Assembly (NCBI RefSeq): GCF_036621415.1
Contig: NZ_CP030941.1
Coordinates: 4,152,001-4,216,000, forward strand
Source: Nitratireductor thuwali
GTDB taxonomy: Bacteria; Pseudomonadota; Alphaproteobacteria; Rhizobiales; Rhizobiaceae
DNA: 64,000 nt
Direction of reading: 5' to 3'
Shown: piece by piece, positions 1-64,000 of the stretch
Layout: the number at the start of each line of letters is the position of its first letter
How positions within the stretch are numbered: position 1 is the first letter of the stretch
The notes under the pieces: generated by a model
Seen by the model: the letters and a program-made list of their open reading frames with translations, nothing else
Database searches by the model: none
What the model was told of the DNA's origin: nothing
Position numbers and translations under genes: made by a program

Positions 1-173
1 ATCGACGGCAGGCGCTGACCGTCGCGGACCACGAAGACGAGCGGCCTGTCGGCGGCGGTTTCCTTCGATATCTGCGCAAGCGCAAACGGCTCGTAGCCGT
101 CCGCCACGCCGTCGAGAACGGTGAGGCCGGGAGCGTTGGCCTTCAGGCCTATCGTATTGACAAGCTTTGTCAT
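1..173 (-). CDS. mfd: Transcription-repair coupling factor Mfd, N-terminal fragment
   Basis: Only the first 57 codons are in the window; the gene continues past the left edge. Mfd is a DNA translocase that removes stalled RNA polymerase and recruits UvrA. The visible residues (start MTKLVNTIG, later VADGYEPFALAQISKE and VFVVRDGQRLP) resemble the N-terminal UvrB-like region of rhizobial Mfd. The ATG overlaps the sdhE stop in an ATGA junction, so the two are probably co-transcribed. The assignment leans on the sdhE-mfd next to recG arrangement that I know from Rhizobiales, because the fragment carries no helicase motif. Confidence 0.75.
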   Translation of the reverse strand, partial: MTKLVNTIGLKANAPGLTVLDGVADGYEPFALAQISKETAADRPLVFVVRDGQRLPS

Positions 174-466
174 TCCCGGACGAGCTTCCCGTCACGTGCC
201 ATGGCAACCACCTTGCGGAAGGTATCCGTATCATGTTCGGCAGGCACCGGCTTCTCGCCCGTGACCCACGGCATCAGCTCGGTATCGGAAACGCCGAGAA
301 GGGCTTCGAACGCTTCGAAATCGGCATCGCCCATCGTGCCGATATTGAGGTCGGCGAAGCCGCCCAGCACCAGGTCCATCTCGCGCGTGCCTCGGCGCCA
401 CGCCCGTACGAGGGCGCGACGGCGGCGGGGATCGAGATCGGCGCTCGTGCGCGTGGTTCCGGTCAT
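170..466 (-). CDS. sdhE: Succinate dehydrogenase assembly factor 2 (SdhE/DUF339)
   Basis: This small cytosolic protein of 98 residues promotes covalent attachment of FAD to the flavoprotein subunit of succinate dehydrogenase. The diagnostic RGxxE signature is present as RGTREMD at about residues 25-31, followed by the helical region and an acidic second half typical of the family. The length fits (family about 90-110 residues). It overlaps mfd by 4 bp and is divergent from recG, with about 115 bp between the two start codons. The succinate dehydrogenase genes themselves are not in the window. Confidence 0.9.
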   Translation of the reverse strand: MTGTTRTSADLDPRRRRALVRAWRRGTREMDLVLGGFADLNIGTMGDADFEAFEALLGVSDTELMPWVTGEKPVPAEHDTDTFRKVVAMARDGKLVRE

Positions 467-581
467 GTCAGGGCCTTTCGCGGTGCGAAGCGCATATAGC
501 GTGTGACAAGGAGGATGTCAGCCTTGCGCCGCGATTTCTGGTACATAAGCTGTGGCCGACTTCCGGTTAAAGGCCTCAGCG

Positions 582-2690
582 ATGCGCCCTTCCCTGCTTG
601 ATCCCCTGTTTGCACCGGCGACCACGCTCGGCGGCATCGGCGAGAAGGTTGCGGCGTTGCTCGGAAACGTCGCCCCGGCGGACACGACGTCGCGGCCTCT
701 GCGGGTCGGCGACCTCCTGTTCATCCTGCCCCACGGCCTCATCGACAGGACAAACCGGCCGGGCATCGCCCTTGCGCCGGAAGGCGCCACCGTCACCTTG
801 TCCGTGACCGTCGACCGTCACCAGCCGCCCCCGCGCGGCAAATCGAACCTGCCCTACCGCGTATTCGCCTTCGACGATACCGGCGAGATCGCGCTGACAT
901 TCTTCCACGCCAAGGGACCGTGGCTGGAGCGGCAGATGCCCGTTGGCGCGCGGATACTGGTTTCCGGCCGTATGGAGTGGTTCAATGGACGTCCCTCCAT
1001 GGTCCACCCGGACCACATCGTGCCCGCCGACGAGGCCGACAACCTGCCGCTGGTGGAGCCGGTCTACCCGCTGACGGCGGGACTCTCCGGCAAGGTCTTG
1101 CGCCGGTCCATAGGTCAGGCGCTGGAGCGCCTGCCGGAGCTGCCGGAATGGCTCGATGCCAGCGTTCAGTCAAAGCTTTCGCTCCCCAGCTTCGGCGATG
1201 CGCTGAGGACGCTCCATGCGCCCGCTTCCATCGACGACATCTCGCCGGAGAACGCGCCGTGGCGTCGTCTGGCCTATGACGAACTCCTGGCCGGACAGCT
1301 TTCGCTGGCCCTGGTGCGCCTGCGCACCAAGCGCCTGGCCGGACGGCCGCTTGCCGGCGACGGCCGCCTGGTTGCCGCCCTTCTCAAGGCCCTGCCCTAT
1401 TCCCTCACCTCCTCGCAGGAGGCGGCGGTCGCCGAGATCCAGCTCGATCTGGCCAGGCCGGAGCGCATGCTGCGCCTGCTGCAGGGCGATGTCGGCGCGG
1501 GCAAGACCGTGGTGGCCCTTTTGGCCATGGCCAATGCGACGGAGGCCGGCGGACAGTCGGCCCTGATGGCGCCGACGGAGATCCTGGCTCGCCAGCATCA
1601 CGCCACCATAAGCGGCCTGGCCGAAAAGGTGGGGATGCGCACGGTGCTTCTGACAGGGCGGGAGAAAGGCCGGGAGCGGCAGGCGGCGCTCGACCTGATT
1701 GCGCGCGGTGAGGCCGACATTGTCGTCGGCACGCACGCGCTTTTCCAGGAGAGTGTGGCATTCCACAATCTGGTGCTCGCCGTCATCGACGAGCAACACC
1801 GCTTCGGCGTTCATCAGCGCCTTGCCATGACGGCCAAGGGCGACGCGCCGGACATGCTGGTCATGACGGCAACGCCGATCCCCCGCACGCTGGTGCTGAC
1901 GGCCTTCGGCGACATGGACGTCTCGCGCCTGACCGAGAAGCCGGCCGGCCGGCGCCCCATCAAGACGGTGACGATGCCGGTCGAGCGCACCGCCGAGCTG
2001 ATCGCGCGCCTGCAGGATGCCATCGAAGGCGGGCAGAAGGTCTACTGGATCTGTCCGCTGGTGGAGGAATCGGAGGCCGTGGAGCTCATGTCGGCCGAGG
2101 ATCGGGCGGCGTCGCTGAAGCGGGTCTTCGGCGAAAAGGTGGGCCTCGTTCACGGCCGCATGGCGAGCCGCGACAAGGACGCGGCGATGCAGGCGTTCAA
2201 GATAGGCCAAACCCGCATTCTCGTCGGCACGACCGTCGTCGAGGTCGGCGTCGACGTGCCCGACGCCACCATCATCGTCATCGAACACGCCGAACGCTTC
2301 GGCTTGGCCCAGCTTCATCAATTGCGCGGGCGCGTCGGGCGCAGCGATCTCCCCTCGTCCTGCGTGCTGCTCTACAAGGGCCCCATCGGAGAGACGGCCA
2401 GGCGACGGCTGCAGATCCTGCGCGACACGGAAGATGGATTTCTCATCGCCGAGGAGGATCTGCGCCTGCGCGGAGAAGGAGACCTTCTCGGCACGCGCCA
2501 GTCGGGCTCGCCGGGCTTCCAGATCGCCAGGCTCGAGTTCCACGCAGACCTTTTGCCTACTGCCCGGGACGATGCAAGGCTGACGCTTTCCCGCGATCCG
2601 GAACTCCTGTCCGACCGGGGCGAGGCGCTGAGGATGCTGCTTTACCTGTTCGGCAGAGACGAGGCGATCCGGCTGCTGCGGGCCGGTTGA
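582..2690 (+). CDS. recG: ATP-dependent DNA helicase RecG
   Basis: RecG remodels stalled replication forks and branch-migrates Holliday junctions. The protein has an N-terminal wedge (OB-fold) region, Walker A GAGKT near residue 305, a DEQH helicase box near residue 403, and the C-terminal helicase half with the QLRGRVGR motif. I chose the ATG at 582, giving 702 residues and the usual MRPSLLDPLF start; a GTG at 552 would add ten residues with no family support. It lies divergent from sdhE-mfd and is convergent with the DUF502 gene, whose stop is only 7 bp beyond. Confidence 0.96.
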   Translation: MRPSLLDPLFAPATTLGGIGEKVAALLGNVAPADTTSRPLRVGDLLFILPHGLIDRTNRPGIALAPEGATVTLSVTVDRHQPPPRGKSNLPYRVFAFDDTGEIALTFFHAKGPWLERQMPVGARILVSGRMEWFNGRPSMVHPDHIVPADEADNLPLVEPVYPLTAGLSGKVLRRSIGQALERLPELPEWLDASVQSKLSLPSFGDALRTLHAPASIDDISPENAPWRRLAYDELLAGQLSLALVRLRTKRLAGRPLAGDGRLVAALLKALPYSLTSSQEAAVAEIQLDLARPERMLRLLQGDVGAGKTVVALLAMANATEAGGQSALMAPTEILARQHHATISGLAEKVGMRTVLLTGREKGRERQAALDLIARGEADIVVGTHALFQESVAFHNLVLAVIDEQHRFGVHQRLAMTAKGDAPDMLVMTATPIPRTLVLTAFGDMDVSRLTEKPAGRRPIKTVTMPVERTAELIARLQDAIEGGQKVYWICPLVEESEAVELMSAEDRAASLKRVFGEKVGLVHGRMASRDKDAAMQAFKIGQTRILVGTTVVEVGVDVPDATIIVIEHAERFGLAQLHQLRGRVGRSDLPSSCVLLYKGPIGETARRRLQILRDTEDGFLIAEEDLRLRGEGDLLGTRQSGSPGFQIARLEFHADLLPTARDDARLTLSRDPELLSDRGEALRMLLYLFGRDEAIRLLRAG

Positions 2691-2697
2691 CGAAGCT

Positions 2698-3360
2698 TCA
2701 CGCTTCCTTTCGCAAGGCGCGTTCGGCCAGCATCCGGGTCTTCTCGTGATATTCGGGGCTGACGAGGCCGGCCGAGATGACCAGCTTCGCCCCGTCCTCG
2801 ACGCTCATCTCGAGCTCGACGACCTCGCTTCTTGGAACGTAGAGGAGATAGCCGGAGGTGGGGTTGGGGGTAGTCGGCAAGAACACCGCCACGGTGGGGC
2901 CGACATCATTGCCAAGGCTGGCCTGCACTTCCCCGCGCGCGTCGGTGGCGACGAAGACGAGCGCCCACAGCCCCTTGCGCGGATACTGAATGAGCGCGAC
3001 CTTCTTGAACGTATCCGTCCGCTCCGACAGCACGGTCTCCAATATCTGCTTGAGCCCACGATAGACGCTGCGCACCAGCGGCATCCGGCCGAGGAAATAC
3101 TCGCCATAGGAGACGATGGTCCGCCCGATGATGTTGGCGGTCATGAAGCCGACCAGCGTGATCAGGATAAGCGCCACGATGAGGCCGAAACCCGGTACGG
3201 CGAACGGCAGATAGGTATCGGGATTGTAGCGCATCGGAATGAGCGGCTTGACCCACGAATCGACCCAGCCGACGAAAGACCAGGCCAGATAGGCGGTAAT
3301 GGCAAGCGGCGCCGTGACGACGAATCCCGTCAGGAAGTAATTGCGCAGGCGGGTCATCAC
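2698..3360 (-). CDS. DUF502 family membrane protein
   Basis: A 220-residue inner-membrane protein of the DUF502 family. Two hydrophobic segments are visible, at about residues 9-30 and 55-78, followed by a soluble domain containing the family region PLVRSVYRGLKQILET and the later stretch VAVFLPTTPNPTSGYLLYVP. Members occur across alphaproteobacteria, commonly beside recG and glmS as here; no biochemical role is established. It is on the same strand as glmS, about 120 bp downstream of it, so read-through is possible. Confidence 0.88.
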   Translation of the reverse strand: MMTRLRNYFLTGFVVTAPLAITAYLAWSFVGWVDSWVKPLIPMRYNPDTYLPFAVPGFGLIVALILITLVGFMTANIIGRTIVSYGEYFLGRMPLVRSVYRGLKQILETVLSERTDTFKKVALIQYPRKGLWALVFVATDARGEVQASLGNDVGPTVAVFLPTTPNPTSGYLLYVPRSEVVELEMSVEDGAKLVISAGLVSPEYHEKTRMLAERALRKEA

Positions 3361-3478
3361 CGGGCACGGCCTCGAGTGTTTTCATGGGAGGGCACAAACT
3401 GCGGGCAGACTATCCGCCCGCCCGCCCGTCGTCCAGTGCTTCCGGAGACCGCGCCCGCAGTGCCGGTGGCCGCCGATG

Positions 3479-5302
3479 TTATTCCACCGTCACCGACTTC
3501 GCCAGGTTGCGGGGCTGATCGACATCCGTGCCCATCACGACCGCCGTATGGTAGGCCAGCATCTGCACCGGGATCGCGTATATGATGGGCGCGATGAACT
3601 CGGGCACCGTGGGCATGATGATCGTCTGGATTCCGTCGAGCGAGGCGCGCGCCGCCCCCTCCGAATCCGTGATGAGAATGATCCGGCCGCCGCGCGCCGC
3701 GACCTCCTGCATGTTGGACACCGTCTTGTCGAAGATGCGGTCGTGGGGCGCGATCACGATGACCGGCATCTGCTTGTCGATAAGCGCGATGGGCCCGTGC
3801 TTTAACTCGCCCGCCGCATAGCCCTCGGCATGGATGTAGGAAATCTCCTTGAGCTTCAGCGCACCTTCCATCGCCAGCGGATAGTTCGTGTCGCGTCCCA
3901 GATAGAGAACGTGGTGCACCTGGGCCAGTTCGCGCGCGATCTCTTCGATGCGCTCTTCCACCTTGAGCGCGAGCGAGGCGAAACGCGGCGCCTCCGAAAG
4001 CGCCCGTACCAGGCGCGCGCTCTCCTCCGCGGAAACTGTTTTGCGCTCAATCGCGGCGCGCACGGCAAGCGCGGCGAAGATGGAAAGCTGGCATGTGAAG
4101 GCCTTGGTCGAGGCTACTCCGATTTCCGGGCCCGCCAGCGTCGGAAAGATGCCGTCGCTTTCCCGCGCGATGGTCGAATCGCGGACATTGACGATGGAGC
4201 CGATCGGGACGCCGGCGCTCTTGCAATAGCGGAGCGAGGCGAGCGTGTCGGCCGTCTCGCCGGATTGCGAGACGAAAAGCGCAGCGCTCATCGGCGACAA
4301 CGGCATCTCTCGGTAGCGGAATTCCGAGGCGATATCGATGTCGACCGGCAGCCTTGCATAGCGCTCGAACCAGTATTTTCCGATCAGGCCCGCCAGATAG
4401 GCCGTGCCGCAGGCCGAAACGGACAGGCGGTCGATTGCGGCGAAGTCGAACGGCATCTCGAGTTCCCTGATGCCGCCCTGGGCGAAGTCAAGATAATGGG
4501 CCAGCGTGTGGGAGATCACCTCCGGCTGCTCGTGGATTTCCTTTTCCATGAAATGCCGGTGATTGCCCTTGTCGACAAGCAGGCTGGTGCCGATGCTCTG
4601 CTGGCGCTTGCGTTCGACGCGCGCACCCGTCATGTCGAATATCTCGGCGCCCGAACGGCGCACCACTACCCAGTCGCCATCCTCCAGATAGGTGATGGCG
4701 TCGGTGAAGGGAGCAAGCGCGATGGCGTCGGAGCCCACGAACATTTCGCCCTCCCCGTGGCCCACCGCCAGTGGCGGGCCGCTGCGCGCGCCAACGATCA
4801 GGTCTTCGTCGCCGGAGAACATGATCGCCAGCGCGAAAGCGCCTTGGAGGCGCTTCAGCGCCGCGAAGGCCGCTTCCTCGGGTTTGGCGCCATGCTTCAT
4901 CTCACGCGCGATCAGATGGGCAACCACCTCGGTATCGGTTTGCGAAGCAAACGCGTAGCCATCCGCTTTCAACTCATCGCGGAGCTCAGAGAAATTCTCG
5001 ATGATGCCGTTGTGAACGATGGCGACATTGTCGGAAAAATGGGGGTGGGCGTTGGTCTCGTTGGGAACGCCATGGGTGGCCCAGCGGGTGTGGCCGATGC
5101 CGATGAGCCCATCGAGCGGCTCTCTGTCGAGCCGCCTTTCAAGATTGACGAGCTTGCCCTCGGCGCGCCTTCGCCCCAGGACGCCGTCGGCGATCGTCGC
5201 CACCCCGGCCGAATCGTAGCCACGGTACTCCAGCCGTTTCAGCGCGTCCACGATAAGCGGTGCGACCGGCGAATGTCCCACAATGCCGACAATTCCACAC
5301 AT
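3479..5302 (-). CDS. glmS: Glutamine--fructose-6-phosphate aminotransferase (isomerizing)
   Basis: GlmS makes glucosamine-6-phosphate from fructose-6-phosphate and glutamine, the first committed step to UDP-GlcNAc for peptidoglycan and lipid A. The mature N-terminus begins CGIVGIVG with the nucleophilic cysteine right after Met; I therefore start at 5302 (607 residues) and not at the in-frame Met three codons earlier. The glutaminase domain is followed by two SIS domains (VSQSGETADTL; later GRDTNYPLAMEGALKLKE) and the family C-terminus PRNLAKSVTVE. No glmS ribozyme-like leader is seen. The other hexosamine gene, glmU, is 40 kb away in this window. Confidence 0.97.
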   Translation of the reverse strand: MCGIVGIVGHSPVAPLIVDALKRLEYRGYDSAGVATIADGVLGRRRAEGKLVNLERRLDREPLDGLIGIGHTRWATHGVPNETNAHPHFSDNVAIVHNGIIENFSELRDELKADGYAFASQTDTEVVAHLIAREMKHGAKPEEAAFAALKRLQGAFALAIMFSGDEDLIVGARSGPPLAVGHGEGEMFVGSDAIALAPFTDAITYLEDGDWVVVRRSGAEIFDMTGARVERKRQQSIGTSLLVDKGNHRHFMEKEIHEQPEVISHTLAHYLDFAQGGIRELEMPFDFAAIDRLSVSACGTAYLAGLIGKYWFERYARLPVDIDIASEFRYREMPLSPMSAALFVSQSGETADTLASLRYCKSAGVPIGSIVNVRDSTIARESDGIFPTLAGPEIGVASTKAFTCQLSIFAALAVRAAIERKTVSAEESARLVRALSEAPRFASLALKVEERIEEIARELAQVHHVLYLGRDTNYPLAMEGALKLKEISYIHAEGYAAGELKHGPIALIDKQMPVIVIAPHDRIFDKTVSNMQEVAARGGRIILITDSEGAARASLDGIQTIIMPTVPEFIAPIIYAIPVQMLAYHTAVVMGTDVDQPRNLAKSVTVE

Positions 5303-5450
5303 AGGCTGCAACCCCCTTTGGAGCCTGCCGACGCCTGTGCGTCGAGCACCCCGAGTCCCCCCGATTTTCCTCTACTGCTCTAGTACCGGCAGCGCACCAA
5401 CCAAATACAAATATGGTTTCAGCCTTGTCACTGCCCCTGTCGACGCAGCC

Positions 5451-6582
5451 TCAGTCGATATCCGCAATGGCCTCGCCGGCGCCTCCGCTGACGCGTTGCG
5501 ACAGGGAAGCCCGCATGAACGGATCCAGATTGCCGTCCAGCACATCCTGCGGGTTCGTGCTTTCAGTGCCGGTGCGCAGGTCCTTCACGAGCTGGTATGG
5601 CTGCAGCACGTAAGAGCGGATCTGGTGGCCCCAGCCGATCTCCGTCTTGGAGGCTTCCGTGGCGCTGGCCGCCTCCTCGCGCTTCTTGAGCTCCTCCTCG
5701 TAGAGGCGGGCGCGAAGCATGTCCCAGGCGGTGGCCCGGTTCTTGTGCTGCGAGCGCTCCTTCTGGCACTGCACGACGATGCCGCTCGGCAAATGGGTGA
5801 TGCGCACGGCCGAATCCGTCGTGTTGATGTGCTGGCCACCCGCGCCGGATGCCCGATAGGTGTCGATCCGGACTTCGGATTCGGGAATGTCTATCTCGAT
5901 GGTCTCGTCGATGACGGGATAGACCCAGACGCTGGCGAAGGAGGTATGGCGCCGGGCGTTGCTGTCGAAAGGCGAGATGCGGACCAGCCGGTGGACGCCC
6001 GATTCGGTCTTGAGCCAGCCATAGGCGTTGTGCCCCTTGATCAGGATCGTCGCCGATTTGATGCCGGCTTCCTCGCCGTCATGCACTTCCAGCACTTCCA
6101 CTTTCATGCCCCGCCGTTCTCCCCACCGGATATACATGCGCAGGAGCATCGACGCCCAATCCTGGCTCTCGGTGCCGCCGGCGCCTGCATGGACTTCGAG
6201 ATAGGTGTCGTTGGCGTCGGCCTCCCCGGACAGCAGGGTGTCGATCTGCCGGGCCGCGATCTCGTCCTTCAGCGAGCGGATCGCCGCCTCGGCCTCTTCG
6301 ACGATGGCGTCGTCGCCCTCATCCTCGCCCATCGCGATGAGCTCGACATTGTCTTCGAGCGTCTGGGACAGGCTGTTGATCGCGTTGATGTTGTCCTCGA
6401 GCGACTGGCGCTCCCGCATCAGCTTCTGCGCTTCCTGAGGGTCGTCCCACAGCGCGCTGTCCTCGGCGCGCATGTTGAGATATTCCAGTCGCTTTATGGC
6501 CTCGTCCCAGTCAAAGATACCTCCTCAGCAGGTCGATCGCCTGCTTGATTTCACTGACGAGGTTTGCCGTTTCGGCGCGCAT
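5451..6582 (-). CDS. prfB: Peptide chain release factor 2, expressed by programmed +1 frameshift
   Basis: RF2 recognises UGA and UAA. The gene is in two overlapping frames: 23 codons from ATG 6582 ending in an in-frame TGA at 6513-6511, then, after skipping the T at 6513, 353 further codons from GAC 6512-6510, for 376 residues in all. Release-factor signatures are SPF at about residues 203-205 (stop-codon recognition of RF2 type) and GGQ at about 248-250 (peptidyl-tRNA hydrolysis). Regulation is visible: low RF2 slows termination at the TGA and favours the shift, so RF2 controls its own synthesis. It lies downstream of the PBP1A gene on the same strand. Confidence 0.96.
6510..6525 (-). promoter_or_regulatory. 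RF2 programmed +1 frameshift site
   Basis: The sense strand reads AGGAGGTATCTTTGAC: an internal Shine-Dalgarno-like AGGAGG, three bases of spacing, then the slippery CTT followed by TGA C. This matches the architecture of the classic E. coli prfB site. Zero frame stops at TGA; the +1 frame continues into the RF2 body with D-W-D-E-A. Confidence 0.95.
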
Positions 6583-6710
6583 GGGGACTGCCTTGTTTTC
6601 TGGAGTGATATTGTTGCACGAGTCGGCGCGGAACTTATGGCCGCTCGCTATTCCTGTAAAGCCGCGCGCGGAGACGACACCGGCGAGACAGCCCGCCGGC
6701 GCCGCGTGCT

Positions 6711-9167
6711 TCAGAACAGGCCGCCGGCCCCGGTGCTGATGGCGCGGTCCGCGCTCGGCGATATCGCCTTGCTGCGCTCGCTGGTCTGGAAGGAATCCGA
6801 GCCGATCACCCAATAGGTATCCGCAGGGCCCGTGCCGGGCTTGAACGCTTCCATGATCACGCCGGGCGCGCCCTCGTTTGCGCGCATGCCCGATTTGCGG
6901 TCGATCGCAATCAGCTTCATGCCCTCGGGCACGCGGAAATCAGCGGGCGGCGTGTCCTTGAGGGCGGCAGCCATGAATTCCTTGAAGATCGGCGCGGCAA
7001 GCCCACCGCCGGTCGAACCACGACCCATGGGGCGCGGCTGGTCGTATCCCATGAAGACGCCGACCACGAGGTCCGGCGTATAGCCGATGAACCATGCATC
7101 CTTCTCGTCATTGGTCGTGCCGGTCTTGCCGGCAATCGGCCTGCCGAGCTCGGAAACGGTCACCGCTGTCCCGCGCGTGACGACGCCTTCCATCATGGAT
7201 GTGATCTGGTAGGCGGTCATCGGGTCGAGCACCTGCTCGCGCTGGTCGATCAGTTCGGGCTCGGGCTGACCGTTCCACTCTTCCGCGTTGCAGTTCCGGC
7301 ACTCCCGCTCTTCGTGCTTGTAAACGGTCTTGCCGTAGCGGTCCTGAATACGGTCGATCAGCGACGGCTGGATCTGCTTGCCGCCATTGGCCATCACCGC
7401 ATAGGCCGATACCATGCGCATGACCGTCGTCTCGCCCGACCCGAGCGCCATGGCCAGGACGGGAAGCATTTTGTCGTAGATGCCGAAGCGCTCGGCATAC
7501 TCGGCGACCAGATTCATGCCCATGTCGTCGGCCAGGCGGACGGTCATCAGGTTGCGCGAACGCTCGATGCCGGCGCGCAATGTGGAAGGACCGGCAAAGC
7601 CGCCGCCATAGTTCTTGGGCTCCCAGACTTCATTGCCCACCTGTTTGCTGAACGGGGCATCGAGAACGACGGAGGCAGGCGTATAGCCGTTGTCGAGCGC
7701 GGCCGCATAGACGATCGGCTTGAAGGAGGAACCGGGCTGGCGATAGGCCTGCGTCGCCCGGTTGAACTCCGAATCGGCATAGGAGAAGCCGCCGACCATG
7801 GCCAAGACGCGGCCCGTATGCGGGTCCATGGCTACCAGCGCGCCTTCGATCTCAGGCACCTGGCGCAGCTTCCAGGCCGAGCCGTTTTCCTCCAGGCGCT
7901 CGACATAGACCACGTCGCCCACCTTGAGCACGTCCGCCAACGACGAGGCCTTCAGCAGCTTGCCGTCGACCACATGGCGCAGCGCCCACTCCATATCCTT
8001 CTTGGCGATCGTTCCTGTCTCACGCTCGTCGGAAAGCTTTCCGGAAACCTCGCTTCCAGGCTTCAGCCCGATCTTCACTTCATCTTCGGAAGTTTCCAGA
8101 ACCATCGCGAGCTTCCATTCAGGAACGTCGCTCAGACCCGGCACCTCGCCCAGCGGCGGGCCCCAGTCGCCGTTGACGTCAATATGGGTCACGGGGCCGC
8201 GAAAGCCGCGCAGCGTGTCGTAGCGCATCAGGCCGTTGTGCAGCGCCTTGCGGGCATAAAGCTGGAGTTCGGGATCGAGGGTCGTGCGGACCGAAAGCCC
8301 ACCCTCGTAGAGGGCGTCCTCGCCGTAGCGGGAAATGATTTCCCGCCGCACTTCCTCGGTGAAATACTCGGCGGCGAAAAGATAACTTCCGCGCTGGCGC
8401 GGGTTCACGTTGAGATCGGTCGCCTTGGCCTTTTCCGCCTCTTCAGCCGACACGTAGCCATTGGCTGCCATCTGGTCGAGGACCCAGTTGCGCCGCTCGA
8501 TCGCCCGCTCGGTGTTGCGGAACGGATGATAGTTCGACGGGCCTTTGGGCAAGGCTGCCAGATAGGCCGCTTCGGCGATCGTCAGTTCGTTGACCGACTT
8601 GTCGTAATAGGTCAGCGCCGCGCCCGCTATGCCATAAGATCCCAGACCGAAGAAAATCTCGTTGAGGTAGAGCTCCAAGATCCGGTCCTTCGAATAGGCC
8701 TGCTCGATCCTGAATGCGAGAATCATCTCCCGGATCTTGCGCTGCACGGTCTGGTCGGACGACAGGAGGAAGTTCTTCGCCACCTGCTGGGTGATCGTGG
8801 AGGCGCCCACGGGACGCCGCCCGCTGCCAAGGTTCTGGATATTGGTGATGACCGCGCGGGCAAGCCCGGTCACGTCGATGCCGGGATGGTTGTAGAAATT
8901 CTTGTCCTCGGCAGACAGGAAGGCCGCCTTGACGCGGTCCGGCACGGCCTGGATGGGCAGGAACAGCCGGCGCTCCCGCGCGAACTCGGACATCAGCGCG
9001 CCGTCCGACGAATGAACCCTCGTGGTTACCGGCGGCTCGTACCGCGCCAGCACCTCATAGTCGGGCAGATCCTTCGTGAGGTCGCTGACATAGATCGCCA
9101 CGCCCGCAGCCGCGCCCAGCGCGAGAACGATGCCGATCCCGAAAAAGTATCCAAATAGCCTTACCAT
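6711..9167 (-). CDS. mrcA: Penicillin-binding protein 1A (class A, bifunctional)
   Basis: A bifunctional peptidoglycan glycosyltransferase and DD-transpeptidase anchored by one N-terminal membrane segment (about residues 3-28). The glycosyltransferase domain shows the SAEDKNFYNHPG motif near residue 85. The transpeptidase shows SSFK near residue 479, SRN in ERSRNLMTVR, and KTG in AGKTGTTND near residue 679. I start at ATG 9167 (818 residues), which has GGAG five bases upstream; the Met 13 codons earlier lacks support and spoils the usual MxRLxGYFFG start. It sits upstream of prfB and downstream of the amidase, all on one strand. Confidence 0.95.
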   Translation of the reverse strand: MVRLFGYFFGIGIVLALGAAAGVAIYVSDLTKDLPDYEVLARYEPPVTTRVHSSDGALMSEFARERRLFLPIQAVPDRVKAAFLSAEDKNFYNHPGIDVTGLARAVITNIQNLGSGRRPVGASTITQQVAKNFLLSSDQTVQRKIREMILAFRIEQAYSKDRILELYLNEIFFGLGSYGIAGAALTYYDKSVNELTIAEAAYLAALPKGPSNYHPFRNTERAIERRNWVLDQMAANGYVSAEEAEKAKATDLNVNPRQRGSYLFAAEYFTEEVRREIISRYGEDALYEGGLSVRTTLDPELQLYARKALHNGLMRYDTLRGFRGPVTHIDVNGDWGPPLGEVPGLSDVPEWKLAMVLETSEDEVKIGLKPGSEVSGKLSDERETGTIAKKDMEWALRHVVDGKLLKASSLADVLKVGDVVYVERLEENGSAWKLRQVPEIEGALVAMDPHTGRVLAMVGGFSYADSEFNRATQAYRQPGSSFKPIVYAAALDNGYTPASVVLDAPFSKQVGNEVWEPKNYGGGFAGPSTLRAGIERSRNLMTVRLADDMGMNLVAEYAERFGIYDKMLPVLAMALGSGETTVMRMVSAYAVMANGGKQIQPSLIDRIQDRYGKTVYKHEERECRNCNAEEWNGQPEPELIDQREQVLDPMTAYQITSMMEGVVTRGTAVTVSELGRPIAGKTGTTNDEKDAWFIGYTPDLVVGVFMGYDQPRPMGRGSTGGGLAAPIFKEFMAAALKDTPPADFRVPEGMKLIAIDRKSGMRANEGAPGVIMEAFKPGTGPADTYWVIGSDSFQTSERSKAISPSADRAISTGAGGLF

Positions 9168-9433
9168 ACCCGCTCCAAGAACCGCCGCCGCCGGTTTGAA
9201 TAGCAATCTCTATGAAGATAGCACCATCGTCGCCGCAAAGAAAAACATTGCCGAGCTCGAAGCTCTCTCACCTTGTGCCGCCGCCTTGTGCGCAAAATGG
9301 GGCAGCCTTTTCAGAAAATCGACGGCTGAGAACTCCGATCTCGACCGTTGCCGGAATGCAACGCCCGGATGCCGCGGCAGGACCCCGACGCCGCATCCAC
9401 AGGGGCGCGCCCACCCCTTCCACTGCAAAGGCC

Positions 9434-10693
9434 TCAGCCGCCCGCCCCTGTCTTTGCCGCCGCGAATGCCTCAATCGCGCGAACGATATTGTCCGCAGCC
9501 CGCCCGCGCCATTCGGCGTCCCGCATCAGCGCTTCGTCCATGGGGTTTGAAAGATAGCCCAACTCGAGCAGGATCGACGGAACGTCCGGCGCCCTCAGAA
9601 CCCTGAATCCTGCGGAACGCAACGGGTTTTTTACGACATCCACCGCATTTGTCAGTTCGCCCAGCAGGGTGCGTGCGAAGCGTATGGAGAATGCGTGGGT
9701 CTCGCGACGAATCAGGTCGACGAGAATATCCGCCACCTCGTCGCTCTCCGCCTCCACCGTCATTCCGGCGAGCTGATCCGACAGGTTCTCGCGCGCCGCC
9801 GTGGCTGCGGCTTCGGCGTCGGAAGCGCGTTCGGACAGCGTGTAGATGGTCGCGCCCCGGAAGTTTCGCACGCTGATGGCATCGGCATGGATGGATATGA
9901 GGAGATCGGCATTGTTCTGCCGCGCGATGCGGACGCGCTCGTCCAATCTGAGGAAAATATCGCGGTCTCGCGTCAAGACGACGTCGTACGCGCCCGTTTC
10001 GTCCAACTTTTTCTTCAGTTCCAGTGCAAAAGCGAGCGTGATCTGCTTTTCCGACGTCCCGTTGACGCCTCTTGTGCCGCCGTCGATGCCACCGTGGCCA
10101 GGGTCGATCACCAGAGTGAACTTCCCGCCTTCATTGGCTTCGAGCGGCCGCACCGGAGGCGATTCCGGGAGTTTGTCCTCGGGTGCCTCGCCGATACGCG
10201 CCCTCATGGCCGCCTCGAACGCCTCTTCCGAGCCGGCGACGAGATCGACGATCAGACGGTAGCCGGGCGAGGTTTCGTTTTCGAGAACGGACAGATCCTC
10301 CACCACCACTGGCCCCACCGTCGTCAGGATCATGCGCGAGCTGTCCTCGTCCATGTCGCCATAGCGAACCTTGGCGATCAGCCCGCGCGCCTTGACATCC
10401 TCCGTTCCGATTGCGAACTCGGCCACCGGGAGATCGATGACGATGCGATGCGGCGACCGCAGCAGGAACCACTTCGGCTCTATCTCGCGGTCCACCTCGA
10501 AGACGATGCGGGTGCGTGTCTCGTCCCCGGCCATCCTGAACTCGGAGACGCCGAGGACCTTGCCGCCTTCCTGAGCTGATGCCGATTCGTCCAGGGAAAA
10601 TGAAAGCGCTACGACGCAAAACAGGCCGAATACGCGCAGAAGCGGCCATCCGGCGGCGTTTTGGCTGAAGAACCCTGATCTGAAAAACCGCAT
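9434..10693 (-). CDS. N-acetylmuramoyl-L-alanine amidase with AMIN domain (AmiC-like)
   Basis: A periplasmic zinc amidase that cleaves stem peptides from glycan strands during cell separation. After a signal or anchor segment there is an AMIN domain (about residues 45-150) and a C-terminal amidase_3 domain with VIDPGHGGIDGG (zinc His), SIHADA (zinc His) and LLELGYLSNP (catalytic Glu). The start is uncertain: ATG 10693 gives 419 residues, while an in-frame TTG at 10726 adds eleven; neither has a strong ribosome site. The 266 bp between its stop and the PBP1A start show nothing I recognise. Confidence 0.92.
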   Translation of the reverse strand: MRFFRSGFFSQNAAGWPLLRVFGLFCVVALSFSLDESASAQEGGKVLGVSEFRMAGDETRTRIVFEVDREIEPKWFLLRSPHRIVIDLPVAEFAIGTEDVKARGLIAKVRYGDMDEDSSRMILTTVGPVVVEDLSVLENETSPGYRLIVDLVAGSEEAFEAAMRARIGEAPEDKLPESPPVRPLEANEGGKFTLVIDPGHGGIDGGTRGVNGTSEKQITLAFALELKKKLDETGAYDVVLTRDRDIFLRLDERVRIARQNNADLLISIHADAISVRNFRGATIYTLSERASDAEAAATAARENLSDQLAGMTVEAESDEVADILVDLIRRETHAFSIRFARTLLGELTNAVDVVKNPLRSAGFRVLRAPDVPSILLELGYLSNPMDEALMRDAEWRGRAADNIVRAIEAFAAAKTGAGG

Positions 10694-11301
10694 GCGCGTC
10701 GACTGCCTCGATCCCCTGAGCGACAACTAAGCTCGGGCTTTTGCCAACATTTGGGCCGGTAGACAAATAACAAGCGCAAGGCAAGCAATCCGGCGCGTCC
10801 TGCCTCCATGCAAATCAGGGTTGCCATGATGATTGGCAAATCATAAAAGCGGCATTGGACCATCGCAATGCCCGCTGCCGGTATTCCCTCCGTGCGGCCG
10901 ATATGCGGGCGCAAGGGCGGACAGGACAACGCCGACGCGAGGCGGGCGAAACCGGTGGTTCAGAGAGATTTCTTCAAGGTGTTTGCGGCGACGCCGAGAC
11001 CCTTAGCGTGAGGAAAGCGGCCGGGATTTATCCTGCGCCGGCTCAATGGTGAGCAAAATAGCGGGTCCGGTTGGCCGGACCCTGGTTGAAACGGTAATGC
11101 CAGGCGGTGCGATGGGTTTGAGCGCAGTCAGGAAAATGCCCCCGGTCTGCCGCAGTTTTGATGCGGCCGAGGGGTCTCCTGTTGCGCCGACACGCCTGCC
11201 GGCAGGACTCACATTATCCGGCACGAATGTCCCAATGCGGGCGGCGGAGCGCGTAAATGCGCTTGCCGGTCCCCCGGGACCTGCCGGGGAGATACATCTT
11301 T
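10694..11301 (+). other. Divergent intergenic region and long rne leader
   Basis: These 608 bp separate the amidase from rne and contain no convincing gene. A perfect hairpin, GGGTCCGG (11063-11070), loop TTGG, CCGGACCC (11075-11082), lies about 220 bp before the rne start and is not followed by a T-run, so it is unlikely to be a terminator. The region probably holds both divergent promoters and a structured 5' untranslated leader for rne, since RNase E autoregulates through its leader in other bacteria. The promoter positions cannot be fixed by eye. Confidence 0.4.
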
Positions 11302-13956
11302 ATGCCCAACAAAATGCTGATCGACGCCTCCCATCCGGAGGAAACACGCGTCGTAGTCGTTCGCGGTAGCCGTATCGAAGAATTCGATTTCGAATCACAG
11401 GATAAGAAGCAGCTACGGGGAAACATCTATCTGGCGCGCGTGACCCGCGTAGAGCCCTCACTGCAGGCGGCTTTCGTGGAATATGGCGGCAACCGCCACG
11501 GCTTCCTGGCCTTCAGCGAGATCCATCCTGATTACTACCAGATCCCTGTCGCAGACCGTCAGGCGCTGTTGAAGGCCGAGGCCGAAGAAGCCAGGGCGGC
11601 CGACGACGAAGCCGACGAAAAGGAAACCCAGAATGCCGGGCGCGGCAAGAAGCGCCGCCGTGCGAGCCGGAGCGACAAGAAGCCGTCGGCCGAAGCATCC
11701 GGCGAGACCTCGCCCGACGGCGCCCAGGCGCTCGAGGCGCATGGCGACGTGGTTTCCGAGGACGTCGACGCTTCGGTCAACAACGGCCCGGACAACGGCG
11801 ACGACGAGGTCGACACGGTCGGAGCGGAGGATGCGCTGGACGAAGCGCAGAACCGCCGGCGTTCGAGCCGCCGCAACTACAAGATCCAGGAAGTCATCAA
11901 GCGCCGCCAGATTCTTCTGGTGCAGGTCGTCAAGGAAGAGCGCGGCAACAAAGGCGCCGCGCTGACCACCTACCTGTCGCTTGCCGGACGCTATTCGGTC
12001 CTGATGCCGAACACGGCTCGCGGCGGCGGCATATCGCGCAAGATCACCAGCCTGCAGGACCGCAAGCGGCTCAAGGACGTGGTGAAGGACCTTTCGGTGC
12101 CGGAGGGCATGGGCGTCATCCTGCGCACCGCCGGCGCCAACCGCACCAAGGCCGAGGTAAAGCGCGACTACGAATATCTGATGCGCATGTGGGAGCGGGT
12201 TCGCAGCCTGACGTTGCAATCGACCGCCCCTGCCCTCGTCTATGAGGAAGGCAGCCTCATCAAGCGATCCGTGCGCGATCTCTACAACAAGGATATCGAC
12301 GAAATCCTGGTCGCGGGTGACGAAGGCTATCGCGAAGCCAAGGATTTCATGCGCATGCTCATGCCGAGCCATGCCAAGGTGGTCCAGCCCTATCGCGACA
12401 GCGTCCCGATCTTCGCCCGCAACGGGATAGAGGGCCAGCTCGACAAGATGCTGCAGCCGCAGGTGACGTTGAGGTCGGGCGGCTACATCATCATCAACCA
12501 GACGGAAGCGCTCGTCGCCATCGACGTGAACTCCGGCCGCTCCACCAAGGAGCACTCTATCGAAGATACGGCTCTCCAGACCAATCTGGAGGCGGCCGAA
12601 GAAGTGGCGCGGCAGTTGCGGCTGCGCGATCTTGCCGGGCTGATCGTCATCGACTTCATCGACATGGAGGAGAACCGGAACAACCGCGCGGTCGAAAAGC
12701 GCCTCAAGGACTGCCTGAAGAACGACCGCGCCCGCATCCAGGTCGGCCGCATCTCGCATTTCGGCCTTCTGGAAATGTCGCGTCAGCGCATCCGCGCCAG
12801 CGTTCTGGAAAGCACGATGAAGCCCTGCCCCCATTGCGGCGGCACCGGCCATGTGCGCTCCGAATCCTCGGTCGCGCTGCTCGTCGTCCGTTCCATCGAG
12901 GAATATCTTCTCAAGGATGCCCGCAACGATATCCGCGTGCGCACGCCCTCTTCGACGGCGCTCTATCTGCTCAACCACAAGCGCGCCAATCTGGTCGATC
13001 TCGAAAATCGCTTCGGCGTAACGATCACCGTTGAGACCGACGACGAGCTCGGCGGCCAGCATTACGCGATCGTCAAGGGCCCGCCCTCCACACGCGATGT
13101 CACCATCGACGTTCCCGCCATCGAAGCGGAGATGTTCGAGCCGGAACCGGAAATCGAACCGGAGCCCATGGAGGAAGAAGTCGCCGCCAACGGCCAGGAC
13201 GGCCCGGAGAGCGTCGGCGAGGACGGCCAGGGACAAGGGCGCAAGCGTCGGCGCAAGCGCCGGCGTCGTGGCGGCCGCGACCGCAACAACCAGGAAGGCG
13301 CCGCAGCCGACGGCAACGGCGCGGACCATCAGCCCCAGGATGGCGACGAGGACCAGGAGCGCGAGGCGGCCGCGGCCGAGCCTGCCGATGAAGAGGGTGC
13401 CGGCGCAGAGCGCAAGAAGCGTCACCGGGGCAAGCGCGGCGGCCGGAGAAACCGTCGCGACGAACAGGCCCAACCAGAGGTCGTTTCGGACGAGGCACAG
13501 CCCGCCGGCAACGTGGCCCCCGGCCTGTCCGACCAGACCGCGCCGCTGACGGCAGATGAAACGGCCCCGGCCGTGGAACATGCTGCCGCCGAACAGGCAG
13601 AGCAGGCGCCTCCGCCCGCCGAAGAGGCAATGGCCGAGGACGTGCCTGCCGCGGAGGCTGAGAAGCCGGCGAAGAAGCCGAGGAAGCGGGCATCCCGCGC
13701 CAAGGCCGCGCCGGCGCAGGAAGCTTCCGAAGCGATGCCCGCCGAAGCGCCTGCCGGGGCCGAAAGCGGCGAATCCGAACCGGCTCCGGTGGACAACGCC
13801 GAACCCGCTCCGGCGGAAAAGAAAAAGCGCGCCCCACGGCGCAAGGCCGCCGCAGCCGAGGAGAAGCAGCAGGAGCCCGTCGTTTCGTCCACCGACGAGG
13901 CGGCGGAGGAATCGCCCCGCAAAGCTGGCTGGTGGCAGCGCAAGAGCTTCTTCTGA
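11302..13956 (+). CDS. rne: Ribonuclease E
   Basis: The essential endonuclease of the degradosome, acting in mRNA decay and rRNA/tRNA processing. Start ATG 11302 (884 residues) gives the canonical MPNKMLIDASHPEETRV; a frame extends 15 codons upstream without support. The S1 domain begins near residue 38 and is interrupted by about 100 residues of acidic and basic low-complexity sequence (about 92-195), as is usual in alphaproteobacteria. The catalytic DNase I-like region follows, with AIDVNSGR, then the zinc-link CPHCGG near residue 508. The last 340 residues are an Ala/Glu/Arg-rich disordered scaffold with RNA-binding Arg clusters, ending in GWWQRKSFF. A terminator follows directly. Confidence 0.96.
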   Translation: MPNKMLIDASHPEETRVVVVRGSRIEEFDFESQDKKQLRGNIYLARVTRVEPSLQAAFVEYGGNRHGFLAFSEIHPDYYQIPVADRQALLKAEAEEARAADDEADEKETQNAGRGKKRRRASRSDKKPSAEASGETSPDGAQALEAHGDVVSEDVDASVNNGPDNGDDEVDTVGAEDALDEAQNRRRSSRRNYKIQEVIKRRQILLVQVVKEERGNKGAALTTYLSLAGRYSVLMPNTARGGGISRKITSLQDRKRLKDVVKDLSVPEGMGVILRTAGANRTKAEVKRDYEYLMRMWERVRSLTLQSTAPALVYEEGSLIKRSVRDLYNKDIDEILVAGDEGYREAKDFMRMLMPSHAKVVQPYRDSVPIFARNGIEGQLDKMLQPQVTLRSGGYIIINQTEALVAIDVNSGRSTKEHSIEDTALQTNLEAAEEVARQLRLRDLAGLIVIDFIDMEENRNNRAVEKRLKDCLKNDRARIQVGRISHFGLLEMSRQRIRASVLESTMKPCPHCGGTGHVRSESSVALLVVRSIEEYLLKDARNDIRVRTPSSTALYLLNHKRANLVDLENRFGVTITVETDDELGGQHYAIVKGPPSTRDVTIDVPAIEAEMFEPEPEIEPEPMEEEVAANGQDGPESVGEDGQGQGRKRRRKRRRRGGRDRNNQEGAAADGNGADHQPQDGDEDQEREAAAAEPADEEGAGAERKKRHRGKRGGRRNRRDEQAQPEVVSDEAQPAGNVAPGLSDQTAPLTADETAPAVEHAAAEQAEQAPPPAEEAMAEDVPAAEAEKPAKKPRKRASRAKAAPAQEASEAMPAEAPAGAESGESEPAPVDNAEPAPAEKKKRAPRRKAAAAEEKQQEPVVSSTDEAAEESPRKAGWWQRKSFF

Positions 13957-13985
13957 AAGGCCCTGCGGCGGCGATGAATACGAAC

Positions 13986-14018
13986 GGCCGGGGCTGATGC
14001 CCCGGCTGTTTTGTTTTG
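13986..14018 (+). terminator. Rho-independent terminator of rne
   Basis: GCCGGGGC (13987-13994), loop TGAT, GCCCCGGC (13999-14006), followed by the T-rich TGTTTTGTTTTG. It lies 30 bp after the rne stop. Confidence 0.8.
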
Positions 14019-14154
14019 CTATGGTGGGGACGTAAAAGTGCAGTGCCGGTTCGCGGCCCTCTCGAAGCGAGGGTGGTGAAAAAGCGGGCGGGCGCCTTTT
14101 CCTCGCCACGAAGCGGACCTACCACCGCCGAAACAAGGACAGCTACGTCAACCG

Positions 14155-15504
14155 ATGCGCATTCTGGCCTTCCTGCTCGCAATCCTCCACGCGTTGACCG
14201 CCATGCCGGCGGCCTACGCCCAGAAAAACGTGCCGATCGTCCGCGATGCGGAGATCGAAGCGCTCGTCGAGGAATATGCCCAGCCGATCCTAAAGGCGGC
14301 GGGCCTCAGCCGCTCCGGCATCGAGATCGTCCTCGTCAACGACCCAAACTTCAACGCCTTCGTTGCCGGCCGCCGCATCTTCATCCATGCAGGCGCGCTG
14401 CTTACGGCGGAAACGCCGAACGAAGTCATCGGCGTGATCGCGCACGAAGCCGGCCATATCGCGGGAGGTCATCAGGAGCGGCTGCGCCAGCAGCTGGCGC
14501 GTGCCAAGACGATGGCCGTGGTTGCCCTCTTGGCCGGCATCGGCGCGAGCGTGGCCGGCGCGACGACGAATTCGGGCCAACTTGCCGGCGCCGGCGTCGG
14601 CATCGCAGCCGGCGGCTCCGAGGCCGCCCGGCGCAGCGTGCTTGGCTATCAGCGCACCGAAGAGGCAACCGCCGACCGCTCGGCAATCGAATATCTGGAG
14701 CGGACCGGGCAGTCGCCGCGCGGCATGCTGAAGACCTTCGAGCGGATGTCGCGGGATCTTGCTTTGGCGGGCATCAACGTCGATCCCTACCAGCTCAGCC
14801 ACCCCGTGCCGCGCGAACGCATCGCAAACCTGCAAAGCCTCGTCGCTGCCAGCCGCTTTGCCGACCGCAAGGACCCGCCCGCGCTGCAATTGCGGCACGA
14901 CCTGATGCGGGCGAAGCTTGCCGCCTATACTGCGGGCCCCAACGCGGCCGCCCGCCTTTTCCGCGACCCTGGCGGCCTGCCCCGCGCCTATGCCGACGCC
15001 ATCACCGCCTATCTCTACGGCAATCCGCGCGATGCGCTGGCGCGCGTCGACCGGCTTATCGCCGCTCAGCCGCGCAACGCCTATTTCCACGAACTGCGTG
15101 CCGAGATACTGGTCAAGGCGAACAATCCGCAGGAGGCCGCCAATGCCTATGCCAAGGCCATCAGCCTTGCGCCCGGCTCGCCCGGCCTCCTCCAGGTCGG
15201 CTACGGCCAGGCGCTGCTGTCGACCGGCGCGCCGGACCTCATCCGGAAGGCCGCGTCGGAGCTGAAGGCCGGCCTGACGCGGGAGCCCGAATATGTGAAC
15301 GGCTACCGGTTTCTGGCGCAAGCCTACGGCCAGCTCGGCGACATAGGCGCAGCGGAGCTGGCCACCGCGGAAGGACATTTCCATTCCGGCCAATACCGCG
15401 ACGCCAAGATATTCGCCGCCCGGGCGCAGACGAAAATGAAGCAGGGCTCGCCCGGTTGGCTTCGGGCCCAGGACATCATCGACTACCGTCCGCCGGACAA
15501 GTGA
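14155..15504 (+). CDS. Periplasmic M48 metalloprotease with TPR domain (BepA/LoiP-like)
   Basis: An exported zinc protease, likely involved in quality control of outer-membrane proteins, by analogy to E. coli BepA. There is a cleavable signal peptide (about residues 1-22), then the HEAGH zinc motif at 97-101 (IAHEAGHIAGGH), the third ligand region RTEEATADRSAIEYL near 175, and a C-terminal half of TPR-like helices (IAAQPRNAYFHELRAEIL; NNPQEAANAYAKAISLAPGS). The length of 449 fits the BepA group. It is followed 76 bp later by a DsbA-like gene, consistent with a shared envelope-folding role, but the link is by context only. Confidence 0.9.
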   Translation: MRILAFLLAILHALTAMPAAYAQKNVPIVRDAEIEALVEEYAQPILKAAGLSRSGIEIVLVNDPNFNAFVAGRRIFIHAGALLTAETPNEVIGVIAHEAGHIAGGHQERLRQQLARAKTMAVVALLAGIGASVAGATTNSGQLAGAGVGIAAGGSEAARRSVLGYQRTEEATADRSAIEYLERTGQSPRGMLKTFERMSRDLALAGINVDPYQLSHPVPRERIANLQSLVAASRFADRKDPPALQLRHDLMRAKLAAYTAGPNAAARLFRDPGGLPRAYADAITAYLYGNPRDALARVDRLIAAQPRNAYFHELRAEILVKANNPQEAANAYAKAISLAPGSPGLLQVGYGQALLSTGAPDLIRKAASELKAGLTREPEYVNGYRFLAQAYGQLGDIGAAELATAEGHFHSGQYRDAKIFAARAQTKMKQGSPGWLRAQDIIDYRPPDK

Positions 15505-15580
15505 TGAGGGTCGTGAACCTTCGCCGCGCCCGCGACACAGAGTATTACGTTCAACGCATTACGACGAAACGGAAAAGATC

Positions 15581-16318
15581 ATGAGAAGTTTGCTTATTGC
15601 CGCCGGCGCATCGTCGCTCCTGGCTCTTTCTGCGGCGCAGGCGTTCAGCCAGGACGGTGCGGTCACCCGCGACGAGGTCGGGCAGATCGTGCGGGATTAC
15701 CTTCTTGAGAACCCAGAGATCCTGATCGAGATGCAGACGATCCTGGAAGCCCGGCAGAAGCAGGAACAGCAGGCCGCCCAGGAAGAAATCATCGCCCAGT
15801 CATCGACGACCCTGTTCGACAGCGGCTATGACGGCATTGTCGGCAATCCCGACGGCGATGTGACCGTGGTCGAATTCTTCGACTACAATTGCGGCTACTG
15901 CAAGCGCGCCTTGGCGGACATGGAAGCGCTTGTCGAGGAGAACCCGAACCTGCGCTTCGTCCTGAAGGAGTTTCCGATCCTCGGCCCCGATTCCCAGAAG
16001 GCGCATATCGTCTCGATGGCGTTCCGGAAGCTGATGCCGGAGAAATACGGCGAATTCCACGCCCAGCTTCTGGGCAGCACCGGACGCGCCGACGAGGCAA
16101 GCGCCATCCAGATTGCCGTGGGTCTCGGAGCCGACGAGGCAGCGCTGCGCGAAGCGATGAAGGACGACGCCATCCTTGCAGCCATCAGCGAGACCTACGA
16201 ACTGGCCAACAAGCTGCAGATCACCGGAACGCCCTCCTATGTCGTCGGTAAGGAACTCGTGTTCGGCGCGCAGGGCAAGGATGCGTTGAGCGAGAAGATC
16301 AAGACGGCAACCCAATAG
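15581..16318 (+). CDS. DsbA-family thiol:disulfide oxidoreductase
   Basis: A periplasmic thioredoxin-fold protein of 245 residues. It has a signal peptide (about 1-24), a helical N-terminal part, the active site CGYC at 104-107 in FFDYNCGYCKRA, and the cis-proline loop TGTPSYVVG near 221. The CGYC motif is shared with Com1/ScsC-type DsbA proteins, so either oxidation or isomerisation is possible. In relatives such as Sinorhizobium this gene precedes aroQ-accB-accC; here aroQ is missing from the gap. Confidence 0.9.
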   Translation: MRSLLIAAGASSLLALSAAQAFSQDGAVTRDEVGQIVRDYLLENPEILIEMQTILEARQKQEQQAAQEEIIAQSSTTLFDSGYDGIVGNPDGDVTVVEFFDYNCGYCKRALADMEALVEENPNLRFVLKEFPILGPDSQKAHIVSMAFRKLMPEKYGEFHAQLLGSTGRADEASAIQIAVGLGADEAALREAMKDDAILAAISETYELANKLQITGTPSYVVGKELVFGAQGKDALSEKIKTATQ

Positions 16319-16684
16319 AAGGGCGTCCTGTGGACAGGAAGAGAAGTTCCTTGCGCTCTTTCCGGCAGTGACTAAGCCATTTATACAGATCCGGCGGCAG
16401 TTCTGCCGCCGGCGGGAAAGCTCGATGGCAAGGAAAGACGTCATTGCGGATGAGCCTGTAGCGGGGCTGGGGCCGTGTGCCGCGAAAGCAGTGGGACTCC
16501 CGCCGGCTTTTGAGGCCCACATTCCCGCTGCCGGGCCCTTCTCCCGTGCTTTTAGCCATTTCCAAACTGGCTTTCGCCCCGCATTGCGTGATATGCGCGC
16601 GGCAGGACCGTCGATGCGCAGGCGCATTCTCCGCAGCCGGTCGGGCCAGAGAGCATCGCCAGGTATGACGAAAGAGATCGTGAA
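16319..16684 (+). other. 366-bp gap where aroQ is expected
   Basis: There is no recognisable gene. A 22-bp near-perfect palindrome lies at 16391-16412 (CCGGCGGCAG, two-base loop, CTGCCGCCGG) without a T-run on either strand. The only long open frame (16368-16688, +) has no family resemblance and Arg-rich content typical of non-coding GC-rich DNA. I found no trace of type II dehydroquinase motifs. The accB promoter is presumably here. Confidence 0.5.
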
Positions 16685-17152
16685 ATGAAGAAGAACGGTG
16701 TAGATCAGCAACTGATCCGTGACCTTGCGGGCATCCTTGACGAAACCCGGCTTACGGAGATCGAGGTCGAGGACGGCGGCATGCGCATTCGCGTATCGCG
16801 GCAGTCTCCCGGTATCCAGGCCTCCCTTCCTGCCGCGCCAGCCGCCGCCCCGGCGCCGGCCTCGGCCGGTCCAGCCGGCTCAGCCGAAAAGGAGCAGAGC
16901 CCGGCCGCTGCCGACAGCAAAAACGCGGTACCCTCGCCCATGGTCGGCACCGCCTACCGCTCGTCCACACCCGGCGCGGCCCCTTTCGTCGAAATCGGCC
17001 AGACGGTCAAGGAAGGCCAGACATTGCTGATCATTGAGGCAATGAAAACGATGAACCAGATACCCTCGCCCCGTTCGGGAACCGTTACCGCAATCCTGTT
17101 CGAGGATGCGCAACCGGTCGAATATGGCGAGCCGCTCGTCGTCATCGAATAG
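16685..17152 (+). CDS. accB: Biotin carboxyl carrier protein of acetyl-CoA carboxylase
   Basis: AccB carries the biotin that shuttles carboxyl groups in the first step of fatty-acid synthesis. The 155-residue protein has an N-terminal helix-rich part, an Ala/Pro linker (about 45-80) and the biotinyl domain with EAMKTMN; Lys 121 is the biotin attachment site. accC follows after 19 bp and the pair forms the usual operon. Confidence 0.97.
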
Positions 17153-17171
17153 AGCGGAGCAGCCCGGCACC

Positions 17172-18515
17172 ATGTTTCAGAAAATCCTCATCGCCAATCG
17201 CGGCGAAATCGCCCTCAGGGTGCTGCGCGCGGCCAAGGAACTCGGCATCCAGACCGTGGCGGTGCATTCCACCGCCGACGCGGACGCGATGCATGTGCGG
17301 CTGGCCGACGAGAGCGTTTGCATCGGCCCCCCTGCATCCCGCGACAGCTATCTCAACATCCACCAGATTCTGGCGGCCTGCGAGATCACCGGCGCCGACG
17401 CGGTTCATCCCGGCTATGGCTTCCTTTCGGAGAATGCCAAGTTCGCGGAAATCCTGGCCGCCCACAACCTCACCTTCATCGGGCCAACCGCCGACCACAT
17501 CCGCGTGATGGGCGACAAGATCGAAGCCAAGCGTACCGTCAAGAAGCTCGGCATACCGGTCGTGCCAGGTTCGGAAGGCGCCGTTACCGACGACCGCGAA
17601 GCCAAGCGCATTGCCGCCGACATCGGCTATCCGGTCCTGGTCAAGGCCTCGGCCGGCGGCGGAGGACGCGGCATGAAGGTCGCGCGCACCGAGGACGATC
17701 TTTCCGAGGCGCTCTCGACAGCGCGGAACGAGGCCGGTTCGGCCTTTGGCGACGACGCCGTCTATATCGAAAAATACCTTGAAAAGCCGCGCCATATCGA
17801 AGTCCAGGTCATGGGCGACGGCATGGGAAAGGCCATTCATCTGGGCGAGCGCGACTGCTCCCTGCAGCGCCGGCACCAGAAAGTGTGGGAAGAGGCCAAT
17901 TCGCCCGCCCTCAATGTCGAGCAGCGCACGAGGATCGGCGAGACCGTGTCGAAGGCCATGGCGGATCTCGGCTATTCCGGCGCCGGCACGATCGAGTTTC
18001 TCTATGAGAACGGCGAGTTCTATTTCATCGAGATGAACACCCGCCTGCAGGTGGAGCACCCGGTGACCGAGGCCATCACCGGCATCGATCTCGTGCATGA
18101 GCAGATACGTGTGGCCTCCGGTGGCGGCCTGTCTGTCACGCAGGAAGAGGTGCGTTTCCACGGCCACGCCATCGAGTGCCGCATCAATGCGGAAGATCCG
18201 CGCACCTTCGTGCCCTCGCCCGGCACGATTACGCACTTCCATACGCCGGGTGGTCTCGGCGTCCGCGTCGATTCGGGCGTCTATTCCGGTTACCGCATCC
18301 CCCCCTATTACGACAGCCTGATCGGCAAGCTGATCGTGCATGGGCGCAATCGCGTTGAATGCATGATGCGGTTGCGCAGGGCTCTTGACGAATTCGTGGT
18401 CGATGGCATCAATTCCACCTTGCCGCTCTTTCGGGATCTTGTCGGCAACGTCGATGTGGCGAACGGCGACTATGACATTCACTGGTTGGAGAACTATCTG
18501 GCGAAGTCCACCTGA
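17172..18515 (+). CDS. accC: Biotin carboxylase subunit of acetyl-CoA carboxylase
   Basis: AccC carboxylates the biotin on AccB using ATP and bicarbonate. The start ATG 17172 (447 residues) gives the invariant [16 protein letters not shown]; in-frame Mets upstream fall inside accB. The ATP-grasp glycine loop GGGGRGMK is near residue 165, the HIEVQVMGD and [12 protein letters not shown] motifs follow, and [14 protein letters not shown] carries metal-binding and catalytic residues. It is co-directional with aat, which starts 15 bp after its stop. Confidence 0.98.
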
Positions 18516-18530
18516 GGGGAGACCGGGGCG

Positions 18531-19148
18531 ATGACCCGCCCCTTTGCCCCCGGCTACCGGATTCCGCCAGACCTGCTGTTGCGGGCTTATGCGACCGGCG
18601 TTTTCCCGATGGCCGAACATGCCGACGACCCGGAGGTCTTCTGGGTTCGTCCCGAAGTTCGCGGCGTCATTCCGCTCGATCGTTTCCATGTGCCGCGAAG
18701 CCTCAAGAAGCTGATGCGCACGGCACCTTTCGACATCCGCTTCGATCACGATTTCGAAGCCGTCATCGAGGCCTGTGCCGAGCCGGGCCCCGACCGCCAG
18801 GACACGTGGATCAACCGGCCCATCCGCGAAGCCTATACGGCGCTTTTCGAGGCCGGCCATTGCCACACGGTCGAGGCGTGGCGGGATGAAGAACTGGTCG
18901 GCGGCCTCTACGGCGTCACGCTCGGCCGCGCCTTCTTCGGCGAAAGCATGTTCTCGCGGGAGCCCAACGCATCCAAGATATGCCTGGTGCATCTGGTGGA
19001 ACGGCTGAAAGAACGGTCCTTCCTGTTGCTCGATACGCAGTTCACGACGCCGCACCTCAAGCGTTTCGGGGCCGTCGACGTTCCGCGCCGGCGTTACGAA
19101 ACGCTCCTTGCGCAGGCGCTCGGCGATAGCGCCACATTCAGCGATTGA
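18531..19148 (+). CDS. aat: Leucyl/phenylalanyl-tRNA--protein transferase
   Basis: Aat adds Leu or Phe from aminoacyl-tRNA to proteins with N-terminal Arg or Lys, marking them for ClpS/ClpAP. The 205-residue protein shows the family sequence [20 protein letters not shown] near the N-terminus, [30 protein letters not shown] and [16 protein letters not shown]. It follows accC closely and is likely in the same transcript. A repeat element lies between it and the convergent DUF2155 gene. Confidence 0.96.
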
Positions 19149-19230
19149 GCCAAGCCCCGGACCTTTGTCGATAGATCAAGTTCGCCGTTTCACAGAAGCG
19201 GCAAGCCGATCTGCCTGTTTTGATTTTACC

Positions 19231-19274
19231 GCAATTCCGGACGGAAAACCGGCTTCCACTTTTCCTGGAATTGC
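19231..19274 (+). repeat. Intergenic palindromic repeat, family 1, copy 1
   Basis: A 44-bp element with perfect 8-bp ends (GCAATTCC and GGAATTGC) around the core AACCGGCTTCCACTTTTCCT. Copies lie at 29384-29420 and, inverted, at 56892-56931. It sits between the convergent aat and DUF2155 genes and could act as a transcript end or a mobile palindrome. Confidence 0.75.
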
Positions 19275-19284
19275 TTTAGCGGCG

Positions 19285-19728
19285 TCAGGATTCCTGCGGC
19301 GGCGGCGGGACGTCGGATTCCTGCTTGCAGCCTTTCAGCCAGACGTCGTAAACGGCATGCTCGACGGCATTGAGCCCGGGGCTCTCGGCGAACATCCAGC
19401 CCGTAAAGATGCGCCGGATCTTGCGGTCGAGGGTGATTTCGTCCACCTCCACGAACGCGTCCGTCTTCGGCTCGGCGCCTTCCGGCGAGCTGTAGCAGAC
19501 ACGCGGCGTCACCTGCAGCGCGCCGAACTGCACCGTCTCATCCAGATAGACGTCGAAGGTGATGATCCGGCCGGTGATCTTGTCGATCCCGGCGAACTCG
19601 GCCACGGGATTGGCTATGCGTTGGGCCGCAGCCGCGGCGGGCACCGCCAACAGGCCGAGAGCTGCCGCCAAAACGAGTTTTCCTGTAGGCACGGTCACCA
19701 CACGCAAGATCTGTTCAGTTCCATCCAT
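19285..19728 (-). CDS. DUF2155 domain-containing exported protein
   Basis: A 147-residue protein with an N-terminal hydrophobic export segment (about 17-36) and the DUF2155 region: ITGRIITFDVYLDETVQFG, then LQVTPRVCYSSP, VFVEVDEI-like strand VEVDEITLDRKI, and GWMFAESPGLNAVEHAVYDVW. It is found in alphaproteobacteria directly beside aat and the NDUFA12 gene as here; a function has not been established. Two cysteines, in RVCYS and LKGCKQ, could form a disulfide. It is about 90 bp downstream of the NDUFA12 gene on the same strand. Confidence 0.9.
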   Translation of the reverse strand: MDGTEQILRVVTVPTGKLVLAAALGLLAVPAAAAAQRIANPVAEFAGIDKITGRIITFDVYLDETVQFGALQVTPRVCYSSPEGAEPKTDAFVEVDEITLDRKIRRIFTGWMFAESPGLNAVEHAVYDVWLKGCKQESDVPPPPQES

Positions 19729-19820
19729 ACCAGGCTATGGCGCCGATTGCCCCACCGCCGACCTGCCCTGTGCTACTGCGCAAATGTGGCAGGAATTCCC
19801 CCCTCGCCCGCGATTCAGGC

Positions 19821-20213
19821 TCAAGGCGTCCAGGCGTCGTAGTCGCCGGTGACCCGGGGCCTGTCTTCCTTGGTCAGGATGGAGCCGTCGGGACGATAGG
19901 CGGCCGGCGTGCCTGTCAGATTTGGCAGGTGCGGCTTCTGCCACTCGCGCGGCATGTAATTTTCCTCGACCGGGGCGGTGTCCACCTTTTGATGCAGCCA
20001 GCCGTGCCAGCCCGGTGGCACCATCGATGCTTCCGCAAGCCCGTTGTAAATCACCCAGCGCCGTGTACGGCCCTCCGAATCGGTCCCGCCCTGATAGTAG
20101 ATGTTGCCGAACTCGTCCTCGCCGACGCGCTCGCCCTTGCGCCATGTATGAAAGCGCGTGCCGAGCGTCTGGCCATTCCACCAGGTAAAGAACTGAAGCA
20201 GGAACTTCTTCAT
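19821..20213 (-). CDS. NADH:ubiquinone oxidoreductase accessory subunit, NDUFA12 family
   Basis: An accessory subunit of respiratory complex I conserved between alphaproteobacteria and mitochondria. The start ATG 20213 (130 residues) has GAGG five bases upstream and gives MKKFLLQFFTWWNGQTLGTR; an open frame runs 33 codons further up without support. Family sequences DEFGNIYYQG, RRWVIYNG and ASMVPPGWHGWLH are clear, as is the C-terminal proline-rich tail. The complex I nuo genes are not in the window. Confidence 0.93.
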   Translation of the reverse strand: MKKFLLQFFTWWNGQTLGTRFHTWRKGERVGEDEFGNIYYQGGTDSEGRTRRWVIYNGLAEASMVPPGWHGWLHQKVDTAPVEENYMPREWQKPHLPNLTGTPAAYRPDGSILTKEDRPRVTGDYDAWTP

Positions 20214-20785
20214 CGCTTCCTCAAGCCTCTGGGTCGTGGGGCGGCATTTGAGCTGCCTGCGGGCGCCAGCCCGCCATGTGTGCCTTATGGCGCCCATGGC
20301 CAGCGAAGGCAAGGCCTTCCATGGCCGCTGATCGGTGACGGGTTACACGGCGCGCTCGAAAATGAGCGCCGGCAAATGGTCGCCCTGTCCACCGCAATCG
20401 CCGGTGCGGCCCACCTGGCCGAAACCGCGCGAGACATGGAAGCCGATGCCTGCACATTGGCCTCCTCCACTTCCAGCCGCCTGACACAATAACCGTTCGC
20501 GGTCGCCATCAGGGATGGGCCTGGCGACGCCGTGATGCAGGTCATGGATGAGGATGAGCTCATCAAATCCTGCATGCGGGCCAAAGGATTCCGGCGATAG
20601 GAACCTCGGTCAATCAAGTCTGCATATTGTTGGTGATTGAAATATTATCGACATATATTATGGTTATACGAGTAGTTCATGAAGCATTGAAGTCGATTCA
20701 GTAATATATAATTTTGTTAAAATTCTTTTATAGATTGCATTCCTTGTTGAGAAATGTGGTCGCAATCTGGCTATGGAGAACGGTT
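20214..20785 (+). other. 572-bp gap with AT-rich promoter region of the cqsA-like gene
   Basis: The left 400 bp are GC-rich and hold only a short open stretch (about 20327-20492, +) rich in Ala that I cannot assign; it may be a degraded gene end. From about 20620 the composition changes sharply to AT-rich (for example AATATTATCGACATATATT). A possible sigma-70 promoter is TTGGTG with TATATT 18 bp downstream, about 130 bp before the cqsA start. No lux-box-like palindrome was seen. Confidence 0.45.
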
Positions 20786-21949
20786 ATGGAATACATTGCC
20801 AATTTTCCCCGAGAACATTTGCGTGAACGCGAAGATGCATTTCATATCAAGCGCTTCGAACAAATATGGGGTGGAGATCATCTGCTCCGGGGACGTGAAC
20901 CCAGGGATGGCGATATCCACCTCATGAGCAATGATTATCTGTGCATCCAGGACGAACCGGCGCTGAGAAAGGCACAGGCGCACGCATTGCTCAACGGCAA
21001 GACCGATCTCCTCATGTCCAGCATTTTCACGCTGGAAGGCAGTTCGATGCAGCAACTCGAGGCGGCGTTTGCTTCGTATATGCAGAGCGAAGAGGCGATC
21101 ATCTGCCAATCCGGGTTCGCTGCCAATGTCGGACTTCTCCAGTGCATCGCCAGTCCATCGATACCGGTTTATCTGGATTTGAATGCCCATGCCTCCTTGT
21201 GGGAAGGCGCCAAGGTGGCCGGTGCTCGGGGAATCGCTTTTCGCCACAACGATCCCGCGCATGCTGAACGGCAGATAAAACGAAATGGACCCGGCGTTCT
21301 CGTGGTCGATGCGGTCTACAGCACGGACGGCAGCCTGTGTCCGCTTGCTGAGATCACGGATCTTGCGGAGCGCACGGGATGTATTCTCGTGGTCGACGAA
21401 TCGCACTCCCTCGGCACGCATGGACCGGCCGGTGCGGGTCTGACCGTGGGGCTCGACCTCGCCTACCGGGTTCACTTTCGAACAGCTTCTCTGGCCAAGA
21501 CCTTTGCCGGCCGAGCGGGGCTCATCGCCTGTCCGGCGAGGTTCAAGGAGTATTTTCGCATGGAATCCAACCCGGCGATCTTCAGTTCCGGCCTGCTCGA
21601 ACATGAGTATGTCTGGTTTCTCGAGGCGCTGTCGTTGATCCGCGGTGCCGACGACCGCCGACGGCGATTACACACCATCTCGAAGAGTGTGCGGCGGAGT
21701 CTAGACGAGATGGGTTATGACGTCGGCGGCGGGACCGAGCAGATTGTCGCAATCGAGAGTGGAGACGAACGGGAGACGCGCCGGATGCGCGACGCTCTCC
21801 AGCAAGCGGGCGTATTCGGGGCAGTCTTTTGCCCGCCGGCAACGTCGCGCAACCATTGCCTGGTGCGATTATCCCTTCATTCGGGACTTAGCGAAGCGGA
21901 TCTGGACGCGCTGATAGAGCGCTGCTCCGCTGCCAGGTCGGCCATGTAA
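20786..21949 (+). CDS. cqsA: CqsA/LqsA-type alpha-hydroxyketone autoinducer synthase
   Basis: A PLP-dependent alpha-oxoamine synthase-like enzyme of 387 residues (V. cholerae CqsA has 389). CqsA/LqsA enzymes condense an acyl-CoA with SAM or an aminobutyrate-type substrate to make alpha-hydroxyketone or aminoketone signals. Hallmarks: LMSNDYL at 47-52, QSGFAANVGLLQ at 108-119, DESHSLGTHGPAGAGL from 204, the PLP lysine in TASLAKTF (Lys 238), NPAIFSSGLLEHE from 262, and FGAVFCPPATSRNHCLVRLS near the C-terminus. Start ATG 20786 has GGAG seven bases upstream; a TTG at 20714 is less likely. About half of the first 55 codons end in G or C, far below neighbours, and the promoter is AT-rich, suggesting transfer. 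No CqsS or LqsS-like sensor adjoins it. 2-amino-3-ketobutyrate ligase and biotin synthase-type AONS are less likely because the CqsA-specific SLAKTF and NPAIFSS motifs are present. Confidence 0.88.
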   Translation: MEYIANFPREHLREREDAFHIKRFEQIWGGDHLLRGREPRDGDIHLMSNDYLCIQDEPALRKAQAHALLNGKTDLLMSSIFTLEGSSMQQLEAAFASYMQSEEAIICQSGFAANVGLLQCIASPSIPVYLDLNAHASLWEGAKVAGARGIAFRHNDPAHAERQIKRNGPGVLVVDAVYSTDGSLCPLAEITDLAERTGCILVVDESHSLGTHGPAGAGLTVGLDLAYRVHFRTASLAKTFAGRAGLIACPARFKEYFRMESNPAIFSSGLLEHEYVWFLEALSLIRGADDRRRRLHTISKSVRRSLDEMGYDVGGGTEQIVAIESGDERETRRMRDALQQAGVFGAVFCPPATSRNHCLVRLSLHSGLSEADLDALIERCSAARSAM

Positions 21950-22172
21950 ACGCTTGCAGCAGAACCAGCTATTTAGATACGCGACGTTCCTGCAAAGCCG
22001 AAACCAGTGCCAACCAGCACGCCCCATGGACAAGCCCGTCCCAGGGACAACCCAGACGGCGGTCATGGCCATAGATGCCGTCATAGGTGTCATGCCAGGT
22101 TCGTGAAAGCAGCTCACGGAGGCGTCGATGTCGCCGCGGCCGGCCGTTCGAATGAAAACCGGCCGAACAGAT

Positions 22173-23675
22173 TCAGTCGTCGATCCCGAGCTTTTCCTTC
22201 ACGAGCGCGTTGACCGCTTGCGGATTGGCTTTGCCGCCGGTCGCCTTCATTACCTGTCCGACGAACCAGCCCGAGAGCGACGGCTTGGCCTTGACCTGCT
22301 CGACCTTGTCGGGATTGGCGGCGATAACCTCGTCCACCGCCTTTTCGATGGCGCCGGTGTCTGTTACCTGCTTCATTCCGCGTTCTTCGACCAGCACACG
22401 CGGATCTCCGCCCTCGTTGAAGACGATTTCGAACAGGTCCTTTGCGATTTTCCCCGAAATGGTCCCGTCCTTGATCAGGTCGATGACTGCGCCAAGCTGA
22501 TCCGGCGAAACAGGCGTGTTTTCAATATCTTTTCCGGCCTTGTTCAAGGCCCCCAAAAGGTCGTTGATGACCCAGTTCGCGGCAGCCTTGCCATCGCGCC
22601 CCTCGGCCACCTTCTCGAAATAATCGGCAATGGCCTTTTCCGAGACGAGCACGGACGCATCGTATTCGGACAGGCCCAGCTTCTCGATGAAGCGCGCCTT
22701 CTTCTCGTCCGGCAGTTCTGGAAGGTGCTCCGCAAGCGCGTCCACATAGGCCTGGTCGAACTCGAGCGGCACCAGGTCCGGATCGGGGAAGTAGCGATAG
22801 TCGTGCGCTTCCTCCTTGGAGCGCATCGAGCGCGTCTCGCCCTTGGCGGGGTCGAACAGCCGCGTCTCCTGATCGATCGAGCCGCCGTCCTCGAGGATCG
22901 CGATCTGGCGCCGCGCCTCCGATTCGATCGCCTGGCCGACGAAACGGATCGAATTGACGTTCTTGATCTCACAGCGCGTGCCGAAAGGCTCTCCAGGCCG
23001 GCGCACCGACACATTCACGTCGGCGCGCATGGAGCCTTCGTCCATGTTGCCGTCGCACGTGCCGAGATAGCGAAGGATCGTGCGCAGCTTGGTGAGAAAC
23101 GCCTTGGCTTCGTCGGAAGAGCGCATGTCGGGCTTGGACACGATCTCCATCAGCGCGACGCCCGAGCGGTTGAGGTCGACATAGGACATGGTCGGATGCT
23201 GGTCGTGCATCGATTTGCCGGCATCCTGTTCCAGATGCAGCCGCTCGATGCCGACCTTGATCTCCTCGAAGCTGCCGTCCTTGGCCGGCCCGACGGCGAC
23301 GATGACGACGCCCTCGCCGACGATCGGCTGCTTGTACTGCGAAATCTGATAGCCCTGGGGAAGATCCGGATAGAAGTAGTTCTTGCGGTCGAAAATGGAG
23401 CGGTGGTTGATCTGCGCCTTGAGGCCGAGACCGGTGCGGATCGCCTGCTTGACGCATTCCTCATTGATCACCGGCAACATGCCCGGCATGGCGGCATCCA
23501 CCAGCGAGACATTGGAGTTGGGCTCGGCGCCGAACGCGGTCGAAGCGCCCGAGAAAAGCTTGGCCTGCGAGGAGATCTGCGCGTGGATCTCCATGCCGAT
23601 AATCACTTCCCACTCGCCGGTCGCGCCGGAAATCAGCCGTTTTGGATCGGGCAAACGCGTGTCGATAATGGTCAT
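22173..23675 (-). CDS. gatB: Aspartyl/glutamyl-tRNA amidotransferase subunit B
   Basis: GatB is the kinase subunit of GatCAB, which converts Glu-tRNA(Gln) and Asp-tRNA(Asn) to the amidated forms. Start ATG 23675 gives 500 residues; a frame extends 39 codons upstream but the family begins near [15 protein letters not shown]. Motifs seen: [67 protein letters not shown], and the C-terminal tRNA-binding YqeY-like tail. gatA and gatC are not adjacent, as is common in Rhizobiales. Confidence 0.97.
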
Positions 23676-23946
23676 GATGTGCTCGGTCGATTTCGGATAA
23701 TACTGGCAACTCGCTAGACCAATCGGCCTTGTGAGGCAAGCCGAAGGGCCTTTATTCCGGGCACGCCTTGTTGTAATGGACGTTCCGTCCAACGGAGCTT
23801 TTATGTCTAGCTATCTGGAGACCTGCTGAAACGCCCTGAACCCGACGCGGGACAGGGCGTGAAAACCGGAGCATCCGTGCTGCCCATGGCAGCGCGGCGT
23901 TTCTTATTGGCGAACAGCGTTCGCCGCAGGTTTTCCAGGTATGACA

Positions 23947-24204
23947 ATGGACATATCGCGCGCCGAACAGCGCATTCTTCACGTCCTCGCCCGGGGCGGG
24001 CACATCGCTTTCGAGAAGGACGATAACGGCAGACTGGAGCAGCTTCGCTGCATGACGAGAGAAGGCTGGGGCTTTCCCGGCCTCGATCTCAGGCTGTTCA
24101 GGAAACTGAAACGCAAAAGAGCCGTCTCATCCCGCAATGGCGGCCCCTATCGGATCACGCGGCGGGGGTTGGAACTGGTGCGTTCCCAGCCGGACAACAG
24201 GTGA
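23947..24204 (+). CDS. yjhX: YjhX family protein (UPF0386)
   Basis: An 85-residue basic protein matching the E. coli YjhX length and pattern: MDISRAEQRILHVLARGG at the N-terminus, REGW, LFRKLKRKRAVSS, NGGPYRITRRGLELVRSQ and the identical end QPDNR. The winged-helix-like layout suggests nucleic-acid binding. E. coli YjhX has been described as a toxin with antitoxin YjhQ, a GNAT protein; no partner is adjacent here, so an orphan or non-toxin role is possible. An alternative ATG at 23941 adds two residues. It ends against a bidirectional hairpin before the convergent CBS gene. The 270-bp gap to gatB holds a hairpin at 23832-23859 and no gene that I recognise. Confidence 0.85.
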   Translation: MDISRAEQRILHVLARGGHIAFEKDDNGRLEQLRCMTREGWGFPGLDLRLFRKLKRKRAVSSRNGGPYRITRRGLELVRSQPDNR

Positions 24205-24213
24205 TGCGGCATG

Positions 24214-24237
24214 CGGCGGGAGGCTTCGGCCTCCCGC
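24214..24237. terminator. Shared hairpin between convergent genes
   Basis: GGCGGGAGGC (24214-24223), tetraloop TTCG, GCCTCCCGCC (24228-24237): a perfect 10-bp stem capped by the stable UUCG loop. It lies between the convergent yjhX and CBS stops. It lacks a clear T-run, so termination may be Rho-assisted, or the stem may only protect 3' ends. Confidence 0.6.
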
Positions 24238-24245
24238 CCTTCGTG

Positions 24246-24677
24246 TCAGGCGGTGCCGATGTAGCTGCGGATATCGGCGGCTTCGCGCTCGACCTCCTCG
24301 ATACGCCGTTTCACCACGTCGCCGATGGAAACGATGCCGTCGAGGCGTCCGTCCTTCTCCACCGGAAGGTGGCGGAAGCGGCCTTTGGTCATGATCTGCA
24401 TGACCTCGTCGACGGTGCTTTCCTCGTGGCAGATCTTCACGCGCGCCGTCATGACCGACGAGACCGGCTTGCCTAGCGCCGCGGCGCCTTCCTTCCCGAC
24501 CGCCCGCACGATGTCGCGCTCCGAGAGGATGCCGCCGATGCGGTCGTCGCCGCTGAGCACCACGACTGCGCCGATCCCCCGCTCTGCAAGCAATGCCGAC
24601 GCCTCGGCCAAGGTCTTGCCGGCCGCGATCGTGACGACGTCGCGGCCCTTTTCGTCCAGGATGGCTTTCACGGTCAT
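24246..24677 (-). CDS. CBS-pair domain protein
   Basis: A stand-alone two-CBS (Bateman) module of 143 residues: CBS1 about 8-62 (LAERGIGAVVVLSGDDRIGG, ILSERDIVRAV) and CBS2 about 73-130 (ESTVDEVMQIMTKGRFRHLP, GIVSIGDVVKRRI). Such modules usually sense adenine nucleotides, but the ligand and partner of this one are unknown. It is co-directional with the upstream rhomboid gene, about 90 bp away. Confidence 0.9.
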   Translation of the reverse strand: MTVKAILDEKGRDVVTIAAGKTLAEASALLAERGIGAVVVLSGDDRIGGILSERDIVRAVGKEGAAALGKPVSSVMTARVKICHEESTVDEVMQIMTKGRFRHLPVEKDGRLDGIVSIGDVVKRRIEEVEREAADIRSYIGTA

Positions 24678-24766
24678 GGCGATCTCCTCATCGCATTGGC
24701 AACCGGCATTCGCGGCCGGCGATCAAGGCGATGTTGCGACGGGATGCCGCAGTTTGCAAGGCCGGA

Positions 24767-25507
24767 TCAGGAGCTCCGTGACCCGGAATCCTGCTTGCCG
24801 GGCATGAAGGCCTTTACGAAGAAGAAGCCGACGAGAAAGCCGCCGATATGCGCCTCCCAGGCGATCGATGGCGCCCCCGGTCCCGCGCCGATGCCAAGAC
24901 CCACCACCAGATTGACCACCATCCACACGGCCAGAAAGGTCATCGCCATGCGCGAGCGCAGCACCGCGCCCAGGGGAAGAACGGGCCCCGCGAAACCCGC
25001 GTATCCAGCCCGCCTGTCGATGCGGAATGCAAAGCGGGCCGCCGCCCCCATCATGCCGGAAATGGCGCCCGAAGCACCGACAAGCGGCACGGCGTCGTAG
25101 GGATGAAGGATGAAATGGAGCCCAACCGCGCCGAGAACCGTCGCGATCCAGAACAGGATGAAGCGCCCTGTGCCGATTCGGTTCGCCAGCGGCGAGCCGA
25201 ACGCGGCGAGCCAGATCATGTTGACCGCCAGATGCGCCCATCCGCCGTGCAGAAATGCGTAGGTCAACGGGCTGGTCAGCCACGGAAGGTCGACCGCGAA
25301 GCCGTCCGTATAGCGCAACGGAATGAAAGCGAAGTTGAGGAGCACGTAACGCTCGAAAGCCGGCCCGGCGACATACAGCCTCACGAGGTGCACGGCGACA
25401 CATATGCCGATGAACGCGACGATCACCCGCGGCAGGTTGAACACCGGCTCACGGCGGCGCGGGGCCCGATGCCCGTCTTCGTCCTCTCGTTCAGGCTGCT
25501 CGGTCAT
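24767..25507 (-). CDS. Rhomboid family intramembrane serine protease
   Basis: A 246-residue inner-membrane protease with about six hydrophobic segments. The catalytic serine lies in GASGAISG (Ser 147) and the histidine in AHIGGFLVG (His 220); HLAVNM near residue 92-97 supplies the HxxxN element of the oxyanion hole. The charged N-terminal tail (about 1-24) is cytoplasmic. ATG 25507 is chosen with AAGAGAG upstream; the frame is open much further up but that part overlaps a terminator and a separate small ORF. The substrate is unknown. Confidence 0.92.
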   Translation of the reverse strand: MTEQPEREDEDGHRAPRRREPVFNLPRVIVAFIGICVAVHLVRLYVAGPAFERYVLLNFAFIPLRYTDGFAVDLPWLTSPLTYAFLHGGWAHLAVNMIWLAAFGSPLANRIGTGRFILFWIATVLGAVGLHFILHPYDAVPLVGASGAISGMMGAAARFAFRIDRRAGYAGFAGPVLPLGAVLRSRMAMTFLAVWMVVNLVVGLGIGAGPGAPSIAWEAHIGGFLVGFFFVKAFMPGKQDSGSRSS

Positions 25508-25659
25508 CTCTCTTGCGCATCCCTGCTGTAGCATTCGCGGCCAGGTGGAGCCGCCCGGCGTCCGCATGAATGCGGGCACGAAGAAATCGAGCGCCTGTTG
25601 CCATCCTGAACCGGTGGCGCTCTCGCTCTTCCCCGCAGGCGGGTAACAGACAACCGCGC

Positions 25660-25696
25660 AAAAAAGAAGCCGCCCAGTTGTCCCCTGAGCGGCTTC
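25660..25696 (-). terminator. Strong Rho-independent terminator of a small transcript
   Basis: On the minus strand: GAAGCCGC (25696-25689), a 15-base loop, GCGGCTTC (25673-25666), then TTTTTT (25665-25660). It ends a transcript that must begin between here and about 25950, because the next genes upstream are on the other strand. It therefore defines a short transcription unit containing the 28-residue ORF at 25722-25808. Confidence 0.88.
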
Positions 25697-25721
25697 CCGG
25701 TCGAGCCCCCCTGCCGCCCCC

Positions 25722-25808
25722 TCAGTTCTTTGCTGGAGATTTCGGCGTTTGCTCGTGTTTGTGATGCGCTTTTTGCCACTCCTTTGGCGGCGCTTCAACG
25801 TCAACCAT
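25722..25808 (-). CDS. Small ORF, 28 residues, with own terminator
   Basis: ATG at 25808 and TGA at 25724-25722 encode 28 residues, starting MVDVEAPPKEWQKAHHKHEQ and ending in TPKSPAKN: hydrophilic, His/Lys-rich, no membrane segment or signal. AAGG lies seven bases before the ATG. A strong terminator starts 26 bp after the stop, so the unit looks like a dedicated short mRNA, or a small RNA that also encodes a peptide. I do not recognise the product and assign no function. Conservation in related genomes would be the key test. Confidence 0.5.
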   Translation of the reverse strand: MVDVEAPPKEWQKAHHKHEQTPKSPAKN

Positions 25809-25854
25809 TTCTTAACCTTAACAAACCCTTCCCGTGCACAACCTTTCTGAGGGC

Positions 25855-25870
25855 TGGCACGGCACCTGCA
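25855..25870 (+). promoter_or_regulatory. Sigma-54-like promoter element upstream of the PAS gene
   Basis: TGGCACGGCACCTGCA matches the -24/-12 pattern TGGCACG-N4-TTGCA with one mismatch at the first T of the -12 box. It lies about 80 bp before the PAS gene start at 25952. The match could be chance; no activator site was identified. Confidence 0.4.
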
Positions 25871-25951
25871 TCGTCCTGCATGAAGACGGGCGAAGCGCTG
25901 CTTCTGTCCGTTCATGGGACAGAAACGCTACTTCAGGATGGGACTGACGGC

Positions 25952-26577
25952 ATGAAACAGGACGGAACCATAGAACTGTTCCAATATTGGAACAGGCTTC
26001 GCGGACGCCGCCCCGCCCCCAGCGCACGGAGATAGAGCCGGCCGACATCAAGACACGGCTGGCCGACACCTTCATTCTCGAGCGCGACGCGCGCGGCGAG
26101 CCCGTCTTCCGGCTGGCCGGCACCAGGCTGTGCGCGATGCACGGCAAGGAACTCAAGGGCCACTCCTTCACATCGCTGTGGAGCGACCGTGACCATGACC
26201 TTATCGGCCGGTTGTCCCGCCATGTTTTCGACGACGCGTCGGTGGTCGTTGCCTCGTTCCAGGGCACCAGCCATAATCAGCGCACGCTCACGCTGGAAAT
26301 GATCATCCTGCCGCTCGAAGGCGGAAACGAAAGCCCCAGGGCGCTGGGCGCCATCAGCCCAAGCGAAAAGCCCTTCTGGCTCGGCGCCGATCCGATCGTG
26401 GAATTAAGGCTCGAATCCTTCCGCCTGCTCGATCCCGACCGGGAGCCTCTCTTTCTGGCCAACCGTCCCGCCATTCCTTCACCGTCCCTGTCGCCGGACG
26501 ACAGCTCGCTCGCAAGCGGCCCGGGCACGGGCCGGCGTATCCGACATCTCGTCGTCTTCAAGGGCGGCAGGGGCTGA
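25952..26577 (+). pseudogene. PAS-domain protein (PAS_5/DUF1457-like), frameshifted
   Basis: The N-terminal 27 codons from ATG 25952 (MKQDGTIELFQYWNRLRG) belong to a rhizobial PAS_5-type protein but run into TAG at 26033-26035. The body continues in another frame from RTEIEPADIK to the stop at 26577, with ADTFILERD, LAGTRLCAMHGKELKGHSF and the C-terminal RRIRHLVVFKGG. One base is missing at the C5 run 26016-26020; restoring it gives about 208 residues, the usual length. A sequencing error is plausible; a real inactivation is possible. The TTG at 25987 could start a shortened form lacking the conserved N-terminus. Function: probable sensory protein, signal unknown. Confidence 0.75.
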
Positions 26578-26715
26578 GACGCCGCGGGTATCGGCCGCGG
26601 CGAGGCATGGGATCAGCTTGCTGCGGATTACCCGATGTTAACGATTAAGGCGATATATTCGCGCTGATATGTCGGCGCACGTAGTCTACGATGCCGCGCC
26701 GCGAAGGTGGTCCAG

Positions 26716-27324
26716 ATGGCATTTGCAACAACCGCAGCGAAGTCCACGCAGTCGGAGCGGCGCGGGTTTCAGCGTGTGGCAATCTCGATCTTCGGCCGCT
26801 ACATGCTTCAGGACCGCTCCGAATATTCCTGCCGTGTGGTCGATATGTCGCCGGGCAACGTGGCCCTGCAGGCCGAGATGGTCGGCCGGCCGGGCGAGCG
26901 CGTCATTGCCTATCTCGACCATATCGGCCGCATCGAGGGCATCATCACGCGCAAGCTGAACGACGGCTTCGCCATGACCATCGTCGCTTCCGAGCGCAAG
27001 CGCGACAAGCTGGCGGCGCAGCTCACCTGGCTTGCGAATCGGCACGAGCTGGACCTGCCCGAGGACCGCCGCCATGAGCGCATCACGCCGCGCAATCCAT
27101 TCACCCATATCCGCCTCGCAGACGGTCAGGACCACCCCTGCCGCATCGTCGACCTCTCGCAGTCGGGCGCGGCCGTCGAGATGGAATACAAGCCCGCCAT
27201 CGGCACGCAGGCCTTTCTCGGCGCCATTCGCGGGCAAATCGTTCGCCACTTCGAAGACGGCGTGGCGATAGAATTCGCCGTGGTTCAGGAACAGTCGACC
27301 CTCGATTCCGAATTCTCCGGGTAG
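26716..27324 (+). CDS. Tandem PilZ domain protein
   Basis: A 202-residue cytosolic protein with two PilZ modules. The first shows RRGFQRVAISIFGRYM and the strand CRVVDMSPGNVALQ; the second shows RRHERITPRNPFTHIRL with CRIVDLSQSGAAVEME. The RxxxR and (D/N)xSxxG c-di-GMP contacts are present in the second domain (RRHER; DLSQSG) and partly in the first (RRGFQR; DMSPGN). The ATG at 26716 is preceded by AAGGTGG at good spacing; a GTG at 26707 would add three residues. It is likely a c-di-GMP receptor affecting motility or envelope traits, with the target unknown. Confidence 0.9.
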   Translation: MAFATTAAKSTQSERRGFQRVAISIFGRYMLQDRSEYSCRVVDMSPGNVALQAEMVGRPGERVIAYLDHIGRIEGIITRKLNDGFAMTIVASERKRDKLAAQLTWLANRHELDLPEDRRHERITPRNPFTHIRLADGQDHPCRIVDLSQSGAAVEMEYKPAIGTQAFLGAIRGQIVRHFEDGVAIEFAVVQEQSTLDSEFSG

Positions 27325-27544
27325 AACGTCTTTCACATCCGTGACACATGCCGCCTGCAGACTGCGTCACGGGCTGGTTTAGTGCGCTCGCAGCTACGGC
27401 ATCAGCCCGGAAAACGATAGCGGTCGTTTTCCAAAGCCGTCTGACATTTCGCACCGCAACGCATACAATTTCTAGTTGATATTGAATACGTCAGAATTTA
27501 TCTAAGGTAGAAAAAGCGGGGGCAGTTCAGCAACGAACGGAGCC

Positions 27545-28393
27545 ATGATGATCGAACTCGACATCGACTCGATTTGCCGGCGCATAGCTGTCCAGTCGCC
27601 CTATTTCGGCTTCAGGTCCCTTCGCCAGAACAAGCATGGAGCGATCGAAGGCGAGTTTACGCCCGAACAGCCTTTGGGGCATGAGCGCGGCCCTGTTGCA
27701 ACTGCGGAAGTCGGGCGCCATCTGGCGATCCTGGGATCCTGCGCGGCCGCCTGCTCGCATTCGGACCGCATCTATTATTTGGCGACCGAAGCGCACTACA
27801 CGCAGTTTCGGCAACCGAACGCAGTCAGGTTCGGACAACCCATGTGGGCCACGGCGGAAGTGCTCGAACACGACCGGCGCGGTTTGCTGGCACAGGCGGT
27901 ACTGTCCGACAATGCCCCTTTCGTCCATCTGCGGGTTCGCTATCTGGCTTTGGCGGAAGCTGTCTTCGAGCGGTTATTCCACAGTCATCGATTGGAGACG
28001 GACGAGCACGTGGGGCCATCACCCTATGCAAGCTTGCTCCCGCTGGCTTTTGATGAGCCGAATGATCGGTCGCTGACCGCGCGCGGCACTCTGCGCCCGG
28101 AATGTTGCGCCGGACATTTCCCGGACTACCCATCATGGCCGGTAGCGATCATAGGCTACAACGCCGTGCGCGTGATGGAGCGGCTTCTGCATCACATTGC
28201 CGGCAACGAGGCCGAATACACGATCATCTCAGCCAGTATCGCTTCATACAAGCTGGTCTCGGCAGCCTCCCCGCTCCTCTTCCGGGCCACCTGCACTTCC
28301 GCCTCCAAAGGGCTTTCGCATTATGCATTTTCATGTCTCGTATTGTGCGGCGAGGAGAAGGTCGCCCGCTTCACGACGGAAATGCGCCTCTAA
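27545..28393 (+). CDS. Orphan double-hotdog fold protein (dehydratase/thioesterase-like)
   Basis: A 282-residue protein with two hotdog-like halves. The first contains ERGPVATAEVGRHLAILGS, resembling the central helix; the second contains CCAGHFPDYPSWPVAIIGYN, reminiscent of the HFPxxPxxPG motif of FabA/FabZ dehydratases, with His at the catalytic position. It could act on an acyl-CoA or acyl-ACP, or resemble AfsA-like butenolide synthesis proteins; I cannot choose. Two ATGs (27545 and 27548) are possible; GGAG lies five bases before the second. It stands alone with AT-rich DNA on both sides. A link with the cqsA-like gene 6 kb away is only a guess. Confidence 0.6.
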   Translation: MMIELDIDSICRRIAVQSPYFGFRSLRQNKHGAIEGEFTPEQPLGHERGPVATAEVGRHLAILGSCAAACSHSDRIYYLATEAHYTQFRQPNAVRFGQPMWATAEVLEHDRRGLLAQAVLSDNAPFVHLRVRYLALAEAVFERLFHSHRLETDEHVGPSPYASLLPLAFDEPNDRSLTARGTLRPECCAGHFPDYPSWPVAIIGYNAVRVMERLLHHIAGNEAEYTIISASIASYKLVSAASPLLFRATCTSASKGLSHYAFSCLVLCGEEKVARFTTEMRL

Positions 28394-28590
28394 GACATGG
28401 AAGAAGTTCCATGAGGCCGGTGGTCGCAAGGCAATTTTCGCCGCTCCGGATCGCCGTAGTCCCCGAGCCGGAACTGCCTGCATGGTTACCAAATGACTTA
28501 GCGGACAGATACGATTTTATACTTGTTTTCCAAAAACTTGTACTTAGTTTTACTGCGTGTTTTTGCGCTGAATAAATCGGGCCGTGGCAT

Positions 28591-28612
28591 TGTCTCCTCA
28601 AACGGGGAGACA
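28591..28612 (+). promoter_or_regulatory. Hairpin sequestering the ribosome-binding site
   Basis: TGTCTCC (28591-28597) pairs perfectly with GGAGACA (28606-28612) across an 8-base loop. The right arm contains the Shine-Dalgarno GGAG for the ATG at 28617, so translation of the cysteine protease could be lowered until the stem opens. Such a layout fits thermosensor or protein-controlled leaders, but no function is shown. Confidence 0.55.
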
Positions 28613-28616
28613 CAAA

Positions 28617-29228
28617 ATGCTTTTCAGGAAACAGCTTCCGCTTTTGGCGGCCGCGGCCATGATACTCGGCCTGATGGGGGCTTCGGAGGCCGCCTCGGAT
28701 TTCATGACGACGGGCAGCGTCACCAGTCAGCCAGTGGGCCACTACGAGCTCTGCGCGAGGAGTCCGGACGAGTGCCGCCAGGTGACGCAACGCACCGCGC
28801 CGGTCGAGCTGACGCGGGATCTGTGGGACCGGATCATCGACATCAACAACAGGGTCAACCTGACGGTGATCCCGCGCACCGACATGGAGCTGTGGGGCGT
28901 CGAGGAATTCTGGTCCTATCCGGACGCCTTCGGCGATTGCGAGGATTATGTTCTCGAAAAGCGCCGGCTTCTGATGGAGGCTGGCGTGCCAGCGGGCAAC
29001 CTGCTCATCACCGTCGTGCGCCAGCCCAATGGCGACGGCCATGCGGTTCTGACGATCAACACCAGCATGGGCGATTATGTGCTCGACAATATCGAGCCCC
29101 GCGTCCTTGCCTGGTCGCAAACGCAATACGAGTTCCTGAAGCGCCAGTCGGCCAGCAATTCGGGCAAGTGGGTGTCCGTCAACGATGGCCGTTCGGTTGC
29201 CGTGGGTGCGGTCTCGTCGAACCGCTGA
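28617..29228 (+). CDS. Transglutaminase-like cysteine peptidase (BTLCP, LapG-like)
   Basis: An exported protein of 203 residues with a signal peptide (about 1-26). The catalytic triad is recognisable: Cys 108 in FGDCEDYVLEKR, His 142 in GHAVL and Asp 157 in YVLDN. This is the bacterial transglutaminase-like cysteine proteinase family; LapG cleaves surface adhesins under c-di-GMP control through LapD. No LapD or adhesin gene is nearby, although a PilZ protein lies 1.3 kb upstream. ATG 28617 with GGGGAG upstream is chosen over an in-frame GTG at 28584. The function in adhesion is inferred from the family only. Confidence 0.88.
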   Translation: MLFRKQLPLLAAAAMILGLMGASEAASDFMTTGSVTSQPVGHYELCARSPDECRQVTQRTAPVELTRDLWDRIIDINNRVNLTVIPRTDMELWGVEEFWSYPDAFGDCEDYVLEKRRLLMEAGVPAGNLLITVVRQPNGDGHAVLTINTSMGDYVLDNIEPRVLAWSQTQYEFLKRQSASNSGKWVSVNDGRSVAVGAVSSNR

Positions 29229-29383
29229 GGATTTCGAATACCCGGTCGAGTCCCCACCTCCCCGTCCCCAACGACCGGGTTACGGAGCCGGCCCCGTCCC
29301 CGGGCCGGCTCCACCTTTTCCTGCGTTGGATCAGCGTCCACAGAAACGCCGAATTGATCCGGCCATTCGGCTCCAAGCGACCC

Positions 29384-29420
29384 CGGAAGGAAAACCGGCT
29401 TCCACTTTGCCTGGAATTGC
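29384..29420 (+). repeat. Intergenic palindromic repeat, family 1, copy 2
   Basis: The 32-base core from GGAAAACCGG to GGAATTGC matches the copy at 19231-19274 with one difference (T to G). It lies between the convergent protease and carbonic anhydrase genes and abuts the stop codon of the latter. Confidence 0.75.
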
Positions 29421-29942
29421 CTAAAGCCGTCGCAGCCCCTTCCGAAAGCGCCTGGCATTCTCGACATAGTGCAGGGCCGATGCCCGAAGCGCCTCGACCG
29501 CCGCGTCGTCCAGTTCGCGAACCGCCTTTGCGGGGGACCCCATGATGAGCGAACGCTCGGGAAAGCTCTTGCCCTCCGTCACCAGCGCGCCGGCTCCCAC
29601 CAGGCAATTGGAGGCGATGCGCGCGCCGTTGAGCACGATCGCTCCCATGCCGATCAGCACATTGTCGCCCAGGATGCAGCCGTGCAGCATGGCACGATGC
29701 CCGATGGTGCAGCCTTCGCCGATGGTCAGCGGAAAGCCCATGTCGGTGTGCATCACCGTGTGCTCCTGCACATTGGTTCCAGCGCCGATGATGATGGGCT
29801 CGTTGTCGCCGCGCAGCACGCTGCCGAACCATATGCCGACATGCCGCCCAATCCTCACATCGCCGATCACCGTGGCATCGGGAGCCACCCACGCGGTGTC
29901 GGGCAGCTCCGGGCTTCTGTCGTCAAGCTGATAGATCGGCAT
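29421..29942 (-). CDS. Gamma carbonic anhydrase family protein
   Basis: A trimeric left-handed beta-helix protein of 173 residues. Hexapeptide repeats run from APDATVIGDVRIGRHVGIW to NCLVGAGALVTEG, and zinc ligand histidines are seen in VQEHTVMHTD and GHRAMLHGC. The C-terminal helix ends in ARRFRKGLRRL. Start ATG 29942 (MPIYQLDDRSPELP) is preferred over a Met 23 codons upstream. Members include YrdA/PaaY-like proteins, so the activity on CO2 or CoA thioesters is uncertain. Confidence 0.92.
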   Translation of the reverse strand: MPIYQLDDRSPELPDTAWVAPDATVIGDVRIGRHVGIWFGSVLRGDNEPIIIGAGTNVQEHTVMHTDMGFPLTIGEGCTIGHRAMLHGCILGDNVLIGMGAIVLNGARIASNCLVGAGALVTEGKSFPERSLIMGSPAKAVRELDDAAVEALRASALHYVENARRFRKGLRRL

Positions 29943-30062
29943 CGATGTCTCCCATGCGTTAAAGCGGCCGTGTCGGCGGTGTCTCGCGCCGACCGGTCCT
30001 TTACCTGCCATTTACCATAAATGGCCAAGCTGCAGGCGGGGTCGGGCAAGCGGGAGGCACTA

Positions 30063-30797
30063 TTGAACACCGTCGCCATATCGGAAGGCAATGTCGAGAC
30101 ACGCGCTCGGCGTATTCCGCTTCTGGGACGCGCCTTCTATGGCTTTGCCGCGATGGCGTTTGCGGCGCTTTGCATCAAGCTTGCAGCCATCTGGTTTGGC
30201 GGGATGATCTCGGCCGGCGGCCATACCGATTCGACCATCGAGCGCGAGATCGTCATCGGCAACGATGTCCTGCGGGTTCCGGAGAATCTGATCCGCTTCG
30301 GCCAAGCAAGGCGCGACGGCATCCAGCAGCGGCTCGATCTTTATCTTCGTTGGCCGGAACTGGAAGGCTATTCGCGAGAGGCGCGCGACGATTTCAACCA
30401 TGCGGGCGGAGCGAAAAGGATCCTGTTCCTGTCCTTCGAGCCGAAGGTGCTTTCCCGCGACATGAGCGCCCGGCTGGAGCCGATCTACAGCCACGTGATC
30501 GAGCCCGGCGCGCGCGACGGACCGGCCGGCCTTCTTCTCTACCGCTTCTCGGAAAAGTCCGGCTACGTGAACGAAGAACTGGCGGTCGGCTATGGGCAAG
30601 TCGCTGCGCCGTTCGTTGCCCGGTGCCTGAACGGCGGGATGGCCAGCCAGTCGCTCGCGGCCTGCGAGCGCGATGTTCATCTGGGCGACGACCTGACCCT
30701 CACCTACAGGTTTCCGCTGGAACTCCTGCCGCACTGGCGTGCCCTGGACGCCGCCATCCTCCGTAAAGCGCGGACGCTCCTGCGGACCGACGGATAG
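30063..30797 (+). CDS. Conserved membrane-anchored protein of unknown function
   Basis: A 244-residue protein with one membrane segment (about 22-45, GFAAMAFAALCIKLAAIWFGG) and a periplasmic domain starting IEREIVIGNDVLRVPENLIR. I do not recognise a named family, though such proteins are frequent in rhizobia. The start is decided by the ribosome site: TTG at 30063 has GGGAGG five bases upstream, whereas the ATG at 30021 has none; using the ATG would add 14 residues. The domain includes LRWPELEGYSREARDDF and a two-Cys stretch (VARCLNG; LAACERD). It is divergent from the carbonic anhydrase gene. Confidence 0.75.
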   Translation: MNTVAISEGNVETRARRIPLLGRAFYGFAAMAFAALCIKLAAIWFGGMISAGGHTDSTIEREIVIGNDVLRVPENLIRFGQARRDGIQQRLDLYLRWPELEGYSREARDDFNHAGGAKRILFLSFEPKVLSRDMSARLEPIYSHVIEPGARDGPAGLLLYRFSEKSGYVNEELAVGYGQVAAPFVARCLNGGMASQSLAACERDVHLGDDLTLTYRFPLELLPHWRALDAAILRKARTLLRTDG

Positions 30798-30810
30798 ATG
30801 TGAGCGCAGT

Positions 30811-30887
30811 GCGCCCGCTCTAACACTTTGGATCTCTCGCATCGTGCTTTCCGCAAACCGAATGCGATCTTCGGGCCGATGCCGTGG
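30811..30887 (+). repeat. Intergenic repeat, family 2, copy 1
   Basis: This stretch begins CGCTCTAACACTTTGGATCT and ends TCGGGCCGATGCCGTGG. It aligns with 32103-32187 with scattered differences. Such elements with GATTTTCGG-type palindromes are widespread between genes in Rhizobiales as far as I recall. It lies between the convergent 30063-30797 and DUF3126 genes. Confidence 0.7.
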
Positions 30888-30894
30888 GCGGCGC

Positions 30895-31104
30895 CTACTC
30901 TAGGTCGATATCGAGAATGGCCATGGAGAAATTGTAGGAAAGCTCGCCTTCCTCTTCATCCTTGAAGATAATTCCGAGGAATTCGTCGCCCAGATAAAGC
31001 TCGCACGAATCCTCCTTGCGCGGGCGCGCCTTCACCATCAGCGACGGGTTGTTGAACGTGCGCTTGAAATAGGCGTCGAGCTTTCTGATCTCTTCGGGCT
31101 TCAA
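30895..31104 (-). CDS. DUF3126 family protein, TTG start
   Basis: A 69-residue protein of the alphaproteobacterial DUF3126 family: KPEEIRKLDAYFKRTFNNP, KARPRKEDSCELYLGDEF and the acidic C-terminus NFSMAILDIDLE. No ATG exists at the family start. TTG at 31104-31102 is used because GGAG lies seven bases upstream and it gives M-K-P-E-E as in relatives; frames further upstream are unrelated. It is co-directional with, and 125 bp downstream of, cysE. The function is unknown. Confidence 0.85.
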   Translation of the reverse strand: MKPEEIRKLDAYFKRTFNNPSLMVKARPRKEDSCELYLGDEFLGIIFKDEEEGELSYNFSMAILDIDLE

Positions 31105-31229
31105 CAAACTTCTCCGGGGGCTGTTCCGTTTCGGCAAGGCCGTGTGATGCGCTTCTGGCATGGCCACGGCGCACCTGTAAACCCTCAAGCCGCCGGAAGA
31201 CTGCCATAGTCACAGGCCGGCGGGCCGAT

Positions 31230-32048
31230 CTATTCCCCCTGGAGCAGCTGGTCCATGGCCCGCGACGGCTCCGAGCATCCCGCCTCCCCGACGATGCGGG
31301 CGGGAACGCCGGCCACCGTCTTGTTGGGCGGCACCGATGTCAGGAGCACTGAACCGGCGGCCACCTTGGTGCAGTGGCCGACCTCTATGTTGCCGAGAAT
31401 CTTGGCCCCGGCGCCGATCAGCACACCGTGGCGTATCTTGGGATGCCGGTCGCCCGTCTCCTTGCCGGTGCCGCCGAGCGTGACGCCGTGCAGCATCGAC
31501 ACATTGTCTTCGATCACCGCGGTCTGCCCGACCACGAGGCCGGTGGCATGGTCGATGAATATCCCCTTGCCCATGCGCGCGGCCGGGTTGATATCGGTCT
31601 GGAAGACGGCCGACGAGCGACTTTGCAGGTAAAGCGCGAAATCCTTGCGTCCGCGCTTCCACAGCCAATGGGCCAGGCGATGCGTCTGGATCGCATGGAA
31701 CCCTTTGAAATAAAGGATGGGCATCAGATATCGATCGCAGGCAGGGTCGCGGTCGAAATAGGCCTGGATGTCCACCCGCACACTGGTGCTCCAGTCCGGC
31801 TCCTCGCCCCACATCGTCTCGAAGGTCTGGCGCACCAGTTCCGCGCCGACATCCGGGTGATCGAGACGCTCCGAAACGCGATGAATGACGGCGTCTTCCA
31901 GCGTCCCGTGATTGAGAATGGACGAATACAGGAATGCGGCAAGCAACGGGTCGCTGGCGACGGCTTCCTTGGCCTCGCGCCGGACCTCCGACCAGATCGG
32001 ATCGACCGGCTGCGGCGCGTTCCTGCTCGTTGCATGTCTGGCCGGCAT
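31230..32048 (-). CDS. cysE: Serine O-acetyltransferase
   Basis: CysE acetylates L-serine with acetyl-CoA, the entry step to cysteine. The 272-residue protein has the helical N-terminal SATase domain (LAAFLYSSILNHGTLEDAVI) and a C-terminal left-handed beta-helix with DINPAARMGKGIFIDHATG, VVGQTAVIEDNVSMLHGVTL and DRHPKIRHGVLIGAGAKILG. His residues in DHATG and DRHPK correspond to the catalytic and substrate sites. ATG 32048 has AGGAG six bases upstream. A family 2 repeat lies between it and the next operon. Confidence 0.96.
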   Translation of the reverse strand: MPARHATSRNAPQPVDPIWSEVRREAKEAVASDPLLAAFLYSSILNHGTLEDAVIHRVSERLDHPDVGAELVRQTFETMWGEEPDWSTSVRVDIQAYFDRDPACDRYLMPILYFKGFHAIQTHRLAHWLWKRGRKDFALYLQSRSSAVFQTDINPAARMGKGIFIDHATGLVVGQTAVIEDNVSMLHGVTLGGTGKETGDRHPKIRHGVLIGAGAKILGNIEVGHCTKVAAGSVLLTSVPPNKTVAGVPARIVGEAGCSEPSRAMDQLLQGE

Positions 32049-32081
32049 GATGCACTCCTGTATGGCGGGCCTTTCGGCACT

Positions 32082-32187
32082 TTAGAGCGCCGTGCGTCCA
32101 TTCGGACGCAAAGGACGCTTCAACACTTCGGATCTGCGCGCATCGTGCTTGCGGAAAATGATTCCGACTTTCGGGCCGATGCTGTGG
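32082..32187 (+). repeat. Intergenic repeat, family 2, copy 2 (longer)
   Basis: About 106 bp with internal palindromes: GTGCGTCC-ATTC-GGACGCA (about 32092-32110) and a CGGAAAATGATTCCGA stem (about 32152-32167). Its right 85 bp match the element at 30811-30887. It lies about 35 bp upstream of the cysE start. Confidence 0.72.
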
Positions 32188-32310
32188 ACAGAATACGCGA
32201 CTAGAGGGCAAGAATGAACATCAATTTGCTGAACATTCTTCAAACGGATTTGATCTGCAGATTTGATCAATGCTGAGGGCGCCGTTCCCCTCATCGGGAC
32301 CGCAGAAAGA

Positions 32311-33180
32311 TCAAGCGGCCATCTTGCCGGTCAGGAAATCCAGCACCGCGCGGGAAAACACGTCGTTGCGGTCTCCGGCGACCATATGCCCTGCCCCGCG
32401 GACGTCCACATAGCTGGCCGACGGCGTCCGCTCGACGAATTCGCGGGCATAGTCCTCATGGACGAGTTCGGATTGGACGCCGCGCACCAGAAGCACGGGA
32501 AGGCGCAGGTCCGGCAGCGCGTCGATCAGGTCGCGCATCAGCGCATCCGCGCCCTCGTTGACGTTGCGCGGCCCCTTGATGAAGGCCGGATCCCAGTGCC
32601 AGCGATAGCGTCCATCGTCGCCGAGCCGCAGGTTCTTGCGCAAGCCATCCAGCGAACGTGGCTTTCGCCGGTGTGGCAGGTAGGCGGCGATGGCCTCGGC
32701 GGCTTCCTCCAGCGTTGCGAATCCCTCTTCCATGCGCGCGCCCATGAAGCCTTGAATTCGGGCGACGCCTTCAGGGTCCATGCGCGGCGTGATGTCGACG
32801 AGCACGAGTGATTCCAGAAGATCGGGATCCCGCGTCTGGGCGGCGAGCGAAGCAAGACCGCCAAGCGATGCGCCGACGGCCGAGGGGCGCGCCTGGAACA
32901 TGTCATGCACCTGCCGCGTGATGACGGCCACATCTTCGGCAAAATGGGCAAAGGTGTAATTGCCGCTCGCCACCCACGCGCTTTCGCCGTGCCCGCGCTG
33001 GTCCACCGCGATCGCGCGCATGCCATGCTCGGCCACCCGCCGGGCCGTGGCGTCCCAGGCATGCCGCGTCTGCCCGCCGCCATGCAGAAAGATGACCGGG
33101 TGCCCGTAGCCATCCCACAGCGTTGCTTCCAGGCGGTTGCCTTCGGCGCCCTCGAGCGGAAAGGATCGCGGCGCGGTCAC
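32311..33180 (-). CDS. Alpha/beta hydrolase (2)
   Basis: A 289-residue alpha/beta-hydrolase: oxyanion region VIFLHGGGQTRHAWD, DQRGHGESAW, nucleophile elbow GASLGG, DITPRMDPEG and the C-terminal catalytic His in GAGHMVAGD. The GTG start at 33180 overlaps the stop of the preceding hydrolase gene as GTGA, which supports translational coupling. The substrate is unknown. A 130-bp stretch between its stop and the family 2 repeat shows nothing recognisable. Confidence 0.88.
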   Translation of the reverse strand: MTAPRSFPLEGAEGNRLEATLWDGYGHPVIFLHGGGQTRHAWDATARRVAEHGMRAIAVDQRGHGESAWVASGNYTFAHFAEDVAVITRQVHDMFQARPSAVGASLGGLASLAAQTRDPDLLESLVLVDITPRMDPEGVARIQGFMGARMEEGFATLEEAAEAIAAYLPHRRKPRSLDGLRKNLRLGDDGRYRWHWDPAFIKGPRNVNEGADALMRDLIDALPDLRLPVLLVRGVQSELVHEDYAREFVERTPSASYVDVRGAGHMVAGDRNDVFSRAVLDFLTGKMAA

Positions 33181-33932
33181 AAGGGGTTCTCCTGCAGGAA
33201 GGCCAGCACCCGTTCCTTGAAGCGCCGGTCCCCGACGGACAGCATATGATCGCGTTCGGGAATGGCAAAGGCTTCTCCGCGCGGCAGCATCGCCGCCAGC
33301 ACCTCCGGATCGCCGGCAATGTCGTCCTTCGTCCCGACGGCCACCAATGCCGGCCGGTCGATCTCGGCGATCTGGGCCGGGGTCAGGAGCTCTCGCGAGG
33401 TGGAGATGCATGCAGCCAGCGCCTGGCGGTCGCTCTTCGTCTGGTCGGCAAAGGCGCGAAACATGCGCGGGCGCTCGTCCTCGATCGTTTCCGGATCGTC
33501 GGCCACAAGCGCGTCGGCAATCGCGTCCCAGGCGCCCACACCTTCGACCATGCCCGCCCCAAGCCCGCCGAAGATCAGGCTGCCGGTCCGTTCCGGCCTG
33601 GCGCGAGCCAGGAAGGCCGTTATGCGCGCCCCCATGGAATAGCCCATGACATGCGCGCGGCCGATTTCCAGATGATCGAGCAGGGCGGCTGCATCCGACG
33701 CCATCTTTGCCGGCACATAGTCGGCGGGCTCGCGGGATTTCGTCGAACGGCCATGGCCGCGATTGTCGAGCGCGACGACGCGGTAGCCGGCATCGCGCAG
33801 CGTCTTCACCCAGCCCGGCGAGACCCAGTTGACGAAATGCGTCGACGCGAAACCGTGAATGAGAAGAACGGGGTCGCCCTCACCCTCGTCGATAAAACCC
33901 AGTTCGAACCCGTCATGGTTGAAAAACCGCAT
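33177..33932 (-). CDS. Alpha/beta hydrolase (1)
   Basis: A 251-residue hydrolase: LLIHGFASTHFVNW (oxyanion), LDNRGHGRSTK, nucleophile elbow GYSMGAR, acid region VAVGTKDDIAGDP, and catalytic His in ERDHMLSVGD. The start is ATG 33932 (MRFFNHDGFEL) or a GTG at 33947 that overlaps the DUF192 stop as GTGA; the second would couple all three genes. It belongs to a DUF192-hydrolase-hydrolase cluster on one strand. The substrate is unknown. Confidence 0.88.
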   Translation of the reverse strand: MRFFNHDGFELGFIDEGEGDPVLLIHGFASTHFVNWVSPGWVKTLRDAGYRVVALDNRGHGRSTKSREPADYVPAKMASDAAALLDHLEIGRAHVMGYSMGARITAFLARARPERTGSLIFGGLGAGMVEGVGAWDAIADALVADDPETIEDERPRMFRAFADQTKSDRQALAACISTSRELLTPAQIAEIDRPALVAVGTKDDIAGDPEVLAAMLPRGEAFAIPERDHMLSVGDRRFKERVLAFLQENPL

Positions 33933-33943
33933 GCACCCGCCGC

Positions 33944-34414
33944 TCACCTGCTGCCGGCAACCGCGTCCACGAGGGGATGATACAGGCGGTCGCCGATCTC
34001 GATGCCCGCTTTTTGCGCGGTTCCCGCCTTCAGTTCAAGCACAAACTGGGCGCGCACCGGCGGCGCTATATTGGCGGTCGAGAACGGCACGCCCTGCTCT
34101 ATGGCTCTGATCCGGCCATCCTCGCCGACAAAGAGCAGGTCCAGCGGCATCGGCGTGTTCTGCATCCAGAAGCCACGCCGCTGGCTGCCGTTGAAGACGA
34201 AAAGCATTCCGCGATCGTCCTCCATCTCTTCCCGGAACATGAGGCCCCGCGCGCGCTCGTCCGCATCGTCGGCCACTTCGATGTCGAACAGGACCTCGCC
34301 TCCGTCCGTCTCTATTCTCAGGGGATCGCTCGACGGGGCCAGCAGCATCGGCTCGGCGCCCAGAACCGGCAGGACGAGAAACAGAAACAGGATGAAGACG
34401 GCGGGAATGCGCAT
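33944..34414 (-). CDS. DUF192 family exported protein
   Basis: A 156-residue protein with a signal peptide (about 1-19) and the DUF192 domain: ADDADERARGLMFREEMEDD, MLFVFNGSQRRGFWMQNTPM, PLDLLFVGEDG and ELKAGTAQKAGIEIGD. The MFR and MQNTPxPLD motifs are diagnostic. The function is not established. It is the first gene of the hydrolase cluster and lies about 60 bp downstream of the cold-shock gene on the same strand. Confidence 0.92.
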   Translation of the reverse strand: MRIPAVFILFLFLVLPVLGAEPMLLAPSSDPLRIETDGGEVLFDIEVADDADERARGLMFREEMEDDRGMLFVFNGSQRRGFWMQNTPMPLDLLFVGEDGRIRAIEQGVPFSTANIAPPVRAQFVLELKAGTAQKAGIEIGDRLYHPLVDAVAGSR

Positions 34415-34473
34415 GGGATCTGTGCCCTAATGGTCACGATGACGAATGCCGCGAACGCCTCGACGGCGATGCA

Positions 34474-35070
34474 TCAATGCGAGACGGGCGGTGTCCCCAT
34501 ATCCGGGTGAATTTCGGCGGCCATAAGGCCTTTCTCGCCGCGTCCGAACCGCACCAGCACCACCTGGCCGGGACGGAGCTCCGTCACGCCGAACCTTCTC
34601 AACGTCTCCATATGCACGAAGATATCCTCCGTGCCCTCGCCCCGCGTGAGAAAGCCGAAACCCTTGGTCCGGTTGAACCACTTCACCAAAGCCCTCTCAA
34701 GGCCGCTTTCCGGCGTCACGGTAACGTGGGTGCGCGGGCTCTGGTCTTCAGCCGGATGAACGGCTGTCGAGGTATCCATCGAGACGATCTTGAATGCCTG
34801 CAGCCCCTTGTCGCCCTGGCGGGCAAGGCACACCACGCGGGCGCCGGACAGCGCGGTCTGGAAGCCATCCCGCCTGAGGCAGGAAACATGCAGGAGCACA
34901 TCGCCGGAGCCGGGGCCGTCGGGCTCGACGAAGCCGAAACCCTTGGCGACGTCGAACCACTTGATCGAGCCGGAGATTTCCGTCACTTCCGGCGTTTCAT
35001 TGTCGTTGCCCGCCCCCCGGGCCTTTTCGCTTCCTGCAAGCCCTCGTGTCGTTGAGGAGTTGTCCTCCAT
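34474..35070 (-). CDS. Double cold-shock domain protein
   Basis: A 198-residue protein with two cold-shock domains: CSD1 about 35-100 ([28 protein letters not shown]) and CSD2 about 128-190 ([32 protein letters not shown]). The RNP1 (KGFGF) and RNP2 (DVLLH, DIFVH) single-strand nucleic-acid contacts are intact in both. ATG 35070 has GGAAGG eight bases upstream. Fused CSD pairs are typical of alphaproteobacteria; temperature control cannot be told from the sequence. It is divergent from the glyoxalase gene with about 225 bp between starts. Confidence 0.9.
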
Positions 35071-35295
35071 ACGATTGCCTTCCCTCAAGTCCGTTGGACT
35101 GATTCTATAGTGGCAGGATAGCATTGCTTTCTTGTGGCTTAGCAAGACCTTCGCGGGCATTTTCAACAGCGCACGGAAATACTTCCGGTGCCGCGCATAA
35201 AGGCTGGTTTATCCCTAAGTCACGATTTGCCATTGGCGCGAAGCGGGTACCCGCTTTATGTTCGCGCGAGCCCACGAGGAAACAGGAAGACAATC

Positions 35296-35736
35296 ATGCG
35301 TTATCTGCACACGATGGTGCGCGTCACAGACATCGACGCTTCGCTGGATTTCTACTGCAACAAGCTCGGCTTGGTGGAGAAACGGCGGGTCGAAAACGAC
35401 AAGGGAAGATTCACGTTGATCTTCCTTGCCGCGCCCGAGGACGAGAAGACGGCCGAGGCCGCCCGCGCCCCGCTTCTGGAACTGACCTACAATTGGGACC
35501 CGGAAGAATATCAGGGCGGGCGCAATTTCGGCCACCTCGCCTATGAGGTGAACGATATCTATGCGACCTGCGAGCGCCTGATGGATGGCGGCGTGACCAT
35601 CAACCGCCCTCCCCGCGACGGCCATATGGCTTTCGTTCGCTCACCCGACGGCATCTCGATCGAGCTGCTCCAGCGCGGCGAGCCGAAGCCGAAAGCCGAA
35701 CCCTGGGCATCGATGGAAAATACCGGCACGTGGTAG
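35296..35736 (+). CDS. gloA: Lactoylglutathione lyase family protein (glyoxalase I)
   Basis: A 146-residue vicinal-oxygen-chelate protein. The metal ligands fit glyoxalase I: His 5 (RYLHTMVRV), Glu in [11 protein letters not shown], His in [12 protein letters not shown], Glu in ISIELLQRG. It would detoxify methylglyoxal with glutathione. ATG 35296 is chosen on homology; the frame is open further up. The C-terminal tail [16 protein letters not shown] is slightly longer than in E. coli GloA. Confidence 0.88.
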
Positions 35737-35742
35737 GCAGGA

Positions 35743-35848
35743 AGGCAGCAGGATAGTAAGGCAGACGGTGCCGGCTTGGCGCCGCGGCGCAAATGGCTTT
35801 TGCCGTCTCGCCATCTTACCCCTACTGCCTTATTCCCTTAATGCCCTA
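35743..35848. repeat. Long imperfect inverted repeat between gloA and pccB
   Basis: The left arm, with GGCAGCAGGATAGTAAGGCA, pairs imperfectly over about 28 bp with the right arm, with CTTACCCCTACTGCCTTATT, around a GC-rich middle. The right side also repeats the unit CTACTGCC/CTACTGGC. It may fold as a transcript end for gloA or be a decayed palindromic repeat. Confidence 0.5.
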
Positions 35849-35871
35849 CTGGCTTAACCTCGGGGAGGAAC

Positions 35872-37401
35872 ATGAAGGAAGTTCTCAAGGAACTGGAGCG
35901 CCGCCGGGAAGCCGCACGCGCCGGAGGCGGCCCGAAGAAGATCGAGCGGCAGCACGCCAAGGGAAAGCTGACGGCGCGCGAGCGGATCGAGGTCTTTCTT
36001 GACGAAGGTTCCTTCGAGGAGTTCGACATGTTCGTCGAACACCGGTCCGTCGACTTCGGCATGGACGAGGCCAAGATCTATGGCGACGGCGTCGTCACGG
36101 GCTGGGGCACGGTCAACGGCCGCACCGTCTTCGTATTCGCCAAGGACTTTACGGTGTTCGGCGGCTCGCTGTCGGAAGCCCACGCCGAGAAGGTCATCAA
36201 GGTCCAGGAGATGGCGCTGAAGAACCGCGCCCCGGTCATCGGCTTCTACGATGCCGGCGGCGCGCGGATCCAGGAAGGCGTTGCCGCCCTCGGCGGCTAT
36301 GCCGAAATCTTCCAGCGAAACGTGCTCGCCTCGGGCGTCATTCCGCAGATCTCGGTGATTATGGGACCATGCGCGGGCGGTGACGTCTATTCGCCGGCGA
36401 TGACCGACTTCATTTTCATGGTTCGCGACACGTCCTACATGTTCGTGACCGGTCCGGAGGTGGTCAAGACGGTGACGAACGAGACCGTCACCGCCGAGCA
36501 GCTGGGTGGCGCGTCGGTTCACACCGTCAAATCCTCCATTGCCGACGGCGCCTATGACAACGACATCGAGGCGCTTTTGCAGATGCGCCGGCTCATCGAC
36601 TTCCTCCCCTCGTCCAACACGTCAGAACTGCCGGAGATCGATTTCCACGGCGAACCCCAGGACAATCCCGCCCTCGACCGCCTGATACCGGCCAACGCGA
36701 ACAAGCCGTACGACATCAAGGAACTGATCTTGAAGACGGTCGACGAGCGCGACTTTTTCGAGATCCAGGAAGCCTTTGCCCGCAATATCGTCACCGGCTT
36801 CGGCCGCGTCGAGGGGCGGACGGTCGGCATCGTCGCCAATCAGCCCATGGTGCTGGCCGGCGTTCTGGATTCGGACGCTTCCCGGAAAGCGGCCCGCTTC
36901 GTGCGCTTTTGCGACTGCTTCTCGATACCCGTCGTCACATTCGTCGACGTTCCGGGCTTCCTGCCGGGCACGGCACAGGAGTATGGAGGTCTGATCAAGC
37001 ACGGCGCGAAGCTTCTCTTCGCCTATGCCGAGGCGACCGTTCCGAAGATCACCGTCATCACCCGCAAAGCGTTCGGCGGCGCCTATGACGTGATGGCGTC
37101 AAAGCACCTGCGCGGCGACATCAACTACGCCTGGCCGACGGCCCAGATCGCCGTGATGGGCGCCAAGGGCGCGGTCGAGATCATTTTCCGCAAGGATATA
37201 GACGACCCGGAAAAGATCGCCGCGCATACGAAGATGTATGAGGACCGGTTCCTGTCGCCTTTCGTCGCGGCCGAGCGCGGCTACGTGGACGAAGTCATCA
37301 TGCCGCATTCGACCCGCCGCCGTGTTGCGCGTGCACTGCGCATGCTGCGCAACAAGGAACTGTCCAACCCCTGGAAGAAGCACGACAACATCCCCTTGTG
37401 A
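35872..37401 (+). CDS. pccB: Propionyl-CoA carboxylase beta subunit
   Basis: The carboxyltransferase subunit converts propionyl-CoA to methylmalonyl-CoA with biotin supplied by PccA. The 509-residue protein shows [34 protein letters not shown] (acyl-CoA oxyanion hole), [20 protein letters not shown] and [15 protein letters not shown] (biotin site). GGGGAGG lies just before the ATG. A pccA gene does not follow in the window; in several relatives it is close by, so the enzyme depends on a distant subunit gene here. Confidence 0.95.
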
Positions 37402-37440
37402 CGGTCTGCGGCCGCACCTCAACGTTCCGGCAGGCGGCGC

Positions 37441-37782
37441 TCAGAACATGCGCGGCGGCACGAACAGGCAGATGGTTCTCGACGTTTCCAGTCCGGCCAC
37501 CGTGCACAGATGGAAAACCCCGTCGGGGGATTGGCGCACCCGCCGGTCGGAATAGGCCACCACCTCGCCCGTTCTCCTGAGCACATAGCCCTCGGGCCGT
37601 TCGAGCACCGCCGATTGCGGGATCTCGCGGCAGTCCCTGTCCGAGCAGCAAGCGTAGGGATATGTCCAGCCGGACCTTGCCTCGTGCGCCTGGGCGGCGG
37701 TCGCAAGCAGTAGAGCCCCGGTCGCGGCAGAAATCACCGCCGGTACGGAGCGCGGAAGGATATAAGAGCAAAAGCCGTTCAT
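37441..37782 (-). CDS. Small Cys-rich secreted protein of unknown function
   Basis: A 113-residue protein with a signal peptide (about 1-33, ending AAQAHEARSG) and a mature part with the motif WTYPYACCSDRDCREIPQSA and later FHLCTVAG and RTICLFVPP. Five cysteines suggest disulfides or metal binding. ATG 37782 with GAGG six bases upstream is preferred over an upstream Met. I do not recognise a named domain. It faces pccB tail to tail with 39 bp between. Confidence 0.7.
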   Translation of the reverse strand: MNGFCSYILPRSVPAVISAATGALLLATAAQAHEARSGWTYPYACCSDRDCREIPQSAVLERPEGYVLRRTGEVVAYSDRRVRQSPDGVFHLCTVAGLETSRTICLFVPPRMF

Positions 37783-38001
37783 GGCCAGCCTCGAGGTTTG
37801 TCCTCCCACCCCATATCGTCAACCCGACAAGGTTAACGGAACACTAATATTCAGAAGTAGCGCAGGACGGCCGTTTGCCAACCGCCAGGCATCATTGACA
37901 TTTGCCTGCCGCCGGTGTCGTTTGGCCGCGATTGGGCGGACGTCGGCGTATCCTGGGACGGGAGCGCACCCGCTGATAAAAGCGCAGGACGGCACGAACT
38001 C

Positions 38002-39306
38002 ATGGCAAAGACCGATATCGCACGCCGGGTCTACAATCACACCTGGAAGCTTGATCCGATCTGTCGCAGCCTGCTCGACACGGATTTCTACAAGCTCCTG
38101 ATGCTGCAGATGATCTGGGGCCTCTACCCGCATGTGGACGCGACCTTCTCGCTCATCAACCGCAACAAGAAGGTTTTGCTCGCCGAGGAGATCGACGAGC
38201 AGGAACTGCGCGAACAACTGGACCACGCCCGTCAGATCCGCTTCACCAAGAAGGAGATGATCTGGCTGGCCGGCAATACGTTTTACGGCCGAAAGCAGAT
38301 ATTTCAGCCTGAGTTCCTGGCTTGGCTGGCCGATTTCCGCCTGCCCGAGTACGAACTGCACCGCAAGGACGGGCAATATGAGCTGGAATTCCATGGCCGC
38401 TGGATGGAAACCACCATGTGGGAAATCCCGGCCCTGGCCATCATAAACGAATTGCGCTCGCGCGCGGCCATGCGCAGCCTCGGCCCGTTCGAGCTCGACG
38501 TGCTCTACGCCCGCGCCAAGGCCAAGGTATGGTCGAAGGTGGAGCGGCTGAGGAAAATCCCGGACATCCGCATTTCGGACTTCGGCACGAGACGCCGCCA
38601 TTCCTTCCTCTGGCAGCGCTGGTGCGTGGAGGCTTTGAAGGAGGGCATCGGCGAATCCCTGACCGGCACCTCCAACGTGCTCATCGCCATGGATACAGAC
38701 CTGGAAGCACTGGGCACCAACGCCCACGAACTGCCGATGGTTCTGGCCGCCCTTGCGGAAAGCGACGAGGAGCTCAAAGCCGCGCCCTACAAGGTGTTGC
38801 AGGACTGGCAGAGCTATTACGGCGGCAATCTGCTGATCGTCCTGCCCGATTCCTTCGGCACCGAATCGTTTCTGCGCTCGGCGCCGGGCTGGATCGCCGA
38901 CTGGACCGGCTTCCGCCCCGACAGCGCCCCGCCCATCGAGGGCGGCGAGCGGATCATCTCCTGGTGGCAGGAGCACGGCAAGGACCCGCGGGACAAGCTG
39001 CTCATCTTCTCCGACGGCCTCGACGTCGACACGATCGAAAGGACCTACCGCCACTTCGAAGGGCGCGTGCGCATGGCTTTCGGCTGGGGCACCAATCTGA
39101 CCAACGACTTCGAGGATTGCGCGCCCGACGAGATCGGCAGCCTCAAGGCGATCTCCGTCGTCTGCAAGGTGAGCGAGGCCAATGGCAGGCCGGCGGTCAA
39201 GCTTTCGGACAATCCGGAAAAGGCAACGGGAGACCCGAAGGAGATAGAGCGCTATCTGCGGGTGTTCGGCAGCGCGAACAGGGTGCGCCAGCCGGTGAGC
39301 GTCTAA
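38002..39306 (+). CDS. pncB: Nicotinate phosphoribosyltransferase
   Basis: PncB makes nicotinate mononucleotide from nicotinate and PRPP in the NAD salvage pathway. The 434-residue protein shows [40 protein letters not shown], the [15 protein letters not shown] region with the phosphorylatable His, [10 protein letters not shown], and [19 protein letters not shown]. Start ATG 38002; the frame is open 29 codons upstream without support. It overlaps the convergent MerR gene by 4 bp. Confidence 0.96.
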
Positions 39307-39728
39307 GGGGCTAGCCTTTTCCTGGGCACAGGCCGCCCGCGGCGGCTTCCTATGTGCAGCAGCCGGCGGAATGTCGGGCACTCCATATGAGACGGCGCCG
39401 GACAGTTTGCGACGTGCCGGAGCGCGTTGCGCAACTTCGTAAGGTCTCTAATTTGCCGATCGATCTCATCCGCACGGGCGCGAATCTCGGGCCGCGGCAG
39501 ATCCGGCTGGCCGTCGGCACCGAACATTCCACGAATGTCGTCCAGCGAAAACCCGGCTGACCGGCCGAGCTGGATCAGCGAAAGCTGCAGGATCGTCTGC
39601 GAGTCGAACTGCCGTCGCAGCCCCTTCCGTCCAATCGACGCGATGAGCCCGATCTCCTCGTAATAGCGCAGCGCAGACGGCGAAAGGCCGGTTTGCGCAG
39701 CCACCTCGCCGATATCGATCATCCTCAT
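39303..39728 (-). CDS. MerR family regulator without Fe-S ligands
   Basis: A 141-residue MerR-type activator with the winged-helix N-terminus ([20 protein letters not shown]), a dimerisation helix, and a C-terminus with only two nearby cysteines ([17 protein letters not shown]). SoxR proteins have a CxxCxC cluster here, so this one probably does not hold a [2Fe-2S] centre although its DNA helix and operator look SoxR-like. It is divergent from the MFS gene with the operator between, and so likely controls that gene and itself. Starts at 39728 and 39722 are both possible. Confidence 0.85.
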
Positions 39729-39739
39729 GATTTAGCCTA

Positions 39740-39770
39740 TTGACCTCAAGTTGGCTTGAGTTCGTAGCAT
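39740..39770 (+). promoter_or_regulatory. MerR/SoxR-type promoter with 19-bp spacer
   Basis: TTGACC (39740-39745) and TAGCAT (39765-39770) are 19 bp apart, the overlong spacing typical of MerR-activated promoters. The spacer contains CTCAAG-TTGG-CTTGAG (39745-39760), a perfect dyad that closely resembles the SoxR box core CCTCAAGTTAACTTGAGG. It lies about 38 bp before the MFS start. Confidence 0.8.
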
Positions 39771-39807
39771 GCTCTTCCTGCCTGAAATCTGCAAGAGGAA
39801 GCATGCT

Positions 39808-41025
39808 ATGTCGTCCGAAATGGCCATGGATCGTGGTGCCGCGTTGCGTGATCCGCGAGCGCTCGCCCTGTTGTTCGCCGCCTCGCTGACCACCATGGCC
39901 AACGCTACGATCAGCCCTGCACTGGCCGGGCTTTCGGAGTTGTTCGCCGGCCATCCCAATGCGCGGTTTATGACCACGCTGCTGGTTCCTGCCCCGTCCC
40001 TTGCCGTCATCTTCTGCGCGCCGCTCGCCGGAATGGCGGTGGATCGTTTCGGTCGGCGCTGGCTGCTGCTGATCGGCATCCTGCTGTTCGCCGTTACCGG
40101 CAGTGCTGGCCTCTACCTTCCCGATCTGACGTTGATCCTGATGAGCAGATTGGCGCTCGGTCTCGCGGTGGCGATGATCATGACATCTCAAACCGCGCTC
40201 ATCGGAGACTACTACGAGGGCAGCGCCCTAAAACGTCTCGCAGGTCTCCAGGTTTCGGCGCGGAACTTCGGCGGATTCGCCTTCATCACCCTCGCCGGCT
40301 GGCTTGCCGTGACCTCGCCGCGCTTGCCCTTCGCGGTTTATTTGCTGCCAGTTCTGCTTTTGCCGCTGGTCTGGATGGCTGTTGCAGAGCCGCCCCGTCG
40401 CAGGCGCGCCGCAACGTCGGGACAATCGCTCGCTTCTGTCGGGGAGAAGTGGTTTGGGCCGGTGATGGCGCTGGCGATTCTTCAGATGGGGACGACGGCG
40501 TTGTTCTTTATCATGCCCACACAAGTTCCCTTTCTTCTGGATTCACGCGGCTATGACAGCGCGTCCGGGACGGGTATCGTCCTTGGCGGGCTCACGCTTG
40601 CCGGAGGATTGGCCGCTCTCGCGTATCACCGGGCGAGCGACCGGATCGGCGAAGTCGGCGTTTTTGCTATCGGATATGCGCTAATGGCACTTGGTTTCGG
40701 AGGCATAGCCATAAGCTCGGCGTTTGGGGCAACCCTTGCCGGTGCAGTCTCGATCGGATCGGGTTTCGCCCTCGTGATGCCGAATTTCGTCTCACTGGCT
40801 CTCGCCATTGCCCCGGCGGAACGCCGCGGCGTCATCGGTGGAATCCTCACGACATCGGTCTTCGTCGGCCAGGTAGTCTCGCCATTTGCCACCACACCGA
40901 TGATCAACGCGGTCGGATATGCCGGGACATACACGGCAGCGGCGGGCCTCGTCCTCTGCCTGGCAACGGCCAGCAGCGCGGCCGCGGTGCGGCGGCGCCT
41001 GAAAGGCAGAGTCCCGCAGGCATAG
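39808..41025 (+). CDS. MFS family transporter, MerR-controlled
   Basis: A 405-residue inner-membrane protein with about 12 hydrophobic segments. The MFS signature GMAVDRFGRRW lies in the loop between helices 2 and 3. ATG 39808 (MSSEMAMDRGAALRDPRAL) has AGAGGAAG seven bases upstream; an earlier Met at 39769 falls in the leader. The control by a SoxR-box-type promoter suggests export of a drug or redox-active compound, as in MFS pumps of SoxR regulons, but the substrate is not evident. Confidence 0.88.
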   Translation: MSSEMAMDRGAALRDPRALALLFAASLTTMANATISPALAGLSELFAGHPNARFMTTLLVPAPSLAVIFCAPLAGMAVDRFGRRWLLLIGILLFAVTGSAGLYLPDLTLILMSRLALGLAVAMIMTSQTALIGDYYEGSALKRLAGLQVSARNFGGFAFITLAGWLAVTSPRLPFAVYLLPVLLLPLVWMAVAEPPRRRRAATSGQSLASVGEKWFGPVMALAILQMGTTALFFIMPTQVPFLLDSRGYDSASGTGIVLGGLTLAGGLAALAYHRASDRIGEVGVFAIGYALMALGFGGIAISSAFGATLAGAVSIGSGFALVMPNFVSLALAIAPAERRGVIGGILTTSVFVGQVVSPFATTPMINAVGYAGTYTAAAGLVLCLATASSAAAVRRRLKGRVPQA

Positions 41026-41111
41026 CCGAAGGAGATGCTTGAGCCGCACCGCCGATACCTGACGCTGGGTCCTACTGTGGCGCCGCGATCTCTGATCCGG
41101 TGCTACACACG

Positions 41112-41862
41112 TCACCTGGTTGCGACGAGCCGGTACCCGCAGTCCAGTTCCTCCAGATTGAGCAGATTGGAATAGCGCTGCGCCCATGCTCCGTTCTTCA
41201 AATCTGCCTCAAGCGCTTCTAGCCCTTCGGAAACATCGCCCAACGCCCAGAAGGACGACATGGCAGCGCGGACCCTTTCATCAAGATAGGCCGCGGGGCG
41301 CCGCCAGTAGCCGGCCAGAAAACCGTCTGTGCAGTCATGCGGGATTGGCACGGCCGAAACTTCGACAGGACCAAGCCATTTCTCATAGCTTGCCATTGGG
41401 GGCATTTGCCCTTCATCCAAGGTCACAAGTGCTGGAAAATAGTCTGCAACCCAGAACCCACGGAACGACGGGTCATATGTCAGAAAGACGATCCTGCCCC
41501 GCGTAACGCGGCGCATCTCCATGACGCCCGTTTCCTGATCGGACCAGTGGTGGACGGTCAGAACGGCCATCGAGGCATCGAAAGATTTATCGTCGATCGA
41601 AAGATTTATCGTCGAAGGGCAGGTGTTCTGCACGGCCCTGAATGAGAGTGGCATTTGAAGCAGCGCGCTGCCGCATCATTCTGGCCGAGGGTTCGACGGC
41701 CGTGATCTGCCTGCCGGTGGGCTCGTATGAGCCTGCCCCCGCCCCGACATTCAATACCGTCTGGGCACCACCCAGAGCGGCTTCAATTTGCCGAGCTATT
41801 CTGGGATCGGGCCGGCGCAAGTTGGCGTAGTTCAAACCAATCGTATCGTACAAAGGGTTCAT
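41112..41862 (-). pseudogene. SAM-dependent methyltransferase broken by a 19-bp tandem duplication
   Basis: From ATG 41862 the frame encodes a class I methyltransferase start: MNPLYDTIGLNYANLRRPDP, motif I VLNVGAGAGSYEP, and AEHLPFDDKSFD, then meets TAA. The rest (ASMAVLTVHHWSDQ, VFLTYDPSFRGFW and so on to 41112) is in another frame. The break coincides with a 19-bp tandem duplication at 41578-41615. Removing one copy restores a continuous protein of about 243 residues. Whether the duplication is real or reversible is open; slipped-strand loss would switch the gene back on. It lies 85 bp from the MFS stop, convergent with it. Confidence 0.82.
41578..41615. repeat. Perfect 19-bp tandem duplication in the methyltransferase gene
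   Basis: TCGAAAGATTTATCGTCGA occurs twice head to tail (41578-41596 and 41597-41615). As 19 is not a multiple of three, it shifts the reading frame of the methyltransferase. Confidence 0.95.
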
Positions 41863-41891
41863 GACGCCACCTCTCGATCTAGGTCCTGATC

Positions 41892-44474
41892 CTAGCGGTC
41901 CGATTCAAGCATCTCCTTAACCACTGTCGCCAATTGCTTGAGTGAAAACGGCTTCGGCAGGAAGCCGAACTGCGCGTCGGAAGGCAGGTTCTTGGCGAAG
42001 GCGTCTTCGGCGTAGCCCGAGACGAAGATGAATTTTATGTCGGGCTGCACCTTGCGCAGCTCGCCCAGCAGGGTCGGCCCGTCCATCTCCGGCATGACCA
42101 CGTCGGAGACGACGATATCCACCTTCCCTTCCAGCCTTTCGAAGATTTCCATCGCCTCGGTGCCCGAGCTCGCCTCGTGCACCTCATAGCCGCGCGAGGC
42201 GAGCGCGCGCACGCTGCCCATGCGCACCGCGTCCTCGTCTTCGACCAAAAGAACGCGTGCCGTGCCGGAAAGGTCGCGGTGCTTTTCCTTCTGCTTGGCC
42301 GCGGCACTGGTTGCCGCCTCGGCTGTGGCCTCGATCTCCTTGGCCGCCGGAACGTGGCGCGGCAGGAAGATGCGGAAGGTGGTCCCCTTGCCCTCCTCCG
42401 AATCGCAATAGATGAAGCCGCCCGTCTGCTTGACGATGCCGTAGACCATGGAAAGGCCGAGGCCGGTGCCCTTGCCTACTTCCTTCGTGGTGAAGAAGGG
42501 CTCGAAAATCTTCTTGAGCACCTCGGGCGCGATGCCCGTGCCGGTGTCCGAAACCTCGATAGCGACATAGTCGGCGGCGGCCAGTTCGCGATAGCCGAAG
42601 GCGGCGCACTCATCGGCCGGGATGTTGCGGGTGCGCACGGTCAGCTTGCCGCCTTCGGGCATGGCGTCGCGCGCATTGACGGCCAGGTTGACGATCACCT
42701 GCTCGAACTGCCCGATATCGGCCTTGACCGGCCAAAGATCGCGGCCGTGCTCGACCGAAAGCTTGATGTCGTTGCCGACCAGGCGCGACAGCAGCATGCG
42801 CAAATCCGCCAGCACGTCGATCAGGTTGAGCACCTCCGGCCGGAGCGTCTGCCGCCGCGAGAAGGCGAGCAACTGCCGCACCAGCGAGGCCGCCCGGTTC
42901 GCGTTCTGCTTGATGTTCATGATGTCCGGGAAGGAGGGATCCGACGGACGATGATTGGTCAACAGAAGGTCCGACGCCATGATGATGGCGGTCAGGACAT
43001 TGTTGAAATCATGGGCGATGCCGCCGGCGAGCTGGCCCACCGCCTGCATCTTCTGGCTCTGCGCCATCTGCGCTTCCAGCGCCTTCTGCTCCGTAGTCTC
43101 CACCGCATAGACGATGGCCGCCTCCTCCGCGCCTTCGCCGCCCGCCTGGTCAGCGACGGCGTTGACGTAGAAGCGCATGTGCCGCTCTTCATTGTCGGGC
43201 AGCACGGTGTCTATCGGAGAGATGTCGGCCTGCCGCTGCTTGGCCTTTTCCAGGGCAATGGCGAAGGATTCGCGGTCGCGCTGGTGGATGACCGTGTCCA
43301 GCCGGATGCGGCGGTCGAGCGCGTCGCGGTCGACGGCGGTCGAGAACAGCGAGAGGAAAGGCGCGTTGGTGCGCAGGATGCGACCTTCGGCATCGACGCT
43401 GGCAATGGCCATCGGCGTCGAGTTGAAGAACCGCGTGAAGCGCACCTCCGAAGCCCTGAGATCGGCCGATGCATCCTCGCCCAGCGTGCGGTTGAGAACG
43501 ATCGTACGGGTCGGGCCCGCTGCGCCATCCCTGCTGGCCGTCACGCGGTGCATGAAGCGTACCGGCAGCGCCTCGCCCTGCGCCGTCGACAGGTCGAGGT
43601 CGATGACGGCGTTGCGCGCGGTGCCGTGCTCGGCCTTCACGGCGTTGATCAGCGCCATACCGTCGCCGGCCACGATGTCGGCCAGCGAGAGCCCGCCGGG
43701 AACGAAGCTCGCAAGTTCGATGCCCAGCCATTCGGCCAGCGTCGCGTTGAGATATGTAAGACGCCCCTCGGCATCCGTGGCAAAAAAGCCGGCGGGCGCG
43801 TGGTCGAGGTGGTCGATGGCCTTCTGCAGGTCGAGGAAGAAGCGCTCCTGCTCCGCGCGCTCATCGGAAATATCCACGAGCTGCCACGCCGATAGCGGCT
43901 TACGGTGCCCCGGAACCTTGAAGACCCGCGCCCAGACCCGATACCAGCGCGCGCCCGGCTCCGCGCCGGCCCGGATAGGCCGCGACAGGCGAAATTCGCC
44001 ATCGGCGGGGCGCCCGTCGCGCAGGGCCGCCACGAGATGCTCGATGGTGGGCGCGGCCTCGGCATTGTCCGAAAGCAGCGACTCGACCGTCTTCACATCG
44101 GCCGCCGACGTGGCTCCGGTCAGGTCGGCATAGGCCCGGTTCGCATAGAGAATGCGGCCTTTCACGTCGGTGACGAGGAGGCCTTCCGACATGGAATCCA
44201 CATAGGCCTTCGACAGTTCGTCGCCGGTGGATCGCGGCGCGATCTGGATGAAGCCGATGGCGCTGGCGAAGAGATATCCGACACCGATCATGGCCAGAAT
44301 GCCAAGCACGCCCAGGAGAAAGCTTTGGCCGAGGCGATCCTGGAATATGGCGAAGACGAAGGCCGATCCCGTGAGGACGACAATGAAGATGATCAGCCGC
44401 GTGATGACGCCCGGACGCGACCCCTGGTCGATGATGGGAGCCGTGTCGATCTCGCCGCCCGTTTGCTTGGCCAT
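41892..44474 (-). CDS. cckA: Hybrid sensor histidine kinase CckA
   Basis: CckA phosphorylates ChpT and thereby CtrA and CpdR, the core cell-cycle relay of alphaproteobacteria. The 860-residue protein has two membrane segments near the N-terminus (about 22-80), PAS domains, the HisKA motif [15 protein letters not shown] with His near 487, an HATPase domain ([34 protein letters not shown]) and a C-terminal receiver with Asp near 788 ([13 protein letters not shown]) and [13 protein letters not shown] 44474 is chosen over a frame extending 20 codons further. The FliO-like gene diverges from it, 250 bp apart, as in relatives. Confidence 0.95.
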
Positions 44475-44721
44475 TCGTTCCCTGCCTGTCGCGCCGACTG
44501 CCAGCGGCTGTTCTCCGGTTCGGTTCCACCGCATATATCAGGGCCGCGATTATGCGCAAGGTTTGCGCCCGGCCATTGCAGATGACGAGCCCCATGGGCG
44601 GGCGCAAAAGGGAGCCGCCGGCGCGATGAGCGGGAACCGGCGGTGGGATGAAAACATTGCCGGTTGCCGCACCCGGCGGCGGCGCATAGTTTGGCGGGAC
44701 TGAAGAAGCATATGGAGCGGC

Positions 44722-45570
44722 ATGATGAGCGATTGGCTGGCAAACTTCGGGGGCGGGCAATATATCTCCGCCTTGCTGTGGACCTTTGCGGCGCTCGTGC
44801 TGCTGGCGGTGGTGCTGGCGCTGGTGAAGCGCTCGCGCGGTGCCGGATCCGGCACGTTCATCTCCGGTGGCCGCAACCGCGCGCCGCGCCTGGCCGTCGT
44901 GGACGCCACCGCGGTCGACAGCCAGCGCCGGCTGGTGCTCGTAAGGCGCGATGACGTGGAGCACCTGATCCTGATCGGCGGGCCGACGGATGTCGTCATC
45001 GAGCCGGCAATCGGCCGGTCGGCGCAAAGGCCGCTGGCGGCGCCCGTGGAATCGCCAGCCCGTCCGGCACGACCCGCCGCCCGCCCGGCGCCGCCGGTCC
45101 CCCAGCCCGCGGGGCGCCGCTCCGGAGCCGCCGGAACCGCTCGACCCCAAGCGCCGGAACCGCGGGTCGCCGAGCCGGCAGCAGCGGCTGGCTTCGCCGC
45201 CAGCCATGCAGGCAGGCAGGCAAATGCCGATCCCGCTGCCGATACCCCGGCGCATGACTTGTCCCGCGACGGGTCCCGACAGGCTGAACCCGCGCCCCGC
45301 CCATCGTGGCAGCCGGCGCCCGAGGCCCGCCCGGAGCCGTCCGAGCCCACTCGCGAAGGCCACGAGCAGCGGCCGCAGCCGGCACAGCACGCCGCCCTGG
45401 CGGCAGAGCGCGAGACGGCGCTGCTGGAGGAGATCGACCTGTCGATCGATGAAATGGATCATCGCCCGGTGCGCCAGGAGCCGCCGCAACAGCCGGACGA
45501 GATGTCGATCGAAGACGAGATGAGCCGCCTGCTCGACGATCTGGCCGACGACCGCAGGAAGGACAGCTGA
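44722..45570 (+). CDS. fliO: FliO-like flagellar biosynthesis membrane protein
   Basis: A 282-residue protein with one membrane helix (about 14-36, ALLWTFAALVLLAVVLALVK), then the FliO-like region NRAPRLAVVDATAVDSQRRL, VLVRRDDVEHLILIGGPTDV. FliO helps build the flagellar export gate. The C-terminal 190 residues are an Ala/Pro/Arg-rich tail ending DEMSIEDEMSRLLDDLADD. ATG 44722 or 44725 could start it. No other flagellar genes are in the window; the name rests on the short conserved segment and on the position beside cckA. It is convergent with glmU. Confidence 0.75.
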   Translation: MMSDWLANFGGGQYISALLWTFAALVLLAVVLALVKRSRGAGSGTFISGGRNRAPRLAVVDATAVDSQRRLVLVRRDDVEHLILIGGPTDVVIEPAIGRSAQRPLAAPVESPARPARPAARPAPPVPQPAGRRSGAAGTARPQAPEPRVAEPAAAAGFAASHAGRQANADPAADTPAHDLSRDGSRQAEPAPRPSWQPAPEARPEPSEPTREGHEQRPQPAQHAALAAERETALLEEIDLSIDEMDHRPVRQEPPQQPDEMSIEDEMSRLLDDLADDRRKDS

Positions 45571-45596
45571 CCTGTTGCGCCGGCCTCGCTGAACGA

Positions 45597-46961
45597 TCAG
45601 CCCTTCTTCTTCGCCCGTGCCATCCGCTCGCGCAGTTGCTTGCCTCGGCCTTCCCGCGTGACCTGCCGCGCGCGGCCGAAAGCCAGCGCGTCGTCCGGCA
45701 CGTCGTCCGTGACCACGCTGCCGGCGGCCACATAGGCGCCTGCACCTACCTTGAGCGGTGCGACCAGTGACGAATTGGTGCCGATGAAGACGTCCGCGCC
45801 GATCTCGGTCAGGTGCTTGTTCACGCCGTCATAGTTGCAGGTGATCGTCCCGGCGCCGATATTCGAGCCGCAGCCTATGACCGCATCGCCGATATAGGAC
45901 AGATGCGGCACCTTGGCGCCCGGCTCGATCCGCGCCTTCTTGATCTCGCAAAACGTGCCCACCTTGGCCTTTTCCAGAACCATCGACCCTCCGCGAAGCC
46001 TGGCAAAGGGGCCGATCTTGGCGCCGGCCGCGATTTGCGAATCCTCGATATGGCAGAAGCCATGGATGGTGGCGCCGCCGGCGACCTTGACGCCGGGACC
46101 GAAGACGACATTCGGCTCCACCAGCGTATCGGCCCCTATCTCCGTGTCATGGGAGAAGAAAACGGTCTCCGGCGCGACGAGGGTGACGCCGGAAAGCATC
46201 GATTGGAGGCGCTTGCGCCTTTGCCAGATGGCCTCGGCCTCCGCCAGTTCCGCGCGGTTGTTGACGCCGAGCGCATTCTCGAACGACGCTTCGACCGCCT
46301 TCACCGACAGGCCCAGGCCATGCGCGATCTCGACGATGTCGGTCAGATAGAACTCGCCCTTGGCATTGTCGTTGCCGACGGCATCCAGGAGCGGCAGTGC
46401 GTGCTCGCCGGCGATCGCCATGATGCCGCTGTTGCAAAAACCGATCTTCCTCTCCGCTTCCGTGCAGTCCTTCTCCTCGCGAATGGCTATGAGCCGCCCG
46501 TCGTTCTCGACCAGACGTCCATAGCCGGTCGGAACCGGCGGCCGGAAACCGAGCACGGCCACCGCCGCGCCGGCCGCCAGCCTGGCGCGCGCGTCCATGA
46601 GCACCTCGGGCTGAAGCAGCGGGTGGTCGCCGAAGACGACGAGCACGTCGTCATAGCCGCGGGCGATCGCCTGGCGCGCCGCCAGCACCGCATGGGCCGT
46701 GCCGAGGCGTTCCCGCTGCACGAAGACCTCCGGCGACCGGCCGGAGGCGCCAGCCTGAAGTTCGACCGCCGCCCGCACCTCCTCGGCGCCATGGCCGATG
46801 ACGACAGCCTCGCCATTGGCGCCGGCCTGGCGCGCGGCAGCAAGCACATGGCCGATCATGGGCAGCCGGCCCACCTCGTGCAGAACCTTCGGCAATGAAC
46901 TCTTCATGCGCGTTCCCTCGCCGGCGGCAAGGATGACGGCAAGGCAGCTTCTCTCGCTCAT
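45597..46961 (-). CDS. glmU: Bifunctional GlmU (uridylyltransferase/acetyltransferase)
   Basis: GlmU acetylates glucosamine-1-phosphate and then forms UDP-GlcNAc. The 454-residue protein starts [20 protein letters not shown] with the pyrophosphorylase loop and [16 protein letters not shown], followed by [14 protein letters not shown] and a left-handed beta-helix ([37 protein letters not shown]). The C-terminal tail is basic. ATG 46961 is used; 19 extra codons upstream are unsupported. It works with GlmS elsewhere in the window. Confidence 0.96.
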
Positions 46962-47033
46962 CGGATGGCCCTCGATTCCTTCATGGCCGATCTGTAGCAC
47001 CCCGCGCCGGCGCGTCAAACGGCCCGAAAGCGC

Positions 47034-47771
47034 TCAGCCAAGACGCCCCAGCGCCGGAAATGTCTCCAGCATCCAATAGGCCATCGACTGCATCCCTCCC
47101 GTCAGAAACAGGACGCCGGCCAGCACCAGCAGCGCGCCGATGACTTTTTCAACGCGACCGAGATGGACCCGGAACCGCTGCAGGAAAGTCATGAACGCGC
47201 CGGAGAAGAGCGCGGCGATCAGGAACGGAATGCCGAGCCCGGCCGAATAGACGCCGAGCAGCATCGCCCCTTCGCCCACCGTCTCGCGCCCGCCCGCCAG
47301 CGTGAGGATGGGCCCGAGCACCGGCCCGATGCAGGGCGTCCAGCCGAAGGCAAAGGCCAGCCCCATCAGATAGGCGGCGCCAAGGCTCGCAGGCTTGCCT
47401 CCCGAGTGCAGGCGGGCCTCGCGAGACAGGAACGGGATGCGCACGAGGCCGAGGAAATTGAGCCCCATGACGATGATCAGCACGCCGGCCACCATCGCCA
47501 GTTCCTGCTGGTAGGTGCGCAGCAGCCCGCCGATCGTGGACGCGCCGGCGCCCAGCGCCACGAAAACGGTCGAGAAGCCGAGCACGAAGGTCAAGGCGGA
47601 TGCGAGCAGCGGCAGCCTGGCACGCAGGGCACCGGCGCCCTGCCGGAAATCTTCCACCGACACGCCGGCCATATAGCAAAGATAGGGGGGGACCAGCGGC
47701 AGAACGCAAGGCGACAGGAACGACAGTCCTCCCGCGAGCAGGGCGCTTGTATATCCGATGTCGAGTGCCAT
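47034..47771 (-). CDS. ccdA: Cytochrome c biogenesis protein CcdA
   Basis: A 245-residue inner-membrane protein with six hydrophobic segments, which passes reducing power from cytosolic thioredoxin to periplasmic thiol proteins. The two redox cysteines are in LSFLSPCVLPLVPP and FGWTPCIGPVLGP. ATG 47771 (MALDIGYTSALLAGG) is chosen; the frame opens further upstream. It is 70 bp from glmU on the same strand. The 220-bp gap to the tRNA gene holds its promoter and no gene. Confidence 0.94.
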   Translation of the reverse strand: MALDIGYTSALLAGGLSFLSPCVLPLVPPYLCYMAGVSVEDFRQGAGALRARLPLLASALTFVLGFSTVFVALGAGASTIGGLLRTYQQELAMVAGVLIIVMGLNFLGLVRIPFLSREARLHSGGKPASLGAAYLMGLAFAFGWTPCIGPVLGPILTLAGGRETVGEGAMLLGVYSAGLGIPFLIAALFSGAFMTFLQRFRVHLGRVEKVIGALLVLAGVLFLTGGMQSMAYWMLETFPALGRLG

Positions 47772-47991
47772 TCGCTCCAGTCTCTCCTTGCCGCCCGACG
47801 ACCATATAGCCGCGCATGCCGACACGCTCCAATAACGATCGCGTGGTCAAAGCGCCGCACATCCGTCCATCCCCCGAGGCCGGCGATGAAAAGCGTCAAC
47901 CGCGCCCGCAAAGCCGTCATTTGCGGTTGACCCCGCAAGGGCCTCTCACTATGTTCCGCCGCACTTTCACGGGAAGTAACCACACCCGTGC

Positions 47992-48067
47992 GAGCGCGTA
48001 GCTCAGCTGGTAGAGCAACTGACTTTTAATCAGTAGGTCCAGGGTTCGAGCCCCTGCGCGCTCACCA
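47992..48067 (+). tRNA. tRNA-Lys (anticodon UUU)
   Basis: The acceptor arms GAGCGCG (47992-47998) and CGCGCTC (48057-48063) pair fully. The D arm is GCTCAGCTGGTAGAGC, the anticodon stem ACTGA/TCAGT encloses CTTTTAA with anticodon TTT at 48025-48027, and the T arm is CAGGGTTCGAGCCCCTG. The discriminator is A and a CCA end is encoded (48065-48067). Confidence 0.98.
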
Positions 48068-48070
48068 TTC

Positions 48071-50199
<2,129 letters not shown>

Positions 50200-50252
50200 A
50201 CGGCCACCGAACCGATTGTTGAAGAGTTGTCATAGACAGGGATTTGAAAAGA

Positions 50253-51662
50253 ATGACGACAGCACAGGACCTTATGAAGCAGATCAAGGAAAACGACGTG
50301 AAATACGTCGATCTGCGCTTTACCGACCCCAAGGGCAAGATGCAGCACGTGACCATGGATGTGGGCTCCGTGGACGAGGACATGTTCGCCGACGGCGTCA
50401 TGTTCGACGGCTCATCGATCGCCGGCTGGAAGGCCATCAACGAGTCCGACATGGTGCTGATGCCGGACACCGAATCGGCCCATATGGACCCCTTCTTCGC
50501 CCAATCCACCATGGCGGTGATCTGCGACATTCTCGATCCGGTTTCCGGCGAATCCTATAATCGTGATCCGCGCGGCACCGCCAAGAAGGCGGAAGCCTAT
50601 GTGAAGTCGGAAGGCTTCGGGGACACCGTTTATGTCGGCCCCGAGGCGGAATTCTTCGTCTTCGACGACGTCAGGTACAAGGCCGACCCCTACAACACCG
50701 GTTTCAAGCTGGACTCGACCGAACTGCCGTCCAACGACGACACGGAATATGAGACCGGCAATCTCGGTCACCGTCCGCGCGTCAAGGGCGGATATTTCCC
50801 GGTTCCGCCCATCGATTCCTGCCAGGACATGCGCTCCGAGATGCTCACGGTCATGGGCGAGATGGGGGTGAAGATTGAGAAGCACCACCACGAGGTGGCC
50901 GCCGCCCAGCACGAGCTCGGAATGAAGTTCGACACGCTGACCCGCACCGCCGACATGCAGCAGGTCTACAAATACGTCGTCCACCAGGTCGCCAACGCCT
51001 ATGGCAAGACGGCCACCTTCATGCCCAAGCCCATCTATGGCGACAACGGCTCCGGCATGCACGTGCACCAGTCGATCTGGAAAGACGGCAAGCCCACCTT
51101 CGCGGGCAACGAATATGCCGGGCTTTCCGAGACCTGCCTCTATTATATCGGCGGCATCATCAAGCATGCCAAGGCGATCAACGCCTTCACCAACCCCTCG
51201 ACCAACTCCTACAAGCGCCTGGTTCCGGGCTTCGAGGCACCGGTCCTGCTCGCCTATTCCGCGCGCAACCGTTCGGCCTCCTGCCGCATTCCCTTCGGCT
51301 CCTCGCCGAAGTCCAAGCGCGTCGAGGTCCGCTTCCCCGACCCGTCGGCAAATCCATACCTGGCCTTCGCGGCCATGCTGATGGCCGGCCTCGACGGCAT
51401 CAAGAACAAGATCCACCCCGGCCAGCCGATGGACAAGGATCTCTACGACCTGCCGGCCAAGGAGCTGAAGAAGATCCCGACCGTCTGCGGCTCCCTGCGC
51501 GAAGCCCTGATGAGCCTCGACAAGGATCGCGGCTTCCTCAAAGCCGGCGGCGTGTTCGACGACGACCAGATCGATTCCTACATCGAACTCAAGATGGCCG
51601 AAGTGCTGCGTTTCGAGATGACGCCGCATCCGGTCGAGTTCGATATGTACTACTCGGTCTGA
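50253..51662 (+). CDS. glnA: Glutamine synthetase type I
   Basis: GlnA makes glutamine from glutamate, ammonia and ATP. The 469-residue protein shows the N-terminal DGSSIAGW, catalytic region [23 protein letters not shown], the Asn-Arg region [12 protein letters not shown] and the adenylylation site [10 protein letters not shown] (Tyr near 397), so GlnE can regulate it. ATG 50253 is taken; an in-frame Met three codons earlier is less typical. A strong terminator follows, which closes the glnB-glnA operon. Confidence 0.98.
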
Positions 51663-51690
51663 TCCGCGCCACGCGCTTTGCAACGAGCAG

Positions 51691-51719
51691 AACCCCCGGT
51701 GGAAACGCCGGGGGTTTTT
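51691..51719 (+). terminator. Rho-independent terminator of glnB-glnA
   Basis: AACCCCCGG (51691-51699), an 8-base loop, CCGGGGGTT (51708-51716), continuing into a run of five T. Confidence 0.92.
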
Positions 51720-51743
51720 CGTTTGCCGGCGGCGGGCGGGCGG

Positions 51744-52340
51744 CTACAGACGGTCGAGCGACCAGCTGACGATTTCGGCGGCGGCAACCTGGAAGGCGGC
51801 GTCGAGCGCACGGAAATAGGCATTGTTGCCGCTTCCGCTGACAGGCGCGCTGGCCACGAAGGTCTGCGAGGCCCGGACGACGCCCGTGCGGTCGTTCAAA
51901 ACGCGGACGTAAAGCTCGACGAAAGCCGCCTCGCCGCCATCGGCGCGAATCTCGAATGCGCGGATTTCCGGAATGATCTGATAATCGATGGCGAGCCCAT
52001 CGCCTGGCTTGCCGACGCCGCCAAGCGCATCGGTCGACTGAAAGGCCGCGGAGAGCTTGGCCTGGACGATGTTGGGCAGATTATCGGCCCAGCGCGCGCC
52101 GCCGAGGAGTTGGACGGCGCCATCCCGGGTCCGAACGACGATGTTCTCGCCGTCGAACACTTTCAGCGCGTCCGGCTCGGCAATCAATATCTGGACACGC
52201 GCCAGCCGACGGCCGCTCTCGACGCGCGGTGAACTCAGCTCATAGGCGTCGACCGGCGGCGGACCGAAGCCGGGAATGGCTGCGCATCCGCTCAGGGAAG
52301 CGGCGAGTGCAAGCCCGCATGCAATGCGCAATCTTCTCAA
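51744..52340 (-). CDS. ABC-type transport auxiliary lipoprotein (PqiC-like)
   Basis: A 198-residue lipoprotein: signal with lipobox LSGC (about 16-19), then VDAYELSSPRVESGRRLAR, FDGENIVVRTRDGAVQLLGG and ARWADNLPNIVQAKL of the ABC_trans_aux family. It ends the Mla-type operon and probably supports lipid transfer at the outer membrane, as PqiC or YmbA does with PqiB. A direct lipid role is inferred from context. Confidence 0.88.
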   Translation of the reverse strand: MRRLRIACGLALAASLSGCAAIPGFGPPPVDAYELSSPRVESGRRLARVQILIAEPDALKVFDGENIVVRTRDGAVQLLGGARWADNLPNIVQAKLSAAFQSTDALGGVGKPGDGLAIDYQIIPEIRAFEIRADGGEAAFVELYVRVLNDRTGVVRASQTFVASAPVSGSGNNAYFRALDAAFQVAAAEIVSWSLDRL

Positions 52341-52406
52341 TTCGAGCTCCCGGAAATCCCCTGCCCCCGTACAGGTCGAAAGTCTTGCGGGGCCGATCTG
52401 TCCTTG

Positions 52407-53780
52407 TCAACGGCGCTGGCGGCCCTCATAGCGCCGAATGGAGCCTTCCCCACCGGTAATGATGCGTTGCGGGTTCTGCTCGAATTCGGTGACGGCGCGC
52501 TCTATGCGGTTGATCGCGCGCCGGGAGTCTTGCACCAGCGCCTCCACCTCGCGCAATCCCTGAACGGAAAAGCGCGAAAGCCCCTCGGTGATCGGTCCTA
52601 TGCGGGCATTCAGCGTTTCGGCCACCTGGCGGAACGATTGCAGCGTGGCTCGCGCCTCTCCAATCAGGTCCTCGCCTTCGCCCGCGTCCAGCATGCCGTC
52701 GAGCTTCGCCAGCACGCCATCGACGCGAACGGAGGCCTGGTTGAGCCGACTGGCAAGCTGGCCCGCGTCGGAGATGAACTGATCGATATCCTCGGTGCGT
52801 CCGCCGATCGTCTGGCTGACGCGGGCGATGTCCTTCGAAGCCTCGTTGACGGCGGTGCTCGCCTGCTCGAAATTCTGAACGGCCGTGGCCACGGCCGCGG
52901 CGTCCACTCCCTCCAGCACGTCATCGACCTTGCCGAGCGTGACGGTCGCATTGCGCGAGAAGTCGCCGATCGAGGCGACCGCCTCGTCAACGCCCGCCAT
53001 GATCGTGTCGAGCTCGTCGCTGGCGCTCGCCAGCCGGCTGGTGAACGTGTCGATATTGCCGACGATCTTGGCCACCCGCTCCCTGTCGACGGAAACGATC
53101 AGTTCCTCGGCTGCCTGCAGGGTCGTTTCGAGCTGGTCCGAAACCTTCGCGATGGTGCCGGACAGGTTGCTGACATTTTCGAGGAAGCGGTCGATGCCTT
53201 CGGCATTGCGCGACAGCGAGGCAGAGAAGGTCTCGACATTGCGTAGCGTCTCCGTCAACGGACCGCGCGCGTCGGTCACGAAGCCCTCCAGTTCCCCGAT
53301 GACGTTGTCGGCGCGCGTCAGGAGGCTTTGGGCCGTCTGCAGCAGGTTCGTCACTGCGGAAGGGCTCGCCGTGATCTCGGCGACCGTATTCTGCTCCTCG
53401 GCCAGTTCGAGGAGGTTCGGCTCATCGGGATCCCCGCCCTTCAGTTCGATATTTGCCGTTCCGGTGAGACCCGCCAGCCCGACATCGGCCTGCGTCGAGC
53501 GCGTGATGGGCGTCAGCCGGTCGACCTCCGCATCGGCGATGGCAACGCTCGGATTGGTAAGGTCGAGATAGACGCGGCGGACATCGCCCACCTGGACACC
53601 GTTGAAAAGAACCGCGCTGCCACGTCGAAGTCCGGACGCCGAACCGGGGATGCGGAAACGCAGCGTAGCGGTCTCGCCGCGATCGCCGATTGCAGCCGTC
53701 CAGTAGACGAACCCGAATGCCGCCAGAACGGCAAGGATCGTGAACAACCCGACGACGACATAATTTGCTTTTGTTTCCAT
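52407..53780 (-). CDS. MlaD-type MCE domain protein
   Basis: A 457-residue periplasmic substrate-binding protein anchored by one membrane segment (about 8-28). The single MCE domain is about 38-118 (IPGSASGLRRGSAVLFNGVQ, VGDVRRVYLDLTNP, ADVGLAGLTGTANIELKGGD). It is followed by about 330 residues of predicted helix and coiled coil (NVETFSASLSRNAEGIDRFL and similar), longer than E. coli MlaD and typical of Rhizobiales. It binds phospholipid as a ring in the Mla system and is encoded between the ATPase and lipoprotein genes. Confidence 0.92.
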   Translation of the reverse strand: METKANYVVVGLFTILAVLAAFGFVYWTAAIGDRGETATLRFRIPGSASGLRRGSAVLFNGVQVGDVRRVYLDLTNPSVAIADAEVDRLTPITRSTQADVGLAGLTGTANIELKGGDPDEPNLLELAEEQNTVAEITASPSAVTNLLQTAQSLLTRADNVIGELEGFVTDARGPLTETLRNVETFSASLSRNAEGIDRFLENVSNLSGTIAKVSDQLETTLQAAEELIVSVDRERVAKIVGNIDTFTSRLASASDELDTIMAGVDEAVASIGDFSRNATVTLGKVDDVLEGVDAAAVATAVQNFEQASTAVNEASKDIARVSQTIGGRTEDIDQFISDAGQLASRLNQASVRVDGVLAKLDGMLDAGEGEDLIGEARATLQSFRQVAETLNARIGPITEGLSRFSVQGLREVEALVQDSRRAINRIERAVTEFEQNPQRIITGGEGSIRRYEGRQRR

Positions 53781-53809
53781 CAGTTAGACGTCTTCTTTAT
53801 ATCTGTTCG

Positions 53810-54619
53810 TCAGCGATCTATACGCCGCGCGCGCTTGCCCCGGAAATAGGACTTCACCCACGGCTCCTCGCTTTGCATCATGTCGTCGACAGTGCCTTCC
53901 ACCAGTACACGTTTCTTGCCCAGCACGGCAATGCGATCGCATGCCGTCAACAGGCTGTCGAGATCATGGGTCACCATATAAACGGTCAGGCCCATCGTAT
54001 CGCGCATCTTGGCGACCAACTCGTCGAAGTCGGCCGCACCGATCGGATCGAGGCCGGAAGTGGGTTCGTCCAGGAACACGATGTCGGGATCAAGCGCCAG
54101 GGCGCGGGCAAGCGCGGCGCGCTTGATCATGCCTCCCGACAATTCGTAAGGGTGCTTGTAAGCGGCATCGCGCGGCAGCCCCACCAGTTCCACCTTGAGC
54201 AGCGCCAGCTCGTTCATGAGCGCCTTCGGCAGGTCGAGATATTCGCGCATGGGGACCTGAATGTTCTCCAGGACGGTCAACGCCGAAAACAGGGCGCCGT
54301 GCTGGAACATGACGCCGAGGCGCATGTCGAGCAGCATGCGCTCGTGCTCGTCCAGATGCTGCAGGTCCTTGTCGAACAGGCAGATCGACCCGGCGGCCTT
54401 GGGCACCAGGCCCAGTATGGCGCGCAGCAGCACCGACTTTCCCGACCCGGAAGCGCCGACGAAGCCCAGGATTTCGCCGCGATACACGTCCAGCGACAGG
54501 TTTTCCAGAACGCTTGTCTCGCCGAACCTCACGCTGACGTCCCGCGCCGAGAGCACCACCTCGCGCCGTTCGTTCTGCGCCGGCTCGGCGCCGTCGTTTT
54601 GGGGCGATGCGGCCATCAA
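53810..54619 (-). CDS. Mla-type ABC transporter ATP-binding protein
   Basis: A 269-residue ATPase (MlaF type): Walker A GFVGASGSGKSVLLRAILG, Q-loop MFQHGALFSALTV, signature YELSGGMIKRAALARALALD, Walker B DIVFLDEPTSGLDPIGA and switch His in VTHDLDS. Its ATG overlaps the permease stop as ATGA (54616-54619), so translation is coupled. It powers lipid transport with the permease and MCE protein. Confidence 0.95.
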   Translation of the reverse strand: MMAASPQNDGAEPAQNERREVVLSARDVSVRFGETSVLENLSLDVYRGEILGFVGASGSGKSVLLRAILGLVPKAAGSICLFDKDLQHLDEHERMLLDMRLGVMFQHGALFSALTVLENIQVPMREYLDLPKALMNELALLKVELVGLPRDAAYKHPYELSGGMIKRAALARALALDPDIVFLDEPTSGLDPIGAADFDELVAKMRDTMGLTVYMVTHDLDSLLTACDRIAVLGKKRVLVEGTVDDMMQSEEPWVKSYFRGKRARRIDR

Positions 54620-55803
54620 AAATCGATCGCCGCGTAGAACATGGCAAACATCCCGTCCACCACGATGACGACGAATATGGCCTTCACCACCGAGGCCGTG
54701 ACGTGGCTGCCGAGCGACTCGGCGCTGCCGCCGACCTTCATGCCTTCGACCGAGGCGATCACGCCGATGATCAGCGCCATGAACGGCGCTTTGATGAGGC
54801 CGGCGAAGATGCTCGACAGATCGATGGCCTCACGCAGTCGGTCGATGAAGGCAGCCGGCGGGATGCCCGAATAAAGCCAGGCCGTGGCCATCGCGCCAGC
54901 CAGCGCGGCGAAATTGGCTACGATGGTAAGGCACGGTATGGCGATCACGAGGGCGACGAGGCGCGGAAACACCAGCACGCCAACGGGGTTGAGGCCGATC
55001 ACGGTAAGGGCGTCGACTTCCTCCCGCATCTTCATGGAGCCAATTTCGGCGGTGATCGCACTTCCGGAGCGGCCGGAGATCATGATCGCCGTCATCAGCA
55101 CGCCGAGCTCGCGAAGGATCAGGATGCCGACAAGGTCGACAACGAATATCTCCGCGCCGAAATAGCGCAGCTGGAACGCGCCCTGCTGGGCGATGATGGC
55201 GCCGACGATAGCCGACATCAACACGATGATCGGCACGGCGCCCACGCCCATCCGGTCGATCTGGCTGACGATGGCCGCCGGGTTGATGGCATGCTTGCGG
55301 CCCAGCTTCATCTGGGCGCCGCTGACGGTGGCCCCGAGGATGTGAAGCCCGTAGCGTATATCGTCGCGCGCTTCGTACATGGAGCGGCCGACAGCCATGG
55401 GAATACGAACGAGCCAGCCGTCCCGCGGCGGCTTGGGCGGCAATTCCGGCTGTTCCGCGATTGGCTCGACGGCCTCCAGCAATATTCTGGCGGCAGCGCT
55501 TTCGCCGCTGATCTCGACGGTTGCCCCGCGCCGCCGCTGTTCGGCGATGAGCCGGGCGATCAGCCATGCTCCGGCCGTGTCCAGATAGCCCGTTCGGGAA
55601 AGGTCGAGTTCCAGCGTTTCGAAATCGTCGCGTGCCAGAAGTGCCCGCATATCGCCGTCGACGAGGCCCACCGTCCGCGTGGTCCAGTCACCGGCAAGCC
55701 GGCAGGCCAGCGTGCCGCCGTCGGACGAGGTTTCCACGGCCGGGGCGCGCACCGCCCCAGGCTGGCCTTCGTCATGTGCTTGCGTCATCTCACTGCTCGC
55801 CAT
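54616..55803 (-). CDS. MlaE-type permease with N-terminal STAS domain
   Basis: A 395-residue protein: an N-terminal STAS-like domain (about 25-115: GGTLACRLAGDWTTRT, LDLSRTGYLDTAGAWLIARL) fused to an MlaE permease (MGVGAVPIIVLMSAIVGAII, GAEIFVVDLVGILILRELGV, MISGRSGSAITAEIGSMKMR, EEVDALTVIGLNPVGVLVFP). The fused STAS domain replaces the separate MlaB protein of E. coli. Starts at 55803 and 55788 are possible. It is the first gene of the operon. MlaC and MlaA partners are absent from the window. Confidence 0.93.
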   Translation of the reverse strand: MASSEMTQAHDEGQPGAVRAPAVETSSDGGTLACRLAGDWTTRTVGLVDGDMRALLARDDFETLELDLSRTGYLDTAGAWLIARLIAEQRRRGATVEISGESAAARILLEAVEPIAEQPELPPKPPRDGWLVRIPMAVGRSMYEARDDIRYGLHILGATVSGAQMKLGRKHAINPAAIVSQIDRMGVGAVPIIVLMSAIVGAIIAQQGAFQLRYFGAEIFVVDLVGILILRELGVLMTAIMISGRSGSAITAEIGSMKMREEVDALTVIGLNPVGVLVFPRLVALVIAIPCLTIVANFAALAGAMATAWLYSGIPPAAFIDRLREAIDLSSIFAGLIKAPFMALIIGVIASVEGMKVGGSAESLGSHVTASVVKAIFVVIVVDGMFAMFYAAIDF

Positions 55804-55903
55804 AAACGTGCTTTAGCGCATCAACCCGTTCCGTGGGAACCGATTTCGCCCCGCGCGGCTTCGGATAGAGGCTTGCCCACAACAGACGAACCCGAGAGGA
55901 CCC

Positions 55904-56886
55904 ATGCCGCTTTCCCTGATCGTCGAAGTCGAGCGCTTTCCCATTGCCGGCGTTTTCCGCATTTCCAGGGAATCGCGCACGGAAGCGACTGTCGTCACCT
56001 GCATTATCGGCGACGACAGGGCGACCGGGCGCGGGGAGTGCGTGCCGTACAAGCGCTATGGGAGACACTGGAAGGGGTCGTTGAACTCATTGAAAGCCTC
56101 CGCTCCGACATTGCCGACGGCATCACGCGGCGGGAACTCATGTCGAAGATGCCGGCAGGGGCGGCGCGCAACGCCATCGACTGCGCCCTGTGGGATCTGG
56201 AAGCCAAGCGGAGCGGCAAGCCCGTTTACGAGCACGTCTGCCGGCAGCCGCCGCGGCCCGTGACGACCGCCTACACGATCTCGCTCGGAGAGCCCGACGA
56301 GATGGCCACACGGGCGCGCGCCGTCTCGGACCGGCCGCTGCTCAAGGTGAAGGTCGGCGGCGCCAATGACGTGGCCCGCATTCGAGCAGTCGCAGCGGCC
56401 GCGCCGAACAGCCGGCTCATCGTCGACGCCAATGAAGGCTGGAACGACGACAACATAAAAGACAATCTTTTGGCCTGCGCCCATCACAATGTGGCGCTGG
56501 TAGAGCAGCCGCTGCCCGCGGGGAAGGATGCGATATTACGGGATATTCCCCACGCCGTGCCGGTCTGCGCCGACGAAAGCCTGCATACCGCCGATGATCT
56601 GGAAGCGATGCGCGGCCTTTACGACGCCATCAACATCAAGCTCGACAAGACCGGTGGCCTGACGGCAGCGCTGGAACTGCGCGAAAAGGGCCGTGAACTC
56701 GGCTTCTCGATAATGATCGGCTGCATGGTCGGCACGTCGCTTGCCATGGCGCCCGGCGTCTTGTTGGCGCAAGACGCCGATTTTGTGGACCTCGACGGGC
56801 CATTGATGCTCAGGGAAGACCGTGTGCCGGGGCTCCGCTATTCCGGTGCCCTCGTTTCGCCGCCCGATCCCGACCTGTGGGGCTAG
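55904..56886 (+). pseudogene. L-Ala-D/L-Glu (dipeptide) epimerase, frameshifted
   Basis: An enolase-superfamily enzyme that epimerises murein-derived dipeptides. ATG 55904 with GAGAGGA upstream encodes MPLSLIVEVERFPIAGVFRI and then GRGECVPYKRYG; the rest (ETLEGVVELIESLRSD to PPDPDLWG) is in another frame. One G is missing in the run at 56060-56062; restoring it gives 327 residues. Active-site residues are intact: LLKVKVGG (Lys pair), IVDANEGW, LVEQPLP, CADESLH, NIKLDKTGG and GCMVGTS. A base-call error is more likely than inactivation. A longer open frame that reaches back over the mlaE gene is not real. Confidence 0.88.
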
Positions 56887-56891
56887 AGTGC

Positions 56892-56931
56892 TTCCAGGAA
56901 AAGTGGAAGCCGGTCTTCGGTCTAGAATTGC
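56892..56931 (-). repeat. Intergenic palindromic repeat, family 1, copy 3 (inverted)
   Basis: On the minus strand it reads GCAATTCTAGACCGAAGACC and continues CGGCTTCCACTTTTCCTGGA, matching the copy at 19231-19274 with a few changes in the left part. It lies just after the epimerase stop, between convergent genes like the other two copies. Confidence 0.72.
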
Positions 56932-56967
56932 ATACGGTTCGGCGCTCTTGTGAAATGGTGAACGGAT

Positions 56968-57813
56968 CTAGGCCGGTTCGACTTCGACCGGCTTCGGGCG
57001 GATGCCGGCTTCCAGGCGTTTGCGCCCACGTTCGGCCGCTGTCGTCAACGCGGGATGGCCCGTCCATGACAGAATGTCGAAACGGCCGTCGAAATCCTCG
57101 ACCAGCGCGGTGCAACTCTCCACCCAGTCGCCGGTGTTCATGTAGCGCACGCCGGCGATGTCCTCGATCGCGGCGTGATGGATATGGCCGCAGATCACTC
57201 CGTCGACATTCGACCGCACCGCTTCCTGCGCCAGGATGTCCTGAAAGGAACTGATGAACTTCACGGCCTTCTTGACCTTGACCTTGGCCCAGGAGGAGAA
57301 CGACCAGTAGGGCCGCCCCATGAGCCGGCGGAAGAAGCCGACGGCCCGATTAACCAGAATGGCACCGTCATAGGCCTTATCGCCGAGATAGGCGAGCCAG
57401 CGGACATTGTGCACCACGGCGTCGAACTGGTCGCCATGGATGACCAGAAAGCGCTTTCCGTCCGCGGCCTCGTGGACAATGCGGTCGGCCACCACGATCC
57501 CGCCGAAATGCACGCCCTGGAAAGGCCGCAGGAACTCGTCGTGATTGCCGGCGATATAGTAGATTCTCGTCCCCTTGCGCGCCTTGCGCAGCAGCTTTTG
57601 CACGACGTCGTTATGGGCCTGCGGCCAATGCCAGGAGCGCCGCAGCCGCCAACCGTCGACGATATCTCCGACCAGATAGATCGTCTCCGCCTCGTGATGG
57701 CGCAGGAAGTCTATGAGGAATTCCGCCTTGGCGGGCTTCGATCCCAGGTGAACGTCCGAGATGAAGATGGTGCGGTATCTGTGGGGCGTGGCGGCGGTCA
57801 TCGCTTCGTCCAT
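56968..57813 (-). CDS. LpxH-like UDP-2,3-diacylglucosamine diphosphatase family metallophosphoesterase
   Basis: A 281-residue calcineurin-like phosphoesterase: DVHLGSKPAKAEFLIDFL, LVGDIVDGWRLR, YYIAGNHDEFLRPF, VIHGDQFDAVV and CGHIHHAAIEDI supply the two-metal site. It groups with LpxH-like proteins. Many alphaproteobacteria use LpxI for lipid A, so this enzyme may have another lipid or nucleotide substrate. Starts at 57813 and 57801 are possible. The 213-bp gap to the SDR gene shows the dyad CCGCAT-GG-ATGCGG and no gene. Confidence 0.85.
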   Translation of the reverse strand: MDEAMTAATPHRYRTIFISDVHLGSKPAKAEFLIDFLRHHEAETIYLVGDIVDGWRLRRSWHWPQAHNDVVQKLLRKARKGTRIYYIAGNHDEFLRPFQGVHFGGIVVADRIVHEAADGKRFLVIHGDQFDAVVHNVRWLAYLGDKAYDGAILVNRAVGFFRRLMGRPYWSFSSWAKVKVKKAVKFISSFQDILAQEAVRSNVDGVICGHIHHAAIEDIAGVRYMNTGDWVESCTALVEDFDGRFDILSWTGHPALTTAAERGRKRLEAGIRPKPVEVEPA

Positions 57814-58026
57814 GCTAGAGCCTTCTGCGGTCAGATCGAATCGTTTGGGCTCCGCATGGATGCGGAAAACCGAGGAAATGAGGGCATTTTGTGCGTTCCA
57901 GAGGCCTCAAGGCGTTCCAAGTGCGGTCGCGCCTCCTATGGCCAGATTCATGTCACAGCCATATGACGGTTGTTTATTGCCCCCCTTGCGGCTAGATGAA
58001 CCGGACGGAAAATCGGGGAGAAAATC

Positions 58027-58806
58027 ATGGATCTCGGCATCAGCGGGAAGAACGCCATCGTCTGCGCATCGAGCCGGGGCCTCGGCCGCGGTTGCGCCAT
58101 GGCGCTGGCGGAGGCCGGCTGCCGCGTGGTCGTCAACGGGCGCAGCGCCGATTCGGTGAAGCGGACGGCCGAGGAGATCCGCGACCGCTTTTCCGCCGAG
58201 GTCGCCGAGGTCATCGGCGACGTGGCGGAGCCTGCGGTCCAGAAGGCGCTTCTGGCCGCGTGCCCCGCGCCAGACATCCTCGTCAACAATAATGGCGGCC
58301 CTCCCCGGCGCGACTTCCGGGAGCTTACGCGCGAAGCGATGCTCGACGGGGTGACCCAGAACATGGTCGTTCCTCTCGAGCTCATTCAGGCCGTGGTGGA
58401 CGGTATGGCCGAGCGCGGTTTCGGCCGTATCGTCAACATCACCTCGCTTTCCGTGTACATGCCGATCGAAGGTCTCGACCTTTCGTCCGGCGCGCGCGCC
58501 GGTCTCACGGCCTTCCTTGCCGGGGTGTCCCGCACCGTGGCGTCCAGCAACGTGACCATCAACAACATCCTGCCCGGCAAGATGGATACCGAGCGCCTGC
58601 AAGGCGGAATTCGCCGCGGCGCAGAAACGTCGGGAATGAGCGTCGAGCAGCAGGCCAAGCTCCAGATGGAGGCAATCCCGGCCAAACGGTTCGGAACGGC
58701 AGAGGAGTTCGGCAAGGCCTGCGCTTTCCTGTGCTCTTCGCATGCGGGCTACATCACCGGCCAGAATCTCATCCTGGACGGCGGCCTCTACACCAGCGCA
58801 TTCTAA
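58027..58806 (+). CDS. SDR family protein with atypical catalytic residues
   Basis: A 259-residue Rossmann-fold SDR: cofactor loop ASSRGLGRG at 14-22, the NNNGG motif near 87-91, and GRIVNITS at 133-140 with the catalytic Ser. Where classical SDRs have YxxxK, the sequence reads SSGAR (Ser 153 and Arg 157), a substitution that I recall from a subgroup of 3-oxoacyl-ACP reductase-like proteins. Oxidoreductase activity is therefore not assured. The C-terminal GYITGQNLILDGGLYTSAF is typical. It is 36 bp upstream of maeB and on the same strand. Confidence 0.88.
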   Translation: MDLGISGKNAIVCASSRGLGRGCAMALAEAGCRVVVNGRSADSVKRTAEEIRDRFSAEVAEVIGDVAEPAVQKALLAACPAPDILVNNNGGPPRRDFRELTREAMLDGVTQNMVVPLELIQAVVDGMAERGFGRIVNITSLSVYMPIEGLDLSSGARAGLTAFLAGVSRTVASSNVTINNILPGKMDTERLQGGIRRGAETSGMSVEQQAKLQMEAIPAKRFGTAEEFGKACAFLCSSHAGYITGQNLILDGGLYTSAF

Positions 58807-58842
58807 TTCTTCCCGCATCGCGAGCGGACAAGGGAATATTTC

Positions 58843-61148
58843 ATGGCGGACGACCAGCCCCTATCGACCGACAGTGCGGATCTCGACGAGGCAGCCCTCT
58901 TCTTTCACCGATATCCCGTTCCAGGAAAGCTGGAGATCCAGGCAACGAAGCCGCTCGGCAATCAGCGCGACCTCGCGCTCGCCTACTCGCCCGGCGTTGC
59001 GGCGCCATGCCTTGCCATTCAGGAAGATCCGGGAATGGCGGCCGAATATACCGGGCGTTCCAATCTGGTGGCCGTGGTTTCCAATGGCTCCGCCGTCCTG
59101 GGATTGGGCGATATCGGCCCCTGGCCTCCAAGCCCGTGATGGAAGGCAAGGCGGTTCTGTTCAAGAAATTTGCCGGCATCGACGTATTCGATATCGAAAT
59201 CGATGCACCCGACATTGCGCGCATGGTGGACACCGTGTCGGCGCTGGAGCCGACATTCGGTGGCATCAACCTCGAGGACATCAAGGCGCCCGAATGCTTC
59301 GAGGTGGAAGATCAGCTCAAGAAGATCATGGATATCCCGGTCTTCCACGACGACCAGCATGGCACCGCCATCATCGTCGCCGCCGCGATCCTCAACGGGC
59401 TCGAGCTTGCCGGCAAGGACATCGCGAAAGCGAAGATCGTGACTTCCGGCGCCGGCGCGGCCGCGCTCGCCTGCCTCAACCTGCTGGTTCATCTGGGCGC
59501 CAGTATCGAGAACATCTGGATCACCGACCGCTTCGGCGTCGCTTATCGTGGCCGCACCGAGGAGATGGATCGCTGGAAGGAGCCCTACTGCAAGGACACC
59601 GATGCGCGCACGCTGGCTGACGTCATCGGCGGCGCAGACATTTTCCTCGGCCTGTCGGCGGCCGGCGTCCTCAAGCCGGAAATGCTCGAGCACATGGCGG
59701 ATCGTCCGCTGATCCTGGCGCTGGCCAACCCCAAGCCGGAGATAATGCCGGACCTTGCCCGGAAGGCCCGGCCGGACGCGATGATCTGCACCGGCCGCTC
59801 GGACTTTCCGAACCAGGTCAACAACGTCCTGTGCTTCCCCTACATCTTTCGCGGCGCCTTGGACGTGGGCGCAACCGCGATCAACGAGGAGATGAAGATG
59901 GCCGCCGTGCGGGCCATCGCCGCACTGGCGCGCGAGGAGACCTCCGATGTGGCGGCCCGTGCCTATTCGGGCGAGACACCGGGCTTCGGGCCGGACTTCC
60001 TCATCCCCTCGCCTTTCGACCCACGACTCATCCTGCGGATCGCACCCGCCGTCGCCAAGGCCGCCATGGAAAGCGGCGTTGCCACACGGCCGATCACCGA
60101 TATGGACGCCTATCTCGACCGGCTGAACCGGTTCGTCTTCCGCTCGGTGCTCATCATGAAGCCCGTTTTCTCGGCCGCCAAGGCGGCGGGGCGGAAGCGC
60201 GTCATATATGCCGACGGCGAAGACGAAAGGGTGCTGCGCGCGGCCCAGGTCGTGCTTGAGGAAGGCATCGCCGAGCCCGTCCTGATCGGCCGGCCCCAGG
60301 TGATCGAGACGCGCCTCAAGCGCTACGGGCTGCGTATCCGCCCCGACAAGGACTTCGCCATCGTCAACCCGGAGGACGACCCGCGTTACCGCGACTATGT
60401 CGATCTCCTGAGCCGCCTCACCGGCCGGCGTGGCGTGACGCCCGAGGCGGCCCGCACGATGGTCCGCACCAACAACACGGTCATTGCCGCGCTCGCCATG
60501 ATGCGCGACGAGGCCGACGCGATGATCTGCGGACTTGAAGGCCGTTTCGAGCGCCATCTGCGCAATGTCGACATGATCATCGGCCGCCGTGAAGGCGTGG
60601 ACGAACTGTCCGCCCTGTCGATGCTGATCACGCAGCAGGGCGTCATGTTCTTCACCGATACCTATGTGACCGTCGACCCTTGCGCCGCCGAAATCGCCGA
60701 GATGACCGTGCTTGCGGCCGAGGAGATCCGCCGTTTCGGCATTGAGCCCAAGGCGGCGTTGCTGTCGCATTCCGACTTCGGCTCGCGGGATTCGGCGAGC
60801 GCGCTGAAGATGCGCGAGGCGACCGATATCCTGCATCGCATCGCACCGAACCTGATTGCCGACGGCGAGATGCATGGCGACTCTGCCCTGTCGGAGACCC
60901 TTCGCATGCGCGTGTTCCCGCACGCCAGCCTGAAGGGCGAGGCCAACCTGCTGGTTTTCCCGAATCTCGATTCGGCGAACATCACCCTGACCACGGTGAA
61001 GGTGATGACCGACGCGCTGCATGTCGGCCCGATCCTGCTGGGTACGGCACGGCCAGCCCACATCCTTACGCCTTCCGTCACGTCGCGCGGCGTGGTCAAC
61101 ATGACCGCGCTTGCGGCGGTCGAAGCCCTGCAGCACCACGCTCGCTAA
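58843..61148 (+). pseudogene. maeB: NADP-dependent malic enzyme with phosphotransacetylase domain, frameshifted
   Basis: MaeB decarboxylates malate to pyruvate; the C-terminal PTA-like domain is regulatory. ATG 58843 ([20 protein letters not shown]) reads to VLGLGDIGP and then hits a stop at 59137-59139; the body ([20 protein letters not shown] to ALQHHAR) is in another frame. One C is missing in the run at 59118-59121. Restored, the protein has 768 residues, the usual rhizobial length. Motifs: [42 protein letters not shown] part GRKRVIYADGEDERVL. The loss is probably a sequencing error. Confidence 0.92.
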
Positions 61149-61285
61149 ATTTGCTTGTACGCGGATAAGTGGTATTTAAGACCGATGCGCTAGAGGGAGC
61201 GCATTGTGGCTGAAAGCAGTCGAACGCAGGGTTCGGCGGCTGCTGGAGTTCGGGAAAGGCGCGGCCGCCTTCCCGGGGGGCGGGC

Positions 61286-62326
61286 ATGAACACTCACAGG
61301 CATATCGCCTATATGGTGCGGGCGTTGGCATTGGCGCTCGCCTGCGTCCCGATCCTGGCACAGCCGGCTGGAGCGCAGTCACGCGCCTGCCGCAGCCTGC
61401 AAGCACAACTGGCCTCCCTGCCTACGAGCGCATCCGCCGGTCAGGCGGCGAAATACGACCGTGCCATCGCTCAGCAGGGCGTCGAACTCGGGCGCGCGCG
61501 CGACAATGCACGCACCGCCCGCTGCGGCGGCCTCTTCGCGAGCCGCTCGCAGCAGTGCGCGCAGCTCAACGCCACGATTGCCCGCATGGCGCGCAACCTG
61601 GCGGACCTGCAGAACAAGCGCCGCACGATGACGGTGCCCTCAGGCTCTCGGCGCGAGCGCGCACGCCTCCTTGCCTCGCTCAAGGCGAACGGGTGCGGCA
61701 ACAGACCCGCAGCTTCGGTCCCGGTCCGGAAGGAGGCTCCGAAACACCAGCAGGCCGCGCGGCCCGACTCCGGCGGTGCCGTCTACCGCACCATGTGCGT
61801 CCGCCTCAGCGACGGCTATTATTTCCCGATCTCCTTCTCCGTTCCCAGAATCATGTTCGACCGGGACGCGGCAGCCTGCCAGGCCCGGTGCCTTGGCACC
61901 CAAGTGGCGCTATACGCCTATGACGTGACAGCGCAGGAGAGCAGCGCCATGGTCTCCGTGGCTGACGGCAGTCCGTACACCGAGCTCGATACGGCCTACA
62001 GATACCGACAGGCACCGGTGCGCACGCCTATGTGCGGCGCCGCCGCTCCCGCACAGAAGAAGAGCTTCACCATCCTGGCTGGAGCAACGGACAAGCGGGA
62101 GGTCGCGTCGATACCGGCCCCGATCCAGCGGCCCGATCCCGAAGCGCAAGAGACAGGCACCGAAGCGGCCGTCGATGTCGCACCCGCCAAGCGCGAACCT
62201 CGCGAGGGCGCGCCGGCGGGCGATCGTCGGGTCAGGGTCGTCGGGCCAACGTTTCTTCCCGACCAAGCAGAGGCAATAGATTTGCGAGCTCCGGCCCGGA
62301 CTCCAGTCCGGTCAGCGCAACCCTGA
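61286..62326 (+). CDS. DUF2865 domain-containing exported protein
   Basis: A 346-residue protein with a signal peptide (about 1-30) and many cysteines. The domain has [38 protein letters not shown] and the [12 protein letters not shown] stretch, all as in DUF2865 proteins of Rhizobiales. The tail is Pro/Ala/Glu-rich and ends near [20 protein letters not shown]. Its 3' end overlaps the convergent gltX by 95 bp. The function is unknown. Confidence 0.85.
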
Positions 62327-63602
62327 GCGGCTTGAACAGCGCTTTTCCCTTGCGCCCGGTCCGCTCTTTCAGAACCGACGTCCATGCAGTCCAGGTCTGA
62401 TCGTCCCAAGGCTCGGGCGGCAGATGATTCATGGCCTGGCGCACGAAATCGCGATCCTCTTCGGAAAGGTCTACCGGATGCTGAATGCCTTCGGTAACGA
62501 TGCGCCACCAATCGACGGCCTCGCCGACGGTTTCAAGGTTGCCGCGCACGGCAAGCCAGAAGCGCTCGGCCTTCTCGCCGACAATTCCCATCGCTGCCAG
62601 CCGGTCTTCAACCGCCTCGAACGGCGTTTCCTGGATGAGGTTGCGGCTCAGCCCGCGCAATTCCGCCGGGTCGAATTTCGCAGCGGACTTCGAGCTGGAC
62701 GACGGCGAAAAATGGGCGGCAAGTTCCTCCATGTTGCGGCAGGCGACAACGGGGCCGGATGTTCCGATCAGCACCGCAAGGGATGCGACCGCCATGGGCT
62801 CTATGCCGGCCTCACGCAGGCTCGATATCGATAGCGCACCGGTGCGCTTGGAAAGCCCTTCGCCGGTCACGCTGGTAAGAAGATTATGGTGCCCGAAGGA
62901 AGGCGCCTTGGCACCCAGGGCGTTGAACAGGGCGATCTGCGCTCCCGTGTTGGTTACGTGGTCGTCGCCGCGGATGATATGGGTGACGCCCATTTCGATA
63001 TCGTCGGCGACCGACGGCAGTGTGTAGAGAAACGTTCCGTCTTCGCGGATGAGGACGGGATCGGACATGGAAGCAAGATCCACCGTCTGCGGCCGCGGAC
63101 GATATCGTCCCAATGCACCTCCGTGCGCTCGGTCTCGAACGGATTGTCCCTGAAATTGGGCAGCAGGAAGCGCCAGTGAGGGCGCCTGCCTCCGCTTCCA
63201 GCGCCGCCTTTTCCTCGCCGCCAAGCTTCAGCGCCTCGCGGCCATAGACGGGTGGAAGCCGGCGGGAAAGCCTGATGCGGCGCCGCCGTTCAAGCTCCTC
63301 GGAGGTCTCGTAGCAAGGGTAGACAAGCCCTGCCGCCTTCAGTCTTTCGGCCGCAGCCTCATAGACCGGGACACGGTCCGACTGCCGGACGACGGCATGC
63401 GGGTGAATGCCAAGCCACTCCAGGTCGCGCTCAATCTGCTGGGCGAACTCCCGGCGCGACCGTTCGACGTCCGTGTCGTCGAAACGCAGGATGAAACGCC
63501 CATCCGCCTTCAGCGCGAAAAGCCAGTTGAACAGCGCCGTGCGCGCGTTGCCGATATGATGTGGCCCGTCGGGGACGGTGCGAAACGAACCGTTGTGTTC
63601 AT
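62232..63602 (-). pseudogene. gltX: Glutamyl-tRNA synthetase, three apparent frameshifts
   Basis: ATG 63602 starts [15 protein letters not shown]; the frame is then lost at about 63555, at 63189-63190 and at 63091-63092, each by one missing base in a short run. With three bases restored the protein is about 457 residues: [84 protein letters not shown], and [12 protein letters not shown] (KLSKR-like loop). The enzyme is normally essential (many Rhizobiales have a second copy), so errors are likely. Its ATG overlaps the stop of the MFS gene as ATGA. Confidence 0.9.
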
Positions 63603-64000
63603 GCGGCGGGCGTAGCCGACCGTTCAGCCGTTTGCAAGGCGCGCGAGGCAAGCCGCCGCGAAACGAGCAGCATCAGGCCCGACGCGGCAATGCAGTAAAA
63701 GCCATGACCAGCACCTGCAGGGGAAACGACACACCGAGATCGATCAGATATCCGGTCAGCCCCGGTCCCATTGCCGAAGCGAACACCATGACCGCCACCG
63801 TCATCGCGCGGACCGCGCCGAGGAAACGCGTGCCGTAGACCTCCGGCCACAACGCGCCCATCAGCGTGTTCGAAAAACCGCTGGAAACGCCGAGCAGCCC
63901 ATGAACACGAAAATGCTCCACTGCGCCTCCAGCATGCCGAGCACCAGACAGGCAAGCGCCATGGGCAGGAGAAAGACGGGAAGGAGCGCGGTGGCGGAGA
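63599..64000 (-). pseudogene. MFS transporter, C-terminal part, two apparent frameshifts, runs off the window
   Basis: Reading from the right edge: SATALLPVFLLPMALACLVL, EAQWSIFVFMG, then after a lost base at 63898-63900 LLGVSSGFSNTLMGALWPEV and SAMGPGLTGYLIDLGVSFPL, then after a lost base at 63697-63700 [20 protein letters not shown] to the stop at 63599-63601. These are MFS C-terminal transmembrane helices. Both breaks are in runs (C3, A4) and probably sequence errors. The N-terminus lies beyond the window. It overlaps the gltX start by 3 bp. Confidence 0.82.

Follow-up and report, generated by a model that had tools for sequence, protein, structure and literature searches.

A horizontally acquired CqsA-family synthase in a Nitratireductor-group bacterium that may send a cholera-autoinducer-type signal without sensing it

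A gene lodged between two core genes of a bacterium of the Nitratireductor/Chelativorans group encodes, as judged by family models, structural relatives, and phylogeny, a CqsA/LqsA-family synthase, and the genome that carries it contains no recognizable CqsS/LqsS-type sensor or LqsR-type regulator; the organism may send a cholera-autoinducer-type signal without sensing it. The window, which is the whole 64-kb stretch of DNA analyzed here, belongs to a genome of 4.75 Mb in three contigs that is 99.93% complete. We posit, with a probability of roughly one half, that the gene encodes an acquired and working CqsA-type synthase whose product, an alpha-hydroxyketone-type signal, is released by a bacterium without the receptor of this enzyme family. 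The features on which this reading is based are listed in Table 1.

Table 1. Features of the window around the cqsA-like gene (positions are those of the window)
Feature	Position	Strand	Evidence
NDUFA12 gene, left-hand core neighbor	19821..20219	-	NCBIfam NF006040, 209.7 bits
3' remnant of the interrupted GNAT acetyltransferase gene	20346..20480	-	90% DNA identity, 136 aligned columns
Acquired insert, about 1,578 bases, replacing about 248 bases of Nitratireductor luteus (G005), the nearest relative	20481..22058	.	blastn against the empty site (L096)
AT-rich leader, 32.0% GC (169 bases before the start)	20617..20785	.	
Promoter-like element TTGAAA-N16-TATGGT	20636..20669	+	common to the cqsA genes of L005 and L006 at another site
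cqsA-like gene, PLP-dependent alpha-hydroxyketone autoinducer synthase, 387 aa	20786..21949	+	NF005526, 522.8 bits; CqsA 2wk8; tree
5' remnant of the same GNAT acetyltransferase gene	22059..22174	-	tblastn/blastn with the intact gene of N. luteus (L131:3349-3855)
gatB, right-hand core neighbor	22173..23792	-	NCBIfam NF004015, 889 bits

The likely start of the gene is the ATG at 20786, which has a GGAG upstream, and the reading frame ends at 21949 on the forward strand. The homologs in N. aquimarinus TN35-13 (L005) and in an uncultured Nitratireductor MAG (L006) start at about the same place; therefore, the start at 20620 proposed in a preliminary description of this DNA is not borne out, and that position falls in upstream DNA. 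The predicted protein exceeds the cut-off of the NCBIfam equivalog model for CqsA/LqsA alpha-hydroxyketone synthases (NF005526; 522.8 bits, cut-off 428) and falls short of the cut-offs for 8-amino-7-oxononanoate synthase (BioF, TIGR00858; 215.9 bits, cut-off 426.45), for 2-amino-3-ketobutyrate CoA ligase/glycine C-acetyltransferase (KBL, NF005394; 175.7 bits, cut-off 460), and for serine palmitoyltransferase (SPT, NF047599; 184.6 bits, cut-off 500). Among solved structures, CqsA of Vibrio cholerae (2wk8) ranks first with an E-value of 5.3e-95, and the next molecule follows at 2.1e-32. The motifs quoted in the preliminary description are present, and K238 of the window protein aligns with K236 of CqsA, the lysine reported to bind PLP (PMC3376566). 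The acyl pocket of CqsA is described as composed of H30, V32, F79, F257, I263, F264, C346, P348, and A349 (PMC3285556); seven of these nine residues are identical in the window protein, the two changes being V32 to L34 and F257 to M259.

BioF, KBL, and SPT belong to the same superfamily as CqsA, and their models match the window protein significantly, though far more weakly. There is nevertheless next to no chance that the protein is an ordinary member of one of these three families mistaken for CqsA: each of their equivalog cut-offs is missed by more than 200 bits, the CqsA group retrieved in a search of plasmids (7 records, at least 299 bits) is clearly separate from the next matches (45 records, at most 158 bits), and the window genome has a KBL (626 bits) and an ALAS (547 bits) of its own elsewhere. 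A misannotated BioF, KBL, or SPT is accordingly rejected on the NCBIfam cut-offs and the plasmid score gap and, for KBL, BioF, and ALAS, on phylogeny as well.

Phylogenetic analyses were performed on chosen subsets (33 at most) of 120 listed proteins; two of the eight other Hyphomicrobiales rows (L028 and L029) were left out of the careful tree and of an earlier version of it. In the careful tree, which has 48 rows and labeled KBL, BioF, and ALAS sequences as the outgroup, the branch that divides the CqsA family, with the window protein inside it, from KBL, BioF, and ALAS has a support of 100/99; the tree has no SPT row, and SPT is excluded by its NCBIfam cut-off instead. The assignment to the CqsA/LqsA type made in the preliminary description thus stands on the family model, the best solved relative, and the tree placement together. 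The window protein forms a clade with P0002 (84%), the N. aquimarinus protein, and the protein of the Nitratireductor MAG (100/100), which is joined next by P0005-P0008 (100/99), one of them named Rhizobium sp. LCM 4573, and which stands beside five sequences, three of them named Pseudomonas (97/93). The Rhizobium sp. LCM 4573 protein (P0008) is a CqsA with 62% identity that its database entry calls hypothetical. The tree unites its six remaining Hyphomicrobiales sequences in a clade of their own (94/94; the earlier version, with the window genome's own paralogs only, gives 97/93), and we therefore consider it probable that the gene reached this lineage independently of the other Hyphomicrobiales. 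The source is plausibly gamma- or betaproteobacterial, the direction of transfer being one that we infer.

Matches over the family cut-off occur in 1 of the 16 genomes in the genus of the window genome and, in sets that include the window genome and each sample a larger group, in 2 of 394 genomes of the family, 8 of 397 of the order, and 16 of 398 of the phylum; the genus of N. aquimarinus (G801) has a match in 2 of its 10 genomes. A search of named genomes with six exact peptides confirmed only two close relatives and one distant relative at 25% identity. No relative was found encoded on viral contigs, where 19 stretches fit the pattern and none was confirmed.

The genomic context argues for acquisition. 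In all 15 congeners, gatB and the NDUFA12 gene are adjacent with no cqsA between them, which agrees with the earlier placement of the gene in a core region. At this site N. luteus has an intact GNAT acetyltransferase gene of 169 codons (Pfam E 4.7e-18), of which the window retains the two ends only, and a GNAT match is present between gatB and NDUFA12 in 8 of the 15 congeners. Because every one of the 15 congeners has an empty site and a host gene is broken around the insert, we conclude from these comparisons that the cqsA gene is foreign and horizontally acquired, as the preliminary description had suggested from base composition. The composition is consistent with this conclusion: the insert is 55.7% GC, against 63.5% for the whole 64 kb, and the GC content at third codon positions is 65.6% for the cqsA gene and 47.3% for its first 55 codons, against ranges of 70.2-87.5% and 58.2-89.1%, respectively, in eleven nearby genes measured in the same way. 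The earlier estimate that about half of the first 55 codons end in G or C, and that the upstream DNA turns AT-rich, is therefore accurate, and, of 3,192 segments of 169 bases that were sampled, the three poorest in GC (32.0%) overlap the AT-rich leader. Between the GNAT remnant and this leader lies a stretch of 57% GC (20481-20616) that is absent from N. luteus. A recognizable mobile element at the insert is not supported; the listed repeats are at most 27 nt long and none frames both sides. Elsewhere in the window, a reading frame of 282 residues (27545-28393, forward strand) matches neither Pfam nor NCBIfam models at E<=0.001.

The receptor was sought with a model built from the gene neighborhoods of other synthases. 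The order and phylum sets contain 24 matches outside the window genome, of which 23 were fetched and one (G619) was left out, its gene running off a 9-kb contig. In an all-against-all comparison of the fetched loci, a histidine kinase adjoins the synthase, and the N-terminal hydrophobic region of this kinase has a signature, FPQPYENL followed by P..F, N, and W..S, that is conserved across 22 aligned rows. W104 and S107 of CqsS are described as ligand-recognition residues (PMC5007282), and we read the conserved W..S pair as their equivalent. The sensor-domain model was built from these 22 rows, and those 22 loci match it by construction; held-out groups were recovered at E-values of 9.4e-25 or better, and one locus that was never in the model (L063) was found at 1.6e-49. 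The sensor lies at most 1.2 kb from the synthase in 23 of 23 loci of other lineages and in none of the three of the window lineage.

With this model no CqsS-type sensor was found in the 64-kb window at E<=0.001, and no CqsS/LqsS-type sensor in the whole window genome at E<=1. Four of four control genomes of the same order gave matches at 2.6e-53 or better, the controls' own sensors being among the 22 rows of the model. Nothing was found at E<=1 in the 10 congeners tested of the 15. The genomes that carry L005 and L006 and the genome G801 likewise gave no match, in a search without a positive control of its own; the loci of G801 (L094) and of G1136 (L112), the MAG that contains L006 and is 90% complete, are identical to parts of L005 and L006, respectively. 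A model of the full kinase has 23 matches in the window genome at E<=1e-10, each to the catalytic part only. Since the 22-sequence sensor model, whose sensitivity was checked by leaving out groups, finds nothing in this genome at E<=1, we reject the explanation that the kinase is merely unlinked to the synthase. A search of the window genome for an LqsR/JqsR-type regulator gave 15 weak matches, the best at 6.6e-5 over 29 positions, compared with 2.4e-147, 3.7e-132, and 2.1e-99 for controls, the last of which (G105) is outside the model. As far as such models can recognize them, there is no CqsS/LqsS sensor and no LqsR regulator in this genome; the preliminary description had noted neither kind of protein near the gene and had called for a search of the rest of the genome for the kinases, and both observations now extend to the genome as a whole. 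Its term orphan is apt for the missing receptor, but the condition is not confined to a single locus, being present in at least three genomes and at two chromosomal sites.

The two other receptor-less genes, those of N. aquimarinus and the Nitratireductor MAG, encode proteins 77-78% identical to the window protein and, like the window gene, have no sensor in the locus or the genome. Unlike the window gene, they occupy another chromosomal site, downstream of dctM, and the DctM proteins of the two loci are 95% identical. Nei-Gojobori dN/dS values for the three pairs of receptor-less genes are 0.10, 0.09, and 0.07; these are approximate because dS, at 1.1-1.7, is near saturation, and only their direction is firm. 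From this direction the three genes look to be under purifying selection. The promoter-like element upstream of the window gene has a form shared among the three, TTGAAA-N16/17-TATnnT, and in each of two comparisons with the window 1 of 500 dinucleotide shuffles reached its score. Between 20200 and 22200 there are two promoter-like sites, against 1.1 expected by chance, the site at 20636-20669 being the one upstream of the gene on the same strand. Downstream of the three genes there is no similarity above that of shuffles.

CqsA joins S-adenosylmethionine and decanoyl-CoA to form Ea-CAI-1, which is converted into a diketone and then reduced to CAI-1 (PMC3376566). Because the relevant residues are conserved with CqsA, the window enzyme would be expected by analogy to condense S-adenosylmethionine with a medium-chain acyl-CoA on PLP, giving an enaminone of the Ea-CAI-1 type that would pass through a diketone and be reduced to an alpha-hydroxyketone. 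The producer would be deaf to this product via the known route, and the gene would be kept for its action on other cells, bacterial or algal; this last step is the least certain. The absence of CqsS/LqsS from the producer nonetheless leads us to favor an effect on others, which is the role proposed for orphan synthases in CPR and DPANN (PMC7567580). LAI-1 is reported to act on eukaryotic cells (PMC4669118), and N. aquimarinus is reported to have been first isolated from a diatom culture.

The window genome also encodes four LuxR-type proteins with an autoinducer-binding domain (Autoind_bind). Two of their genes flank a luxI homolog on contig 3 (213 kb; L130:2561-5486; LuxI Pfam E 9.8e-39), and from this arrangement we predict that the strain probably makes acyl-homoserine lactones (AHLs) as well, whereas for the other two, on contig 1, the surrounding 5-kb stretches contain nothing related to that LuxI. 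A LuxI with 87% identity occurs in the MAG G1136. The preliminary description had set the synthase against a rhizobial group better known for AHLs; this needs the correction that the window organism itself has a luxI homolog beside luxR-type genes. An isolate of N. indicus was positive with an AHL reporter (PMC10052519), and a Nitratireductor strain was among ten quorum-sensing isolates from algal phycospheres (PMC8750903); the portions of these two Nitratireductor-containing quorum-sensing studies available to us, the first of which assays AHLs, make no mention of CAI-1.

These proteins bear on the possibility that the synthase works and its producer senses the product by a receptor unrelated to CqsS/LqsS, for example a solo LuxR protein or a histidine kinase whose sensor domain is of a different type. 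We regard this as possible but not probable. The LuxR solos on contig 1, as distinct from the pair flanking luxI, are the first candidates; a review states that signals other than AHLs can act on solo LuxR proteins (PMC5007282), any of the 23 proteins matched by the kinase model at E<=1e-10 could be such a receptor, and a receptor of a different fold would escape the sensor model. However, no candidate receptor is linked to cqsA in the window or, by inspection, in L005 and L006, and the receptors of CAI-1 and LAI-1 that PMC3376566 describes are of the CqsS/LqsS type. The lack of a receptor, which leaves nothing to tie the enzyme to signaling, would also be compatible with an enzyme turned to a metabolic role and making an aminoketone that is no signal, and the nearest non-signal relatives (KBL, BioF, ALAS, and SPT) are metabolic. 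We consider this unlikely in view of the largely retained acyl-pocket and PLP residues of CqsA, the position of the window protein inside, not beside, the receptor-linked enzymes, and the fact that the two genomic sites have, by inspection, no partner gene in common. A recent passenger that arrived without its receptor and goes unused could account for the patchy occurrence of the gene (1 of 16 genomes in its own genus and 2 of 10 in that of G801) and for the foreign composition of gene and leader, but this is highly improbable for a gene with open frames in three genomes, a dN/dS of about 0.1 over 77-87% protein identity, and a shared promoter-like element.

The separation of synthase and sensor has parallels on plasmids. 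The conjugative-type plasmid pTM3 of Tistrella mobilis (L136; NC_017958.1 338505-379563) carries a CqsA-family gene that scores 478.1 bits, above the cut-off, and encodes a protein 47% identical to that of the window, although without the exact DESHSLG string; its place in the tree did not resolve. There is no CqsS-type sensor within 20 kb of it, and the plasmid has no match to one CqsS-type kinase at E<=1e-20. Therefore, lineages other than that of the window may also have a synthase without its receptor, the evidence from pTM3 concerning the plasmid only. Plasmids of Rhodanobacter denitrificans, Polaromonas sp. JS666, Dyella sp. BiH032, and Rhodanobacter thiooxydans (L137-L140) encode a CqsS-type sensor kinase and, after it, an LqsR-type regulator, with no synthase within 8 kb (or to the end of the record) and no CqsA match on the plasmid at E<=1e-30. 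These are possible listen-only systems, known from plasmid records alone. PRTRC-system plasmid genes adjoin three of the four pairs.

Previous work had described the enzyme family, a member of it in Rhodomicrobium vannielii, and the idea of orphan synthases. A search of open-license listings and the openings of abstracts for a rhizobial or alphaproteobacterial CqsA led no further, and as far as that literature shows, what is new is a lineage without the receptor, identified in genomes that are complete or nearly so. Every cqsA, lqsA, or jqsA gene was stated in 2013 to lie beside its sensor (PMC3566124); three genomes of one lineage, with two sites, contrast with that universal linkage. The lineage would offer a natural case of signaling in which the sender does not sense itself through the cognate receptor, and its group includes marine members that can be cultured. 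More tentatively, and with the balance of our judgment against it, we speculate that members of the Nitratireductor group are send-only emitters whose receptor-less cqsA, present at two sites, has been selected to steer vibrios, burkholderiads, and other neighbors equipped with CqsS/LqsS-type receptors, or else eukaryotic algae. If this is true, synthase-less receivers would be the counterpart, as the plasmid sensor-regulator pairs suggest, and alpha-hydroxyketone signaling would be a network whose senders and listeners can be separated, not only a set of closed self-sensing circuits.

Among known systems, CqsA of V. cholerae (PDB 2wk8/3hqt/3kki) has 44% identity to the window protein over 364 aligned residues, with the PLP lysine and seven of nine pocket residues in common; the window protein differs in the two changed pocket residues, and neither window nor genome has a CqsS-type sensor. 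The synthases of the LqsA/LqsS/LqsR system of Legionella and the JqsA/JqsS/JqsR system of Janthinobacterium HH01 belong to the same NCBIfam family (PMC3376566, PMC3566124), but unlike these systems the window genome is without a detected LqsS-type sensor or LqsR-type regulator. The jqsA deletion strain HH02 of Janthinobacterium, for which violacein can serve as the readout, is reported to regain function with either cqsA or lqsA (PMC3566124). Within Hyphomicrobiales, an alpha-hydroxyketone synthase has been on record for Rhodomicrobium vannielii since 2013 (PMC3566124), and families other than that of the window genome contain eight CqsA matches (seven above the cut-off, one at 402.9 bits) of the same enzyme family; unlike the window gene, all eight have a sensor beside them, and the six that are in the tree form the separate clade. 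For the orphan synthases of CPR and DPANN, the idea that a synthase is kept for its effect on others is already in print (PMC7567580). They differ from the present case in belonging to other phyla and in being homologs recognized by BLAST/HMM, 51 of which, according to the same source, are beside a protein that matches the CqsS profile.
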